NCBI GenBank assembly: GCA_001447805.1
Contig: CP013099.1
Coordinates: 2,179,181-2,243,180, forward strand
Length of the DNA: 64,000 nucleotides
DNA from: Candidatus Tenderia electrophaga
Lineage (GTDB): Bacteria > Pseudomonadota > Gammaproteobacteria > Tenderiales > Tenderiaceae
Reading direction: 5' to 3'
Positions 1 through 64,000 of the stretch are shown in pieces. How positions within the stretch are numbered: position 1 is the first letter of the stretch; every line of letters starts with the position of its first letter. The position numbers were made by a program, and so were the translations under genes. The notes beneath the pieces were generated by a model that made no database searches, had not been told where the DNA came from, and was given only the letters and a program-made list of their open reading frames with translations.

Positions 1-1809
1 GCTCAGCAACTGGGTCAGCCTGTCTTTATTGCCCTCCTGGTACACTACCGGATCGGTCAGCGCCTGTTCCACATCGTCGAGTTCGGCCATCAGTTTATCC
101 AAGGCCGCCTCCAGGGATTTAAGCCTGTTTTGCAGGGGTTGTAGGCGTTTGCGCCGCTCGGCCTGGTGTCTCCGGATTTGCTTCTTGGATAGACTGGCCG
201 CCTCTCCTCGCGTTTGCTGACCCGCGCAGGTACTGTCATTAAGCCGTTTGGATAACCACTCACGGTAGTCGTCCAAATCGCCGCCAAAACTGTGTACCTG
301 TCCGTCAGCGACCAGCAAGAAATCGTCGCAGACACTGCGCAGCATGTGGCGATCGTGAGACACGATCACCATGGCGCCCGGATAGTCCTGCAACGCCATG
401 CCCAGGGCCAGGCGCATCTCGATATCCAGGTGATTAGTGGGTTCATCCAGCAACAACAGATTGGGACGTTGATACACCAGCAGGGCCAGGACCAGGCGCG
501 CCTTCTCACCGCCGGAAAAATCGGCCACCTGCTGGTCCACCCGTTGACCGCTAAAACCGAAACCGCCGAGGTAATCGCGCAGCGATTGCTCCGTCACCTG
601 CGGCGCCAATCGCCGCAGGTGCTGAAACGGTGTCTCGGCCAGCGTGAGCTGCTCCAGTTGATGCTGGGCGAAATAGCCCACAGCCAGATCCTTGGCGCGC
701 GTCAACTCGCCCGCCTGCGGCGTCAGCGCGCCGGCCAACAGCTTGATCAGGGTGGATTTGCCCGCGCCGTTGGCACCCAACAGACCGAGCCGGTCACCCG
801 GCGCCAAGCCCATCTCAATGCCGTCCAGCAGGCGGGTGTCGCCATAGCCGGCCGCCACCTGATCCAGCCGCAACAGCGGATTGGGCAATTTTAACGGCGT
901 ACAGAACTGAAAATGAAAGGGGGAATCCACATGGGCCTGGGCGATCGTCTCCATGCGCGCCAGCATCTTGAGCCGGCTTTGCGCCTGCTTGGCTTTGGTA
1001 GCCTGGGCGCGAAAGCGATCCACAAAGCTGCGCACATGGGCGATCTCGCGCTGTTGCTTGTCGAAGGCGGCCTGTTGCTGGCGCAGCTGCTCGGCGCGAG
1101 CTGTTTCGAAATCGCTGTAGTTGCCGCTGTAGAGCTGGATGCTTTGGTGTTCCACGTGGGCGATCTGGTCCACCACCGTATCGAGAAAATCACGATCATG
1201 GGAGATCAACAATAGGGTGCCGGGATAGGCACGCAGCCAATCCTGCAGCCAGATGACGGCATCCAGGTCGAGGTGGTTGGTGGGTTCGTCCAGCAGCAAC
1301 AGGTCGGAACGGCACATGAGCGCCTGGGCCAGATTGAGGCGCATGCGCCAACCGCCGGAGAACTCGCGCACCACTGTGTTTTCCTGAGCAGTGCTAAACC
1401 CCAGGCCGCGCAGCAGACGGGCTGCCCGGGCGCGGGCGCTGTACCCGTCGATGGCATCGAAACGGGCGTGCAGCTGGCCCTGGCGATGGCCGTCAGCGGC
1501 CGACTCGGCCTGGACCAGCGCTGCCTCGATACGACGCAGCTCGGCATCGCCGTCCATGACATAGTCGATGGCGGCGCGCTCCAGCGCCGGCGTCTCCTGG
1601 GCCACATGGGCCAACTCCAATCCTGCCGGCATGGAGAACTCACCCTGATCAGTCTGCAATTCGTCGCGGATCAGGGCGAACAGGCTGGACTTGCCCGTGC
1701 CATTGGCGCCGGTAATCCCCACCCTGCGCCCCGCATGGATAATCATATTGACCTGTTGGAACAGCAAACGCGGGCCGCGACGCAGGGCGACATCGGTGAA
1801 ATTCAGCAT
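1..1809 (-). CDS. yheS: ABC-F family ATPase YheS, C-terminus cut by window edge
   Basis: A soluble ABC-F protein with two ATPase domains. The family acts on the ribosome, binding near the E site rather than in a transporter. The minus-strand frame from the ATG at 1809 stays open through base 1, giving 603 residues; E. coli YheS has about 637, so only a short C-terminal piece is missing. The first Walker A is GANGTGKS (residues 34-41) and its signature is FSGGWRMRLNLAQAL. A linker rich in charged residues follows, then a second Walker A GANGAGKST, signature FSGGEKARLVLAL and Walker B LLLLDEPTNHLD. Close match to E. coli YheS along the whole length, so YheS is preferred to Uup. It is divergent from the endonuclease IV remnant. 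The exact cellular role of YheS is poorly known. Confidence 0.93.
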   Translation of the reverse strand, partial: MLNFTDVALRRGPRLLFQQVNMIIHAGRRVGITGANGTGKSSLFALIRDELQTDQGEFSMPAGLELAHVAQETPALERAAIDYVMDGDAELRRIEAALVQAESAADGHRQGQLHARFDAIDGYSARARAARLLRGLGFSTAQENTVVREFSGGWRMRLNLAQALMCRSDLLLLDEPTNHLDLDAVIWLQDWLRAYPGTLLLISHDRDFLDTVVDQIAHVEHQSIQLYSGNYSDFETARAEQLRQQQAAFDKQQREIAHVRSFVDRFRAQATKAKQAQSRLKMLARMETIAQAHVDSPFHFQFCTPLKLPNPLLRLDQVAAGYGDTRLLDGIEMGLAPGDRLGLLGANGAGKSTLIKLLAGALTPQAGELTRAKDLAVGYFAQHQLEQLTLAETPFQHLRRLAPQVTEQSLRDYLGGFGFSGQRVDQQVADFSGGEKARLVLALLVYQRPNLLLLDEPTNHLDIEMRLALGMALQDYPGAMVIVSHDRHMLRSVCDDFLLVADGQVHSFGGDLDDYREWLSKRLNDSTCAGQQTRGEAASLSKKQIRRHQAERRKRLQPLQNRLKSLEAALDKLMAELDDVEQALTDPVVYQEGNKDRLTQLLS

Positions 1810-1878
1810 GGGCGCAGTGTATCAGCCCCACCGCTGCGCCACCATATAGGGCCCTTGTGAAGTTGAAAGTGATAGACC

Positions 1879-2547
1879 ATGAAATATGTCGGGGCCCATG
1901 TCAGCGCCTCAGGCGGCGTGGAAAACGCCCCGTTCAATGCCCATTCATGCCCGTGCCTTCGCCCTGCTCACCAAGCACCAGCGCCAGTGGAGCGCCAAGC
2001 CGTTGTCTGCAGCGAATATCCAGGCGTTCCAGGCCAATCTGACCAAGCTGGCATCGCCCCGGAACAGGTCCTGCCCCATGATCGTTATCTCATCAAAGCT
2101 GGGTCATCCCGAAAAGGTGGGGCTGGAAAAATCGCGCTTGGCCTTTCTCGACGAGATGCAGCGCTGTGCGCAATTGGGATTGACCCTGCTCAATTTCCAT
2201 CCCGGCTCACACCTGAACTGAACCTAATCGGCGTCGACCAGTGCCTGGGCCGCATCGCCGAGTCCATCAATATCGCCCTGGACCAAACCACGGGCGTCAC
2301 CGCGGTGATTAAAAACACCGCCGGCCAGGGCACTAAGCTGGGCTATCACCTCGAACACCTGGCCCAGATCATCGACCAGGTGGAGGATAAGACCCGGATG
2401 GGGGGGCTGTCTCGATACCTGCCACAGCTTGTGCGCCGGGTATGAGCTGCGCAGCAGCCGAGGCTTGGGACCAAACCTGTGCCGATTTTGAACGCATTGT
2501 CGGCTTTGAATATCTGAGGGGGATGCATCTCAACGATGACTATCATG
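1879..2547 (+). pseudogene. nfo: Endonuclease IV (nfo) pseudogene, multiply frameshifted and truncated
   Basis: Endonuclease IV is a zinc-dependent AP endonuclease of base-excision repair. The piece opens well (MKYVGAHVSASGG) but then family-conserved segments are spread over all three forward frames: FALLTKHQRQW in one frame, LPHDRYLI in another, LDEMQRCAQLGL and NFHPGSHL, then a stop at 2219-2221. Next come RIAESINIALDQ and NTAGQG in a further frame, CLDTCHSLCAGYEL in another and RGMHLND near 2525-2545. At least five frame changes are needed. Similarity ends after RGMHLND, so the last quarter, including the final metal ligands, is absent. Neighbouring genes are intact, which argues for true decay rather than poor sequence quality. 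No function is expected. Confidence 0.9.
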
Positions 2548-2662
2548 CGCCATTCAATGGCACTTTTGTCTACAATTACCCGTATTCGCAGGCGATACAG
2601 CCTGGCATTGAGTTGGGGTGTGCCGCCGAAAACCGTCCCGTGGAACGGACAAGGAGGATACG

Positions 2663-3526
2663 ATGAAACCACTGATACATGCCGGCCTCATCACCTTGGG
2701 GGCCTGTCTGTGTCTGGGTAGCGAGGCCGCATTGGCCGGGCTGTTCGACAAATTCAAGGAAAAGGCCGAGGCGGCAATCGCCGAGCAAAAAGCCGAGGTC
2801 GAGGTCGAGGATGCGTCCTCCCAGCCCACTGCGGCACCGGGACCCGGCGAATCCCCAAACAATCCCGCATCTGCGTCAGGCCAGACGGCCCTAGCTACCG
2901 TGAATGGTACGCCCACTGAGGCCGCACGCGCCTATCTCTTGATTCATTATAATCCCCAGGTACTCGACGAGGATCGCTGGCTCAAACTCCTGGCCCGGCG
3001 TACGTATCCGAGTGTACGCGACTGGATCTCCTCGGATGAATTCAGATGGCGGCGGGAACGGGACACGATCAGGTCCGCATTGCGCAATGCCGCCGAGGAG
3101 GTCCCGATGCGCTACGACATCACCCCTTGGCCCGATGCGGGCCCGACGGTCATACTGGGAAAATACGATTTCGATAGCGCAGCGTTTGGCATGTCTGGGG
3201 TTCACTGGCCCTGGGGACGAGATAATCCCGTGAGGTCGCTGTCTGTCCCGGTCGACAAGGCCGAACAATTGGCGGCCGCCTTTGGGGAACAGCCGCGCAA
3301 CCTCTATGGTAAATATACGCTCGTTGTCAACGGTGCCGAGTTGGACAACAGAGATCGCCACGGCCGCGGCGATCTCTGGCGCAGCGTCATCTGGGACGAC
3401 CGCATCGACAAGATCGACTTTTACATACGCAAAGGGTTCCAAGGCGAGACGCCCGAGGACTATGAATACGCCTTAAGCCTGGATACCCGTCAGTTCAGAT
3501 CCGAAAACCCGACCGTTGGTCCTTGA
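2663..3526 (+). CDS. Exported protein of unknown function
   Basis: A 287-residue protein I do not recognise. The start at 2663 is chosen because an AAGGAGG ribosome-binding site lies just upstream (about 2649-2656) and the product then begins with a clear signal peptide (MKPLIHAG..., hydrophobic stretch, cleavage near ALA at 23-25). After it come a short charged helix (residues about 26-48), a Pro/Ser/Ala-rich linker (about 50-80) and a mixed folded domain with many Trp, Arg and Asp residues. No cysteine remains in the mature part, no lipobox and no further membrane segment is seen, so a periplasmic location is likely. It stands alone between the nfo remnant and convergent genes. No function is proposed. 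Confidence 0.75.
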   Translation: MKPLIHAGLITLGACLCLGSEAALAGLFDKFKEKAEAAIAEQKAEVEVEDASSQPTAAPGPGESPNNPASASGQTALATVNGTPTEAARAYLLIHYNPQVLDEDRWLKLLARRTYPSVRDWISSDEFRWRRERDTIRSALRNAAEEVPMRYDITPWPDAGPTVILGKYDFDSAAFGMSGVHWPWGRDNPVRSLSVPVDKAEQLAAAFGEQPRNLYGKYTLVVNGAELDNRDRHGRGDLWRSVIWDDRIDKIDFYIRKGFQGETPEDYEYALSLDTRQFRSENPTVGP

Positions 3527-3633
3527 CTCGCGAATAATACAGCGGGCCACCCGCGGCGCGGCTGGGGTCTATTGGTGCCGTACTGCCGGCCGCTGGCATG
3601 CACGTCTGACAGGGCGTCGGTGGATATCCTGGA

Positions 3634-4176
3634 TCAAAATCCAGAACCGGGAGATTGAATAAACGCCCGCTCCTCATCGGTGGACTCACGCCCTAGAATG
3701 GCGTTGCGATGGGGGTAGCGGCCAAAGCGGTCGATTATGGCCTTGTGCTGGATTTCAAATCTGTAATTATCTTCCAGGCCCGGCGCCTTGAACAATTCGA
3801 CCGCACATTCATGGATCAAGGCGGATTCGCTATGCATGTAGGGCATATACAGAAAGGCACGCTGTTTGGCCGATAGCGACTTGTCCGCACCCTGGGCGAC
3901 GGCCTCCTGTGCCAAGGCCAGGGCCAGCTCGTCATAGGCGAAGGCCTGGGGACGATCGCGGAAGATGTTGCGGGAAAACTGATCCAGTAACAGGATCTCG
4001 GCCAGGCGCCCCTGCGGCGCTTGGCGCCACGCAAACAACTCGCAACACGCCGCTTGGGCATGCAAGGCCGCGAACCGCTGTGTCACGATTCGATCAAAAC
4101 CGGCGTCTTTACCGAACCAGCGCTTGGGTTCGATCTCATCAAACCAGAATGCGATAACCGCTTGATAGGCCGCCAT
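3634..4176 (-). CDS. DUF924 family protein
   Basis: A 180-residue member of the DUF924 family, mostly helical and TPR-like in fold. Typical features are the opening VIAFWFDEIEPKRWFGKD, the central LLLDQFSRNIFRDRPQAFAYD and the RAFLYMPYMHSE segment. The length is normal and the protein is probably cytoplasmic. The biochemical role of the family is not established. The ATG at 4176 shares its A with the TGA stop of cysG (TGATG), so the two genes are translationally coupled and this is the last gene of the crcB-DUF190-serS-cysG operon. Confidence 0.9.
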   Translation of the reverse strand: MAAYQAVIAFWFDEIEPKRWFGKDAGFDRIVTQRFAALHAQAACCELFAWRQAPQGRLAEILLLDQFSRNIFRDRPQAFAYDELALALAQEAVAQGADKSLSAKQRAFLYMPYMHSESALIHECAVELFKAPGLEDNYRFEIQHKAIIDRFGRYPHRNAILGRESTDEERAFIQSPGSGF

Positions 4177-5567
4177 CAGGATACGGGGTCGAACCAGTTG
4201 AGCTGATCATGCAACCGCACCACCTCCCCGATGATTAACAACGTGGGCGCATGGACCTCGTGTTGCGCCACTACCTGGGGCAGATCGGCCAGCGTGCCGG
4301 TGATCACCCGCTGCGCGGGCGTCGTGCCCTGCTGAATCAAGGCCGCCGGCATGGTGGCCGCCATGCCGTGCGCTATCAATCGATCACAAATGATCTGCAG
4401 CCCCGCCAGGCCCATGTAGACCACCACCGTCTGGCGCGGTTGCACCAGTGTCTGCCATTCCAGGTCCACAGTACCGTCCTGAAGCTGGCCGGTGACAAAG
4501 ATCACTGATTGGGCGTAGTCGCGATGGGTCAGGGGAATACCGGCATAACTGGCACAACCGGCCGCGGCGGTGATCCCCGGAACCACTTGAAAAGGGATAC
4601 CCTGTTGCGCCAGGCCGCTGATCTCTTCGCCGCCACGGCCGAAGATGAACGGATCGCCACCCTTGAGCCTGAGCACCCGCTTGCCCTGCTTGGCCAGCTT
4701 GATGAGCATGCCGTTGATCTCTTCCTGACGCAGGGCATGGTAGGCACGCTTCTTACCGACGTAGATCTGCTCCGCCTCGCGTCGCACCAGGCTCAGAATC
4801 TCCGGCGCCACCAGGCGGTCATAGAGCACCACGTCGGCCTGTTGCATCAGGCGCAGGGCACGAAAGGTAAGCAGATCCGGGTCACCCGGACCGGCGCCCA
4901 CCAGATAGACTTCACCCTTGGCCAGCTGTGCGCTGTCGGCCTGATCGATGGCCGCTTGCAGGGCCTGCTCGGCCTGCGTGTCTTTGTTGGCATACACCAA
5001 TTCGGCGATGGGGCCTTGCACCACTTGCTCCCAAAACCGGCGTCGCTGGGCCAGGGTCTTAAAACGCTGTTTCACCGGTTCGCGAAAGCGCCCCAGTAAT
5101 TCGGCGAAACGACCGTAGGAGGCCGGGATCAAGGTCTCCAGCCGGGCGCGCAGCAAACGCCCCAAGGTGGGCGAGGCGCCGCCGGTGGAGACCGCGACCA
5201 TCAGCGGCGAACGGTCGATGATGGACGGCAGAATAAACGTGCACAACTCCGGGGCATCGGCCACGTTTACCGGCATCCCGCGCTGGCGTGCATCCAGGGA
5301 GACCCGGCGGTTCACCGCTTCGTCACTGGTGGCGGCGATCGCCAGGATCGCACCTTCCAGTTCAGCCGCTTGATAGGCGGCAGCGATGTGATCGATCCGC
5401 CCTTGCTGTTCCATTTGCCGCAATGCATCACACAATTCGGGCGCCACCACGCGCACCTGGGCCTGCGCGCGTAGCAACAGTCCCACCTTGCGCGCCGCCA
5501 CCTCGCCGCCGCCCACCACCAACACCGGGCGCCCCTTGAGGTCGATGAAGATAGGCAGAAAATCCAT
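4176..5567 (-). CDS. cysG: Siroheme synthase, trifunctional
   Basis: Makes siroheme, the cofactor of sulfite and nitrite reductases, from uroporphyrinogen III. The N-terminal half is the precorrin-2 dehydrogenase/ferrochelatase, with the NAD-binding motif [18 protein letters not shown] near residue 15 and the [14 protein letters not shown] segment near 128. The C-terminal half, from about residue 215, is the SAM-dependent uroporphyrinogen III methyltransferase, with [15 protein letters not shown], the [15 protein letters not shown] segment and [16 protein letters not shown]. At 463 residues it is full length compared with E. coli CysG (457). It starts 6 bases after the serS stop and is coupled to the DUF924 gene, so it belongs to the serS operon. 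Confidence 0.96.
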
Positions 5568-5573
5568 GCCCAG

Positions 5574-6863
<1,290 letters not shown>

Positions 6864-6866
6864 TTA

Positions 6867-7184
6867 TTAATGCGCTTCTTGTTCGTTCACCCACGCCGAC
6901 CATTTCAGCATGTGGCGCGGTTTAATAATGTTGTTCAAATGTTCCAGAATCTTTTCCACCTTGGTCGGCTCATCGAAAAACTCAACCACCAGCGGTAGAT
7001 CCAGCGACAAGTCGGTGAGTGAAGCGGTGTGCATGCGGCCATCGTTGCCATAACCGCTAATACCGCGAAATACCGAAACGCCTTTCACCTTTTCCCAGTC
7101 GTGCAGGCGCTTCATTAGATTTTCCAGATGGCTGTCCTTCTCGCTGAGATAGATGCGCACCATGGTCACTTCGATCATATTCAT
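6867..7184 (-). CDS. DUF190 family protein
   Basis: A 105-residue DUF190 protein, a small ferredoxin-like fold related to PII-type regulators. The frame is open further upstream, but the ATG at 7184 is chosen: it gives the family opening MNMIEVTMVRIYLSEKD and has AGGGAG 6-11 bases ahead. Family segments include GVSVFRGISGYG and LPLVVEFFDEP. The ATG overlaps the crcB stop by four bases (ATGA). The tight crcB-DUF190 pairing is common in bacteria and suggests a role linked to fluoride export or its control, but no activity can be read from the sequence. Confidence 0.92.
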   Translation of the reverse strand: MNMIEVTMVRIYLSEKDSHLENLMKRLHDWEKVKGVSVFRGISGYGNDGRMHTASLTDLSLDLPLVVEFFDEPTKVEKILEHLNNIIKPRHMLKWSAWVNEQEAH

Positions 7185-7552
7185 ATCTGTCTCCCTGCGA
7201 TAACACCGGCCCAGGCGGCACCGACGCACAGCACCACACTGAGGGCGGCATTGGTCAATGCCTTGGCATGCTCGCCGGTCTCGATCAGGTTCAAGGTTTC
7301 GATGGAAAAGGTGGAAAAGGTAGTAAAGCCGCCCAACACACCGATCAGAATGGCGGCGCGCCATTCGGGGCCGAGGCTGAGACGTTCGATCAGCAATACC
7401 GACAGCACACCCATCAACAAGGATCCCAACACGTTGACTATCAGCGTGCCATAAGGGAACCCACGACCGAGCCAGCTGTAGACCCAACCGGACATGAGGA
7501 AGCGCAGTACTGCGCCGATAGCGCCGCCGGTGGCGATGGCCAGGAGTTGCAT
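7181..7552 (-). CDS. crcB: Fluoride ion channel CrcB/Fluc
   Basis: A 123-residue membrane protein that forms dual-topology dimers exporting fluoride. Four transmembrane segments are visible (about residues 3-21, 33-55, 65-85, 96-118). Family marks include GGAIGAVLRFLMSGW at the N-terminus, GTLIVNVLGSLLMGVL with the conserved Asn, and GVLGGFTTFSTFSIE, the TFSTF track that lines the fluoride pathway. It is the first gene of the five-gene minus-strand operon. I looked for a fluoride riboswitch in the upstream 240 bases and did not find a convincing one. Confidence 0.96.
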   Translation of the reverse strand: MQLLAIATGGAIGAVLRFLMSGWVYSWLGRGFPYGTLIVNVLGSLLMGVLSVLLIERLSLGPEWRAAILIGVLGGFTTFSTFSIETLNLIETGEHAKALTNAALSVVLCVGAAWAGVIAGRQI

Positions 7553-7795
7553 TATTTTAGCCCTTCACCCGAATCCCTTGCATGTTCTATTTTTTGTGTC
7601 ATGACCTGGAAATGTATTGATTATAGACGTGGCAGATGCTCCAGCCCTTGGCAGGACTTGGGTCGTCGCGCCCTTCTCGACTTAACCCCGAACAGTTGCT
7701 GGGCCCTTTCTCCTCGAAGGGGAGCGGAAAATATCCGCGCCAACTTTTTGTAATGGTACCACCATCAGGTATTGGGCCATGAAGCGCCAGCCGCG

Positions 7796-9112
7796 CTATT
7801 TTTTTGCCTTTCTATCCAACGCCTGCAAATGGGCCAACTTCTCGCCGATCTTGGCCTCCAAACCACGCGGGCTAGGCTGATAGTAGTGCCGTTCCGGCAT
7901 GTCCTCCGGAAAATAGCGTTCACCCGCGGCATAGGCCTCGGGTTCGTCATGGGCGTAGCGATAGGCCTTGCCGTAGTCCAATTCTTTCATGAGTTTGGTG
8001 GGCGCGTTGCGCAGATGAATCGGCACGTCGTGGGAACCATGTTGTTTGACATCGCTCATGGCCTTGTTAAAGGCCGTGTAAACGGCATTGCTCTTGGGCG
8101 CGCAGGCCAGATACAGCACTGCCTGGGCGATGGCCAATTCCCCTTCCGGACTGCCGAGACGCTCCTGCACGTCCCAGGCATTCAGACAAATCTCCAGCGC
8201 GCGGGGATCGGCGTTGCCGATATCCTCGCTGGCGATGCGCACTACCCGACGCGCCAAATAAAGCGGATCGCAGCCGCCGTCGATCATGCGCGCAAACCAA
8301 TACAGCGCGGCATTGGGATTGGAGCCGCGCACCGATTTGTGCAAGGCCGAGATCTGATCGTAGAAGGCCTCGCCCCCCTTATCGAAACGACGCGGCGCCC
8401 CACCCTGCAACACTTCGTTCAACAAATCCTCGCTGATCTCGTCCTCGGCCAGATCGGCCATAATGTCGAGGAAATTCAGCGCCCGGCGGGCATCGCCGTC
8501 GGCCACCTCGGCCAGGCGATCGCGCAACGCCTCGGCCATTTTCAGCGGCCGGCCGATGCCGCGCTGGGCATCGCTCAAGGCGCGGTCGACGATGCGGCGC
8601 ACGGCGTCGACGCCGAGACTGCGCAGCACGTACACCCGGGCGCGCGACAGCAAGGCGTTGTTCAGTTCAAACGAGGGATTCTCGGTGGTGGCGCCGATGA
8701 AGGTGAAGGTGCCGTCCTCCACATAGGGCAGGAAGGCGTCCTGCTGCGCCTTGTTAAAACGATGCACCTCGTCGACGAACAGCACGGTGGGTTTGCCCTC
8801 CATGTCGCGGGCGTATTGCGCCTTGTCCACCGCGGCGCGGATTTCCTTGACGCCGCCGAGTACGGCAGAGATGGCGATGAAGCGGGCCTTGGCTCGGCTG
8901 GCCAGCAGGCGCGCCAGGGTGGTCTTGCCAGTGCCCGGCGGGCCCCAGAAGATCATGGAGTGCAGGCGCTGGGATTCGATGGCCTGGCGCAGCGGTTTGC
9001 CAGGGCCGAGCAGATGCTCCTGGCCGGTGAAGTCATCCAGACTGCGCGGCCGCATACGGTCGGCCAGGGGCTGCCAGGCGTGACTATCGGCGTGTTCGAG
9101 CAAATCGGCCAT
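7796..9112 (-). CDS. rarA: Replication-associated recombination protein A
   Basis: A cytoplasmic AAA+ ATPase (also called MgsA) that works at stalled replication forks. The 438-residue product has Walker [15 protein letters not shown] near residue 57, Walker [19 protein letters not shown], sensor 1 [10 protein letters not shown] and the C-terminal tetramerisation region with [20 protein letters not shown] and GEAYRYAH-like residues. The C-terminal tail is lysine-rich (DRKAKK). It begins 5 bases after the lolA stop, so it is the last gene of ftsK-lolA-rarA, an order shared with E. coli. Confidence 0.96.
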
Positions 9113-9117
9113 GGGCG

Positions 9118-9738
9118 TTACTTGGTTTCGTCGATCACATCCACGCCCTGCGGAATATCCAGACGGAAGCTGTCGGCGGGGTAGTCCTTATTCAATACTA
9201 CATTGTCGAAGCGAATGCGGGTGAACTGGCCGAAGCTGTCCTTAAGCTCCATGGCGTGGATGACATCATCTTCCAGCAATAGGTAAATGGACTCGAAGCC
9301 ACTGTCAGGTCGTTTGGGCACCAGCTCGAACCAATCACGGCCTTCGCGCGTCAGTGCCAGCACATCAAACTGTTCACTGAGCTGCCCCGCCCCGCTCAAT
9401 AGGCTGGCGGGGGTATTGGCCATGGTCTGATCCTGGGGCTTGATGGTGACCTGTTCCAGATCCACATCGTAGAGCCAGATCTTTGTGCCGTCGGCGACAA
9501 TGTGCTGCTCGTAGGGTTGTTGGTAATCCCAACGGAACTTGCCCGGCCGCTGGATAATCACCCGCCCCTGGGACCGTTGCTTCAATTGATTGCCGGGGGC
9601 ATAGACGCCCTGCGTAAAATCGGCGCCCAGACTCGATAAACCACTGAAAAATGCCTGCAGCGCCTCGTCATCGGCGGCTGAGACGGTGCTGGAAAACAGC
9701 GACACACATAACACTAACAACAGGGTTCGCGGCGACAT
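9118..9738 (-). CDS. lolA: Outer-membrane lipoprotein carrier LolA
   Basis: Periplasmic chaperone that takes lipoproteins released by LolCDE and hands them to LolB at the outer membrane. The frame could open at a TTG at 9744, but the ATG at 9738 has AAGGA 7-11 bases upstream and is preferred; it gives 206 residues. Signal peptide [22 protein letters not shown] is followed by the family features [33 protein letters not shown] and the C-terminal [20 protein letters not shown]. The ribosome-binding site lies inside the end of ftsK. Two LolA-like paralogs occur elsewhere in the window (23855-24691 and 63235-64000). Confidence 0.95.
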
Positions 9739-9740
9739 AA

Positions 9741-12029
9741 TCAATCCTTGACGGGGGGTGGCGCCATCACTTCACGGCTGCCGTTGGACTGCATGGGGCC
9801 GACCACGCCGGCACGCTCCATATCTTCCACCATGCGCGCGGCGCGGTTGTAGCCGATCTTGAGGCGGCGTTGGATGCCCGACACCGAGGCACGGCGAGTC
9901 TCCGTGACGATCTGCACCGCCTGGTCGTAGAGCGGATCGGCCTCTTCGCCGCCGTCCAGGCCCATGATGTCGCCGCCGTCGTTGGCCGGGCCTTCCAAAA
10001 TCTCGTCGATATACTCCGGTGCGCCGCTTTCTTTGAGCGAATTCACCACATTGTGCACCTCGTGGTCGGCGACAAAGGCGCCATGGACGCGTGTCGGAAT
10101 GCTGGTGCCGCCCGGCAAATAGAGCATATCGCCGTGGCCCAGCAATTGCTCGGCCCCCATTTGGTCGAGGATGGTGCGTGAGTCGATCTTGGAGGACACC
10201 TGGAAGGCGATGCGGGTGGGGATATTGGCCTTGATCAGGCCCGTGAGCACATCCACCGAGGGGCGCTGGGTGGCCAGCAACAGATGGACGCCGGAGGCAC
10301 GCGCCTTTTGCGCCAGGCGCGCAATCAGCTCTTCCACCTTCTTGCCGACCACCATCATCATATCGGCCAACTCGTCCACCACCACCACAATATAGGGCAA
10401 AGGCGCCAGGGTGGGCCGTTCGTCCTCAGGTGACAGGACCTCGGCCAGGGGATCCGGGATGGCCGCGCCGGCGTCGATGGCCTCCTTCACCTTCTTGTTG
10501 TAACCGGTGATATTGCGCACCCCGAGTGCCGCCATCAATTTGTAACGCCGATCCATCTCGGCCACACACCAGCGCAGGGCATTGGCGGCGTCCTTCATAT
10601 CGGTGACCACGGGCGCCAGCAGGTGGGGAATGCCCTCGTAGATGGACAGTTCCAGCATCTTGGGATCGATCATGATCATGCGCAGCTGCTCGGGCGCGGC
10701 CTTGAACAGCATACTCAGGATCATGGCGTTGACGGCCACTGATTTACCCGAGCCGGTGGTGCCGGCCACCAGCAGGTGGGGCATTTTGGCCAGGTCGGTC
10801 ACCACCGCGTGACCGGCGATATCCTTGCCCAGGGCCAGAGTCAGCGGCGAGGCGCTGGCATCATATTGCTTGGACTGGACGATCTCGCTGAGGCGCACGA
10901 TTTCGCGGTGCTCGTTGGGGATCTCCAGCCCCACCACCGACTTGCCGGGAATCACCTCGACAATGCGCACGCTCACCGCCGACAAGGCGCGCGCCAGGTC
11001 CTTGGACAGATTGGAGATCTGGCTCACCTTGACGCCCACCCCGGGCTGCATTTCAAAACGGGTGATCACCGGGCCGGGGTGCACCGCCACCACCTCGACC
11101 TCGATATTGAAATCCTGGAACTTGAGCTCGACCAGCCGCGACATGGCCTCCAGGGTCTCCTTGGATAAGCCCTTACCGCTGTGCGTGGCCACATCCAGAA
11201 TCGACAGCGACGGCAGGCCTTTGGGCGTGTCGCCTGCGAACAGTTTCTGCTGGCGCTCCTGCTCGACGCGCGGGCTTACCTCGACCTTTTGGATGATGGG
11301 TTCGATGCGCACCGGCTTGCGCTTTTCCACTTTCTCGACCGCGGTCCTGACTGTGGATTCACGCTGCTTCTTGTGTTTATAGGCGGCCCATTTTTCACGC
11401 AGGGCACCCACCCAACTGCGCAGCAGGATGGCCAACTCCAGACTCAAGCGGCCGGTGACATCCATCAGCCAAAGCCATGACAGGCCGGTGAACAGCGTCA
11501 CGCCGGTAAGGAATAAGGCCAGTAAAAACAGCGTCGCGCCGACAAAGCTGAAGGGTGCCACCAGGGTGCCCCCCACCACATCGCCGAGGATACCGCCAGC
11601 GTTGAGCGGCAGGGCCGTGGGGGTGCCAAAATGCAGCGTCGCCAAGCCGCAACCGGCGGTCACGGTGAGCACGAAGCCGCCGATGCGCAGCCCGAGTTCG
11701 TGCAGCACCACCGCGCCTTCCTGTTGACGCCCCTTGAACAACAGCCATCCGGTATAGGCGACCATGATGGGAAACAGGTAGGAAAAGTATCCAAACAGAT
11801 ACAGAAACACATCGGCGAACCAGGCGCCGGCGACGCCGCCGATGTTTTCCACTGTGCCGTTGACGCCGCTGTGCGACCAGCCGGGATCGCTCTCCGTATA
11901 GCTGCCCAGTGACACCGCCAAATAGAGCGCCACGGCACCGAAGACAAACAGCGCGCCCTCCCGCAATCCGTGGGTCACGGGGGCATTGGCCGCGCCGGGC
12001 TTGTCCTTTTTCCTTATCGCCTGTCCCAA
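9741..12029 (-). CDS. ftsK: DNA translocase FtsK
   Basis: Septal DNA pump that clears chromosome termini at division and activates XerCD at dif. The N-terminus has four membrane segments (residues about 28-195), then a short linker (about 200-290). The motor follows, with Walker [13 protein letters not shown], Walker [14 protein letters not shown] and the [16 protein letters not shown] motif. The C-terminal gamma winged helix that reads KOPS ends with [20 protein letters not shown]. At 762 residues the linker is far shorter than in E. coli (1329 residues), as in many other bacteria. No ATG is suitable; the TTG at 12029 is used with GGTGAG upstream. It is divergent from trxB, with about 296 bases between. 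Confidence 0.96.
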
Positions 12030-12191
12030 GCTGAACTCACCTGTCTTGTATCGATTGACTCATTATGCGGAAAGCATCTTACTATTCAATACATTGCCGA
12101 GAAAATATCAAGCAAATACTTGGAAAAATGCGGCACCTATGCGGCGCACACCTCCGAGTGATTGATTTGGCACAAACGGGGCACGCTCTTT

Positions 12192-12248
12192 ACCCCATCA
12201 GCGACATCACCTATGATGGGGTTTGCCGGTGTCGCGAAGCAGCAAACC
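12192..12248 (+). promoter_or_regulatory. Two overlapping, mutually exclusive stem-loops upstream of trxB
   Basis: A perfect 9-bp stem (12192-12200 with 12214-12222, ACCCCATCA/TGATGGGGT) overlaps by three bases a perfect 7-bp stem (12220-12226 with 12242-12248, GGTTTGC/GCAAACC). The two cannot form fully at once. They lie between ftsK and trxB, upstream of a possible -10 element. The layout is seen directly; a role as an attenuator or protein-binding site is only inferred. Confidence 0.35.
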
Positions 12249-12259
12249 ACAAGATATAG

Positions 12260-13276
<1,017 letters not shown>

Positions 13277-13290
13277 TCAAGGGGAATAAT

Positions 13291-13650
13291 ATGGCAATCA
13301 ATTCGTTTTATTCCAAAGGGAACAATTCCAATTCGGTGGTAGACTCTATGATTATCGGCAGGAATGATCAACGCGGCTTTTTACGGATGGATGTCAACGC
13401 GACCCTGACATTCAAGTTCTGCGGCGCCGATGACGTCTACGAAGGTGCGTCCCAAGACCTCAGCGCGACCGGCTTGCGTTTCGTTAGCCCGCAGAAGGTC
13501 AGTGTGGGCGATATGCTTGACGTGTGTATGAAGCCTGGTATCGATATCACCCCACCCCTGGAAACCACCCTGGCCGTGGTGCGCGTGACTCAAACCAACG
13601 ACGGTCAGTACGAAGTCGCCGGCGTGTTGCAGCAAAACGATCCCGCCTAA
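13291..13650 (+). CDS. PilZ domain protein
   Basis: A 119-residue stand-alone PilZ protein, probably a cytoplasmic receptor for cyclic di-GMP. The family signature is recognisable as RNDQRGFLRM followed about 30 residues later by DLSATGLRF (the D/N-x-S-x-x-G element). The arginine motif is less regular than the usual RxxxR, so binding is likely but not certain. ATG at 13291 has AAGGGGAAT upstream. It follows trxB by 14 bases and may be co-transcribed; a terminator follows at 13660. The partner pathway cannot be told from the sequence. Confidence 0.85.
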   Translation: MAINSFYSKGNNSNSVVDSMIIGRNDQRGFLRMDVNATLTFKFCGADDVYEGASQDLSATGLRFVSPQKVSVGDMLDVCMKPGIDITPPLETTLAVVRVTQTNDGQYEVAGVLQQNDPA

Positions 13651-13659
13651 ACCAACAGC

Positions 13660-13688
13660 CCCGCCGGGGATATTGCCGGCGGGTTTTG
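13660..13688 (+). terminator. Intrinsic terminator after the PilZ gene
   Basis: An 8-bp GC stem CCCGCCGG (13660-13667) with CCGGCGGG (13676-13683), an 8-base loop and then TTTT. It would end the trxB-PilZ transcript. Confidence 0.75.
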
Positions 13689-13816
13689 ACCTTGCCCATC
13701 ACCGCCGCGTCGCGATTGAATCCGCGCCCACGCGGCATCGCCAAGCCGTGGCGACGTTGACTATAATATGATCCTGTACCGCATAAATCGTCTTATAGCA
13801 GAGCTCAGGGGGGGAT

Positions 13817-14557
13817 GTGACCGGCCCGTTTTGGATTAGCGATGATGATTCGAATCAAGCCTTTCCTCCGGTCGAACTGGCGCTGGATGAACCTAACGGT
13901 CTATTGGCCGTGGGCGGCGACCTCTCCCCGGCGCGCCTGGTCGGCGCCTATCGCCACGGCATTTTCCCCTGGTTCAACGCAGACCAGCCAATTTTGTGGT
14001 GGTGTCCCGATCCGCGCGCAGTGTTGTTTCCGGAACACCTGCATATCAGCCGCAGCCTGGCCAAGCTCATCAAGAAAAAGCCCTTCCACATCACCGTAGA
14101 CCGGGATTTTGAAGCCGTGTTGCGCGGCTGCGCCGCGCCCCGGCCCTACGAGACGGGCACCTGGATTACACCCGACATGCACCAGGCCTATCTCAAACTG
14201 CATCACATGGGCTTTGCCCACTCGGTGGAGGCTTGGCAGGAAGGACGGCTGGTGGGCGGGCTGTACGGCGTGGCGATCGGAAGGGTGTTTTTCGGGGAAT
14301 CCATGTTCAGTCGTGTCAACAATGCCTCTAAGGTCGCCTTTACCTATCTCGTGGACCAATTAAAGGCCTGGCGCTATACCCTGATCGACTGCCAGGTAAG
14401 TTCAGCCCATCTCCACACCCTGGGCGCCGTGGACATCAAGCGCGATATCTTCATCGGTCTGTTGCGGCGCCACATTGATGCGACGGTGTACCCGAGCGCG
14501 TGGCAGACCGGCACCATCTCAACACCCACAAATCGAAATACAACGGCAACGGTATGA
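13817..14557 (+). CDS. aat: Leucyl/phenylalanyl-tRNA-protein transferase
   Basis: Adds Leu or Phe from aminoacyl-tRNA to proteins with N-terminal Lys or Arg, creating an N-degron for ClpS/ClpAP. The 246-residue product has the family marks [38 protein letters not shown] and [15 protein letters not shown]. The start is GTG at 13817 with a run of seven G residues just ahead; the ATG two bases upstream is out of frame and meets TGA at once. It ends 7 bases before bpt, so the two transferase genes form one unit. Confidence 0.96.
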
Positions 14558-14564
14558 GTTGGAC

Positions 14565-15290
14565 ATGAACCGGCAGAACACTAATTCCATCCGCTGCCAT
14601 GTCACCGCCCCCTTCGAGTGCAGCTATCTGCCGGGCCGTCAGGCCAGCAACCTGGTGGTCGATCCGGGGCTGCCGCTTAACGATCATCTACTCGGCGCCT
14701 TGCTCAACAGCGGCTTTCGCCGCAGCGGCGCGCATGTCTACCGGCCTCAATGCAACGGCTGCCAGGAGTGCGTCTCCGTCAGGGTGCCGGTCAAACGTTT
14801 CCGGCCGGACCGCAGTCAGCGACGCAACTGGCGACGCAACCGCGATCTGTGCCACACACCCTGCGCCGCCGAGTTTCAGGACGAACAGTTCCAACTCTAC
14901 CGTCGTTATCTCGCCAGCCGTCATCACGACAGCGAGATGAGCAATCCGATTCCCGCCGACTATGTCGGCTTTCTCACCAGTCCCGGCGTGAGGACGGTGT
15001 TCCATGAATTTCGGCTGGAGCAACAACTGCTGGCGGTGGCCGTGGCCGACCATACACCCAACGGGCTGTCGGCGGTCTACAGCTTTTTCGACCCCGACCA
15101 TCCCCATCGCGGACTAGGCACCTATGCCGTGCTTTGGCTCATCCAGCACGCCCGTCATGTGGGCCTGCCTTGGGTCTATCTGGGCTACTGGGTAAAGGAA
15201 TGCCGGAAAATGAGTTACAAGACTCGATTCATGCCCTGCGAGGGCTATATTGATAACGAGTGGCGCCCCGTGGACGCCACCGGCGACTGA
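14565..15290 (+). CDS. bpt: Aspartate/glutamate leucyltransferase Bpt
   Basis: Transfers Leu from Leu-tRNA to N-terminal Asp or Glu of target proteins (the bacterial relative of eukaryotic ATE1), marking them for ClpS-ClpAP. The frame is open from 14475, but the ATG at 14565 just after aat is the likely start and gives 241 residues. Conserved elements include [18 protein letters not shown] with the Cys cluster, [26 protein letters not shown] and [23 protein letters not shown]. coli lacks this gene. Together with aat, clpA and clpS it gives this organism an extended N-degron pathway in one locus. Confidence 0.95.
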
Positions 15291-15369
15291 AATCTATCCC
15301 TTTGCGCAGGGAAGGGAAATAAGGCAAAATACGCGGCTGTTAAAATATTCGTGGAGCACGTACACCGGC

Positions 15370-15588
15370 ATGGCTAAAGAAGAAGCGATAGAAATGGAAG
15401 GGACTGTGGTCGAAACACTGCCCAACACCATGTTTCGTGTTGAGCTGGAAAACGGCCACGTCGTCACCGCCCATATCTCAGGAAAAATGCGCAAAAACTA
15501 CATTCGCATCCTGACTGGCGACAAGGTCACGGTTCAGCTGACCCCCTATGATCTGGCCAAGGGCCGCATCGTCTACCGCGCCCGCTAA
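15370..15588 (+). CDS. infA: Translation initiation factor IF-1
   Basis: A 72-residue S1/OB-fold protein that binds the ribosomal A site during initiation. The frame is open upstream, but ATG at 15370 gives the standard opening [13 protein letters not shown] and the exact family length. The rest, such as [15 protein letters not shown] and [15 protein letters not shown], is nearly identical to E. coli IF-1. Its stop overlaps the convergent clpA stop by four bases, so no terminator can lie between them. Confidence 0.98.
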
Positions 15589-17852
15589 ACCGATGCAGGA
15601 CTCTTTTCCTCTTCTATCTCGAAACTCAATTCCCCCTGATTCAGACCGACCCGTACATGACCGCCGCCGGCAAGCTTGCCAAACAGTAGCTCTTCAGCCA
15701 GCGGCCGCTTGATACTCTCTTTGATCACCCGCGTCATAGGGCGCGCGCCCATGGTCGGATCGAAGCCATGCTCAGCCAGCCATTCGCGCGCCTCGTTATC
15801 GACTTCAATGGTGACACCCTTCTCTTCCAATTGGGCTTCGAGTTCGATGATAAACTTGTCCACCACATGGCCCATGGTCTTTCGATCCAAGGCCTGGAAT
15901 TCGACGATGGCGTCCAAGCGGTTGCGAAACTCCGGCGTAAAGGCGCGCTTGATGGCCTCCATGCTGTCACCGACATGGGACTGACCGGTGAAGCCAATCG
16001 CCGGACGGCTCATTTGTTCCGCCCCGGCATTGGTGGTCATCACCAGGATGACATTGCGGAAATCCGCCTCACGACCGTTGTTGTCGGTCAGGGTACCGTG
16101 ATCCATCACCTGCAACAGCAGATTGAAGACATCGGGATGAGCCTTTTCAATCTCATCCAGCAACAACACCGCGTGGGGATTCTTGTTGATGGCATCGGTG
16201 AGCAGACCGCCCTGGTCATAGCCCACATAGCCGGGAGGTGCGCCGATCAGGCGCGATACGGCATGGCGCTCCATGTACTCCGACATGTCGAAGCGAATCA
16301 GCTCGATGCCCATGATCTTGGCCAGCTGGCGCGTCACCTCGGTCTTGCCGACCCCGGTGGGCCCGGCGAATAGGAAGGAACCGATGGGTTTTTCTTCGTG
16401 ACCCAGGCCGGAACGGGCCAACTTGATCGCCGTCGACAGGGACTCAATGGCGGGATCCTGTCCGAAAACCACCATTTTCAGATCCCGCTCCAAGGTGCGT
16501 AGTTTTTCCCGATCGGAACTGCCCACCCGCATCTCGGGAATGCGCGCGATCTTGGAGACGATTTGTTCCACGTCTTTGACGCCGATGGTCTTCTTACGCT
16601 TGGACTGGGGCATCATACGCTGCCGCGCGCCCGCCTCGTCGATCACGTCGATGGCCTTATCGGGTAGATGGCGATCATTGATATAGCGGTCCGCCAATTC
16701 CACCGCCGCCTTGATGGCCTGGCGCGTGTACTTGACGCCATGGTGCTCTTCGAAACGCGACTTGAGTCCCATCAGGATCTGGGTCGCTTCCACCACCGTC
16801 GGCTCGGGCACATCGATCTTCTGGAACCGACGCGCCAGGGCACGATCCTTTTCAAAAATGCCACGATACTCCTGGTAAGTGGTGGACCCGATGCACTTCA
16901 ATTCACCTGAGGCCAAGGCCGGCTTGATCAGATTGGAGGCATCCATCACCCCGCCCGAGGCCGCGCCGGCGCCGATAATGGTGTGAATTTCATCGACGAA
17001 CAAAACGTTGTGGGGATTCTTGCGCAGCTGCGCCAGAACCGCCTTGAGGCGCTTCTCGAAGTCGCCACGGTACTTGGTGCCGGCAAGCAGGGCGCCCATG
17101 TCCAAGGCGTACACCGTGCTGTCCGCCAATACCTCGGGGACTTCGCCGTCAACGATACGCTTGGCCAGACCTTCGGCCAACGCAGTTTTTCCCACCCCGG
17201 CCTCACCGACGAACAAGGGATTATTCTTGCGCCGGCGACACAGCACCTGAACAGTACGTTCGATTTCGTGGTCACGGCCGATCAGCGGATCGATCTTACC
17301 TTGCTTGGCGCGCTCGTTAAGGTTGGTCGCGAAATTTTCCAGCGGTGATTTGCCCGGCGCTTCAGCTTCCGCCTCTTCGCCGTCGGACTGGCCGTAGCCT
17401 TCGCTGTCTTCATCGCCCGACACCTTGGAAATGCCGTGGGAAATATAATTCACCACATCCAGGCGCGAAACATTTTGGGCATTGAGCAGATAGACCGCCT
17501 GCGAATCCGGCTCTCCGAAGATGGCGACCAGCACGTTGGCGCCGGTGACCTCTTCCTTGCCGGCACTCTGCACGTGAAACACGGCGCGCTGTAATACGCG
17601 CTGAAATCCCAGCGTCGGCTGAGTTTCGCGACCGTCATCGGCGGACAGCACCGGCGTGGTCTCATCCAGAAAGGCGGCCAACTCTTTCTTAAGATTGGTC
17701 AGATCAGCACCACAGGCGTGCAACACGCTGGCCGCCGCCGAATTATCCAGCAGGGCAAGCAGGAGATGTTCCACCGTCATGAATTCGTGATGCTTATCGC
17801 TCGCCTCACGAAATGCAGTGTTGAGTGTATATTCCAATTCCTTGTTTAACAT
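15585..17852 (-). CDS. clpA: ATP-dependent Clp protease ATP-binding subunit ClpA
   Basis: Hexameric AAA+ unfoldase that feeds substrates, including ClpS-delivered N-degrons, into ClpP. The 755-residue product has the N-domain that docks ClpS (residues 1-145), an acidic linker (about 145-165), AAA module 1 with [15 protein letters not shown] and module 2 with [16 protein letters not shown]. The ClpP-binding IGF-type loop is visible as AIGFTG near the C-terminal third. No middle domain is present, so it is ClpA rather than ClpB or ClpC. ATG at 17852 has GGAGG upstream. It lies 42 bases after clpS. Confidence 0.97.
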
Positions 17853-17894
17853 GACGACACCTCCGGCACTGTCACAATCAAATAGCCCGCCTTG

Positions 17895-18215
17895 CTAGGC
17901 TTCCTCCATGGTGCACTTCAGTGGGTGCTGGTTCTCTCGGGCAAATTCATTTACCTGATTCACCTTGGTTTCCGCGACATCACGCGAGAACACACCACAA
18001 ATGCCGGCACCGCGCGTGTGCACTTCAAGCATCACTTGAGTCGCCTTTTCACGCCCCATACTAAAAAAGCTCTCCAGTATAAGAACGACAAATTCCATAG
18101 GTGTGTAATCGTCGTTCAGCAAAATTACCTTATACAAAGGGGGGCGTTTCAGCTTGGGCCGTGCTTCTTGGACCGTCAGGTCCTCGTCACTGTGTAAGGA
18201 GATCTTGTCACTCAT
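17895..18215 (-). CDS. clpS: ClpS adaptor
   Basis: Recognises N-degron residues (Leu, Phe, Trp, Tyr) and delivers such proteins to ClpA. The frame opens earlier, but ATG at 18215 gives [13 protein letters not shown], close to family length (106 residues). The folded core shows [17 protein letters not shown], the binding-pocket residues (N-D-D and M), [14 protein letters not shown] and the C-terminal [13 protein letters not shown]. It precedes clpA on the same strand, which is the E. coli arrangement. Confidence 0.97.
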
Positions 18216-18607
18216 AGTAGCCGTAACTATACCAATTGAAGCCGTTATGAGTGCCATCCTAGCACAAAATCACGCACATGATTCCAGTTCTAAAAACCTA
18301 CCCAACACATTAAGAAATCGTGCTTTTTCAAAAGAGCTACTTGAGTCCTATGGCGCCTCCGCGAGCGGTCTCAAGGATTGCCGGACACCCCTTCCTGCAT
18401 ACCTATTAGATCGGACAAATCAATCAGAGCTTTAGTTGCACGGGCCATATTTTGCAGCTTCAAACCATAGCATTTTCAATCCCTTGACTTATCGACTTTT
18501 TTGTTCAACATTAATAATTGTGGTGGGGGGGAAGCAGTTATACATCCTCTACAGCGGTGCCGATGTTGGGCGGCATGTTTTTTGTTTTAACCGCGAGGAA
18601 AGTCAGT
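18216..18607. other. 392-base region between clpS and cspD
   Basis: No gene is visible. The stretch is clearly more AT-rich than its surroundings and must hold divergent promoters for clpS (minus) and cspD (plus). A TTGACT at 18484-18489 could be a -35 element for cspD, but no good -10 lies 16-18 bases away (TAATAAT at 18512 is 22 bases on). A GGGGGG run sits at 18527-18532. A long 5' leader would be in keeping with cold-shock genes. Confidence 0.5.
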
Positions 18608-18841
18608 ATGGCAAAAGGTACAGTTAAGTGGTTTAGTAATGCGAAAGGTTATGGTTTTATCGCCCCCGATGAAGGTGGTGATGACATCTTTGCTCACTTC
18701 TCTTCAATCGACATGGATGGTTACAAGTCACTGAAGCAGGGCCAAAAGGTCCAGTACGAGGTGACTCAGGGGCCCAAAGGTTTCCTGGCCTCATCCGTCA
18801 CACTGGAAGGTGAACCGGAAAAGGAAGAAACCGGCAGTTGA
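18608..18841 (+). CDS. cspD: Cold-shock domain protein, CspD-like
   Basis: A 77-residue single-stranded nucleic-acid binding protein of the CspA family. ATG at 18608 is set by GAGGA upstream and the invariant opening MAKGTVKWFSNAKGYGFI. The two RNA-binding motifs are KGYGFI and DDIFAHF. A short acidic tail (EPEKEETGS) follows the domain. The position next to clpS, divergent from it, matches E. coli cspD, a replication inhibitor of stationary phase; by sequence alone CspA-type functions are equally possible. Confidence 0.9.
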   Translation: MAKGTVKWFSNAKGYGFIAPDEGGDDIFAHFSSIDMDGYKSLKQGQKVQYEVTQGPKGFLASSVTLEGEPEKEETGS

Positions 18842-18861
18842 CGACTTGAAACAATCTATAG

Positions 18862-18903
18862 AAAAAACCGGCCTCAATAATAATAATCATGGCCGGTTTT
18901 TTT
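18862..18903. terminator. Bidirectional terminator between cspD and icd
   Basis: A-run and stem AAAAAACCGGCC (18862-18873) pairs with GGCCGGTTTTTTT (18891-18903) across a 17-base loop of ATA repeats. It has T-runs in both directions and serves the convergent cspD and icd genes. Confidence 0.85.
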
Positions 18904-18926
18904 ATTTGCGTTGGTTTTGCTGAATT

Positions 18927-20183
18927 TTACATCTTGGCAATCATGGCGTCGCCGAAGGCCGAGCAGCTCACCTCGGTGGGATTGTCCATCAGCCGGGCCA
19001 GGTCGTAAGTCACGGTTTTCGAGGCGATGGTGGCGCCCAGTGATTTGATCACCAAATCCGCCGCTTCGGTCCAACCCAGATGACGCAGCAACATCTCACT
19101 CGACAGAATCAAGGAGCCAGGATTGACCTTATCCTGTCCGGCGTATTTGGGCGCGGTGCCGTGAGTCGCTTCAAACATGGCGACTGTATCTGACAAGTTG
19201 GCCCCCGGCGCAATACCGATACCGCCCACCTGGGCCGCCAAGGCGTCGGAAATGTAGTCACCGTTAAGGTTCATGGTGGCGATCACGCTGTACTCGTCAG
19301 GGCGCAACAGGATCTGCTGCAGGAAGGCGTCGGCGATCACGTCCTTGACCACGATCTCCTTGCCGGTATTGGGATTCCTGAAACTGCACCAGGGACCCCC
19401 GTCGATTTCCACAGCGCCGTATTCTTCTTTGGCGAGCTCATAGCCCCAGCTCTTAAAGGCACCTTCGGTGAACTTCATGATATTGCCCTTGTGCACCAGG
19501 GTGAGAGAATCGCGGTCATTATCAATGGTGTATTGCAGCGCCTTACGCACCAAGCGTTTGGTGCCCTCACTGGAGACCGGCTTGATACCAATGCCCGAGG
19601 TGTCGGGAAAGCGGATCTTGGTTACGCCCATCTCACCGCGCAAAAAGTTGATCACGCGGGTCACTTCGGGGGTGCCGGCCTCCCACTCCACACCGGCGTA
19701 GATGTCTTCCGAGTTTTCGCGGAAGATGACCATATTGGTCTTTTCCGGCTCTTTCAGAGGACTGGGTGTGCCGTCGAAATAACGCACCGGCCGCAGACAG
19801 ACATACAGGTCCAGCGCCTGGCGCAGCGCCACATTCAAGGAGCGCATACCGCCGCCGACAGGGGTGGTAAGCGGACCCTTGATGGAGACGACAAACTCCT
19901 TGACTGCCTCCAGGGTCTCCTGCGGCAGCCAGGTATCCTTGTCATAGACACGGGTCGACTTCTCGCCGGCATAGACCTCCATCCAGGCGATCTTCTTCTC
20001 GCCGCCGTAAGCTTTTTCCACCGCGGCATCGACAACCTTCTGCATCACCGGGGTAATGTCCACACCGATGCCGTCGCCTTCAATGAACGGAATGATGGGA
20101 TAATTAGGGACAGTTAAGGCGCCGTGCATGTCGGCCGTGATTTTTTCACCCTCCGCCGGGACCACAATCTTGTCGTATGCCAT
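18927..20183 (-). CDS. icd: Isocitrate dehydrogenase, NADP-dependent
   Basis: TCA-cycle enzyme converting isocitrate to 2-oxoglutarate with NADP. The 418-residue product matches the E. coli homodimeric type. It shows [17 protein letters not shown] with the serine that AceK phosphorylates in E. coli, the [18 protein letters not shown] segment, [14 protein letters not shown] and the substrate/metal site [22 protein letters not shown] at 20183 gives [15 protein letters not shown]. It is divergent from rluE, as in E. coli. Confidence 0.97.
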
Positions 20184-20258
20184 CTGATCTTCCTATATTT
20201 TAAGAATATTGGCGCGTATTCTACCATTGCCGCTGAGTTCACGCTAAATCACCCTGAC

Positions 20259-20903
20259 ATGGCCAACATCATTCTGTTCAACAAACCTTACGATGTGCTG
20301 TCGCAATTCACCGATGCCGACGGCCGCACCACCCTGGCCGCCTATATCGATCTGCCCGGCGTCTATCCGGCCGGCCGCCTCGACCGTGACAGCGAGGGCC
20401 TACTGATTCTCACCGATGACGGTGCCATGCAGCAGCGCATCGCCCATCCACGCCACAAAATGCCCAAGACCTATTGGGCCCAAGTGGAAGGCCTTCCGGA
20501 CCCAGCCGCCTTGGCGCAACTGCGCCACGGCGTAGAATTGAAAGACGGCCTGACCCGGCCCGCCGAGGCACGCCTGATCGAACCGTCCGCCGTTTGGCCG
20601 CGCACTCCACCCATTCGTTACCGCGCCCACATCCCCGACAGCTGGATCGAGCTCACCCTCCACGAAGGCCGTAACCGCCAGGTGCGACGCATGACCGCCG
20701 CCGTCGGCCACCCTACCCTGCGGCTGATCCGCGTCGGCGTTGGCCCCTGGACCCTAGACGCCCTCGAACCGGGACAATGGCGCGCACTGGAATGTCCGCC
20801 GGAATTGTTGCAAGCTGGCACCAGGCCCAAGCAAAAACGAGTCAGCAGACATGGTCTGGAAACCGCGCGTCACCGTCGCCGCCGTCATCGAAAACCAGGG
20901 TAA
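20259..20903 (+). CDS. rluE: 23S rRNA pseudouridine synthase RluE
   Basis: Forms pseudouridine at 2457 of 23S rRNA in E. coli. The open frame extends upstream but ATG at 20259 gives [14 protein letters not shown] with no S4 domain, as expected for RluE. Catalytic motif [17 protein letters not shown] (active Asp in RLD) and the C-terminal [26 protein letters not shown] are present. The 214-residue product ends in a highly basic tail ([20 protein letters not shown]) that is encoded within a 53-base overlap with nudJ. Confidence 0.94.
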
Positions 20904-21309
20904 GTTTCTGTTGGTGGAGGAAGACAGCGGCCACCAAGCGCACACCGTCTTCAATCAACCCGCCGGCCACCTGGAGCCAGGGGAAAGCCTGATCAACGCC
21001 GTGATCCGTGAGACCCTGGAAGAGACCGGTTACGACTTTACGCCCACCGCCCTGGTGGGACTGTATCGCTGGATCGAACCGGCATCGGGCGAGACCTTTC
21101 TGCGGGTCTGCTTCAGCGGCGAGGTGGGTCAGTACTATCCCGGCCACCCGCTCGACGCCGGCATCGTCGGTCCGCGCTGGCTCAGCGTGGCGGAGATATC
21201 GGAATTGACGCCCAGCCTGCGCAGCCCACTGGTGCCGCGTTGCATCGAGGACTACTGTGCCGGGCGGCGCTTTCCGCTCACCCTATTGAGCGACATGCAG
21301 GCCGAATAA
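20851..21309 (+). CDS. nudJ: Nudix phosphatase NudJ
   Basis: A 152-residue Nudix hydrolase; E. coli NudJ removes phosphate from thiamine pyrophosphate precursors and nucleoside triphosphates. The Nudix box G-x5-E-x7-REUxEExGU spans residues 39-61 (GHLEPGES...RETLEETGY). The opening [14 protein letters not shown] and the [12 protein letters not shown] stretch are typical of NudJ. It starts inside rluE and overlaps it by 53 bases, so expression is probably coupled. In E. coli mnmA follows directly; here it lies about 9 kb further on. Confidence 0.94.
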
Positions 21310-21311
21310 AA

Positions 21312-22022
21312 ATGATCAGCAATCCCGCCCAGCAACTACGTCTGATAGAAAGCTTCACATTTCTACACCAAGCACGTCCCGAGTTTCACCGCGAATTCTT
21401 CAACGCCGCCACCTTGGTGCACGTCCCCGAAGGCCATACCATCGCCGAAGAAGGCTGTGAATGTTCGCAACTGGCCCTGCTTCTAAACGGGAAGGTGCGA
21501 GTCTATAAACTGGCGGCCAAGGGGCGCGAGATCACCCTGTACCGCATCGAACACGGCGACAGCTGCATACTCACCGCCTCCTGCGTCATGAGCGCCACCC
21601 CCTTCCCCGCCATTGCCCAGGCCGAAACCAAACTGGACGCCGTCATCATCCCGGCCGCGTTTGTGCGCGACTGGATGACCCGGTCTCCGCCGTGGAGCGG
21701 CTTCGTCTTTGGCCTCATCGCGCGGCGCCTGGCCGATGTCATCACCGTGCTGGAGAGTGTTACCTTCCTGCGCATGGATGTGCGCATCGCCGCCTATCTG
21801 ATCGACAAGGCCGACGCTGGCAGCAGCCTGACCATCACCCATCACGAAATCGCTGCCGATCTAGGCAGCTCGCGCGAAGTGGTCAGTCGCGCCCTCAAGG
21901 CCTTCGACAAACAGGGGTGGATCGCGATGGGCCGTGGTGTAATTACCCTTCTCGCCCCGGCACAACTCCACGCCCTGGCCGAGGCGGAAGCGCCTCAGGA
22001 AATATCAGTAAAAGGTGATTAA
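21312..22022 (+). CDS. Crp/Fnr family transcriptional regulator
   Basis: A 236-residue regulator with an N-terminal cyclic-nucleotide-binding-like beta roll (residues about 25-130, VHVPEGHTIAEEGCECSQLALLLNGKVRVYKL) and a C-terminal helix-turn-helix (HHEIAADLGSSREVVSRALKAFDKQGWI, about 180-215). The four-cysteine iron-sulfur cluster of Fnr is absent, and the cAMP-pocket residues of Crp are not evident, so the signal is unknown. ATG at 21312 directly follows the nudJ stop. The small membrane protein downstream is a frequent neighbour of such regulators and may be its target. Confidence 0.92.
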   Translation: MISNPAQQLRLIESFTFLHQARPEFHREFFNAATLVHVPEGHTIAEEGCECSQLALLLNGKVRVYKLAAKGREITLYRIEHGDSCILTASCVMSATPFPAIAQAETKLDAVIIPAAFVRDWMTRSPPWSGFVFGLIARRLADVITVLESVTFLRMDVRIAAYLIDKADAGSSLTITHHEIAADLGSSREVVSRALKAFDKQGWIAMGRGVITLLAPAQLHALAEAEAPQEISVKGD

Positions 22023-22094
22023 GTCACATACACCGGACCGGACACTCCCTAAAGTGAATGCGTGGTTAATCAACGCAACGCGGGAGGTATGATC

Positions 22095-22283
22095 ATGAAA
22101 CACAATGTCGGGACGACCGATCGAGCCGTGCGCGCCATTGTCGGCGTCGCCATCATCGGCGCGGGGGTGTATTTCCAAAGCTGGTGGGGCGCTGTCGGCG
22201 CCGTGCTGTTAGTCACCGCCCTGGCGGGTTGGTGTCCGCCCTACGCTCTGCTGGGCATCAACACCTGCAAGGCCAAGGCCTAA
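22095..22283 (+). CDS. Small membrane protein, DUF2892/YgaP-like
   Basis: A 62-residue protein of the DUF2892 group. The start at 22095 is preferred to the ATG at 22089 because GGGAGG (22082-22087) then sits 7 bases away. Two membrane helices are visible (about residues 10-27 and 30-48), followed by WCPPYALLGINTC. The two cysteines flank a short hairpin, typical of the family. The function is not known. It is preceded by the Crp/Fnr regulator and is probably controlled by it. Confidence 0.88.
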   Translation: MKHNVGTTDRAVRAIVGVAIIGAGVYFQSWWGAVGAVLLVTALAGWCPPYALLGINTCKAKA

Positions 22284-22354
22284 ACGCGATACCGGGCTAT
22301 CCTGGAATCCGGGCCGGATTCCAGGACCACACCAGACACCCTCATCTATGCAGA

Positions 22355-23692
22355 CTAAGCCCGCGGCGGCTGAGCCGCCTTGGCTTTGGCGTCGGGCCGT
22401 CTGCGTTTGTGCTGCAATCCACCGTCGGCACGTTTGCCTCCAGTGCCGCTGTTGCGCGGCTTGCCGTTGCGGCCACCGGGCTTGGCACGGCCATGCGGCT
22501 TGGGCGCTGATTGTTTCGCCGCCGTCGGCATCCGCCCCAAACGCGTCAAGGGTACGGCGTGGGTCGGTTCAAAACCGGGTTCCGTCTCACGCGGCAATTG
22601 CTTGCGGATCAGGTTCTCGATCCCCGCCAATAATTTCACTTCATCGGCACTCACCAAGGAGATCGCGGCACCACTGCTGCCGGCCCGGCCGGTACGACCG
22701 ATACGATGGACATAATCTTCCGCCACATTGGGCAGTTCAAAATTCACCACATGGGGCAGCAGATCGATATCGATACCGCGTGCGGCGATGTCAGTGGCCA
22801 CCAGCACTCTCACCTTACCGCTTTTGAAATCCGCCAGGGCCTTGGTGCGCGCGCCTTGACTCTTGTTACCGTGGATGGCCGCGGCTTTGATGCCATCGCG
22901 CTCCAGCTTCTGGGCTAGACGATTGGCGCCGTGTTTGGTGCGCGTGAACACCAGCACCTGATCCCAGTTATTGGCGCGGATCAGATGGCTCAACAAGCCG
23001 GTCTTGTTGCTCTTATCCACTTCGAATACCGACTGAGTAACACGCTCGGCGGTGGTGTTGCGCGCCGCCACTTCCACCAGCACCGGTTCGTGCAACAGGC
23101 CGCGCGTCAGACGGCGGATTTCGTCCGAAAAGGTGGCCGAGAACAGCAGGTTCTGGCGCTGTTTGGGCAACAGCGCCAGGATCTTGCGGATATCGTTAAT
23201 AAAGCCCATGTCCAGCATACGATCCGCTTCATCCAAGACCAGGATCTCCAGCTGATCGAACGTCACCGCGTTTTGGTTGTACAAATCGAGCAAGCGTCCC
23301 GGTGTCGCCACCAGCACATCCACCCCGCCGCGCAGGCGCTGCATCTGTGGGTTGATCTTCACCCCGCCGTAGACCACGTCCGCACGCAGGGGCAGATACT
23401 TACCGTAGGTCGCCACGCTATCGCCCACTTGCGCCGCCAGTTCGCGGGTCGGCGTCAGCACCAAGGCGCGCACTGAGTTGGCCTTGACCTTGGGGCCGCC
23501 CGCCAGGCGCTGCAGCAAAGGCAGGGTAAAACCGGCGGTCTTGCCGGTGCCGGTCTGCGCCGCCGCCATCACATCCTGACCGGACAGTACTGCCGGAATG
23601 GCTTGCAGCTGGATAGGTGTCGGGGTGTCATAACCTTGCGCGTTGACGGCACGTAACAGGGGATCGGCCAAGCCGAGAGAAGAAAAACTCAT
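22355..23692 (-). CDS. rhlE: DEAD-box RNA helicase, RhlE-like
   Basis: ATP-dependent RNA helicase acting in RNA turnover or ribosome assembly. The 445-residue product has the Q motif ([11 protein letters not shown]), motif [13 protein letters not shown], Ia [46 protein letters not shown] and [12 protein letters not shown]. The C-terminal tail (about 380-445) is Lys/Arg/Gly-rich and disordered, as in RhlE. ATG at 23692. It is a single-gene unit between the DUF2892 gene and a divergent LolA-like gene. Confidence 0.92.
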
Positions 23693-23854
23693 GAATAAAT
23701 TACTCTTAAAATGTACTGCCGGAATCAGGTGAAGACGGAGGTCAAAACAGGACGACAGCGGGGCTGAAGGAAATCTCAGACGCGATTATACGCGAAATCC
23801 GCGCGCATCGCTGTTATATTTTAATTCCGGCCTGACACTGAGCGACGCCCAACA

Positions 23855-24691
23855 ATGCGCACCTACGCAAACATTATCGCCTTGATCCTGACCTGCGTGG
23901 CAAGTACCAGCCACGCCGCCCCTCCCCGGGCCGACGACATCATCGACAAGGCCTATCGCATCGAGCGGGTGGACGACCAGATCGCCACCCTAAACTTTAC
24001 CTTCTCGGCCCCCGGCAAGGACAAGCAGGAGGTCATCTACACCATGGTGTGGAAGAACATGGCAGGGCGGGACGGCTATGACAACAAGGCCATTTTCTTT
24101 ACCGAATACCCACCCGAGAAGCGCGGCGTCGCCTACCTGGGCTGGCTCAGACGGCCCGGCAGTACTGCCAAGGATGACGAGTGGATCTATCTGCCTGAGC
24201 TGCGCATGACGCGGCGCATCGCTCATCGCGACCACGCCCATGCCCATGACGATGACGAGTTCGGCAATTCATTGCTCAAACGCGAACACCTCGACCCGCG
24301 CCCGCCCGAACTCGACCACCACCGGCTCATCGGCGAAGAGATCCTGGAGGGCAGGCCGCATTACCTCATCGCCAGCATCCCCAAACAGGCCGCCGCACAA
24401 ATGCCGGGCATGCCGCACCAAAGCGGAAAGGTCATTCGCTGGATCGATACCGAAAGCTTTCTTACCCGGCGCCTGCAGTTCTTCGAACAACACGGACAAG
24501 AAGTGCTGAGTATGCGTATCGATTGGGTCGAGAAAGACGGCTATTGGCTGTGGCGGCGCGTCATGGCCACCGATCCGCGCACCCTGGCGAATACGGTGTT
24601 GGAGATCAGCGATATCAGAATCAACACCAACCTGGACGACCGCACCTTTACCAAACGTGTCCTGGAAAAGGGCGCCGAACGCCTGCGCTAA
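23855..24691 (+). CDS. LolA-like outer-membrane lipoprotein-sorting protein
   Basis: A 278-residue exported protein of the LolA-like family typified by Treponema TP0789. Signal peptide MRTYANIIALILTCVASTSHAA, then family features: the IFFTEYPPEKRGVAYLGW stretch, DDEWIYLPELRMTRRIAHRD and FLTRRLQFFEQHG near the end. A His/Asp-rich insert (HRDHAHAHDDDE) lies around residues 125-137 and could bind metal. The protein is probably periplasmic and carries a lipid or lipoprotein. It precedes the quinone reductase-UbiA fusion by 160 bases, so a link to hydrophobic quinone handling is possible but unproven. Confidence 0.85.
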   Translation: MRTYANIIALILTCVASTSHAAPPRADDIIDKAYRIERVDDQIATLNFTFSAPGKDKQEVIYTMVWKNMAGRDGYDNKAIFFTEYPPEKRGVAYLGWLRRPGSTAKDDEWIYLPELRMTRRIAHRDHAHAHDDDEFGNSLLKREHLDPRPPELDHHRLIGEEILEGRPHYLIASIPKQAAAQMPGMPHQSGKVIRWIDTESFLTRRLQFFEQHGQEVLSMRIDWVEKDGYWLWRRVMATDPRTLANTVLEISDIRINTNLDDRTFTKRVLEKGAERLR

Positions 24692-24851
24692 GTCCTCCCC
24701 CGGCGCCTCACCCGCAGTAAAAGAGGTGCGCGCGGCCACCGAATTGGCGTGTTGTCGGCGGCCTATCAGTAGAAGGTCATAGAATCTCTAGCCCGGATTT
24801 TGGCTATCGCTATACAGCGAGAAAAACAACACAATCACACAGAGGTCAACT

Positions 24852-26408
24852 ATGGGAACGTCCAGCAGCCAGAGCGGAAATCACAACAAGCAGAAAGTGA
24901 ACGTACTCGTCATCATGGCTCACCCGCGCAGTCCCAGCCTGTGTTCCGCCTTGGCCGACGCCTATGCCGAGGGCGCCCGCGCCGCCGGCATGGAGGTGGA
25001 AACACTGAACTTGGGCGAACTGGAATTTGATCCGGACGTGCACCCCATTTCTCCGCGCCAGCAAACCCTCGAGCCCGACCTGGAGCGGGCCCGCCGACTG
25101 ATCGAATGGGCTGACCACCTCAGCTTTGTCTACCCGGCCTGGTGGGGCGTGGGGCCGGCCCGGCTCAAGGGCTTTCTCGACCGGATAATGCTGCCCGGCT
25201 TTGCCTTTCGCGAAAAGGCGGACGGCAGTTATGAAGGCCTGCTGCCGGGCAAAACCGCCCATCTCATCACCACCATGGACATGCCACCCTGGGTCTACCG
25301 CTTTATCTTTCGCGCGCCCGGCCACAACGCCATGAAGCGTTCTACCCTCGGTTTTTGCGGCATCGACACCCCGCGCATCCTGGCGCTCGGACCGGTCAAG
25401 GATTCCCACCTGGAACAACGCCAGGACTGGCTGGAGCAGGCCCGCGCCCTGGGTTTCTCCCTGCAACACGGCGCCGAAAGCCGGGGCGCCCGCGCCAGGG
25501 CGAAACTCGTGGCCTGGATCAAGGCATTGCGGCTGCAATTCTATCCCATGACCTGGATGGCCTATACGGTCGGCGCCTTGGGGGCGCAGGCCGTCACCGG
25601 CCGGTGGGACCTGGCGCTATATCTGTTGGGCTACGCCTATCTGTTCTTTGGCGAGGCGGCGACCGTGTTCACCAATGAGTGGTTCGACTATGAAAGCGAC
25701 CGGCGCAATACGCGGTACGGCCCATTCAACGGCGGCTCACGCGTCCTGGTCAGCGGCGAATTGAGTTTTTCTGAAATCAAGGCCGGCATCGTGGTGTCCT
25801 TGGCGGCCGCCGCGGCCTGCGCCGGTGTGATACTGGACCGCTTAACGGGTAACGACACGGCCGTCGCCCTGGCGCTGTTGGCCATCTTGATCTTGGGCCT
25901 GGGTTACACCGCGCCGCCCTTGAAACTGGCCTGGCGCGGCCTCGGGGAACTCAATGTGGGGTTCACCCACAGCCTGGGCGTCATCCTGATTGGCTATCTG
26001 CTACAAGGCGGCAGCTGGCATGATCCCTTTCCCTGGCTGGTGAGTCTACCCCTGTTTCTGGCAGTGTTGCCGGCGATCATCCTCTCGGGCGTGCCAGATC
26101 TTGAGGCCGACCGCGCGGCCGGCAAACGTACCCTGGTGGTACGACTGGGGCATGGCCGCGCTGTACTGCTGGCTCTGGGCCTGGCACTTGCCGTGCCGCT
26201 ACTGGTGATGCTGATCAAGGACCTGCCGGCCCTGCACTGCGCCCTGCAGGGCCTACTGCCCTGGATACTGCCCCACGCCATGCTGATCGCCTATCTGCTC
26301 AGCCGTGAATGGCGCCACCAGACGCAGGGACGCAAAGACGGGCTGATGCTCGCGACCTTGAGCTATATCATCTGGTTCGGCCTGATCCCCTTGCTGCAGC
26401 TGAGCTGA
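24852..26408 (+). CDS. Quinone reductase (flavodoxin-like) fused to UbiA prenyltransferase
   Basis: A 518-residue two-domain protein. Residues about 16-200 form a flavodoxin-like NAD(P)H:quinone oxidoreductase with VLVIMAHPRSPSLCSALA (flavin phosphate loop) and the NQO hallmark PAWWGVGPARLKGFLDR (95-111). Residues about 225-518 form a UbiA-type membrane prenyltransferase with seven to nine hydrophobic helices. Both aspartate motifs are intact: N275-x3-D279-x3-D283 and D416-x3-D420, followed by KRTLVVRLG. The first domain should reduce a quinone at the cytoplasmic face and the second should attach an isoprenoid chain. ATG at 24852 has AGAGGT upstream. The fusion itself is seen directly; the quinone substrate is inferred. 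Confidence 0.92.
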   Translation: MGTSSSQSGNHNKQKVNVLVIMAHPRSPSLCSALADAYAEGARAAGMEVETLNLGELEFDPDVHPISPRQQTLEPDLERARRLIEWADHLSFVYPAWWGVGPARLKGFLDRIMLPGFAFREKADGSYEGLLPGKTAHLITTMDMPPWVYRFIFRAPGHNAMKRSTLGFCGIDTPRILALGPVKDSHLEQRQDWLEQARALGFSLQHGAESRGARARAKLVAWIKALRLQFYPMTWMAYTVGALGAQAVTGRWDLALYLLGYAYLFFGEAATVFTNEWFDYESDRRNTRYGPFNGGSRVLVSGELSFSEIKAGIVVSLAAAAACAGVILDRLTGNDTAVALALLAILILGLGYTAPPLKLAWRGLGELNVGFTHSLGVILIGYLLQGGSWHDPFPWLVSLPLFLAVLPAIILSGVPDLEADRAAGKRTLVVRLGHGRAVLLALGLALAVPLLVMLIKDLPALHCALQGLLPWILPHAMLIAYLLSREWRHQTQGRKDGLMLATLSYIIWFGLIPLLQLS

Positions 26409-26411
26409 GGT

Positions 26412-27335
26412 CTATTCCCCCCGCAGGCACGTCGACAGACGCTGTCCCAGCTGTCGCAGCAACTGAAAATAAAGCGTCGTGCCGGGCTTCAGATCCATCC
26501 CCATGGGATCGAGGGCGGCGCTGCGGATGTTTGTGCCTTGCGTCACCACCTGCATCAATTTGTCCGGAAACTGGGGCTCGCTGAAGACACACGCGACCTC
26601 TAGGGCAGTGATGCGCTCGCGAATCTCGCTCAGGCGGCGCGCCCCAGGCTTGCGTTCCGGATCGATCATCACCGCACCCACCGGGTTGAGATCGTAATGC
26701 TTTTCGAAATATTGATAGGCATCATGAAACACCAGATAGGGGATATGACGCACGGGCGCCAAGCGCGCCTGCAACGCCCGATCCAAGGTCTCTAAGTCTT
26801 GCTGCAAGCGTTCGCCATTGGCGCGATAACGCTCGGCATGGGCGGGATCCAGGGCGCTAAGGGTGTTCACCAAGGCGGCGACGATGCGCGCGGCATTGCC
26901 GGGATCCAACCACAGGTGGCCATCCATGTCGCGGTGATCATGAGCGCCCTCATGATCCGGTTCATGCCCCGCCCAGACCCCACCGCTACGCGCCGGCCAC
27001 AAGGTCATACCCGGCAGGCGCAGCAACTCCAGCACCTGCACGTCGGCCCACAGACTGTCCAACACACGGGGCAAAAAGCTTTCCACACCGGGGCCGACCC
27101 ACACCACCAAATCGGCGCGCTGTAGGCTGAACATCTGCGAAGGCTTGAGCATGTATTGATGCGGCGAGCGGTCACTGGACACCAACAGCGTCGGCTCGGC
27201 CACGCCCTCCATCACCCCCGCGGCGAGTGAATGGATGGGGGCGATACTGACCACCACCTGCGGTGGCGTGGCCGCGTGTCCCGCCATAGGCAGGGCCGAG
27301 AGCAACAGGGCGGACCATAATAGACGACGCAGCAT
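26412..27335 (-). CDS. znuA: Zinc ABC transporter substrate-binding protein ZnuA
   Basis: Periplasmic zinc-binding protein that feeds ZnuBC. The 307-residue product has a signal peptide (MLRRLLWSALLLSALPMAGHAA), then VVVSIAPIHSLAAGVM, the first ligand in SPHQYMLKPSQ, a His/Asp-rich loop (HEPDHEGAHDHRDMDGHLW, about residues 125-143), HDAYQYFEKHY with a ligand His and the C-terminal SEPQFPDKLMQ. These match cluster A-I zinc binders. It is divergent from zur with a palindromic Zur box between them, so it should be repressed when zinc is plentiful. Confidence 0.95.
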   Translation of the reverse strand: MLRRLLWSALLLSALPMAGHAATPPQVVVSIAPIHSLAAGVMEGVAEPTLLVSSDRSPHQYMLKPSQMFSLQRADLVVWVGPGVESFLPRVLDSLWADVQVLELLRLPGMTLWPARSGGVWAGHEPDHEGAHDHRDMDGHLWLDPGNAARIVAALVNTLSALDPAHAERYRANGERLQQDLETLDRALQARLAPVRHIPYLVFHDAYQYFEKHYDLNPVGAVMIDPERKPGARRLSEIRERITALEVACVFSEPQFPDKLMQVVTQGTNIRSAALDPMGMDLKPGTTLYFQLLRQLGQRLSTCLRGE

Positions 27336-27362
27336 AGGGCAGACTCAATCAAGATCAACGTT

Positions 27363-27379
27363 ATGTTATAGTATAACAT
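27363..27379. promoter_or_regulatory. Zur operator
   Basis: A perfect 17-base palindrome, ATGTTATA-G-TATAACAT, in the middle of the 65-base gap between divergent znuA and zur. It closely matches known proteobacterial Zur boxes (TGTTATA-type half-sites) and overlaps both likely promoters. Confidence 0.88.
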
Positions 27380-27400
27380 CACTGTCCGAACGGAGCATCC

Positions 27401-27898
27401 ATGGCCCGCCAGCGATCCGATCACGCCTTTGCCCCCCATGACCACCGTCGCTGCATCACGGCGGCGCTGCTGGAGGCACAGCGCATCTGCCGCCAGAACA
27501 AAGGGCGGCTGACACAACAGCGCCAACGGGTGCTGGAGTTGATATGGCGCAGCCACAAACCGGTGGGCGCCTATGCCATCCTGGAACAGTTGCGCAGCGA
27601 GGGCTTTAACGGCGCCCCGCCGACGGTCTACCGGGCGCTGGAGTTCTTGCTCAAGCAGGGGCTGATTCACCGCCTCGAAAGTCTCAACGCCTATACCGGT
27701 TGCGCCCATCCCGGCGCCCAGCATACCGGTCAGTTCCTGATCTGTAGCGGTTGTCAAAAAATCGCCGAACTGGACGACCCCAAAGTCAATCACGCCATCA
27801 GCAGCAGCGCCGCGCGCCACGGTTTCGAGGCGGCTTATCAGGTCATCGAAATCCGTGGCCTGTGCCCACGCTGTCAGGAGCATCACCATGCCGGGTGA
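27401..27898 (+). CDS. zur: Zinc uptake regulator Zur
   Basis: Fur-family repressor that binds DNA when loaded with zinc. The 165-residue product has the winged helix with LTQQRQRVLELIWRSHKPVGAYAIL and PPTVYRALEFLLKQGLIHRLES. Zinc sites include the structural Cys pairs ICSGC and LCPRC and the His cluster EHHHAG at the tail. Two CxxC pairs and the reduced His set favour Zur over Fur. ATG at 27401 with GGAG upstream. It overlaps znuC by 11 bases, so it leads the zur-znuC-znuB operon and represses itself. Confidence 0.94.
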   Translation: MARQRSDHAFAPHDHRRCITAALLEAQRICRQNKGRLTQQRQRVLELIWRSHKPVGAYAILEQLRSEGFNGAPPTVYRALEFLLKQGLIHRLESLNAYTGCAHPGAQHTGQFLICSGCQKIAELDDPKVNHAISSSAARHGFEAAYQVIEIRGLCPRCQEHHHAG

Positions 27899-28652
27899 GC
27901 TGCTGATCGAAACCCGTAACGTCAACCTGCGGTTGCAGGGCCGCCAGATTCTGGATGCTGTGGATCTGAGCGTGCAGCGCGACGAAATCGTCACCCTGAT
28001 CGGCCCCAACGGCGCCGGCAAATCGACCCTGGTGCGGGTCATTCTCGGTCTGATCAAACCGGACAGCGGCCGCGTCAAGATCGCAGCCAAGACGCGCATC
28101 GGCTACATGCCGCAGCGCCTGAGTATCGATGCGGTACTGCCGCTGACGGTACGGCGTTTTCTCACCCTGGCGCAACGCTGTTCCCAAACCCGCCTGCGGG
28201 AGGTACTGACCGAGGTCGGCGCGGAGCAGTTGCTGGATGCGCCCATGCAGACCTTATCCGGCGGCGAGACCCAGCGCGTGCTGCTGGCGCGCGCCATGCT
28301 ACGCCAGCCCGATCTGCTGATCCTGGACGAGCCGGTACAAGGCGTGGACGTGGGCGGCCAGGAAGAACTCTACCGTCTCATCGGCAACATCCGCAGCCGC
28401 CACGGCTGCGGCATCCTGATGATCTCCCACGACCTGCACATGGTGATGAGCGCTACCGACCGGGTGTTCTGCCTGAATCGCCACATGTGTTGTTCCGGCA
28501 CCCCCGACAGCGTGCGCAGCGATCCCAGTTATGTCGCCCTGTTCGGCCAGGCACCCATTCTCATGCCTTACAGCCATCGTCACGACCACGGCCACGACGC
28601 CCACGGCAATATCGTCCCGGACGATCGGCACAAGGAGTGCGAGCATGGATGA
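27888..28652 (+). CDS. znuC: Zinc ABC transporter ATPase ZnuC
   Basis: ATP-binding subunit of the high-affinity zinc importer. ATG at 27888 (with CAGGAG ahead) gives MPGELLIETRNVN and 254 residues. Walker A GPNGAGKSTLVR, signature LSGGETQRVLLARA, Walker B LLILDEPVQGVD and switch His ISHDLHMVM are all present. The C-terminus is His-rich (HRHDHGHDAHG), common in zinc transporters. It starts inside zur and overlaps znuB by 8 bases. Confidence 0.95.
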   Translation: MPGELLIETRNVNLRLQGRQILDAVDLSVQRDEIVTLIGPNGAGKSTLVRVILGLIKPDSGRVKIAAKTRIGYMPQRLSIDAVLPLTVRRFLTLAQRCSQTRLREVLTEVGAEQLLDAPMQTLSGGETQRVLLARAMLRQPDLLILDEPVQGVDVGGQEELYRLIGNIRSRHGCGILMISHDLHMVMSATDRVFCLNRHMCCSGTPDSVRSDPSYVALFGQAPILMPYSHRHDHGHDAHGNIVPDDRHKECEHG

Positions 28653-29436
28653 CTTTCTGCTGCGCGCCCTGCTCGCCGGGCTCGGCGTGGCGCTGGTGGC
28701 CGGACCGCTGGGGGCCTTCGTGGTATGGCGCAAGATGGCCTACTTCGGCGACACCCTGGCCCACGCCGCCCTGCTCGGTGTAGCGCTGGGCTTCCTGCTG
28801 GAGTTCAATATCAATCTGGGCGTGATGATCGTCTGCGTGCTGCTGGCCCTGCTGCTGGTGGCACTGCAACAGCAACGGCGCTTGGCCAGTGACACCCTGC
28901 TCGGTATCCTCTCCCACACCACCCTGTCCCTCGGCCTGATCGCCCTGGCCCTCATGGAGACCCTGCGTCTGGACTTGATGGGCTATCTGTTCGGCGACAT
29001 CCTGGCCGTCAGCGCCAATGACGTTTACTGGATTTTCGCCAGCACCGCGCTAGCCCTCACCGTACTGGTGTTGATTTGGCGGCCGCTGCTGGCCATCACC
29101 GTGCATGAGGAACTGGCACAGGTGGAAGGCGTGCCGGTGACCTGGGTACGGCTGGCGCTGATGCTGCTCATCGCCCTGGTGATCGCCGTGGCCATGAAGG
29201 TGGTGGGCATCCTGCTGATCACCTCCCTGCTGATTATTCCCGCCGCCACGGCCCGGGCCTTTGCCCGCACCCCGGAACAAATGGCCATCGGCGCCGCCTT
29301 CATCGGCTGCCTGGCCGTCGCTGGCGGCCTGTTCGCCTCCTTGCAATGGGACCTACCCGCCGGCCCGGCGATCGTCGCCGTCGCCGCCCTGCTGTTTTTC
29401 GCCGGGCCGTGCTGGCGCAGCAGCGCAGTGCGCTAG
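28645..29436 (+). CDS. znuB: Zinc ABC transporter permease ZnuB
   Basis: Membrane permease of the zinc importer, ABC-3 family. ATG at 28645 with AAGGAG 7-12 bases ahead gives 263 residues and seven to eight membrane helices. Characteristic stretches are GPLGAFVVWRKMAYFGDTLAHAAL (coupling region) and KVVGILLITSLLIIPAATAR. It is the last gene of zur-znuC-znuB and overlaps znuC. Confidence 0.95.
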   Translation: MDDFLLRALLAGLGVALVAGPLGAFVVWRKMAYFGDTLAHAALLGVALGFLLEFNINLGVMIVCVLLALLLVALQQQRRLASDTLLGILSHTTLSLGLIALALMETLRLDLMGYLFGDILAVSANDVYWIFASTALALTVLVLIWRPLLAITVHEELAQVEGVPVTWVRLALMLLIALVIAVAMKVVGILLITSLLIIPAATARAFARTPEQMAIGAAFIGCLAVAGGLFASLQWDLPAGPAIVAVAALLFFAGPCWRSSAVR

Positions 29437-29514
29437 CGCCGCTTGCAATACCCAAACAATTTACTAAGATTATGCTCAGACGACAGCCATTACACTTGCA
29501 AGGAGATAACAATC

Positions 29515-29886
29515 ATGAACACAAAAACGGGCCTCTCATTCGCATTGTTGTTGAGTGCCGCGCTCATATTGCCCTTCGCCGCCGTCGCCGGTGACGAAGC
29601 CACCAGCAAGATGGCGCGCATCGTGGCGGACATCAATCACAGGCCCAGTGCCACGGATAAGGAAAAGCTGCGCCAGATTGCGGAGAAAGGTTCCCCGGCC
29701 CAGCAAGCCATCGCCAACGCGCTGCTCGACATGAATCACAAGGTCAGCCCCAGCGCCAAGGACCGGCTGGGCAAAATCGCGCAGGATAGCTCGGTGCCTG
29801 AGGATACCCGCGAGCTCGCCTCGATTGTGAAAGAGTTTCACCATGAAGCCTCTTCGGCAGCGAAGCAAAAACTGCGCGATATGTAA
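29515..29886 (+). CDS. Small exported helical repeat protein of unknown function
   Basis: A 123-residue protein with a signal peptide (MNTKTGLSFALLLSAALILPFAAVAG) and a mature part of about 97 residues that is all helix-forming. Three degenerate repeats of 32-35 residues can be seen, each beginning around an aromatic/Asn-His pair: DINHRPSATDKEKLRQIA, DMNHKVSPSAKDRLGKIA and EFHHEASSAAKQKLRDM. ATG at 29515 has AAGGAG 11-16 bases ahead. It follows znuB by 78 bases and ends at its own terminator. The aligned His residues could bind metal, which would suit the zinc locus, but that is speculation. Confidence 0.8.
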   Translation: MNTKTGLSFALLLSAALILPFAAVAGDEATSKMARIVADINHRPSATDKEKLRQIAEKGSPAQQAIANALLDMNHKVSPSAKDRLGKIAQDSSVPEDTRELASIVKEFHHEASSAAKQKLRDM

Positions 29887-29943
29887 GTTGAAGTGAGCGC
29901 TGGGGCCGCCAAACCCGGCAACATCTCTCTCCTGAAGCCTTTG

Positions 29944-29972
29944 CGCCGCCGAACCCTTCGGCGGCGTTTTTT
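29944..29972 (+). terminator. Intrinsic terminator after the helical repeat protein
   Basis: A 10-bp stem CGCCGCCGAA (29944-29953) with TTCGGCGGCG (29957-29966), a CCC loop and six T residues. Strong; ends the transcript of the gene at 29515. Confidence 0.9.
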
Positions 29973-30403
29973 ATTGCGCGGACTGTGTATTGACGCGTTC
30001 GCGCAACAACACGGCCACGATCAGGGCGCCGACCAACAATTGCACCCAGATCGTCTCCACCGAGGGATTTAGCCTGAGCAGCTCGACACGCGGCAAGGGG
30101 CCGAACCGGTATCCAGCCCGCCTTGCAAAGCGGCGACGCCGTGCCCGGAAAACGCCTGCGCCGGCAAGGCGGGGATGGCGTTGAGCAGACGCTGGCTGAA
30201 TTCCATCTGCCCGGCATATTCCGCCTGATTGGTCACCTTGTCGGTGGCCACGGTACCAGGGTAATCCACGGCGATATAGTCTAGCGAATGGCGCACAGGA
30301 CGGGACATCCATCGCCTTGGCCGCCATAACCGACACGCAACCCAACTGACTCCATAGCAGCTGCAGCGCGCGCGTCACCAAGTGGGATGTAGAACGTTTT
30401 CAT
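29971..30403 (-). pseudogene. Remnant of an FTR1-type iron permease
   Basis: Minus-strand pieces resemble the start and end of the large FTR1-family iron permeases. In one frame LDYIAVDYPGTVATDKVTNQ and AEYAGQMEFSQRLLNAIPAL resemble the periplasmic N-terminal domain that precedes the permease. In a neighbouring frame a signal-like MVTRALQLLWSQLG lies upstream, and a hydrophobic tail NPSVETIWVQLLVGALIVAV ends at 29971. The whole is about 140 codons and needs at least two frame changes, against roughly 600 residues in intact members, so most of the gene is deleted. A Fur-like box remains upstream. The family assignment rests on the N-terminal motif. Confidence 0.65.
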
Positions 30404-30430
30404 ATGACAGATTCGTCATCTTGAAAGCTT

Positions 30431-30451
30431 AATGCGAATCATTTTCCATTC
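30431..30451. promoter_or_regulatory. Fur-like box upstream of the iron-permease remnant
   Basis: The sequence AATGCGAATCATTTTCCATT resembles proteobacterial Fur boxes built on the GAATCATT core. It lies 28 bases upstream of the first ATG of the decayed permease and so fits iron control of the former gene. Confidence 0.55.
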
Positions 30452-30553
30452 ACTATTAACCCACACATCAATGGGTTTTTACACACGCCGCTGCGCTGCG
30501 CCGCGGCACCTGCGTAAGGCGTCGATTTATATTAAAATACGCCCTCTTTTTGA

Positions 30554-31690
<1,137 letters not shown>

Positions 31691-31701
31691 GACGAACAGA
31701 G

Positions 31702-33712
<2,011 letters not shown>

Positions 33713-33719
33713 GCCAAAG

Positions 33720-33735
33720 TGTGAACCGGATCACA
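33720..33735. promoter_or_regulatory. CRP/Vfr-like binding site
   Basis: TGTGA-N6-TCACA, an exact match to the symmetrical CRP core, placed 8 bases after the purB stop. Its centre (33727.5) is about 41 bases upstream of the start predicted from the CATAAT at 33756, the spacing of a class II CRP-activated promoter. Confidence 0.6.
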
Positions 33736-33755
33736 GAAATCCGGCCGCGCATGGT

Positions 33756-33761
33756 CATAAT
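33756..33761 (+). promoter_or_regulatory. Possible -10 element under the CRP-like site
   Basis: CATAAT differs from TATAAT at one position and lies at the right distance from the CRP-like palindrome for class II activation. No separate -35 match is present, as expected for such promoters. Confidence 0.45.
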
Positions 33762-33768
33762 TGATCCT

Positions 33769-33875
33769 ACGGACGAGTCTTGTGGCGGCACCCCCACATC
33801 CACCCCAACGCTCTGGTCGTCGCAAACCGTCCGGAAACACGCCCGAACTGCGGAGGGAGCAGTTCGGGCTTTTTT
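33769..33875 (+). ncRNA. Candidate small RNA, CRP-like promoter to terminator
   Basis: About 107 bases between a predicted CRP-dependent start and a strong intrinsic terminator. There is no ribosome-binding site and no convincing reading frame inside. The 5' end can pair (CGGACG 33770-33775 with CGTCCG 33828-33833), leaving a C/A-rich loop with CACCCCCACATCCACCCC-like composition. It could be a regulatory RNA similar in concept to CRP-controlled RNAs of enterics. The alternative is only the trailer of purB. Confidence 0.45.
33841..33875 (+). terminator. Strong intrinsic terminator downstream of purB
   Basis: Perfect 11-bp stem GCCCGAACTGC (33841-33851) with GCAGTTCGGGC (33859-33869), a 7-base loop and six T residues. 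Ends purB read-through and the candidate small RNA. Confidence 0.93.
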
Positions 33876-33934
33876 GTATCCGGTCACAATGCGGCTTAAA
33901 ATGGGATCAGTGCTTAGCAAGATGGGGAGTACAC

Positions 33935-34450
33935 ATGGCGTTACAGCTAGACGACTATATTCTGGGTGAAAGTGACGAGCTGCTCATGCTCGACAGCAGT
34001 GAGGACTGCAGTGCCGCCGTACTCGCCCTCACCCAACAGGCGAAACGGTCACTGGATATTTTCAGCCACAGCCTCGACCGCCGCGTATACAACGGCCAAG
34101 CCCTCTACAGCGCCGCACTCAAGCTGGCGACTTACAGCCGTTATTCCCAGATCCGCATCATCCTCAAGGACTCCACCGACGCGGTCAAACGCGGCAGTCG
34201 TCTGGTGGAGTTGAGTCACCGCCTCAGCAGCCGGGTGTTGATGCGCAAACCGCCGCTGGAATACCGCGATTTTGCCGAGGAGTTCGTCATCGCCGACGAC
34301 GTCGGACTGCTGCGGCGCAAGCTCGCCACGCGCTATGCAGGCGAATTCAGTTTTTACGAGCCCTTAACATGCCGCCAACTCAAAAAATTCTTCGACGAGT
34401 GCTGGGAAAAGAGCGCCCCGGACCCGGACCTGCGCCGCCTACACCTGTGA
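33935..34450 (+). CDS. Conserved PLD-like protein (DUF7931 type)
   Basis: A 171-residue cytoplasmic protein resembling the degenerate phospholipase-D-like group now called DUF7931; the label is tentative. The frame runs further upstream through the terminator, so the ATG at 33935 (GGGGAG ahead) is taken. Features are AKRSLDIFSHSLDRRVYN, YSRYSQIRIILKDSTDAV and EEFVIADDVGLLRRK. No HxKxxxxD catalytic motif is present. It overlaps the next gene by four bases (GTGA) and leads a three-gene unit. Confidence 0.78.
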   Translation: MALQLDDYILGESDELLMLDSSEDCSAAVLALTQQAKRSLDIFSHSLDRRVYNGQALYSAALKLATYSRYSQIRIILKDSTDAVKRGSRLVELSHRLSSRVLMRKPPLEYRDFAEEFVIADDVGLLRRKLATRYAGEFSFYEPLTCRQLKKFFDECWEKSAPDPDLRRLHL

Positions 34451-35259
34451 ACCGCCCACTGCCAGGCCCTGGCCATTGGCTCGCGCTGCTGCTCCTGCTG
34501 GGACTGGCGCAACATGCCATGGCCGAGGAAACCGTCAAGATCATCGCCCTCGAGCACCGTCTGGCGGCCGAATTGGTGCCGACACTGGAACCCTTCGTGG
34601 ATGAACAGGGCGTGCTTACCGCCAAGGACAACAAGCTCATTATTCGCAGCAGCCTGCGCAACATCGGCGAGATCCGGGAACTGGCCGAGCAATTGGACCA
34701 GCCGCTGCAACGCCTGTTGATCGAGGTGAGACAACCGCTGGCGGGCTCGCGCGCGGCCGAGCGCACCACCGTATCGGGCCAGAGCGAGTCGCCGGAGCAG
34801 ACGGCCAGAATCGTGATTGAACGCCACCGCAGCGCCGGTCGCGACCAGGCCGCCAGCGGGCAGCGCCTGCAAGTCCTGGACGGTCGCAGCGCCGTGATCA
34901 AGAGCGGCCAGCTCGTCCCCATGGCCAAGCGCCAGCTACGCGACGGTCAGGCCGAGACGGTGATCGAACATCAGGACGTCAGCAGCGGGTTTCGCGTCAC
35001 CCCTCATCTCACCGGTGACGACCGTGTGATGCTCCAGATTGCCCCCTTCAGCGCCACGCTAGACAGTGGTGGGGGCGGCGTCATCAACCGCCAACAGGCC
35101 GTCACCACCGTCTCGGGCAAGCTGGGCGAATGGCTGGAGATCGGCGGGATCAGTGACAGCCAACAGGAACAAGAGCAGGAACAGACGCGCGTCTATGCCA
35201 CGCACCGGCGCGATGAACAACAGCGCCGTATATTGATCAAAGTCACCAGACTGGAGTAA
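34447..35259 (+). CDS. Orphan exported secretin-domain protein
   Basis: A 270-residue protein starting at GTG 34447 (overlapping the previous stop as GTGA). Signal peptide with long leucine core (LALLLLLGLAQHAMAEE), a short N1-like domain (VKIIALEHRLAAELVPTLEPFV, residues about 27-100) and a C-terminal segment resembling the secretin core, with EHQDVSSGFRVTPHLTGDDR, VMLQIAPFSATL and the TTVSGKLGEWLEIGG ending. The usual gate and multimer size are lacking, so it is unlikely to form a full secretion pore. A Gln/Glu repeat (QQEQEQEQ) lies near the end. It is followed by a metal permease. Confidence 0.78.
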   Translation: MNRPLPGPGHWLALLLLLGLAQHAMAEETVKIIALEHRLAAELVPTLEPFVDEQGVLTAKDNKLIIRSSLRNIGEIRELAEQLDQPLQRLLIEVRQPLAGSRAAERTTVSGQSESPEQTARIVIERHRSAGRDQAASGQRLQVLDGRSAVIKSGQLVPMAKRQLRDGQAETVIEHQDVSSGFRVTPHLTGDDRVMLQIAPFSATLDSGGGGVINRQQAVTTVSGKLGEWLEIGGISDSQQEQEQEQTRVYATHRRDEQQRRILIKVTRLE

Positions 35260-35268
35260 ATAACCGCG

Positions 35269-36369
35269 ATGATGGCCATTCTGGAAAATCTTGCCGATAT
35301 CTCTCTCGAGGCGGCGCCCTGGCTGCTGCTGGGATTCCTGTGCGCCGGTCTGATCAAGGCCTGGTTGCCGGCAGACCTGATCAACCGCTGGCTCGGCGGC
35401 GACGGCATCTGGCCGGTGACCAAGGCGGCCTTGATCGGCGCACCCTTGCCGCTGTGCTCCTGCGGCGTGTTGCCCGCCGCCACCAGCCTGCGCCGCAACG
35501 GCGCCTCACGCAGTTCCACCGTGTCCTTCCTCATCGCCACGCCGGAGACCGGGGTGGACTCCCTCGCCCTGTCCTACGCCCTGCTGGGGCCGGTGATGGC
35601 GCTGATCAGACCGGTGGCGGCCATCGGCAGCGCCATCTTCACCGGTCTGCTGACGCTGGTCTTCGGCGCCGAACGGGCGCGTGCGCAGGTGCCCGCGGAC
35701 GGCGACATGCTTGCGGTTTTTGAAGAGTCATGCGGCGACAACCAGTGTTCCGATAAACGCTGTACAACCCCGCCGGTCACACGGCAAGGACTGATCTCCC
35801 GCACCCTCGATGGCCTACGCTACGGCCTGGTGGACATGGTGGACGACCTGGTGCTGTGGCTGGCCTTCGGCCTGCTGTTGGCGGCGCTGATGCAGACCTT
35901 CGCCCCGCCCATGGTACTCGCCGACTGGGGGAGCGGCCTGCCGGCCATGCTGTTGATGCTGCTGGTGGGGATTCCTACCTACATCTGCGCCACCGCCTCC
36001 ACGCCCATCGCCGCAGCGCTGCTGATCGCCGGCGTCTCGCCGGGCACGGTGCTGGTGTTTCTGCTGGCCGGACCGGCGACCAATATCGCCACCATGGGCG
36101 TGATCCATCAGGAAATGGGAACCAAGGTGCTGATCGCCTATCTGACCGGCATCGCTGTCAGCAGCGTCGGTTTCGGTCTGCTCACCGATGCCCTGCTGCA
36201 GGCTTACGGCATCGATGTCCATGCCCAGGTCAGCGCCGCCCCTGACTGGCTGCCGGCATGGCTGGTGTATTCGGCGGCTACGGTACTATTATTGGCCGCC
36301 GTGGTGTCGCTGGCCAAGAGGCTGCAGCAGCGCCTGCCCTCCGCGGCACGCGAGAACCACAGCCACTAG
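35269..36369 (+). CDS. SO_0444-type Cu/Zn efflux permease
   Basis: A 366-residue permease with eight to ten membrane helices, of the DUF318/ArsP-related group that includes the SO_0444 copper/zinc exporter. The defining motif is PLPLCSCGVLPAATSLRR at about residues 61-78. The second half repeats GIPTYICATASTPIAAALL with a possible metal cysteine. A Cys-containing cytoplasmic loop (ESCGDNQCSDKRC, about 151-163) and a C-terminal HSH could bind metal. ATG at 35269 or 35272. Ten bases after the secretin-domain gene. Confidence 0.88.
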   Translation: MMAILENLADISLEAAPWLLLGFLCAGLIKAWLPADLINRWLGGDGIWPVTKAALIGAPLPLCSCGVLPAATSLRRNGASRSSTVSFLIATPETGVDSLALSYALLGPVMALIRPVAAIGSAIFTGLLTLVFGAERARAQVPADGDMLAVFEESCGDNQCSDKRCTTPPVTRQGLISRTLDGLRYGLVDMVDDLVLWLAFGLLLAALMQTFAPPMVLADWGSGLPAMLLMLLVGIPTYICATASTPIAAALLIAGVSPGTVLVFLLAGPATNIATMGVIHQEMGTKVLIAYLTGIAVSSVGFGLLTDALLQAYGIDVHAQVSAAPDWLPAWLVYSAATVLLLAAVVSLAKRLQQRLPSAARENHSH

Positions 36370-36520
36370 CCTGCAATTTCACCGGGCGGCTGTGGCGTCG
36401 AAGGCTGACACGGATGGAGGACTCTCAAACCCTGTCGAGCGAGCCGGCATCGCCATTCCTGTTCCCACCTTCGGCCTTTCACGAGTGAGGCGGGGCTGCG
36501 CACCCGATGAGACAGGCGGG

Positions 36521-38320
36521 CTAGCGCCCGCGCAGGAACAGCTTGTCCAATTCCCCCATGGACAACTGCACCCAGGTGGGACGGCCGTGATTGCACTGGC
36601 CGCTGCGCTCGGTGCGTTCCATGTCGCGCAACAGGGCGTTCATTTCAGGCACCGTGAGCTGGCGGCTGGCGCGCACCGAACCGTGACAGGCCATGGTAGA
36701 GAGGATCGCATTACAGCGCTCCTGGATACGATTGCTTTCCCCCGCCACCGCCAGATCCGAGAGCACATCGGTGACCAGGGGCTTGGCGTTGGCCTGTCGC
36801 AGTAAGGCCGGCACGGCGCGGATCATCAGGGTCTCGGGGCCGATGCGATCCAATTCAAACCCCAGTCCACGCAGAAACTCGGCATGTTGTTCGGCCAGCT
36901 GCGCCTCTTTGGCGCTGACACTCATGGATTCAGGCACCAGCAGCGGCTGGGCACGCACCCCCGCATCGCCCCAGGCCTGCTTCATACGCTCATAGGTAAT
37001 GCGCTCGTGCGCGGCGTGCATATCCACCAACACCAAGCCCGTGTCGTTCTGGGCCAGAACATAAATCCCGTGCAGCTGCGCCAGCGCAAAGCCAAGCGGT
37101 GGAGCCTCGCCAGATTGCGGCGCGGGCCGCTCGGCGACGGCGCTATCGGCCAGGGCGCGCATACCTTCATAGGCCGCCCGGCCCTCCTGCACGCCGAGGG
37201 CGAAGCCGTGTTGGCGCGGCGCCGGCGCGCTGCCGAGACGGGGCTGAGCGGGGCCAGGATTGCCGGCGGGGACGGCATACTCCCCCGGCGATTGCGACTG
37301 GGGCTGCCCGCCCCCCGGACGCAGGTCGGCCAGGCAGCGGTGCAGGCTGGAAAACAGGAAATCATGCACCATGCGGCTTTCGCGAAAGCGCACTTCGTGT
37401 TTGGTGGGATGGACATTGACGTCCACCTCTTCGGCCGGCACTTCCAGATAAAGCACGAAGGCCGGCTGACGGCCGTGGTACATCACATCCTGGTAAGCCT
37501 TGCGCACCGCATGAGCGATGACCTTGTCCTTGACCATGCGCGCGTTGACGTAAAAGTACTGCAGATCGGCCTGACTGCGGGAAAAGGTGGGCAGGCCGAC
37601 CCAGCCCCACAGCCTGAGTCCGCCGCGCTCGACATCGATCTCGGCAGATTGCTCCACAAAAGGTTTGCCGCAGATGGCGCCGATGCGGCGGCGGCGTCCT
37701 TCCTGATCACTGGCGGCGCGCCATTGATGCAGCGACTTCTGATCATGCTTGAGGCTGATCGCCACGTCGAAACGGCTTAGGCCGATGCGTCGCACCACGT
37801 CCTCCAGATGTTTGAACTCGGTACGCTCGGTGCGCAGGAACTTGCGCCGCGCCGGGGTGTTGAAAAACAGATCGCGGATTTCGATCGTGGTGCCCACCGG
37901 ATGGGCCGCAGGCTGTGCCTTGGCCTTACCCTCACCGCCACTGACGGCGATCTGCCGGCCCTGTTCTTCATCCCGGTAGCGCGACACCAGGCGCAGCCGC
38001 GAGACCGATGCGATACTGGGCAGGGCCTCGCCGCGAAAACCGAGACTGGACACGTGGCTGAGGTCATCGAATTGGCTGATCTTGCTGGTGGCATGACGGC
38101 TCAGTGCCAGTACCAGGTCGTCCGGATGTATCCCCGCGCCGTTGTCGCGCACCCGAATCAGGGCGATGCCGCCTTTTTCCACCTCAAGTTCGATATGATC
38201 GGCGCCGGCATCCAGGCTGTTTTCAATCAATTCCTTGACCACAGACGAGGGCCGCTCGACCACCTCACCGGCGGCGATCTGGTTGGCGAGATGGGTGGAA
38301 AGACGCTGAACTCGTTTCAC
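36521..38320 (-). CDS. mutL: DNA mismatch repair protein MutL with endonuclease motif
   Basis: Couples MutS mismatch recognition to strand excision. N-terminal GHKL ATPase: [31 protein letters not shown] and the [11 protein letters not shown] lid. A Pro/Gly/Ser/Ala-rich linker (about 345-410) follows, then the C-terminal dimer domain. This carries [12 protein letters not shown] at about 433-444, the D[M/Q]HA-x2-E-x4-E metal motif of nicking MutL proteins, and the CNHGRPTW motif near the end. E. coli MutL lacks both. The GTG at 38320 is the start; no better codon is seen. The 599-residue product is last in smc-zipA-tsaE-amiC-mutL. Confidence 0.96.
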
Positions 38321-38404
38321 GGCGGGACCACACTGGCTTGCTCAAATAAGCCTGAGATTATACGGCAAGCGAGTGACGCTTTCAGCGCCCCCACAATTGG
38401 CCGC

Positions 38405-39736
38405 TTAACTGTCGCTGGTGGGAATGTGCAAAACCTGCCCGATACGCAGACTGTCAGACTGGAGCTGATTGGCCAGCCGCAAGGTATCGAGACTGACATG
38501 ATAGCGTGAGGCGATTTCCGACAGCGTCTCGCCCCGGCGAATCACATGTTCGCGTGCCGCGATGCGCGTGCCGGGCGGAGGGTTGGATATAAAATAGCTG
38601 CGAATGCCGGCCATCATGGCGTCGGCCAACTGTTGCTGATAGCGCCATGAACGTAGATTGTGTTCTTCCGTGGGATTGGAGATGAAGGCGGTTTCCACCA
38701 AAATCGATGGAATATCAGGGGATTTCAATACCGCAAATCCGGCCTGCTGCACATGACGCTTATGGATTCTGGCAACCCCCTGCAGGCCTTTCAAGATACG
38801 GTCGGCCACATCCAGACTGTCTTCGATCGTGGCGCTCTGGGACAGATCCAGCAACACCGAGGCCAGCATATCGTCTTTGTCATCCAGGGTGACGCCACCC
38901 ACCAGGTCCGAGGCGTTCTCACGATTGGCCAGCAATTTAGCGGCCTCGCTGGTGGCCCCGCTCTGAGAAAGCGCATACACCGATGCCCCCTTGGCGCGCG
39001 GATCGGGGAAGGCGTCGGCATGGATGGAAATAAAGATGTCAGCCTTGTGACGGCGCGCCTTCTCCTTGCGATCACCCAGCTTGATAAAGTAGTCACCGTC
39101 GCGAATCATCAGCGGGCGCATGCCTTCTTCCCGTTCCACCAGCTTTTCCAGTTTGCGGGCGATGGCCAGCACTACGTCTTTTTCCAGCGTACCCTTGCGG
39201 CCTTTGGCGCCCGGGTCGATACCGCCATGACCGGCATCAATGGCGACGATGATGTCGCGGTTTTGCGGCGCCACCACGATTTCCTTTTTGACTTGCGGCG
39301 CCGGCGCCACCGGCGCTGGTGTCTTGACCATGCGTTGCGGCACGCCGCCGGCCAGCTCAATCACCAATCGGTATCCCCTCTTACCCGCGGGCGTGAGTAG
39401 ATACACCTTGCCCGGGGCAACGCGATCCAGCTCAAACACCAAGCGCAGGTCGGTGCCTTTGCGCACGCCGTTGCGCAGCTTGGTAATGGCGCTGCCGTTG
39501 AAATCGAGACTGGGTGTATGGCCCTTGCCGACCACATCGAGCAGGTCGACCACGAAGCGATCAGGACGGGAAAGCGTGAAATATTTGTACTTGACCGGAC
39601 CGTTGAGATCGACCACGACCTTGCTGTGATCGTCGTAATGGCCGACGCGCAAACTGCTGAAATCCAGCGTTCTTGCCGCCCAACTCGCAGTGGTCGGCAG
39701 CAGGCAGAGTATTAGCAGATAGATTAGACGCCGCAT
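38405..39736 (-). CDS. amiC: N-acetylmuramoyl-L-alanine amidase with AMIN and LysM domains
   Basis: Periplasmic zinc amidase that cuts stem peptides from septal peptidoglycan during cell separation. ATG at 39736 (GGAG ahead) gives 443 residues with a signal peptide (MRRLIYLLILCLLPTTASWAA). An AMIN domain follows (about 22-125), then Amidase_3 (about 170-385) with zinc ligands in AIDAGHGGIDPGAKG, ADIFISIHADAF and VETAFISNP. A C-terminal LysM (398-443) reads HVIRRGETLSEIASRY. The AmiB/AmiC class; the LysM end is more AmiB-like, so the symbol is approximate. It lies between tsaE and mutL, as amiB does in E. coli. Confidence 0.92.
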   Translation of the reverse strand: MRRLIYLLILCLLPTTASWAARTLDFSSLRVGHYDDHSKVVVDLNGPVKYKYFTLSRPDRFVVDLLDVVGKGHTPSLDFNGSAITKLRNGVRKGTDLRLVFELDRVAPGKVYLLTPAGKRGYRLVIELAGGVPQRMVKTPAPVAPAPQVKKEIVVAPQNRDIIVAIDAGHGGIDPGAKGRKGTLEKDVVLAIARKLEKLVEREEGMRPLMIRDGDYFIKLGDRKEKARRHKADIFISIHADAFPDPRAKGASVYALSQSGATSEAAKLLANRENASDLVGGVTLDDKDDMLASVLLDLSQSATIEDSLDVADRILKGLQGVARIHKRHVQQAGFAVLKSPDIPSILVETAFISNPTEEHNLRSWRYQQQLADAMMAGIRSYFISNPPPGTRIAAREHVIRRGETLSEIASRYHVSLDTLRLANQLQSDSLRIGQVLHIPTSDS

Positions 39737-39898
39737 GACTCCAACCCCTTTGTTGTTATTCCTCGAGGCACGGGATGACCCCTTAAAATAATACTTTAGC
39801 TTTTTCTCATATTTTCCAGAAAGATACAAGACTTTCCTAGAAAAAAGACAAATTACGGATGCTTCACCCTTGTTTCTTCGTCTGTACCCGCCATAACT

Positions 39899-40366
39899 TT
39901 AGCCCATAGTGTGGGACAGTTGCGCGAGCGTTGCCTTGAACCGCATCCCGGCATCGCTTATCGGCGTCAGGCTCACCGCCCTGCCCTGACCCGAATACTG
40001 GATCTCCACCACCAGATCAGCAGCCGGCAGTACGCCCGCCCCCTTTTGCGGCCATTCCACCAGCAGAATCACGTCCTGATCCAACCAGTCGCGCAGCCCC
40101 AGAAATTCCAGCTCTTCGGGGTCGGCCAGACGATATAAGTCCAGGTGATAGACCTGGCATTGCGGCAGGTCATAGGGTTCGACCAAGGTGTAGGTCGGAC
40201 TGCGCACCGCGCCCTTATGGCCGAGGGCCTGCAAAAAGCCGCGCGCCAGGGTGGACTTACCGGCCCCCAACTCGCCGCGCAGATAGATCACGCAGCGTGG
40301 CGGGCAGGTGTGCGCCAGCTGCGCCCCCAACGCGCGCATCGCGGCATCGGTTTCGATGTTCAACAT
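39899..40366 (-). CDS. tsaE: tRNA t6A37 synthesis ATPase TsaE
   Basis: ATPase partner of TsaB/TsaD in forming t6A at tRNA position 37. The 155-residue product has Walker A LRGELGAGKSTLARGFLQAL, the RSPTYTLVEPYDL switch region and the VYHLDLYRLADPEELEFLG stretch with a metal-binding Asp. WPQKGAGVLPAADL is typical of the C-terminus. It starts 7 bases after the zipA stop and precedes amiC by 160 bases. Confidence 0.95.
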   Translation of the reverse strand: MLNIETDAAMRALGAQLAHTCPPRCVIYLRGELGAGKSTLARGFLQALGHKGAVRSPTYTLVEPYDLPQCQVYHLDLYRLADPEELEFLGLRDWLDQDVILLVEWPQKGAGVLPAADLVVEIQYSGQGRAVSLTPISDAGMRFKATLAQLSHTMG

Positions 40367-40373
40367 TGTCAGC

Positions 40374-41258
40374 TTAGGCGCTGGCCAGCCACTTGCAATC
40401 GTATTCGGCGATTTGCTGGCGGATATGGTCGACGGCGGAATGGGTCAACACGCTGCGGGTTTCGTCACGCAACTCGCCGCCTAGTTTTTGCGCCAGCTGC
40501 TGCGCAACGATCAGCATGGTGTCGAAGGCAGCCAGGCCGCTGGCGGTGTCGTTGGGCATTTGAATAAACAGACTGACACCGGGGGTGGAGAGCTGCTCCA
40601 GGTCATCGAGATCGAAGACACCGGGCTTGACCATGTTCACCAGACCGAACAGCGGTGCGTCATTCTCAATATATTGGAAGATCTGCATATCCGGACCATA
40701 GCGCAGGCCGCTGCGCTCGATCATCTCGATCAGGGCCGGACCGATGAAGTGTTGTCCCGGCGGCGCCATGACATTGAGGATAATCACCTTGTCAGGCGCC
40801 TCGTGCTTGTGGCCCTTCTTTTCTGGGGGGGCTTGCGCCGCCGGCGACTCGGCCTCCTGATGATTGCCGCGCAATTTGCCCAGCACGGAACGCACCCGTT
40901 TGGTGACGGGTGCCGCCGCCGTTTTACGTTCGTGTGCGCGGGCATCGTCAGCGTCCACTTTGATTCGGAATGGCTCCGCGCCCGCGTCTTCATCAACCAG
41001 GGGGGCATCAACAGTGCGCGGGGGCGGGGATTCGCCTTCCAGGTCGTGCGCATCCGCGGCGCTGTTTGCGACCGGGTGCGGGGCCGACGGCGGTTCGTCG
41101 GCGGCGCCCTCCCGCCCTGGTCCGGCCTTGGAAAACAACACACTGTGATCGATATCATCCCAACTGCGGCGCCGCTGGGTCTTACTGCGCATCCTGGCCA
41201 CCCCGGCCAGAATCATGATGACGCCGATGACAACCAGAACTATGAGTAGCGAATCCAT
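40374..41258 (-). CDS. zipA: Cell division protein ZipA
   Basis: Tethers FtsZ to the inner membrane at the division site. The frame is open far upstream inside smc, but ATG at 41258 gives MDSLLIVLVVIGVIMILAGV, the expected N-terminal membrane anchor with the N-terminus outside. A charged region and a long acidic/proline-rich linker (about 30-150) follow. The FtsZ-binding domain (about 160-290) shows VIILNVMAPPGQHFIGPAL and QYIENDAPLFGLVNMVKPG. The 294-residue product follows smc by 40 bases, the pseudomonad order, but ligA is not next. Confidence 0.93.
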   Translation of the reverse strand: MDSLLIVLVVIGVIMILAGVARMRSKTQRRRSWDDIDHSVLFSKAGPGREGAADEPPSAPHPVANSAADAHDLEGESPPPRTVDAPLVDEDAGAEPFRIKVDADDARAHERKTAAAPVTKRVRSVLGKLRGNHQEAESPAAQAPPEKKGHKHEAPDKVIILNVMAPPGQHFIGPALIEMIERSGLRYGPDMQIFQYIENDAPLFGLVNMVKPGVFDLDDLEQLSTPGVSLFIQMPNDTASGLAAFDTMLIVAQQLAQKLGGELRDETRSVLTHSAVDHIRQQIAEYDCKWLASA

Positions 41259-41298
41259 TGGTCTATTTCCGTGAACTCCTATGCGTGAGTGGCTGTTG

Positions 41299-44200
41299 CT
41301 AACCCACCATGCGGACGGCTTCGTCCACATCCACCGCCACCATGCGCGACACGCCGGGTTCGTGCATGGTGACACCGGCGAGATGATCCGACATCTCCAT
41401 GGTGGTCTTGTTGTGGGTAATAAAAATGAACTGCACCTTCTCGGACATTTCTTTGACCATGGTGCAGAAGCGGCCCACATTGGCCTCGTCCAGCGGCGCG
41501 TCGACCTCGTCCAGCATACAAAACGGCGCCGGATTGAGCTGGAAGATGGAGAACACCAAGGCCACGGCGGTAAGGGCCTTTTCACCCCCCGATAACAAAT
41601 GAATACTGGAATTGCGCTTGCCCGGCGGCCGCGCCATCACCGCCACGCCGGTATCGAGCAGGTCTTCGCCGGTGAGTTCCAGATAGGCATGACCACCCCC
41701 GAACAGGCGCGGGAACAGCTCTTTGACGCCGTCGTTGACCTTGTCGAAGGTATCCTTGAAGCGGGTGCGCGTCTCCTTGTCGATCTTGCGGATGGCGTTC
41801 TCCAGGGTGGTCAGGGCGTCGATCAGGTCGGCGTTCTGTTTGTCCAGATAATTCTTGCGTTCGGATTGTTCCTCGAACTCCTCGATGGCGGCCAGGTTGA
41901 TGGCGCCAAGGCGCTGGATACGCTGGCCGATCTCATTGACCTGTTCCTGCCACTGGGCCTCCTGGGCCGCGTCGGGCAGCCCTTGTCTGACCTCGTCCAT
42001 GACGAAGCCGGTTTCGGCGAATTGTTCCTGCACGGTCTGGCAGCGGACGCGGTATTCCTGACTCGCCATGCGGAGCTTTTCCAGCTGGGAACGGATCTCC
42101 TGGGAACGCTGTTCGGCCTGGTTGCGTTCGTCGGCCAGCTCGCGCATGGTGTGGTCGATCTCTTCCATGGCGCGGCGCGCCTGTTGCAACTCCTCTTCCA
42201 CACCGAGGCGCTTGGCCAGTTTTTCCTCCAATTCCTGTGTCATGTCGGCCACCGGGTCGCCCTCGCTCCGCAGCTGGGCCTGCAGCTCTTCGCGGCGCCG
42301 TTCCAGGTGACTCAACTGGCCCTGCATACGCTCCAAGCGCTGCTGGGTACCTTCCAGCTGGGCGCGCAGCGATTGCAGCTTGAGGGCAAGCTCATGGGCA
42401 CGGTCCCGGTCTGCGCGCGCCTGCTGGCGACTCTGCTCCAGGCGTTGACGCAATGCATCGCGTCGCTGCTGCAACTCATGCCGGGTCTGTTCGAAGTTCT
42501 CGGTCTTGGCTAGGATCTCATCCAGGCGGGCGCGCGCTTCTGCCAGAGACGCCTCCATGTCCTGACGCTGCTGGCGCAGGTCGACGATGTCGCCTTCCAG
42601 GCGCTGCTTACGGCTATGGAATTGTTGCATGCGCTCCTGGCGCGCGCTCAACTGGGACTCGATGCCGGATTTAGACTGGGTCACCTGTCTGAGCGTACCC
42701 TGCAGTTCTTCCTGAGCGCGCTCCAGCGCCTGCTGGCGCGTACGACTCTGCTGCAGCTTGGCCTGCAGCTCATCCACCCGCTCAGCAGTTTCCTCAATCT
42801 CGCTTTGCAGCGATTTCAGTTCCTGTTCGCGCTGCAGCACACCGGCCTTTTCATCTACGCCGCGTGACACGCGCAGCCAGTCGCGGCCCAGCCAGACACC
42901 GTCGCGGGTGACGATGGATTCCGACGCTTTGATCTGTGAGCGCAGCGCCAAGGCCTGTTCCAGGGTCTCGGCGGCATACACCCCACTCAGCAGGGAGGCC
43001 ATGGAATAAGCACAGCGGACCTTGTCGAGCAGAGGCGTGCCGGCGCCACCGGTCTCCACTTGACCCGCATCCATGCCTGTATCGAACAGGGACAAGGCCC
43101 CCTTGTCCAGATCGCTCAGGGCGTCAGCGACGGCCTCCATGCCCTCGACACAGACCGATTCCAGGTGCAGGCCAAGGGCCGTCTCAACCGCCTTTTCCCA
43201 GCCCGACTCGACGTCGATGTTCTGCGCCAGACGCGCGGCGTCGTCCAGCCCTTTGCGCTTGAGCCAGTCGTTGAGCGTGTGATCGTCCTTGCCCAGCGCC
43301 TGCTGTTGCAGGGCCTCCAGCGAGGCGCGCCGTCCCTGCATGCTCTGCAGCCGGCCGCGCTCGGCGTCCAGCTCGCCGCTCAGGGCCTGGGTGTGTTCGC
43401 GCTCATAGCGGATCTGTTCGGCCTGTTGTTCCGACTCGTGGTGCAGCTGGCCCAGCTGTTCCTCCGACTGCTCGCGCGCTTGGCTCAGCTCCGCGATCTC
43501 GCCTTCCAGACTGCCCGGCGACAACAGTCCCAGCTCGTCCTCCATGCGCTGCATGCGCTGATTGACTTGCGCCAGGCTCTGCTCCTGATGCTGGATGCGG
43601 GTCTTCTCCACCTCGGCGCTGCGGATGTGTTCGGACGAGGTCTGGTTGAATTCGTCCCATTGCTGCTGCCAGGTTTGCATCTCCTCTTCCGCGCCATCGC
43701 GCACCAAGGCGGATTCGCTTTCTTTTTCGCGCGCGACCAGGGATTCCTCTTCCAGTGACTCGAGGGACATTTTCAACTCATCAATGGCGTCACGGTCATT
43801 GCTGAGATGTTCAGTGGCTTCGCGCCAGGCCTCTTCCACCTCGCCCATCTCACGTTCCTGTTGCTGGCGTGTGTCACGGACGTGCTGGATGGTCTGTTCC
43901 AGGCGCGCGATCTCGGAGCCGATGGCATAGTAACGCCCTTGCACCTCGTTGAATCTTTCGTTGCTCTCCACCTGGTGCTCACGCTGGCTCTCGATGGCCG
44001 CCTCCAGCCCGCGCTGTTCGGCCACCTGGCCTTCCAGGGCGGTCTCCTGGGCCTGGATCTGCTTATCACGCTCCTTGACGGTGGCCTCCAGGTTGGCGAA
44101 TTTGAGCGCCAACAGCTCGGCCTTGAGTTTGCGCTCATCCTCTTTATAGGCCTTGTATTTTTCCGCTGTCTTGGCCTGACGCTGCAAGGTGGCGAGGCGT

Positions 44201-44808
44201 TTCTCCAATTCCTCACGCAGGTCGTCGATGCGCTCCAGGTTCTCGCGCGTATGCTTGATGCGGTTTTCCGTTTCGCGGCGCCGCTCCTTATATCTGGAGA
44301 TACCGGCCGCCTCTTCGATGAAGACGCGCAAGTCCTCCGGCTTGGCCTCGATCAGGCGCGAAATGGTGCCCTGCTCAATGATGGCGTAGCTGCGCGGCCC
44401 CAGGCCGGTGCCAAGAAAGATGTCGGTGATGTCGCGCCGGCGGCACTTGGTGCTGTTGAGGTAATAATTGGACTGGCCGTCGCGGGTCACCTGACGTTTG
44501 ATGGAAATCTCGTTGTACTGGGCGTATTCGCCGCCCAGGCGCCCCTCGGTGTTGTCGAACACCAGCTCCACCGAGGCCTGCCCCACCGGCTTGCGTGCGG
44601 TGGAGCCGTTGAAGATGACGTCCGACATGGAATCGCCGCGCAGATTCTTGGCCGAACTTTCGCCCATTACCCAGCGTACGGCATCGATGGTGTTGGACTT
44701 GCCGCAGCCATTGGGACCGACGATGCCGACCATGTTGCTGGGCAGGGGGATGGTGGTGGGATCGACAAAGGATTTGAAACCGGCCAGCTTGATCTTCTTC
44801 AGACGCAT
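41299..44808 (-). CDS. smc: Chromosome segregation protein SMC
   Basis: Condensin ATPase that compacts and segregates the chromosome. ATG at 44808 gives MRLKKIKLAGFKSFVDPT and 1169 residues. N-terminal Walker A is GPNGCGKSNTIDAVRWV. Two long coiled-coil arms flank a hinge (about 515-670) and the C-terminal head has the ABC signature LLSGGEKALTAVAL and Walker B FCMLDEVDAPLDEANV. SMC rather than MukB separates this organism from enterobacteria. The partner ScpAB genes are not in the window. First gene of the five-gene minus-strand unit. Confidence 0.97.
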   Translation of the reverse strand: MRLKKIKLAGFKSFVDPTTIPLPSNMVGIVGPNGCGKSNTIDAVRWVMGESSAKNLRGDSMSDVIFNGSTARKPVGQASVELVFDNTEGRLGGEYAQYNEISIKRQVTRDGQSNYYLNSTKCRRRDITDIFLGTGLGPRSYAIIEQGTISRLIEAKPEDLRVFIEEAAGISRYKERRRETENRIKHTRENLERIDDLREELEKRLATLQRQAKTAEKYKAYKEDERKLKAELLALKFANLEATVKERDKQIQAQETALEGQVAEQRGLEAAIESQREHQVESNERFNEVQGRYYAIGSEIARLEQTIQHVRDTRQQQEREMGEVEEAWREATEHLSNDRDAIDELKMSLESLEEESLVAREKESESALVRDGAEEEMQTWQQQWDEFNQTSSEHIRSAEVEKTRIQHQEQSLAQVNQRMQRMEDELGLLSPGSLEGEIAELSQAREQSEEQLGQLHHESEQQAEQIRYEREHTQALSGELDAERGRLQSMQGRRASLEALQQQALGKDDHTLNDWLKRKGLDDAARLAQNIDVESGWEKAVETALGLHLESVCVEGMEAVADALSDLDKGALSLFDTGMDAGQVETGGAGTPLLDKVRCAYSMASLLSGVYAAETLEQALALRSQIKASESIVTRDGVWLGRDWLRVSRGVDEKAGVLQREQELKSLQSEIEETAERVDELQAKLQQSRTRQQALERAQEELQGTLRQVTQSKSGIESQLSARQERMQQFHSRKQRLEGDIVDLRQQRQDMEASLAEARARLDEILAKTENFEQTRHELQQRRDALRQRLEQSRQQARADRDRAHELALKLQSLRAQLEGTQQRLERMQGQLSHLERRREELQAQLRSEGDPVADMTQELEEKLAKRLGVEEELQQARRAMEEIDHTMRELADERNQAEQRSQEIRSQLEKLRMASQEYRVRCQTVQEQFAETGFVMDEVRQGLPDAAQEAQWQEQVNEIGQRIQRLGAINLAAIEEFEEQSERKNYLDKQNADLIDALTTLENAIRKIDKETRTRFKDTFDKVNDGVKELFPRLFGGGHAYLELTGEDLLDTGVAVMARPPGKRNSSIHLLSGGEKALTAVALVFSIFQLNPAPFCMLDEVDAPLDEANVGRFCTMVKEMSEKVQFIFITHNKTTMEMSDHLAGVTMHEPGVSRMVAVDVDEAVRMVG

Positions 44809-44960
44809 TCGTGAGTAACCTTCAGATGTATCCGGGAACGCTTTCGCGTTAAAATATTGCCCGATCATACCAGACCTGCCGAGTGACGCTAGGCTGGTAT
44901 TTTTTATTCCCGCCACCGGGATCAGAGATATTCGTTAACTGTTTGAGTCTTTTAAAAATT

Positions 44961-45350
44961 ATGTCGACACAGCCCACCAAAGAACTGGAAACTTTCGCCA
45001 ACCCCATGCCGCAGCGGGATTATACCATCCGTATCGACGTGCCCGAATTCACCTGCCTCTGCCCCAAGACCGGCCAGCCCGATTTCGCCACGTTCAAGAT
45101 TGAGTATGTGCCCGAGCAAAAATGTGTCGAACTGAAGGCGCTCAAACTCTATATGTGGTCCTTCCGCGACGCGGGTGCCTTCCATGAGAAGGTCACCAAC
45201 GATATCCTCGCCGATCTGGTGGCGGCCACCGCGCCGCGCTTCATGCGCATCACCGGGGTCTTCAATGTGCGCGGCGGGATTTACACCACCGTCATCGCCG
45301 AGCACCGCGCGCCCAACTGGACGCCGCCCACACCGGTCAGCCTACCCTGA
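44961..45350 (+). CDS. queF: preQ0 reductase QueF
   Basis: NADPH-dependent reduction of 7-cyano-7-deazaguanine to preQ1 in queuosine synthesis. ATG at 44961 gives 129 residues, the short type I form. The nucleophilic Cys is C34 in [10 protein letters not shown] with Asp41, and the specificity segment is [16 protein letters not shown]. It is divergent from smc. No preQ1 riboswitch was recognised in the 150-base gap. Confidence 0.96.
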
Positions 45351-45355
45351 TCCAC

Positions 45356-46648
45356 GTGTCCCGTCCGCTATTCATCGGCCTCGACCTGGGCACGTCGGGC
45401 TGCCGTGCCATGGCCATCGACGCCGACGGCCGCTTGCAGGCCCAGGCGGCCATCGCCCTGCCGGCACCGCTCCGGCAGGGCGCCCGGGCGGAGCAGGCGC
45501 CCGAACTGTGGTGGCGCGGGGTGGCCGACTGCCTCGCCGCCCTGCTGCCGCAGATCAGCGCCAAAGCGGTGCGGGCCATCGCCGTGGACGGTACCTCCGG
45601 CACCCTGCTGCTGGTCGACACGGACGGCGAACCACTGGGCCCGGCGCTGATGTACAACGATGGCCGCAGTCAAGCCGAGGCGCAGCGCATCGCCGCGGTC
45701 GCACCGCGGGAATCGGCCGCCCACGGTGCCAGCGCGGCCCTGGCCAAGCTGCTGCATCTCAAACCGGGCGCCGCGGCGCGCTATGCAGTGCACCAGGCCG
45801 ACTGGGTCGTCGGCAGGCTGACCGGACACTGGGGCGTCAGCGATGAGAATAACTGTTTGAAACTGGGCTTTGATGCCATCCGCAAGCAATGGCCGGATTG
45901 GCTGGACGCCTTGGGCATCGATCGCCGGCTGTTACCCAAGGTGCTGTTCCCGGGCACCCCGGTCGCGTCCATCAAGCCAACCCTGGCCGCCGAGCTCGGC
46001 CTGCCGCCCGAGACACTGATCGTCGCCGGCACCACCGACAGCACCGCCGCCTTCATAGCGACCGGCGCCAGCCGGATCGGCGAGGCGGTCACCTCGCTCG
46101 GCTCATCCCTGGTGATGAAAGTCATCGCCGACCGGCCAATCTTTTCGCCCGACCACGGCGTCTACTCACAACCGCTGGGCGAGCGCTGGCTGGTGGGCGG
46201 CGGCTCCAACAGCGGCGGCGCCGTGCTGCTGCACTTTTTCAACCGGCAGCAACTGGACGCCATGACGCCGGCATTAAACCCGGAGCGACCGACCGGCCTG
46301 GATTACTATCCCCTGTTGACACCGGGCGAACGGTTCCCGATCGCCGATGCCCGACTTCAAGCGCGTCTCACCCCCCGCCCCGAGGACGACGTCACCTTCT
46401 TCCAAGCCATGCTGGAAGGCATGGCGCGCATCGAACAACAAGGCTACCAACTATTGGCGGAATTGGGCGCGCCCTATCCCGTCTCGGTGCGCAGCGCCGG
46501 CGGCGGCAGCCGCAATCCGGCCTGGACGACTATCCGTCAACACCTGCTCGGCGTGCCGCTGCTCGAGGCGGAACAACAAGAAGCCGCCTACGGCAGCGCC
46601 CTGCTGGCGCGCCAAGGTTTTTTATCCCAAGGAATTGATGTCTTATGA
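45356..46648 (+). CDS. FGGY-family carbohydrate kinase, D-ribulose kinase-like
   Basis: A 430-residue sugar kinase with the two-lobed FGGY fold. The phosphate-binding opening is FIGLDLGTSGCRAMAID and the phosphate-2 region is DGTSGTLLLVDTDGEPL; PALMYNDGR and the AGTTDSTAAFIATGA stretch with the catalytic Asp region follow. The SAGGGSRNPAW adenosine motif is near the end. The overall look is closest to the plant/cyanobacterial group shown to phosphorylate D-ribulose, but xylulose cannot be excluded. GTG at 45356, six bases after queF. It overlaps cysZ by four bases. Confidence 0.88.
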   Translation: MSRPLFIGLDLGTSGCRAMAIDADGRLQAQAAIALPAPLRQGARAEQAPELWWRGVADCLAALLPQISAKAVRAIAVDGTSGTLLLVDTDGEPLGPALMYNDGRSQAEAQRIAAVAPRESAAHGASAALAKLLHLKPGAAARYAVHQADWVVGRLTGHWGVSDENNCLKLGFDAIRKQWPDWLDALGIDRRLLPKVLFPGTPVASIKPTLAAELGLPPETLIVAGTTDSTAAFIATGASRIGEAVTSLGSSLVMKVIADRPIFSPDHGVYSQPLGERWLVGGGSNSGGAVLLHFFNRQQLDAMTPALNPERPTGLDYYPLLTPGERFPIADARLQARLTPRPEDDVTFFQAMLEGMARIEQQGYQLLAELGAPYPVSVRSAGGGSRNPAWTTIRQHLLGVPLLEAEQQEAAYGSALLARQGFLSQGIDVL

Positions 46649-47361
46649 ATCCCTTCATCGGTCCCCTGTACGCCATCAAAGGCTTTAATCTCATCCGCCG
46701 ACCCGGCCTGCGTCGCTATGTGCTCATCCCACTGTTGGTGAACATTGTGCTGTTCAGCGCTGCCATCTGGCTTGTTGCCAGCCAGTTCGATGCCTGGATG
46801 GCGCAATTGCTGCCGCAAGGCTATGAGTGGCTGGAGTGGCTGCTCTGGCCGCTGTTGGCTGCCGCCATGCTGTTGCTGATGTTCTATAGCTTTACCCTGG
46901 TGGCCAACCTCATCTGCGCGCCTTTCAATGACCTGTTAGCGGAACAGGTGGAACGGGAACTCACCGGTAGGGTTCAAGGCGAGGAGACCAGCCTGATGCA
47001 GGCGCTCAGGGACAGCCCCAAGACGCTCTGGAACGAGCTGGGCAAACTGAGCTATTTTCTGGTGCGCGCCATTCCCCTGCTGATCCTGTTTCTGATTCCC
47101 GGTCTCAACCTGTTGGCGCCTTTTTTGTGGATCGCCTTCAGCGCCTCGCTGCTGGCCAAGGAATATTTCGACTACCCCATGGCCAATCACGGTTACAGTT
47201 TCGAACAGCAACGCGAGATTCTCAAACAGCACCGTATCGGCAGCCTCAGCTTTGGCGCCAGCGTCATGGTGCTCACTATGATCCCGGTGGTGAACTTCAT
47301 GGTCATGCCGCTGGCGGTGGCCGGCGCCACCGCCCTCTATCTGGAGCGCATCCAGAAATAA
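46645..47361 (+). CDS. cysZ: Sulfate transporter CysZ
   Basis: Inner-membrane sulfate channel that supplies cysteine synthesis. The 238-residue product has the family opening PFIGPLYAIKGFNLI, four to six hydrophobic segments, NLICAPFNDLLAEQVE and the helical hairpin LLIPGLN-type region (LIPGLNLLAPFLW). The ATGA overlap with the kinase gene suggests coupling. Siroheme synthase (cysG) elsewhere in the window belongs to the same sulfate-assimilation theme. Confidence 0.92.
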   Translation: MNPFIGPLYAIKGFNLIRRPGLRRYVLIPLLVNIVLFSAAIWLVASQFDAWMAQLLPQGYEWLEWLLWPLLAAAMLLLMFYSFTLVANLICAPFNDLLAEQVERELTGRVQGEETSLMQALRDSPKTLWNELGKLSYFLVRAIPLLILFLIPGLNLLAPFLWIAFSASLLAKEYFDYPMANHGYSFEQQREILKQHRIGSLSFGASVMVLTMIPVVNFMVMPLAVAGATALYLERIQK

Positions 47362-47384
47362 ACAATGATATATATAGAATGAAG

Positions 47385-47393
47385 TGGTATAAT
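47385..47393 (+). promoter_or_regulatory. Extended -10 promoter of deaD
   Basis: TGGTATAAT is an exact extended -10 element (TGn plus TATAAT). No good -35 lies upstream, as is usual for this promoter type. It leaves a 5' leader of about 75 bases before the deaD start. Confidence 0.6.
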
Positions 47394-47475
47394 TCGCGCC
47401 CTGTAGATTCATCGCAATAGCCACCACTCCCGCCGGGTCGTCGCCATTGCCTCAAGACCGCAAAGGTGTGCCCCC

Positions 47476-49260
47476 ATGTCCGCTCCTCAATCTTCGATCC
47501 AGTCGTTTTCAGAACTGGGTCTAAACCCATCCGTCCTCCAGGCAGTGATCGAGGTCGGTTACGAAACCCCTTCGCCGATCCAGGCCGAAACCATCCCCTA
47601 TCTGCTGCAAGGCCGGGATGTGCTGGGCCAGGCCCAGACCGGCACCGGCAAGACCGCCGCCTTCGCCCTGCCGCTGCTGTCGCGCATCGACCTCAAGCGC
47701 CTGGCACCGCAGGTGCTGGTGCTGGCACCGACACGGGAGCTGGCCATCCAGGTGGCCGAGGCCTTCCAGACCTATGCCAGCAACATGAAGGGCTTTCATG
47801 TCGCCCCCATCTACGGCGGCCAAAGCTACGAGACCCAGATCCGCCAGCTCAAGCGCGGCGTGCACGTGGTGGTCGGCACGCCCGGACGCGTCATGGACCA
47901 CATGCGCAAGGGCACCCTCAAGCTCGACGGCCTCAGCACCCTGGTGCTGGACGAGGCCGACGAGATGCTGCGCATGGGCTTTATCGACGATGTGGAATGG
48001 GTGCTGGAACAGACCCCGCCCAAACGCCAGGTGGCCCTGTTCTCCGCCACCATGCCGGCGGTGATCCGCAAGATCGCCGAGCGCCATCTGAACAACCCGG
48101 AACAGATCACCATCAAGGTCAAGACCACCACCGCCGAGACCATCCGCCAGCGCTACTGGATGGTCAGCGGTCTGCACAAGCTCGACGCCCTAACCCGCCT
48201 GCTGGAGGTCGAATCCTTCGACGGCATGCTGGTATTCGTACGCACCAAGAATGCCGCCGCCGAACTGGCCGAGAAACTGGAAGCGCGGGGACATGCCGCC
48301 GCCGCCCTGACCGGCGACATGATACAAAAACAGCGTGAGCGCACGGTGGAACAGCTCAAATCGGGCAAACTGGATATCCTGGTCGCCACCGATGTAGTGG
48401 CGCGCGGCCTGGACGTGGAACGCATCACCCATGTCATCAACTATGACATCCCCTACGACACGGAGTCCTACACCCATCGCATCGGCCGCACCGGCCGCGC
48501 CGGGCGCAAGGGCGACGCCATCCTGTTCGTGGCACCGCGCGAAAAACGCATGCTGCACACCATCGAAAAGGCGACGCGCCAAAAGATCGAACAGGTGGAG
48601 CTGCCCTCCACCGCGACCATCAATGACAAACGCATCGAGCGTTTCAACCAGCGCATTACCGACACGCTGAGTGAAAACAATTTGGAATTTTTTCAGCAAC
48701 TGATGGAGAACTACCAGCAGGAACACAATGTGCCCGCGCTGGAAATCGCCGCCGCCCTGGCGAAAATGGTCCAGGGCAACCAGCCGCTCTTGTTAAAAGA
48801 GCGCCAAATCCCCGCACCGCATCCGACGAAAAGCTTCGCCCAAGGGGAACGGCCGGACAAACGCAAACCGAAATCGGAACGCCCCAAAAAGAGCGGACCG
48901 CCGGAGGCGGGCATGGTGCGCTTTCGCCTGGAAGTGGGCCATAAGGACAAGGTCAAACCCGGCAACATCGTCGGCGCCATCGCCAACGAGGCCGGGCTGG
49001 ACAGCGAACACATCGGCCGCATCGAGATCTTCGATGACTATAGTCTCGTCGACCTGCCCGAAGGCATGCCCAAGGACGTGTTCAACGATCTGCATAAGGC
49101 CTGGGTGGCGGGCAAACAGTTGCGCGTCTCTAAATTTGGCCAGGACACGCCGGGACGTGACTTTAGCGCCAAGGGCAAGTCCAAAAAGCATGCTCCGGCA
49201 AAACCCGCCAAGCGCGCCGGCGATAAACCGAAAAAGAAGTTGAAGCACCGCGGCAAATAA
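47476..49260 (+). CDS. deaD: DEAD-box RNA helicase DeaD/CsdA
   Basis: Cold-adapted helicase for ribosome assembly and mRNA decay. The 594-residue product has the Q motif (ETPSPIQAETIPYLL), [62 protein letters not shown] and [14 protein letters not shown] linker (about 440-475) leads to the C-terminal DbpA-type RNA-binding domain (VRFRLEVGHKDKVKPGN to LRVSKFG, about 476-560) and a basic tail. Transcribed from its own extended -10 promoter. Confidence 0.95.
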   Translation: MSAPQSSIQSFSELGLNPSVLQAVIEVGYETPSPIQAETIPYLLQGRDVLGQAQTGTGKTAAFALPLLSRIDLKRLAPQVLVLAPTRELAIQVAEAFQTYASNMKGFHVAPIYGGQSYETQIRQLKRGVHVVVGTPGRVMDHMRKGTLKLDGLSTLVLDEADEMLRMGFIDDVEWVLEQTPPKRQVALFSATMPAVIRKIAERHLNNPEQITIKVKTTTAETIRQRYWMVSGLHKLDALTRLLEVESFDGMLVFVRTKNAAAELAEKLEARGHAAAALTGDMIQKQRERTVEQLKSGKLDILVATDVVARGLDVERITHVINYDIPYDTESYTHRIGRTGRAGRKGDAILFVAPREKRMLHTIEKATRQKIEQVELPSTATINDKRIERFNQRITDTLSENNLEFFQQLMENYQQEHNVPALEIAAALAKMVQGNQPLLLKERQIPAPHPTKSFAQGERPDKRKPKSERPKKSGPPEAGMVRFRLEVGHKDKVKPGNIVGAIANEAGLDSEHIGRIEIFDDYSLVDLPEGMPKDVFNDLHKAWVAGKQLRVSKFGQDTPGRDFSAKGKSKKHAPAKPAKRAGDKPKKKLKHRGK

Positions 49261-49341
49261 CACGCGTCCACGGGCGCACTTTATTTACGCGGCGGCAGGA
49301 CGCTACAATCCAGCACCACCACCATCGGCTCACCGTTACCC

Positions 49342-50754
49342 ATGTTCCGACGCCGCCGCAACACCCCGCGCCTGTTTTCCAGAAAGCCGGAGATCGACCG
49401 CTCGCTGCGTCATTCGGTCAAGGACGGGGTGGCCTATGCGGTGATGACCGGTGCCGGCGAGGCCTATTTCTCCGCCTTCGCCATCCTGCTCAAGGCGACA
49501 CCCAATCAGATCGGACTGCTGGCGGCGCTGCCGCAACTGATCGGCTCGCTGGCCCAGCTGCTGTCGGCCTGGCTGGGGCAGCGCTCGCAGCGGCGCATGC
49601 CGGTCATCCTGGGCGGCGCCCGGCTGCAGTGCTACAGCTGGCTGCCCTTGATGGTCCTGCCCCTGCTCGTGCCGGAACACGCAGTGACGCTGTTGCTGCT
49701 GGCGGTGACGCTGTACTACTTCGGCGCCAATCTGTCGGTGCCGCAGTGGAGCAGCCTGATGGGCGACCTGGTGCACAAGCGCCGCCGCGGCCGCTATTTC
49801 GCCTATCGCACCCGGCTCGCCAGCATTACCTCCTTCGTCGCCATGATCGGCGCCGGACTGGTATTGCACCTGTTCGACCAGAGCGGCTACGCCCTGGCCG
49901 GGTTCGTCACCATCTTCGCCATTGCCATGACCGCGCGCCTGGTCTCCATCCATCACCTGAAACAGATGCACGATCCGCCTGGTCACACCGCTGCGCTGGA
50001 GATTCCCAACTGGCGGCTGTGGAAAAACCAGTTCCTGAATTCGCCCTTCGCGCGGTTTTCCATTTTCTTCGCCCTGATGCAGTTCGCCACGGCCATCGCC
50101 TCGCCGTTTTTCAGCGTCTATCTGCTGCGCGATCTGGAGCTGAGCTATTTCCAGTTCACGCTCAACATGGGTATGGTGATCCTGGCCCAGTTCCTCACCC
50201 TCAACCAGTGGGGCCGCATCGCCGATGCCTTCGGTAACCGCCTGATCCTGGTCGTCACTGGCAGCCTGATTCCGGTCATCCCGGCGCTGTGGCTGCTGTC
50301 CAGCGAAATCTGGTATCTGATGCTGTTACAAGCGCTGGGCGGACTGGTGTGGGCAGGTTTCAGCCTCAGCGCCAGCAACTTCATCTACGACGCCCTGCCG
50401 GCGCACAAGCGCGTCACCCTGATGGCGCTGCATAATACCCTGGCCAACATCGGCCTCTTCGTCGGCGCCGTGATCGGCGGCTTCGTCGCCACCCACGTGA
50501 ACCAAACCATCACTCTCGGCGGCTACACCCATGAATTCGCCAGTGTGTTCCTGATCGTGTTTCTGCTGTCGGCGCTGGCGCGCGGCCTGGTGGCGCTGAT
50601 CTTTCTGCCGCGCCTGAAAGAAGTGCGCTACATCAGACCCATGCCCATGCGCGAGCTGATCTTCCGCGTCGCCCGCTTCAATGCCTTATGGGGATTGTTC
50701 TTCGATGTGGTGGGCAGCCGCCGCAAGCCCGGGCCCGGCGACAAGAGCGATTAA
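49342..50754 (+). CDS. MFS transporter
   Basis: A 470-residue major facilitator superfamily protein with about twelve membrane helices. Residues 1-35 are a basic cytoplasmic N-terminus (FRRRRNTPRLFSRKPE). The early DGVAYAVMTGAGEAYFSAFA and AWLGQRSQRRMPVILGG (an MFS loop 2-3 type motif) are seen. The substrate cannot be read from the sequence. It follows deaD by 81 bases with no terminator visible and overlaps the next, convergent gene by four bases. Confidence 0.9.
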   Translation: MFRRRRNTPRLFSRKPEIDRSLRHSVKDGVAYAVMTGAGEAYFSAFAILLKATPNQIGLLAALPQLIGSLAQLLSAWLGQRSQRRMPVILGGARLQCYSWLPLMVLPLLVPEHAVTLLLLAVTLYYFGANLSVPQWSSLMGDLVHKRRRGRYFAYRTRLASITSFVAMIGAGLVLHLFDQSGYALAGFVTIFAIAMTARLVSIHHLKQMHDPPGHTAALEIPNWRLWKNQFLNSPFARFSIFFALMQFATAIASPFFSVYLLRDLELSYFQFTLNMGMVILAQFLTLNQWGRIADAFGNRLILVVTGSLIPVIPALWLLSSEIWYLMLLQALGGLVWAGFSLSASNFIYDALPAHKRVTLMALHNTLANIGLFVGAVIGGFVATHVNQTITLGGYTHEFASVFLIVFLLSALARGLVALIFLPRLKEVRYIRPMPMRELIFRVARFNALWGLFFDVVGSRRKPGPGDKSD

Positions 50755-51491
50755 CGCTTGATCACCCGGAAAGAGTTGATGATGCTGGCCAGATCGTCCT
50801 TGAGGCCCTGGGTGAGATCACCCTGCGGCACCTGGCTGGCGGTCACCACGTAGGCCTTGCCGTTGCCCATAGCATAGCGTTGGAACTGATACAGCTCATT
50901 ACCGAACATGTTATTCATGAGCACGATTACGCCGCCGTTGGTCTTGGGGTCGACGCTGCTGGACAACACTTCCCAACCCTGGGCAAGAAGATTTTGCTCG
51001 GACAAGGCGATATACTCTTCAATACCCATCTGCCCGATCTTCTCCACCACCACGTTCACATTGGGGCGGAAATTATCCACCACGTCGTTTGAAATGATGG
51101 CGATGGGAATATCCACCGTTGCCGGCATCCCCATATTCCGAGCAAACTGACGGCCGATATCCAAATCCGCCGTCCACTCCTGATTGTTAGGCCAACTGAT
51201 TTTGAAGCCGTGTTCCGTATCGGTATAGGTCGTGTTTTGGATGCCGGTGGTTGCTTGGGGCGTCGGCTCGACGGGCACGACCGAGACCTGGGTCTGGCCG
51301 ATGGGTGTGTCGAGCGTCTTGATCTCCACGCCGCTGGCGGTAATCTTGAGATCGGTGGTGCGCTCCAGCAAACCGCCAAGTTCGGCCTTGAAGATCAACA
51401 TGAAGGCGATAATCACAACCCCGAACACAATCCATTTGACCGGCAGTTGAGTAGCACGCGGGCTCGGCGATTTGCTGGAATCCTCGGACAT
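50751..51491 (-). CDS. Membrane-anchored protein with PsbP-like domain
   Basis: A 246-residue protein with a short cytoplasmic N-terminus (residues 1-18), one membrane helix (about 19-40, WIVFGVVIIAFMLIF) and an extracytoplasmic region. The C-terminal 140 residues (EHGFKISWPNNQEWTADLD, NVNVVVEKIGQMGIEEY, AYVVTASQVPQG, SIINSFRVI) have the pattern of a PsbP/Mog1-like alpha-beta-alpha fold. This fold assignment is by eye and moderate. No enzymatic residues are evident. It lies downstream of the aminotransferase gene but 167 bases away. Confidence 0.75.
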   Translation of the reverse strand: MSEDSSKSPSPRATQLPVKWIVFGVVIIAFMLIFKAELGGLLERTTDLKITASGVEIKTLDTPIGQTQVSVVPVEPTPQATTGIQNTTYTDTEHGFKISWPNNQEWTADLDIGRQFARNMGMPATVDIPIAIISNDVVDNFRPNVNVVVEKIGQMGIEEYIALSEQNLLAQGWEVLSSSVDPKTNGGVIVLMNNMFGNELYQFQRYAMGNGKAYVVTASQVPQGDLTQGLKDDLASIINSFRVIKR

Positions 51492-51658
51492 GTCCCTACC
51501 CTTTTATAGTTGCAATCATCGCTCTACCCGCAAGCTTATATCAAGTAGATATTTAATCAAGCCGCGCGGTATCTAGTCATGCCCGCGCCAACGCGGGCGC
51601 GGGGTAATACACAGGCACGACAAACTCAACAAGACGATCAAACGATTCAACAAAGGAC

Positions 51659-52828
51659 TTATTCGTGTATAAAGCGCTGCAGGCGCTCCACGCCCTGTTC
51701 CAGGCGTTCCAGCGCGGTGGTGTAGGCGAAGCGCACATAGCGTTCCGGCTGATTGAAACCGAAGTCCTTACCCGGGGTAATGGCTACGCCCGCCTCATCC
51801 AAAAGCCTTAATGCAAAGCCGTAGCTGTCGTCGGTAAAGCGGCTGCAGTCGGCATAGAGATAAAAGGCCCCCTGCGGGGTGACCGGTATCCCGAACCCCA
51901 GTTGCAACAGCGCCGGCAGTAGAAAATCGCGGCGCTGGCGAAAGGTTTGCCGGCGCCGCTCCAGGATCTCCAGGGTGGCGGGTTGGAATGCCGCCAGGGC
52001 GGCGTATTGCGCCGGCGCCGATGCCGAGAGAAAGATGTTCTGCGCCACCCGGTCCAGGGCCTCCACATACGCCGGCGGCGCCACCAGCCATCCCAGTCGC
52101 CAACCGGTCATACCAAAAAATTTGGAAAAACTGTTAATGACGAACACGTCTTCACTGACGGCCAGTGCCGTGTGTTCTTTGCTTTCATAAGTAAGACCAT
52201 GATAGATCTCATCCACCAGCAAATGCCCGCCGCGGGCGGCGACGAATTCCGCCAAGGCCTGCATCTCAGACCTAGGAATCAGCGTACCGGTGGGGTTGGC
52301 GGGCGAGGCGCAGATCACCGCCTTGCTGCGTTCACTCCAGTGCTGCTGCAAATGGGCGGCGCTAAGTTGAAATCCGCTTGCCGCATCCACCGCTACGGCG
52401 ACGCTGTTACCTTCGACCAGGCGCACGAAATTGCGATTGCAGGGATAGCCCGGATCGCTCATCAGCACCTGCTCGCCCGGATTGATCAACACCGTCATCA
52501 GCAATTGCAAGGCCCCCGACGAACCGGGCGTGATGATGATGCGCTCGGGGTCGACCGCCACGCCATAGTGGCTTCGGTAGTAGCCGCTGATGGCCTGGCG
52601 CAATTGCGGCAGCCCGCTGGCGGGCGTGTAATGATGGCAGCCTGATTGCAGCGCCTCGATGCCGGCCTGGACAATGGGCGCGGGGGTGTCGAAGTCGGGC
52701 TCGCCGATCTCCATGTGAACAATGTCACGCCCCTGCGCCTCCAAGGCGCGCGCCCGTGCCAACAGCGCCATGACATGAAACGGCTCGATGGCCGTCATGC
52801 GCTCGGCGAGGTGGGCCCGTTCAGCCAT
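51659..52828 (-). CDS. Class I/II pyridoxal-phosphate aminotransferase
   Basis: A 389-residue fold-type I aminotransferase. The PLP lysine is in INSFSKFFGMTGWRLGW (about residue 233). Other marks are EIGEPDFDTPAPIV, PGSSGALQLLMTVLINPGE, SPANPTGTLIP and VDEIYHGLTYE. The AspC/AlaA-type subgroup fits, but the amino donor is unclear. It overlaps cbbY by eight bases and is co-transcribed with it. Confidence 0.93.
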   Translation of the reverse strand: MAERAHLAERMTAIEPFHVMALLARARALEAQGRDIVHMEIGEPDFDTPAPIVQAGIEALQSGCHHYTPASGLPQLRQAISGYYRSHYGVAVDPERIIITPGSSGALQLLMTVLINPGEQVLMSDPGYPCNRNFVRLVEGNSVAVAVDAASGFQLSAAHLQQHWSERSKAVICASPANPTGTLIPRSEMQALAEFVAARGGHLLVDEIYHGLTYESKEHTALAVSEDVFVINSFSKFFGMTGWRLGWLVAPPAYVEALDRVAQNIFLSASAPAQYAALAAFQPATLEILERRRQTFRQRRDFLLPALLQLGFGIPVTPQGAFYLYADCSRFTDDSYGFALRLLDEAGVAITPGKDFGFNQPERYVRFAYTTALERLEQGVERLQRFIHE

Positions 52829-53591
52829 GTTCGGCCTTGTGCAAGGCGCGCACCATGCCCAGATTCAGGTGGCTGAAACCCAAGGCATCGCCCGCTTGAA
52901 CGGTGAAGGACGCATCCGGTTCGCCCATCTGGTCAAGCACAATCGCGGCACCGTCGAAATCGTCGTCGGCGGTGTAGCCGTTGGTCGTTACGATGGTGGT
53001 CAGGCGCGCCTGATGCGCGGAGCGCATGCCGTTATAGGAATCCTCGAAGGCGACACACTGTTCCGAGGCCAGATTCATCTTGTCCAGCACATAGTGAAAG
53101 ATATCGGGCGCGGGTTTTTTCAAGGGCACCACATCACCCGCGCCGATCACTTCGAACCAGTCAATCGAATCGGCGCCCAGGGTGTAGGTCAACAGTGCGG
53201 TGACGTTCTCCGGCGTGGTGGTGGTGGCGATGGCCAAACGCACGCCCGCATCCTTGGCCTCATTGATCAAACGCTCCACCCCGGGGCGCAGCGGAATGGC
53301 GCCTTTCGCCATCAGCTTGGTGTAGAAGCCGGTCTTGGCGGCATGCAGACCGGCGACGAATTCATCCAAATCACCCGGGCGTTTGAAACCGGTATTGTAT
53401 TTATCGAGATAGAAGCGAATGCGCTCCTTACCGCCGGTCACCGCCAGCAACTCACCGTAGAGTTCCGGGCTCCACTCCCAATCCAACCCCGCTTCCTGGA
53501 AGGCCAGATTGAAGGCGACGCGATGGCCGTCGCGCTCGGTGTCGGCCAGGGTGCCGTCGACATCAAAAATCAGTGCCGCTAGTGTGCTCAT
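52821..53591 (-). CDS. cbbY: HAD phosphatase, CbbY family
   Basis: A 256-residue haloacid-dehalogenase phosphatase. The catalytic motif I is FDVDGTLADTERDGHRVAFN, motif II is ATTTTPEN, motif III includes PLKKPAPDIF and motif IV AFEDSYNGM. TGGKERIRFYL and GVRLAIATTTT are typical of CbbY, which in Rhodobacter hydrolyses xylulose-1,5-bisphosphate, an inhibitor of RubisCO. The subfamily match is good, so a link to RubisCO elsewhere in the genome is plausible. It is upstream of and overlaps the aminotransferase gene. Confidence 0.88.
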   Translation of the reverse strand: MSTLAALIFDVDGTLADTERDGHRVAFNLAFQEAGLDWEWSPELYGELLAVTGGKERIRFYLDKYNTGFKRPGDLDEFVAGLHAAKTGFYTKLMAKGAIPLRPGVERLINEAKDAGVRLAIATTTTPENVTALLTYTLGADSIDWFEVIGAGDVVPLKKPAPDIFHYVLDKMNLASEQCVAFEDSYNGMRSAHQARLTTIVTTNGYTADDDFDGAAIVLDQMGEPDASFTVQAGDALGFSHLNLGMVRALHKAEHG

Positions 53592-53718
53592 GCTGCATTC
53601 CTTTCATCTATCAGGATTTCTCGAGGGGGGCATTTTAACACCAATCGTCCGCGATTAACCTTTTGAACTGAAATGGCTTTTCCTTTTGCGCCGGCATTCC
53701 TGCAGACACATCGCGCTA

Positions 53719-53747
53719 TTGCCTCGCACCTCGATTTCTAGTATATA
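53719..53747 (+). promoter_or_regulatory. Sigma-70 promoter of dksA
   Basis: TTGCCT (53719-53724), a 17-base spacer and TATATA (53742-53747), 36 bases ahead of the dksA start. Good match in both position and spacing. Confidence 0.65.
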
Positions 53748-53782
53748 TTCGGGTCTTTATGTTGAGGCACCAGGAGAAGGGA

Positions 53783-54430
53783 ATGTCCCCGAAGAAAGCT
53801 AGCGCAAACAAAGCGGCGCCCAAGAAAAAGGCCGTCGCCAAGAAAAAGGTTGCCACCAAAAAGAAAGTCGTCGCGAAGAAAAAGGCTGCGACGGGCGGCC
53901 ACAAGGGCGCGCCTAAAAAGACGGCCGCGCCGAAGAAAAAGGCGACACCGAAGAAAAAGGCCGCCTCCAAAAAAATGAGCGCGACGGAGGCCAAGGCCCG
54001 TGCTGACAAGCTGCTGCAGGGCTTTGGCAATTTCGAGCCCTATCAGCCGAAAAAAGGCGAGGAGTACATGAACGATGACCAGATCGCTCATTTCCGCCAA
54101 ATCCTGACCGCCTGGAAACATGCCCTGATGGAAGAGGTGGACCGCACGGTTCAGCACATGCAGGACGAGGCGGCCAACTTTCCCGATCCCAACGACCGCG
54201 CCAGCCAGGAGTCGGACTTCACTATGGAATTGCGCACCCGCGACCGCGAGCGCAAGCTGATCAAAAAGATCGAGGAATCCCTCAAGGTGCTCGACAGTGA
54301 AGACTACGGCTATTGCGAAAGCTGCGGTGTGGAGATCGGCATCCGTCGCCTCGAAGCGCGGCCCACCGCGACGCTGTGCATCGACTGCAAGACACTGGAT
54401 GAAATCCGCGAAAAACAAAAAGGGGGCTAA
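53783..54430 (+). CDS. dksA: DksA with lysine/alanine-rich histone-H1-like N-terminal tail
   Basis: RNA polymerase secondary-channel factor that works with ppGpp. ATG at 53783 is set by AGGAG 7-11 bases ahead; an in-frame ATG at 53759 has none. The 215-residue product starts with about 65 residues of lysine-rich repeats ([18 protein letters not shown] units). The DksA core follows from about 75: coiled coil, tip residues in [11 protein letters not shown] and a zinc finger with C178, C181, C199 and C202 (CESC...CIDC). E. coli DksA (151 residues) has no such tail. The stop lies within the terminator stem. Confidence 0.94.
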
Positions 54431-54445
54431 AGCCCCCTTTTTTTA
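54421..54445 (+). terminator. Intrinsic terminator of dksA
   Basis: AGGGGGCT (54421-54428) pairs with AGCCCCCT (54431-54438) around a two-base AA and is followed by a T-run. The dksA stop codon is part of the loop. Confidence 0.92.
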
Positions 54446-54462
54446 TTTTTCGTTCCGGCGCC

Positions 54463-54789
54463 CTAACCGGTTTTCACACCTGGCTGCTGTTCCAGCTCGG
54501 TGATCTTGGTTTCACATACCTGACTTACCTGCAAGCGATTGGCGCGCACAAACTGCATGATATAGTCGAACGCGGTGGGGTTGGTCTCTTTGAGCGAGTT
54601 TTCGACCACCAGGCATTTTTCACCCTCGACCATGCTCGGCTTAACGGCATTGGAGTAATGCAGACGTTGATCTTTACCGAAACTTGCCATTGTCGTGGAG
54701 ATGCGCTCTATCCAATCACTCGGCCGGAATCTGCGCCCTTCCTCGGTCACGCTTCGTATCACGAGTTTACAACCAGATTTCAATTCCAT
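54463..54789 (-). CDS. DUF3579 family protein
   Basis: A 108-residue cytoplasmic protein of the DUF3579 family found in beta- and gammaproteobacteria. Features are VIRSVTEEGRRFRPSDWIER, YSNAVKPSMVEGEKCLVVE and AFDYIMQFVRANRLQV. The function is unknown. It is convergent with dksA and divergent from acs. Confidence 0.85.
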   Translation of the reverse strand: MELKSGCKLVIRSVTEEGRRFRPSDWIERISTTMASFGKDQRLHYSNAVKPSMVEGEKCLVVENSLKETNPTAFDYIMQFVRANRLQVSQVCETKITELEQQPGVKTG

Positions 54790-55030
54790 TTTATGACTAC
54801 CTAATCAGAATCGCTCGCCTCCGGGCGATTCTGTAGTTGTGGATTTTCAGGGAGTGTAACTAGCGTTGCTATCGGCAAGTCAGTGACATTCATAAGGGGT
54901 ATTATACAACGAAGCCCCCTCTGGTAGGTCAATACCCTTCCAGAAAATAGTGCGTTTTCGCATAATGGGGTGATCGCCTCATCCGAAACGGACGAATATT
55001 TCAAAACAATGACACCACTGGGAGGGATTC

Positions 55031-56998
55031 ATGAGCGTCCAAAATATCGACTCGGTACTCCAGGAAGAGCGTTTGTTTCCGCCTTCTTCCGACTTTGTCC
55101 AGGCCGCCGCCATCAACGACGCCGAAACTCTTGCCGCCCTGCGGCGCCGGGCCGAGGAAGATTACGAGGGCTTCTGGGGCGATCTGGCGCGCCAGGAACT
55201 CGACTGGCAGACTCCCTTCAATAATATTTTAGATCAAAGCCGGGCACCCCATTTTCGCTGGTTCCACGACGGGCGCCTGAATGTCTCCTACAACTGCCTG
55301 GATCGTCATCTGGAGGCGCGCGGCGACCATCCCGCCATCATCTTCGAAGGCGAACAGCACGACATCAAGACACTCAGCTACCGCGAGTTGCACGCCCAGG
55401 TGTGCCGCTTCGCCAATGCCCTCAAGGCCCAAGGCATAGCCAAGGGCGATCGCGTGGTCATCTATATGCCCATGACCCCCGAGGCAGTGGTGGCCATGCA
55501 GGCCTGCGCCCGCATCGGCGCCGTTCATTCGGTGGTGTTCGGCGGTTTTTCCGCCGAGTCGCTCAAAGACCGCATCGAGGACGCCGGCGCGCGCATGCTG
55601 ATCACCGCCGACGGCGGCAACCGCGGCGGCAAGATCATCCCATTGAAGCAGGCAGCCGATAAGGCCCTGGCCCACGGCTGCCCCAGCATCGAGCGGGTAG
55701 TGGTATTCAAGCGCACCGGCCACGACGTGGATTTCAATGCCGAACGCGACGTCTGGTGGCATGACGCCATCGACGGCATGGATAGCAGCTGCGAACCCGA
55801 GTGGGTTGAGGCCGAGCATCCCCTCTTCCTTCTCTACACCTCGGGCTCCACCGGCAAGCCCAAGGGCATCCAGCACGCCAGCGGCGGCTACCTGCTGGGC
55901 GCCATTCTCACCATGAAGTGGGTCTTCGACATCAAGGACGACGACATTTACTGGTGTACCGCCGACGTGGGCTGGATCACCGGCCACACCTACGTGGCCT
56001 ATGGCCCGCTGGCGGTGGGCAGCACCGCCCTGATCTACGAAGGTGCCCCCACGGTGCCGGACAGCGGCCGTTTCTGGGATATCTGCGAACGCCACAAAGT
56101 GAGTGTCTTTTACACCGCCCCGACGGCCATCCGCGCGCTGATGAAATGCGGCGACGACATCCCGGCCAAATACGATCTCTCCACACTGAGACTGCTCGGC
56201 ACCGTGGGTGAGCCCATCAATCCCGAGGCCTGGATCTGGTATCACAAGGTGATCGGCGGCGAACGCTGCCCCATCGTCGATACCTGGTGGCAAACCGAGA
56301 CCGGCTGCAACATGATTGCCCCCGTGCCCGGCGTGGTGGCCACCAAGCCCGGCTCCTGCACCCTGCCGCTCCCCGGTGTCATGGCCGACGTGGTGGACGA
56401 TAAGGGCAACAGCATCCGCGAGCCCAACAAGGGCGGTTACCTGGTCATCACAAAACCCTGGCCCTCCATGCTGCGCACCATCTGGGGCGACGACGAGCGC
56501 TACGTCAGCACCTACTGGCCCAAGTTCGACGGCAAATACTATCTGGCCGGCGACAGCGCCCGACGCGACAAAGACGGCTATTTCTGGATCATGGGTCGTA
56601 TTGACGATGTACTCAATGTCTCGGGTCACCGGCTTGGCACCATGGAGGTGGAATCGGCCCTGGTGGCCCACCCGCGCGTAGCCGAGGCCGCGGTGGTGGG
56701 GCGGCCCGACGAGATCAAGGGCGAGGCCATCTTCGCCTACGTGGTGCTCAAAGGCGACCGTCCCGAGGGCGGGGTTGACCGCGCACTGACCAAGGAGCTG
56801 CGCGCCTGGGTGGCGGAGCAAATCGGTCCCATCGCCAAGCCGGACGACATCCGTTACGCCGACAATCTGCCCAAGACCCGCTCCGGCAAGATCATGCGCC
56901 GGCTGCTGCGCAGCATCGCCCAGGGCGAGGAGATCACCCAAGACACCTCGACCCTGGAAAATGAAGGCATACTGCTGCAGCTGCAGGGCAAGGCCTGA
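55031..56998 (+). CDS. acs: Acetyl-CoA synthetase
   Basis: Activates acetate to acetyl-CoA through acetyl-AMP. The 655-residue product has ATP-binding P-loop [11 protein letters not shown], the [10 protein letters not shown] motif, and the C-terminal [17 protein letters not shown] and [10 protein letters not shown]. Lys620 in that motif is the residue acetylated to switch off Acs in other bacteria. ATG at 55031 has GGGAGGG upstream. The 240-base gap to DUF3579 holds no further gene that I can support. Confidence 0.97.
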
Positions 56999-57055
56999 CG
57001 ACCGGGGTAATTGAAGCGATGACCTCGGCTCCCGCCAATACACGCACTATCCGTA

Positions 57056-57084
57056 TTGACTTTGCCCACCCCGTTTGCTGTAAT
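57056..57084 (+). promoter_or_regulatory. Strong sigma-70 promoter
   Basis: TTGACT (57056-57061), exactly 17 bases, then TGTAAT (57079-57084). There is no reading frame to serve downstream; the transcript runs to a terminator about 200 bases on. Confidence 0.7.
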
Positions 57085-57090
57085 GGTTAC

Positions 57091-57290
57091 GACCTTACAG
57101 TTTGCATGGTTAGTAGCTGTGTATCATGCCAAGGGGTGCCGCGCGGGTTGGCGCCCAGATACCGAATATGAGTGACACGGCATATTCGACTGCAAACCGG
57201 GGTTTAGAAAAATAGAGACACGATCTCCTCCTAAGTCGTCGTCGCTTATTGTTACAACCCACCAGGGGCGCCCCAACCGCCCCTTTTTTT
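57091..57290 (+). ncRNA. Candidate small RNA with anti-Shine-Dalgarno motif
   Basis: About 200 bases from a good promoter to an intrinsic terminator, with no coding frame. The 5' part can fold as a three-way junction: closing stem GTTTGCA/TGCAAAC (57100-57106 with 57191-57197) around hairpins GGGGTGCC/GGCGCCC (57133-57140 with 57150-57156) and CGAATAT/ATATTCG (57163-57169 with 57182-57188). A single-stranded stretch follows with CTCCTCC at 57225-57231, complementary to ribosome-binding sites. It could act on mRNAs by masking their Shine-Dalgarno sequence. It does not match 6S, tmRNA or RNase P RNA as far as I can tell. Confidence 0.6.
57264..57290 (+). terminator. Terminator of the candidate small RNA
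   Basis: AGGGGCG (57264-57270) pairs with CGCCCCT (57278-57284) across a 7-base loop, followed by seven T residues. Confidence 0.85.
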
Positions 57291-57315
57291 GTCTCCGGAA
57301 TATGCCAGCCCGAAC

Positions 57316-57345
57316 AAAAAAAGAGGGGCGCCGTTGTGGCACCCC
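57316..57345 (-). terminator. Minus-strand terminator facing the small RNA
   Basis: Read on the minus strand: GGGGTGCC, loop ACAAC, GGCGCCCC (one G-U pair), then TC and seven T residues. It implies a leftward transcript from within 57346-57721 whose promoter I could not identify. Confidence 0.65.
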
Positions 57346-57359
57346 GAAGTTAGGGAGGA

Positions 57360-57383
57360 TATGAAAAAGAGAGGTTTTTCATA
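57360..57383. repeat. Inverted repeat TATGAAAAA/TTTTTCATA
   Basis: A perfect 9-base inverted repeat with a 6-base GAGAGG centre. It could be a protein-binding site or a short hairpin; no partner is known. Confidence 0.5.
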
Positions 57384-57721
57384 CCACGTCGGCCGAGCTG
57401 GAGGTACCCGGCCAGTAACCATGATGCATGTTACGGACCAAGCGGAATGCGCCCAGCCCTTGACGGCAAGTCTTTAATAATCAAACACATGCTAAAATCC
57501 CTCCGCGCCGTGTCTGCCCACTGGCGGTGCCGCCGCACCGATTTGGCGCAATCACTTTAGAATCTCTCCAAATCTGGCCACAAGTACAAAAATCACTTAA
57601 CATAGCCTCCCATTCTTGGTGTACCAGAATGACACTCCGCAAACAGCGGGGCCGGGGTCCAGCACGGGACCTCAACCCAGCCGCTCCCACCTACGCCCGG
57701 CCGCAAACACAGGATGTATGT

Positions 57722-60700
57722 ATGAATCGACACCAACGGCAACTGTTACTGGAGCGCTATTTTCAACAGGTCAACGACGTGATTCTGTCGCGCCAGCACC
57801 CCATCACCGGCCTACTGCCGGCCAGTACCGCCGTCAACGCCCACGGCGATTACACCGATGCCTGGGTACGCGACAATGTCTACAGCATCATGTCGGCCTG
57901 GGGACTGGCGCTGGCCTACCGCAAACTGGACAACAATCAGGGCCGCGCCTATCTGCTGGAACAGAGCGTGGTGAAACTGATGCGCGGCCTGCTCATCGCC
58001 CAGATGAAACAGGCCGGCAAGGTGGAACAATTCAAGGCCGACCAAAGCGCTGAAAACGCCCTGCACGCCAAATACGATACCCAGACCGGTGACCCGGTGG
58101 TGGGCGACGACGAATGGGGCCATCTGCAACTCGACGCCACCTCGCTCTACCTGCTGATGCTGGCGCAGATGACCGCCTCGGGGCTGCGTATCGTGTATAC
58201 CCTGGACGAGGTCGACTTCGTGCAAAATCTGGTGCATTACATCGGTCGCGCCTATCGCACGCCGGACTACGGCATCTGGGAACGCGGCCACAAGATCAAC
58301 CATGGTCTGCGTGAACTCAACGCCAGCTCCATCGGCATGGCCAAAGCCGCGCTGGAATCGCTGCGCGAACTCAACCTGTTCGGGCCCGAGGGCGGCAGCG
58401 AATCGGTGATCCATGTGGTCGCCGACGAGATCGCCCGTACCCGCAGTACGCTCAAGGCAATTCTGCCGCGCGAGTCCGGTTCCAAAGAGGTGGACGCCGC
58501 CCTGCTCAGCGTGATCGGCTTTCCCGCCTTCGCTGTCGAGGACGAGGCGCTGGCCCAGCACACCCTTCATGCCGTGATCGGTAAGCTGCAAGGGCGTTAC
58601 GGCTGCAAACGCTTCTTGCTCGACGGCCACCAGACCGCCCTGGAAGATTCGGAGCGTCTGCACTACGAGCCCCACGAGTTGAAGCAGTTCGAGCATATCG
58701 AATCGGAATGGCCACTGTTCTTCACCTATCTACTGCTCGATGCCCTGTTCCGCCAGGACGAGGAAGCCGCCCAAGACTACCGCCGGCGACTGGAACAACT
58801 GGCCGTCGACCGCAACGGTCACCCGTTGCTGCCGGAACTGTTCTATGTGCCGCTCGAGGCCATCGAGCTGGAAAAGGCCCAGCCCCACAGCCAGACACGC
58901 CTGCCCAATGAAAACGTGCCGCTGGTCTGGGCCCAGAGTCTGTTCTATCTCGGCACCATGATCCAGGACGGCCTACTGGAGATCAGCGATATCGATCCGC
59001 TGCAGCGCCATCTCAGCATCGGTCGCCAGCGCGCCACATGTATCCAGGTCGCCTTGCTGGCGGAAGACGAAACGGTGCAGCAGCGCCTGTTGGATCAAGG
59101 CGTGGTCAGCGAGACCCTGGCGCAGGTGGCGCCGATTCAAGTGCGCACCGCCCGGGAACTGGCCGAATGCCTGTATCGCTTGGGCAAGAACGACAAGCTG
59201 CAACTCACCGGCCGGCCGCCGCGGCGCATCCGCAGCCTGACCACCTCGCAGGTGTTCCAGATCGACGACAAGACGCTGGTGTTCCTGCCCGAGTTTCTCA
59301 ACCAGAGCGATTTCTATCTTAACCACGACAACAAGCTCTTGGTGGAACAACTGAAAAGCGAACTGGCCTATCATCAACACAACTGGGACATCCCCGGCCG
59401 ACCGCTGCTGATTCTCCAGATCAGCGCTGCCATGCTGCACCAAGAGGGCCAGAACGATCTCATCAATCTGATCAGGCAACTGCAGCAGGGCGAGTTCAAT
59501 GACATCCCGGTGCGTATGGGCCGTCTGGCAGAACTCATGACCACCGCCGCCAAGCGCCGGCTGGATTATCTGCATGATTATGAATTCGCCGCACCGCCCC
59601 AGGCCACCGCGCGCCTCAGCCGCCAGCGGCTCAAATACGACGCCATGAAGACCCGCCCCATCTCCGCCGGCCAGGAGCAGAAGGTGGACCTGGCGACCAA
59701 ACCCGCCGACCTCAGCGAACGGCTCGACTACAGCGACAACCCCTATCTGCAGATCGCCATCCTCACGCGCCTGGTGGAACTGGTCGGCTTTGAACACCCC
59801 CTCAGCCTGTCCCAGGGCGCTGAGCAAACCGACGTCTGCGAGCTGATTAAAGAGCTTTATACGCGCGCTGTGATGAATCATATCTGGTCAGTGGTGCGCC
59901 AGGCGGCCATCCTGCTGAACAAGCACGACGCCGGCCTCGAAGACGCCGTCACCGAACTGCTAGTGCGGCAGAAATGGGTCGACCTGGGGCGTTCCTACAC
60001 CAACCAGGCCCTGGTCACCGAACCGCGCAGCAACCGCGAGATCGTCGCCCTGATTCAAGAATACGGCGGCGACGACAAGCGCCTGCACGTGCTGTCCGAA
60101 GAGGCCTTGATCTCCCTCGGCGCCCTCATCAAGGCCGAACCCGATCTGTTCGAGCAGATCCTCACCCTGCGCATCCACGATCTGATCGCCCTGCTCATCA
60201 ACAAGATCGCTGCCGAGTATCACATCAACCAAAGCGAGGCCTTCGAAACCCTGCTTCAACTCAGACCCTATGAAATCCAACTGCAGCTGCGCAGCGTGCT
60301 GGGTGGCATGGGCTCGGCCCTGGACCAGGTCTTCAACCTGGAGACCTTGCACTATTCAGGTGTCGACAACGAACTTAACCGCGTCGTATTCCGCAAAAAA
60401 GAAGATCCGGACGCCTGCGGCGGCTACCCGGACTGGCTGTCCTGGCGCCAGCATCACGGCGTGCTGACGCGCATGGCCGACAGCTTTTACGTCGGCGTCT
60501 GGAATGTACTGGGCGGCTGTCCCGGCGTCGTCATCGGCGACCGCTACGAACGCAGCAACTATCTCGACGCCGAGTTGCGTTCCGCCACCACCGCCAACGA
60601 GCAAAACTTCGCCCTGATGGTGGCCCAACTGCTGAACAAGATCCACGCCCCGGAATACCGCCATCTGGCCATCGAGGCCCTCACCACCCTGGCCGCCATC

Positions 60701-60964
60701 TTCCGCGCCAATCCCGACCTCACACTCAACGACGAGATCATCCTCGACGTGCTCATCGGCCACGCCGTGCGCCAGGCCTGGCTGGAACGCCACCCGGAGG
60801 ATCAAGCCAATTACGAACGGCACAAGGCAAACGCCTGGGAGATGTTTTATCTCATGCCGCCGCACGAGGCCGCCACCGCCTTGATGGACGCCTTCATGTT
60901 TTTGCTCAGCCCCGGCAACGCCACCCTGACCGAACCACAATCTTCAGAGGAATTAGCCGGTTAA
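57722..60964 (+). CDS. Phosphorylase kinase alpha/beta-like protein (GH15 fold)
   Basis: A 1080-residue protein related to the regulatory subunits of animal phosphorylase kinase. The N-terminal about 450 residues form an alpha6/alpha6 GH15-type barrel (ITGLLPASTA, DAWVRDNVYSIMSAWGLALA, IWERGHKINHG, FPAFAVEDEAL). The C-terminal part (about 550-1060) carries the long helical region typical of these subunits. ATG at 57722 has AGGA about 10 bases ahead. No kinase domain or calmodulin-type protein lies nearby. A glucan-binding or hydrolase role is possible; no bacterial function is established to my knowledge. Confidence 0.88.
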   Translation: MNRHQRQLLLERYFQQVNDVILSRQHPITGLLPASTAVNAHGDYTDAWVRDNVYSIMSAWGLALAYRKLDNNQGRAYLLEQSVVKLMRGLLIAQMKQAGKVEQFKADQSAENALHAKYDTQTGDPVVGDDEWGHLQLDATSLYLLMLAQMTASGLRIVYTLDEVDFVQNLVHYIGRAYRTPDYGIWERGHKINHGLRELNASSIGMAKAALESLRELNLFGPEGGSESVIHVVADEIARTRSTLKAILPRESGSKEVDAALLSVIGFPAFAVEDEALAQHTLHAVIGKLQGRYGCKRFLLDGHQTALEDSERLHYEPHELKQFEHIESEWPLFFTYLLLDALFRQDEEAAQDYRRRLEQLAVDRNGHPLLPELFYVPLEAIELEKAQPHSQTRLPNENVPLVWAQSLFYLGTMIQDGLLEISDIDPLQRHLSIGRQRATCIQVALLAEDETVQQRLLDQGVVSETLAQVAPIQVRTARELAECLYRLGKNDKLQLTGRPPRRIRSLTTSQVFQIDDKTLVFLPEFLNQSDFYLNHDNKLLVEQLKSELAYHQHNWDIPGRPLLILQISAAMLHQEGQNDLINLIRQLQQGEFNDIPVRMGRLAELMTTAAKRRLDYLHDYEFAAPPQATARLSRQRLKYDAMKTRPISAGQEQKVDLATKPADLSERLDYSDNPYLQIAILTRLVELVGFEHPLSLSQGAEQTDVCELIKELYTRAVMNHIWSVVRQAAILLNKHDAGLEDAVTELLVRQKWVDLGRSYTNQALVTEPRSNREIVALIQEYGGDDKRLHVLSEEALISLGALIKAEPDLFEQILTLRIHDLIALLINKIAAEYHINQSEAFETLLQLRPYEIQLQLRSVLGGMGSALDQVFNLETLHYSGVDNELNRVVFRKKEDPDACGGYPDWLSWRQHHGVLTRMADSFYVGVWNVLGGCPGVVIGDRYERSNYLDAELRSATTANEQNFALMVAQLLNKIHAPEYRHLAIEALTTLAAIFRANPDLTLNDEIILDVLIGHAVRQAWLERHPEDQANYERHKANAWEMFYLMPPHEAATALMDAFMFLLSPGNATLTEPQSSEELAG

Positions 60965-60988
60965 GCGAAAGATTCAGGGCCGACCGTG

Positions 60989-61017
60989 TTGACCTTTGGA
61001 GAGCATGACAGTAATAT
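60989..61017 (+). promoter_or_regulatory. Promoter of tRNA-Asn
   Basis: TTGACC (60989-60994), 17-base spacer, TAATAT (61012-61017), followed by a GC-rich discriminator (ACCGCCC) typical of stringently controlled stable RNA genes. The tRNA begins 23 bases later. Confidence 0.75.
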
Positions 61018-61040
61018 ACCGCCCTCGATTCAAGCACTCT

Positions 61041-61116
<76 letters not shown>

Positions 61117-61133
61117 TATTTGATAGACATCGA

Positions 61134-61156
61134 AACCGCCTTTCAGGCGGTTTTTT
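61134..61156 (+). terminator. Terminator of tRNA-Asn
   Basis: AACCGCC (61134-61140) pairs with GGCGGTT (61146-61152) around TTTCA, followed by T residues. It lies 18 bases after the tRNA. Confidence 0.88.
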
Positions 61157-61197
61157 CGTTTCCGGCCATGTTTCGTCCGCATGTTAAGATCGCAGCC

Positions 61198-61740
61198 ATG
61201 GCCAAGCACCCCGACATCGATCCCGAAGATCAGGCGTTGTTCCGCCAGGCCATGGCGGATGTGCGGCGCCTCAGCGGCGCGCGCGAGCATCCGGAAAAGC
61301 CACGACCGCCCCCCGAACCACGTCAGACCGAGGCCGACGAAGCGCGCGTGCTAGTGGATATGTTGTCGGACGATTTCGATCCCATCGATGAAGCCACCGG
61401 CGAAGAACTGCTGTTCGCCCGTATCGGCATCCAGAAACAGGTGTTGCGCAAGCTACGTCAGGGGAAATTCGCCCTTGAGGCGGAACTGGACCTGCACGGT
61501 CTGCGGGTGACCGAGGCGCGCCAGCGGCTGATCCTGTTTCTCAACCAATGCCGCGATCGCGGTCTGCGCTGCGTGCGCATCATCCACGGCAAGGGCTTGG
61601 GATCACAGCAAAAACAACCGGTGTTGAAAGGCAAGACAAGCCACTGGCTGCAGCAGCGCGACGAGGTGTTGGCGTTTTGTTCGGCGCGGCCGGTGGACGG
61701 CGGCACCGGGGCGGTCTACGTGTTGCTCAAACGACGTTAA
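61198..61740 (+). CDS. Smr-domain endonuclease
   Basis: A 180-residue Smr protein, related to E. coli SmrA/SmrB; SmrB cuts mRNA at collided ribosomes. ATG at 61198 gives MAKHPDIDPEDQALFRQAMAD, whose start resembles SmrB. The Smr core shows LDLHGLRVTEARQRL (the DLHG motif), CVRIIHGKGLGS and the C-terminal GGTGAVYVLLKRR. The middle and end are closer to SmrA, so no symbol is given. An earlier ATG at 61168 is possible. It ends overlapping the convergent barrel gene by four bases. Confidence 0.9.
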   Translation: MAKHPDIDPEDQALFRQAMADVRRLSGAREHPEKPRPPPEPRQTEADEARVLVDMLSDDFDPIDEATGEELLFARIGIQKQVLRKLRQGKFALEAELDLHGLRVTEARQRLILFLNQCRDRGLRCVRIIHGKGLGSQQKQPVLKGKTSHWLQQRDEVLAFCSARPVDGGTGAVYVLLKRR

Positions 61741-63218
61741 TAATAGTAACCCAGCCCCAGCTGGATGTAATTGTCGTTGCGCAATAGATAACTGATGTCT
61801 TGCGGCTCCACCGCATGCAGACCGCGGTATTCCAGGGTCAGGCGCCAACTTTGGCCCAAGCGCCGACTGGCCTCGACACTGGAGCTGGTAGCGGTACCGT
61901 CGCGGTCGATAATGACGCCCATCAGGATCTCGCTGCTCTGCATATCGTTGAAGGCCCAGCGCAGCCCGAGCATGACATCGTCCTCGAAGGGCTGGGGGGC
62001 CTGCTCGCCGCGTTCGTCATAGAGATACTCAGCGATAAAGCCGAGATCGATGGCGCTGCGGAAGATGCCCACGCGGGTGTATTCGAAACCGGCCACCGCC
62101 TCGGTATAGCGCTGGTCCAACTCCCTGGTGGAGGTGGCCTCCAGCTTCCACAGCCACTCGCCCATAATCGCCTGGAGCGTCAGCCCGGTCTGATCGATGA
62201 GGTTGTAACGTGGGATCAACACCGGCTGGCCTTGGGCATTCAGACCCGGGACGAAGCGCGGATCGCGGCCGGTGCCTGAGAAATGGGACACGCCGATATC
62301 CCAGTCGCCGATGTAGTGTGACCAGCGCACGGCCCAATCCAGATGATTTTCTTCATCCGGCGATTCGTAGATGGCGTCCTGCTCGGTGTCCACCACCAAC
62401 GGTCCGCGCAGGCGTCCCTCCTCGCCGGGAAAGCTGCGCTCGCGAAACAGCGGCAGGGCAAAGACGTCAAACGTGCCCCAATCGCTGAACCAGCTGAGGT
62501 TCGCCATGGGCTGACCCAGCTTGTCCTCTTCATCGGTGTTTTCCACCAGATCCACCTGATTGATCACATCCACCAGGTGGCGCGACTCGGTCACACCCCA
62601 GAACACCTTGCCCACGCCCAGGCGCAGCTCCCAGTCGTCCCAGGCATTGAGCCACATCAGTTCGCGGATATCGGCGTGGTTGCGCTCCTCGTCCGCATCG
62701 CCGACGCGCACGAAGGGCACGAAGGTGAGACTGCTGCTGCGCTGATTCCAGCTGATATGAAATTCGGGCTGGATCGCCAGCGAGGCAGTGGTCTCGTGCT
62801 GCTCGGTACTATAGAGCGGCGCGTCGGTGAAGTGGCGCACTTCGCCCGCCAGGGAACCGGAATAGGTGGTCCGGAAAGTGGGCGGCTTGGGCGGTTTTGG
62901 TTTGGGTGGCGCCGGGTAACGCTTTACCGCCGCCGACCAACCCACGTCGGCCAGGCGGTTCTTGTCATACAAGGCTTCGCGGCTGCGCGCATACGGCCCT
63001 ACCAGCACCACGAAGGCGGGACGGCCGATCACCTCGACTTGGCGTTGCGAGACATTGAACCCAAAGGACTCGATCTGCTGGCGGATGCCGGTGGCCGTGG
63101 CAGCATCGGAAAACACCCCGATCTGCAGGTAAAAGCGCTCCTCGGCCTGAGCGACCAAGGCTGCCAGGCCGAGCATGACACCCAGCACCAGGCGTGGCCA
63201 ATAAGACTTACGCGACAT
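61737..63218 (-). CDS. SPOR-domain/outer-membrane beta-barrel fusion
   Basis: A 493-residue exported protein. Signal peptide (1-25, cleavage after AQA), then a SPOR domain (about 27-100: FYLQIGVFSDAATATGIRQQ, IGRPAFVVLVGPYARSREA), a proline/lysine linker (PAPPKPKPPKPP, 102-113) and a predicted beta-barrel (about 114-493). The barrel has alternating hydrophobic strands, many Trp/Tyr/Asp residues and a C-terminal aromatic LGLGYYY as required for insertion by BAM. SPOR domains bind denuded peptidoglycan glycans. It is 16 bases downstream of a LolA-like gene and is probably co-transcribed. Confidence 0.85.
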   Translation of the reverse strand: MSRKSYWPRLVLGVMLGLAALVAQAEERFYLQIGVFSDAATATGIRQQIESFGFNVSQRQVEVIGRPAFVVLVGPYARSREALYDKNRLADVGWSAAVKRYPAPPKPKPPKPPTFRTTYSGSLAGEVRHFTDAPLYSTEQHETTASLAIQPEFHISWNQRSSSLTFVPFVRVGDADEERNHADIRELMWLNAWDDWELRLGVGKVFWGVTESRHLVDVINQVDLVENTDEEDKLGQPMANLSWFSDWGTFDVFALPLFRERSFPGEEGRLRGPLVVDTEQDAIYESPDEENHLDWAVRWSHYIGDWDIGVSHFSGTGRDPRFVPGLNAQGQPVLIPRYNLIDQTGLTLQAIMGEWLWKLEATSTRELDQRYTEAVAGFEYTRVGIFRSAIDLGFIAEYLYDERGEQAPQPFEDDVMLGLRWAFNDMQSSEILMGVIIDRDGTATSSSVEASRRLGQSWRLTLEYRGLHAVEPQDISYLLRNDNYIQLGLGYYY

Positions 63219-63234
63219 AATCTCGATGTTAGGT

Positions 63235-64000
63235 TTAGCGCAGCCGTCTCAAGTCGTTCACCTCAAAATCATCTTCCGTCAGACCGGTGCGAAAACGGTA
63301 GTTCTTCCAGACGATGCGGGTGGTCTTGCCAGTCTGATGATTCTCCATGAACATCTCGCTGGGACGCCAGTGGTTCTCGAGGTATTTCTTGTAACCGATG
63401 AAGGTCAGCGTCTTGAGCAGGGCATTCTTGCGATCATAGTAAACGGTCTTCTGGGGCCGATATTCCTGTTTATCGATCCAGGTCACCTGGCGCGTGTAGC
63501 CGGAATACTCATCCACCGGATAGCGCTCCACCACAAAGCATTCCAGCTTGCCGCAGGCCTCGTCACGCAGGTATTTGTAGGTGTATTTCTCCACCTCCTG
63601 CGAGCCGATATCTTCATAAGCGAATTCACTGCCCATGTAGGGGCCCGATTTGTTGCGCGAGGCGATACGCTTGACGCGTTTCAGGGCCGGCAGATAAAGC
63701 CATTGGTCATCCGGTTCCACCTTGTGGGAATAGGTCATCATGGCGGTCCCCTTGACGTCCGCCGGCTCGTCGAAGATGGACAGGCCTTTGTCGCCGTCCC
63801 CTTCCACCTCCAGGCCCCAGACCCTCACCTCGCGGCGGCTTTCGTCGCCCTGGGCGTTCTTGAGGATCATTTCCATCTCGGCCTTGAAATCGTCGAAGCC
63901 GTTGGCGCGCCGATCCGACTCCTCGGCGATTTCCAGGCCGCGCTCCTCAGGCGTTTGGGCCAGCGCCTGCACGGGCGTCAGCAGGCTTCCCAGCAATACC
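63235..64000 (-). CDS. LolA-like outer-membrane lipoprotein-sorting protein, start outside window
   Basis: The frame is open to the right edge, which cuts the signal peptide (VLLGSLLTPVQALAQT is visible). About 255 residues are present. Family segments are DVKGTAMMTYSHKVEPDD, QWLYLPALKRVKRIASRNKS, GPYMGSEFAYEDIG and the C-terminal DDFEVNDLRRLR, matching the TP0789-type LolA-like group. The paired barrel gene downstream suggests a small system delivering lipids or lipoproteins to the outer membrane. A TTG at 63996 is not taken as the start. Confidence 0.88.
   Translation of the reverse strand, partial: VLLGSLLTPVQALAQTPEERGLEIAEESDRRANGFDDFKAEMEMILKNAQGDESRREVRVWGLEVEGDGDKGLSIFDEPADVKGTAMMTYSHKVEPDDQWLYLPALKRVKRIASRNKSGPYMGSEFAYEDIGSQEVEKYTYKYLRDEACGKLECFVVERYPVDEYSGYTRQVTWIDKQEYRPQKTVYYDRKNALLKTLTFIGYKKYLENHWRPSEMFMENHQTGKTTRIVWKNYRFRTGLTEDDFEVNDLRRLR

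Follow-up and report, generated by a model that had tools for sequence, protein, structure and literature searches.

A single open frame in the genome of Candidatus Tenderia electrophaga encodes an NQO-type quinone reductase fused to a prenyltransferase of the UbiA superfamily, and at least 39 distinct fusion proteins of this kind occur in Nitrotoga, haloarchaea, Burkholderiales, other gammaproteobacteria, Verrucomicrobiota and on a Roseinatronobacter plasmid. The fusion is a real, conserved two-domain enzyme and apparently an undescribed one; it is a variant of known families, not a new kind of system. We give a probability of roughly one half to the reading that the reductase half reduces a quinone with NAD(P)H and the UbiA half prenylates the quinol, which would make the protein one two-step membrane enzyme.

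24852..26408, + strand: fused NQO-type quinone reductase/UbiA-superfamily prenyltransferase, 518 aa (open frame, Pfam, 39 distinct homologous fusions).

The window, which is the whole stretch of 64,000 nucleotides that was analysed, belongs to a genome of 3.76 Mb in two contigs that is rated 100% complete. The frame runs through its 518 codons uninterrupted. AGAGG, a ribosome-binding-like sequence, is situated 6 nt upstream of the ATG of the fusion, and a Shine-Dalgarno pattern search gave a result no better than chance level. Scanning for promoters and terminators yielded nothing informative. The N-terminal 15 residues are without conservation and are disordered in the AlphaFold2 model. Pfam finds both domains in this one frame, as the original prediction had it, and the architecture recurs in other genomes. 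The concern raised there, that the fusion could be an error of assembly, is answered by its presence across independent genomes; with the same architecture in complete genomes, in independent isolates and on a plasmid, assembly artefact and chance joining are ruled out.

The original prediction had left to a database search how often the fusion occurs and in which quinone backgrounds; besides the number given above, carriers both with and without MenD were found. A scan of bacterial and archaeal genomes revealed relatives of the window fusion at 80% identity in a Ca. Tenderia metagenome-assembled genome (MAG), at about 70% in seven Ca. Nitrotoga, at 59% in Noviherbaspirillum and at about 50% in eleven haloarchaeal isolates; a Vitreoscilla MAG and a Verrucomicrobiales MAG carry it as well. 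Haloterrigena, Natrialba and Natronorubrum are among the haloarchaeal carriers. The single-contig gammaproteobacterial genome G029 carries the fusion at 55% identity, and G332, G194 and G511 are further carriers. The distribution is wide, yet patchy: 17 of 242 genomes of the haloarchaeal class, 3/241 in the phylum of the Verrucomicrobiales MAG, 9/120 in the Nitrotoga family (all at 69-73% identity), 3/200 in the order of Noviherbaspirillum, and just two of the seven genomes in the window's own genus. Single UbiA relatives of the fusion clade are nearly absent, the close relatives being almost only fused, while single NQO relatives are common among the genomes scanned. Around those single NQO genes that were checked, out to about 1.5 kb, no split pair with a single UbiA gene beside the NQO gene was found. 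We also note that the copy of Natronolimnohabitans sp. A-GB9 (L042:8001-9215) is a fusion minus about 100 residues of the UbiA domain, motif 1 included. In Roseinatronobacter sp. S2 (L111) the fusion is located on a 613-kb plasmid near genes for an ECF sigma factor, PRC-barrel proteins, catalase, superoxide dismutase and a cytochrome P450.

The reductase half is assigned to the NQO-type flavodoxin-fold quinone reductases by profile and fold, from which flavin binding and activity are predicted.

24900..25442, + strand: Flavodoxin_2 (NQO-type NAD(P)H:quinone reductase) domain, residues 17-197 (PF02525, E 1e-34; PDB 3lcm).
25134..25208, + strand: flavin/quinone-site segment PAWWGVGPARLKGFLDRIMLPGFAF, residues 95-119 (P95, W97, W98, P102, D110, R111 and F119 invariant in 39 fusions).

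The PF02525 match covers positions 2-194 of the 198 of the profile, and the domain matches PDB 3lcm in sequence (5.7e-21); a literature search on the 3lcm enzyme returned nothing useful. The fold of this half matches 3lcm with a Z score of 23.8 and NQO1/NQO2 with about 23, the range being 22-24 over about 190 residues. H24, R26, S29, P95, W97, W98, D110, R111, T141 and D143 are invariant in 39/39 fusions. The fusion resembles NQO1/NQO2 and their bacterial relatives (PDB 3lcm/4f8y, 4r81) in the entire flavin-domain fold and shares with them the W...LKG(F/W)(F/L)DR segment; in contrast to these soluble proteins, which lack a transferase, it carries an attached membrane prenyltransferase. The usual substrates of NQO-type domains are small or short-chain quinones.

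The UbiA half is placed in the UbiA superfamily by profile and by both Asp-rich motifs, and prenyl transfer is its predicted activity.

25563..26336, + strand: UbiA prenyltransferase domain (Pfam match), residues 238-495 (PF01040, E 2.4e-25; UBIAD1 Z 24.3 over 270 residues).
25674..25700, + strand: Asp-rich motif 1, N275-xxx-D279-xxx-D283, with UbiA-type spacing (invariant in 39/39; unlike the DxxxxxD of MenA).
25731..25742, + strand: G294-G295-S296-R297 segment after motif 1 (in other uncharacterised UbiA-like proteins, absent from MenA).
26097..26111, + strand: Asp-rich motif 2, D416-xxx-D420, inside G-x-P-D-x-x-A-D (both D, P415 and A419 invariant in 39/39; N-N-x-R-D in MenA).

The motif residues N275/D279/D283 and D416/D420 had been named at their correct positions in the original prediction, and all are kept in 39/39 fusions, together with K425, P415, A419, R227, R362, G365, E366, T372 and H373. 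In the alignment, the fusions present N-xxx-D-xxx-D, then GPF(N/T)GGS, then G-x-PD-xx-AD, whereas the MenA signatures are N-xxx-D-xxxxx-D and NN-x-RD-xxx-D; the longer spacing of motif 1 is present in haloarchaeal, verrucomicrobial and E. coli MenA alike. UBIAD1 also has N-xxx-D-xxxxx-D as its motif 1, in place of the NxxxDxxxD of the fusion. Motif 1 differs likewise between MenA (DxxxxxD) and UbiA (PMC9235831). The fusions thus have neither the DxxxxxD motif 1 nor the NNxRDxxxD motif 2 of MenA and UBIAD1, the latter being replaced by G-x-P-D-x-x-A-D with its invariant P. The fusion UbiA domains lie with MenA on one side of the UbiA tree, and both have the GK-T tail after motif 2; nevertheless, they form a clade outside MenA with 0.835 support, in a tree built without UBIAD1 itself. 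MenA models are among the best NCBIfam matches of the fusion, every one far below its cut-off. UbiA/COQ2, the 4-hydroxybenzoate polyprenyltransferase, has the same NxxxDxxxD spacing as the fusion but forms a clade apart, and its YAMVDRxDD motif 2 is missing from the fusion; heme O synthase is likewise far away. By tree and signatures the UbiA half is a subfamily of its own. Since the MenA/UBIAD1 signatures are missing, specificity for a quinol is not implied through kinship. Unfused, uncharacterised UbiA-like proteins of gammaproteobacteria (L009, L010, L013) share the GGSR and PDxxAD features and possibly perform the same chemistry without a reductase.

The structure prediction proposed at the outset gave an NQO-type N-terminal half and a UBIAD1-like C-terminal half, in an AlphaFold2 model built from 18 fusions (mean pLDDT 85.9, pTM 0.70). 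The two are connected by basic helices.

25443..25532, + strand: basic connecting helices, residues 198-227, leading into TM1 with a conserved A-L-R-L-Q-F (R227 invariant; alignment, model).

Nine membrane helices are predicted in the stretch from residue 228 to 517. In structure, the UbiA half comes closest to UBIAD1, the animal MK-4 synthase (PDB 8djk; Z 24.3, 270 residues, 2.9 Å), with only 18% identity, followed by ApUbiA (Z 22.5), an archaeal lipid synthase (21.8) and AfUbiA (21.1). UBIAD1 has no reductase domain, and in motif 2 it keeps NNxRD where the fusion has GxPDxxAD. The comparison with UBIAD1 made in the original prediction stands for the fold, may hold for the mechanism in which the substrate is reduced, and fails as membership of the MenA/UBIAD1 group, from which replaced signatures and a separate clade set the fusion apart. 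Loops 0, 2, 4, 6 and 8, on the NQO side, hold 16 K/R residues versus 2 in the remaining loops. By the positive-inside rule, this places the flavin domain and both Asp-rich loops on the same, predicted cytoplasmic side. The Asp-rich loops of AfUbiA are on the cytoplasmic side, in agreement with this prediction (PMC4106721). Model and positive-inside rule together predict the topology of the UbiA superfamily, in which eight or nine helices are present and the motifs are cytoplasmic.

Compared with the copy in the sister Tenderia genome, the window fusion has a dN/dS of about 0.14 in each domain (0.111/0.770 and 0.119/0.874), and the ratio is clearly below 1 in every usable Nitrotoga and haloarchaeal pair; judged by these ratios, purifying selection acts on both domains. 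The sister copy (L022:6847-8388; contig shared with G003:C56 and L047) contains a single in-frame TAG (codon 128 in the aligned frame), which despite the low ratio in both domains would be a recent break or an assembly error. The NQO domains of the fusions group in a single clade (0.917), the sister of which consists of single NQO proteins from Pseudomonas and others, and the UbiA domains group in a single clade of their own (0.835); these values are FastTree supports, not bootstraps. With one clade per domain, a single fusion event with wide transfer fits best; on the simplest reading, the fusion would have arisen once, long ago, and later spread horizontally, also into haloarchaea. The UbiA clade includes the sole unfused close UbiA found (G1183, L137:8995-10128; 43%), which has no adjacent reductase gene. 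It looks like a decayed descendant of the fusion, because D283 is replaced by A and the protein is placed inside the fusion clade.

The quinone background was surveyed in 17 carrier genomes with the markers MenD and PF02621 (MqnA/D), each against its cut-off. MenD is above cut-off only in eight haloarchaea and the Verrucomicrobiales MAG, and PF02621 in none of the 17. The Pseudomonadota carriers without MenD or MqnA are the window genome, its Tenderia relative, G029, three Nitrotoga, Noviherbaspirillum and the Vitreoscilla MAG. Eight of the nine MenD carriers have a UbiA-family gene of MenA length no more than about 20 kb from menD on the same contig; the ninth, G064, has the two genes on different contigs. 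All four MenA-like proteins aligned from MenD carriers have the MenA signatures. The fusion as the missing MenA is ruled out for the MenD-bearing carriers, where another MenA is present. The window genome has only two other UbiA proteins, one encoded by a gene adjoining ubiC and the other a HAD-UbiA protein in a polysaccharide-like cluster. The HAD-UbiA fusion (L046:7002-8462, about position 2952000 of C1 of the window genome) lies in a glycosyltransferase/sulfotransferase-like cluster and has relatives in G003 and the Nitrotoga genome G057. A role as standard MenA or UbiA appears unlikely for the fusion, given the separate MenA near menD, the lack of MenD and MqnA in the Pseudomonadota carriers and the genome's own ubiC-ubiA. 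On the same grounds, with MenD carriers mostly having a separate MenA, the proposed role outside the normal menaquinone and ubiquinone routes is supported.

No neighbour gene common to the main carrier groups was found in the fusion neighbourhoods compared, and no pathway is indicated by them.

23855..24691, + strand: LolA-like gene upstream, judged outside the system (PF17131, E 9.7e-30).

This gene had been suggested to handle the lipid product. It is a genuine PF17131 member that is not conserved beside the fusion: in the sister genome (L022), the gene immediately before the fusion is rhlE and no LolA-like gene is at that place, which rules it out as a partner. A genome of the verrucomicrobial phylum (L138) has a LolA-like gene two genes from the fusion, on the other strand and beside an ABC-transporter pair, which is taken as chance. 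In three Nitrotoga (L023, L024, L029) the fusion is immediately preceded by a gene of the chlorite-dismutase family, and in two others (L027, L028) this gene is situated about 3 kb upstream; the Pfam match was run on L023:7045-7884 only, the other copies being its homologues.

In the proposed mechanism, the flavin domain would carry out the two-electron reduction of a quinone by NAD(P)H to the hydroquinone. The latter would act as the nucleophile that the UbiA domain, with Mg2+, joins to a polyprenyl diphosphate, and the product would be a membrane-held prenylquinol formed at the membrane surface. The probable acceptor is a quinone with a short side chain or none, and neither 4-hydroxybenzoate nor, in most carriers, DHNA. 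This reading is favored by the stable fusion, the intact active-site residues of both halves, their shared membrane side and the need of UBIAD1 for reduced menadione. Without reductant UBIAD1 forms no MK-4, from which its authors concluded that reduction of menadione precedes prenylation (PMC4398444), and prenylation of a hydroquinone has been reported for a fungal UbiA-type enzyme (PMC12790560). Against it counts that the related single NQO domains could work without any prenyltransferase.

The purpose would be either to salvage quinones into a lipoquinone or to dispose of toxic soluble ones. In the latter case the chemistry would be the same and the function one of stress, toxic quinones being trapped in the membrane as harmless prenylquinols. 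The patchy, transferable distribution across genomes with very different quinone pools fits such a function, as does the Roseinatronobacter fusion among catalase, superoxide dismutase, ferritin-like, PRC-barrel and ECF-sigma genes; however, this stress setting is seen at one locus only, with no such pattern in the other neighbourhoods, and we hold disposal to be unlikely.

The order of the two reactions could also be reversed, the UbiA product oxidising to a quinone that the flavin domain keeps reduced for later methylation or as a membrane antioxidant. A precedent is offered by NDC1, which is of the NDH-2 type. In plants, NDC1 reduces a prenylated naphthoquinone ahead of methylation by MenG in phylloquinone synthesis (PMC6189191). 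As in our proposal for the fusion, a quinone reductase feeds the next biosynthetic enzyme (PMC6189191), but NDC1 and MenG are separate proteins and the reduction comes before methylation, not before prenylation. The predicted placement of both fusion domains on the same membrane side suits this order as well. It is nevertheless unlikely, as no methyltransferase or other conserved partner adjoins the fusion in the neighbourhoods compared and the substrate preference of NQO-type domains described above is for small quinones.

It is distinctly improbable that the UbiA half prenylates a non-quinone aromatic while the reductase half serves a different step or compound. The signature of its own (GGS, GxPDxxAD), outside the MenA and UbiA clades, would allow for this, and UbiA-like enzymes with unexpected acceptors are known, such as Ubi-297, which farnesylates hydroxyquinoline carboxylic acids (PMC9235831); a quinone reductase stably fused to this half, on the other hand, speaks for a shared redox substrate. 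That the UbiA half is a mere membrane anchor for a reductase acting on the ubiquinone or menaquinone pool would suit the presence of UQ-type as well as MK-type organisms among the carriers, but is hardly credible: an anchor needs neither Mg-site residues that stay the same in all 39 proteins nor the purifying selection that acts on the UbiA domain.

No description of an NQO-UbiA fusion was found in the open-access literature searched, including that on haloarchaea and Nitrotoga, which is no proof of novelty. If reduction and prenylation do proceed in series, this would be, as far as we could find, the first described single enzyme that makes and prenylates a quinol. Tentatively, the fusion may represent an unrecognised lipoquinone route common to nitrite oxidisers, a lineage related to Ca. 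Tenderia, the biocathode bacterium, soil Burkholderiales and haloarchaea, in which one and the same protein would reduce and re-prenylate a quinone that has been scavenged or recycled and so supply an additional membrane quinone, independently of the Men, futalosine and Ubi pathways. The two halves working in series would offer a genetic handle on quinone salvage across organisms with very different respiratory quinones and, because the fused reductase points to the acceptor, a testable assignment for substrate-poor UbiA-like families.
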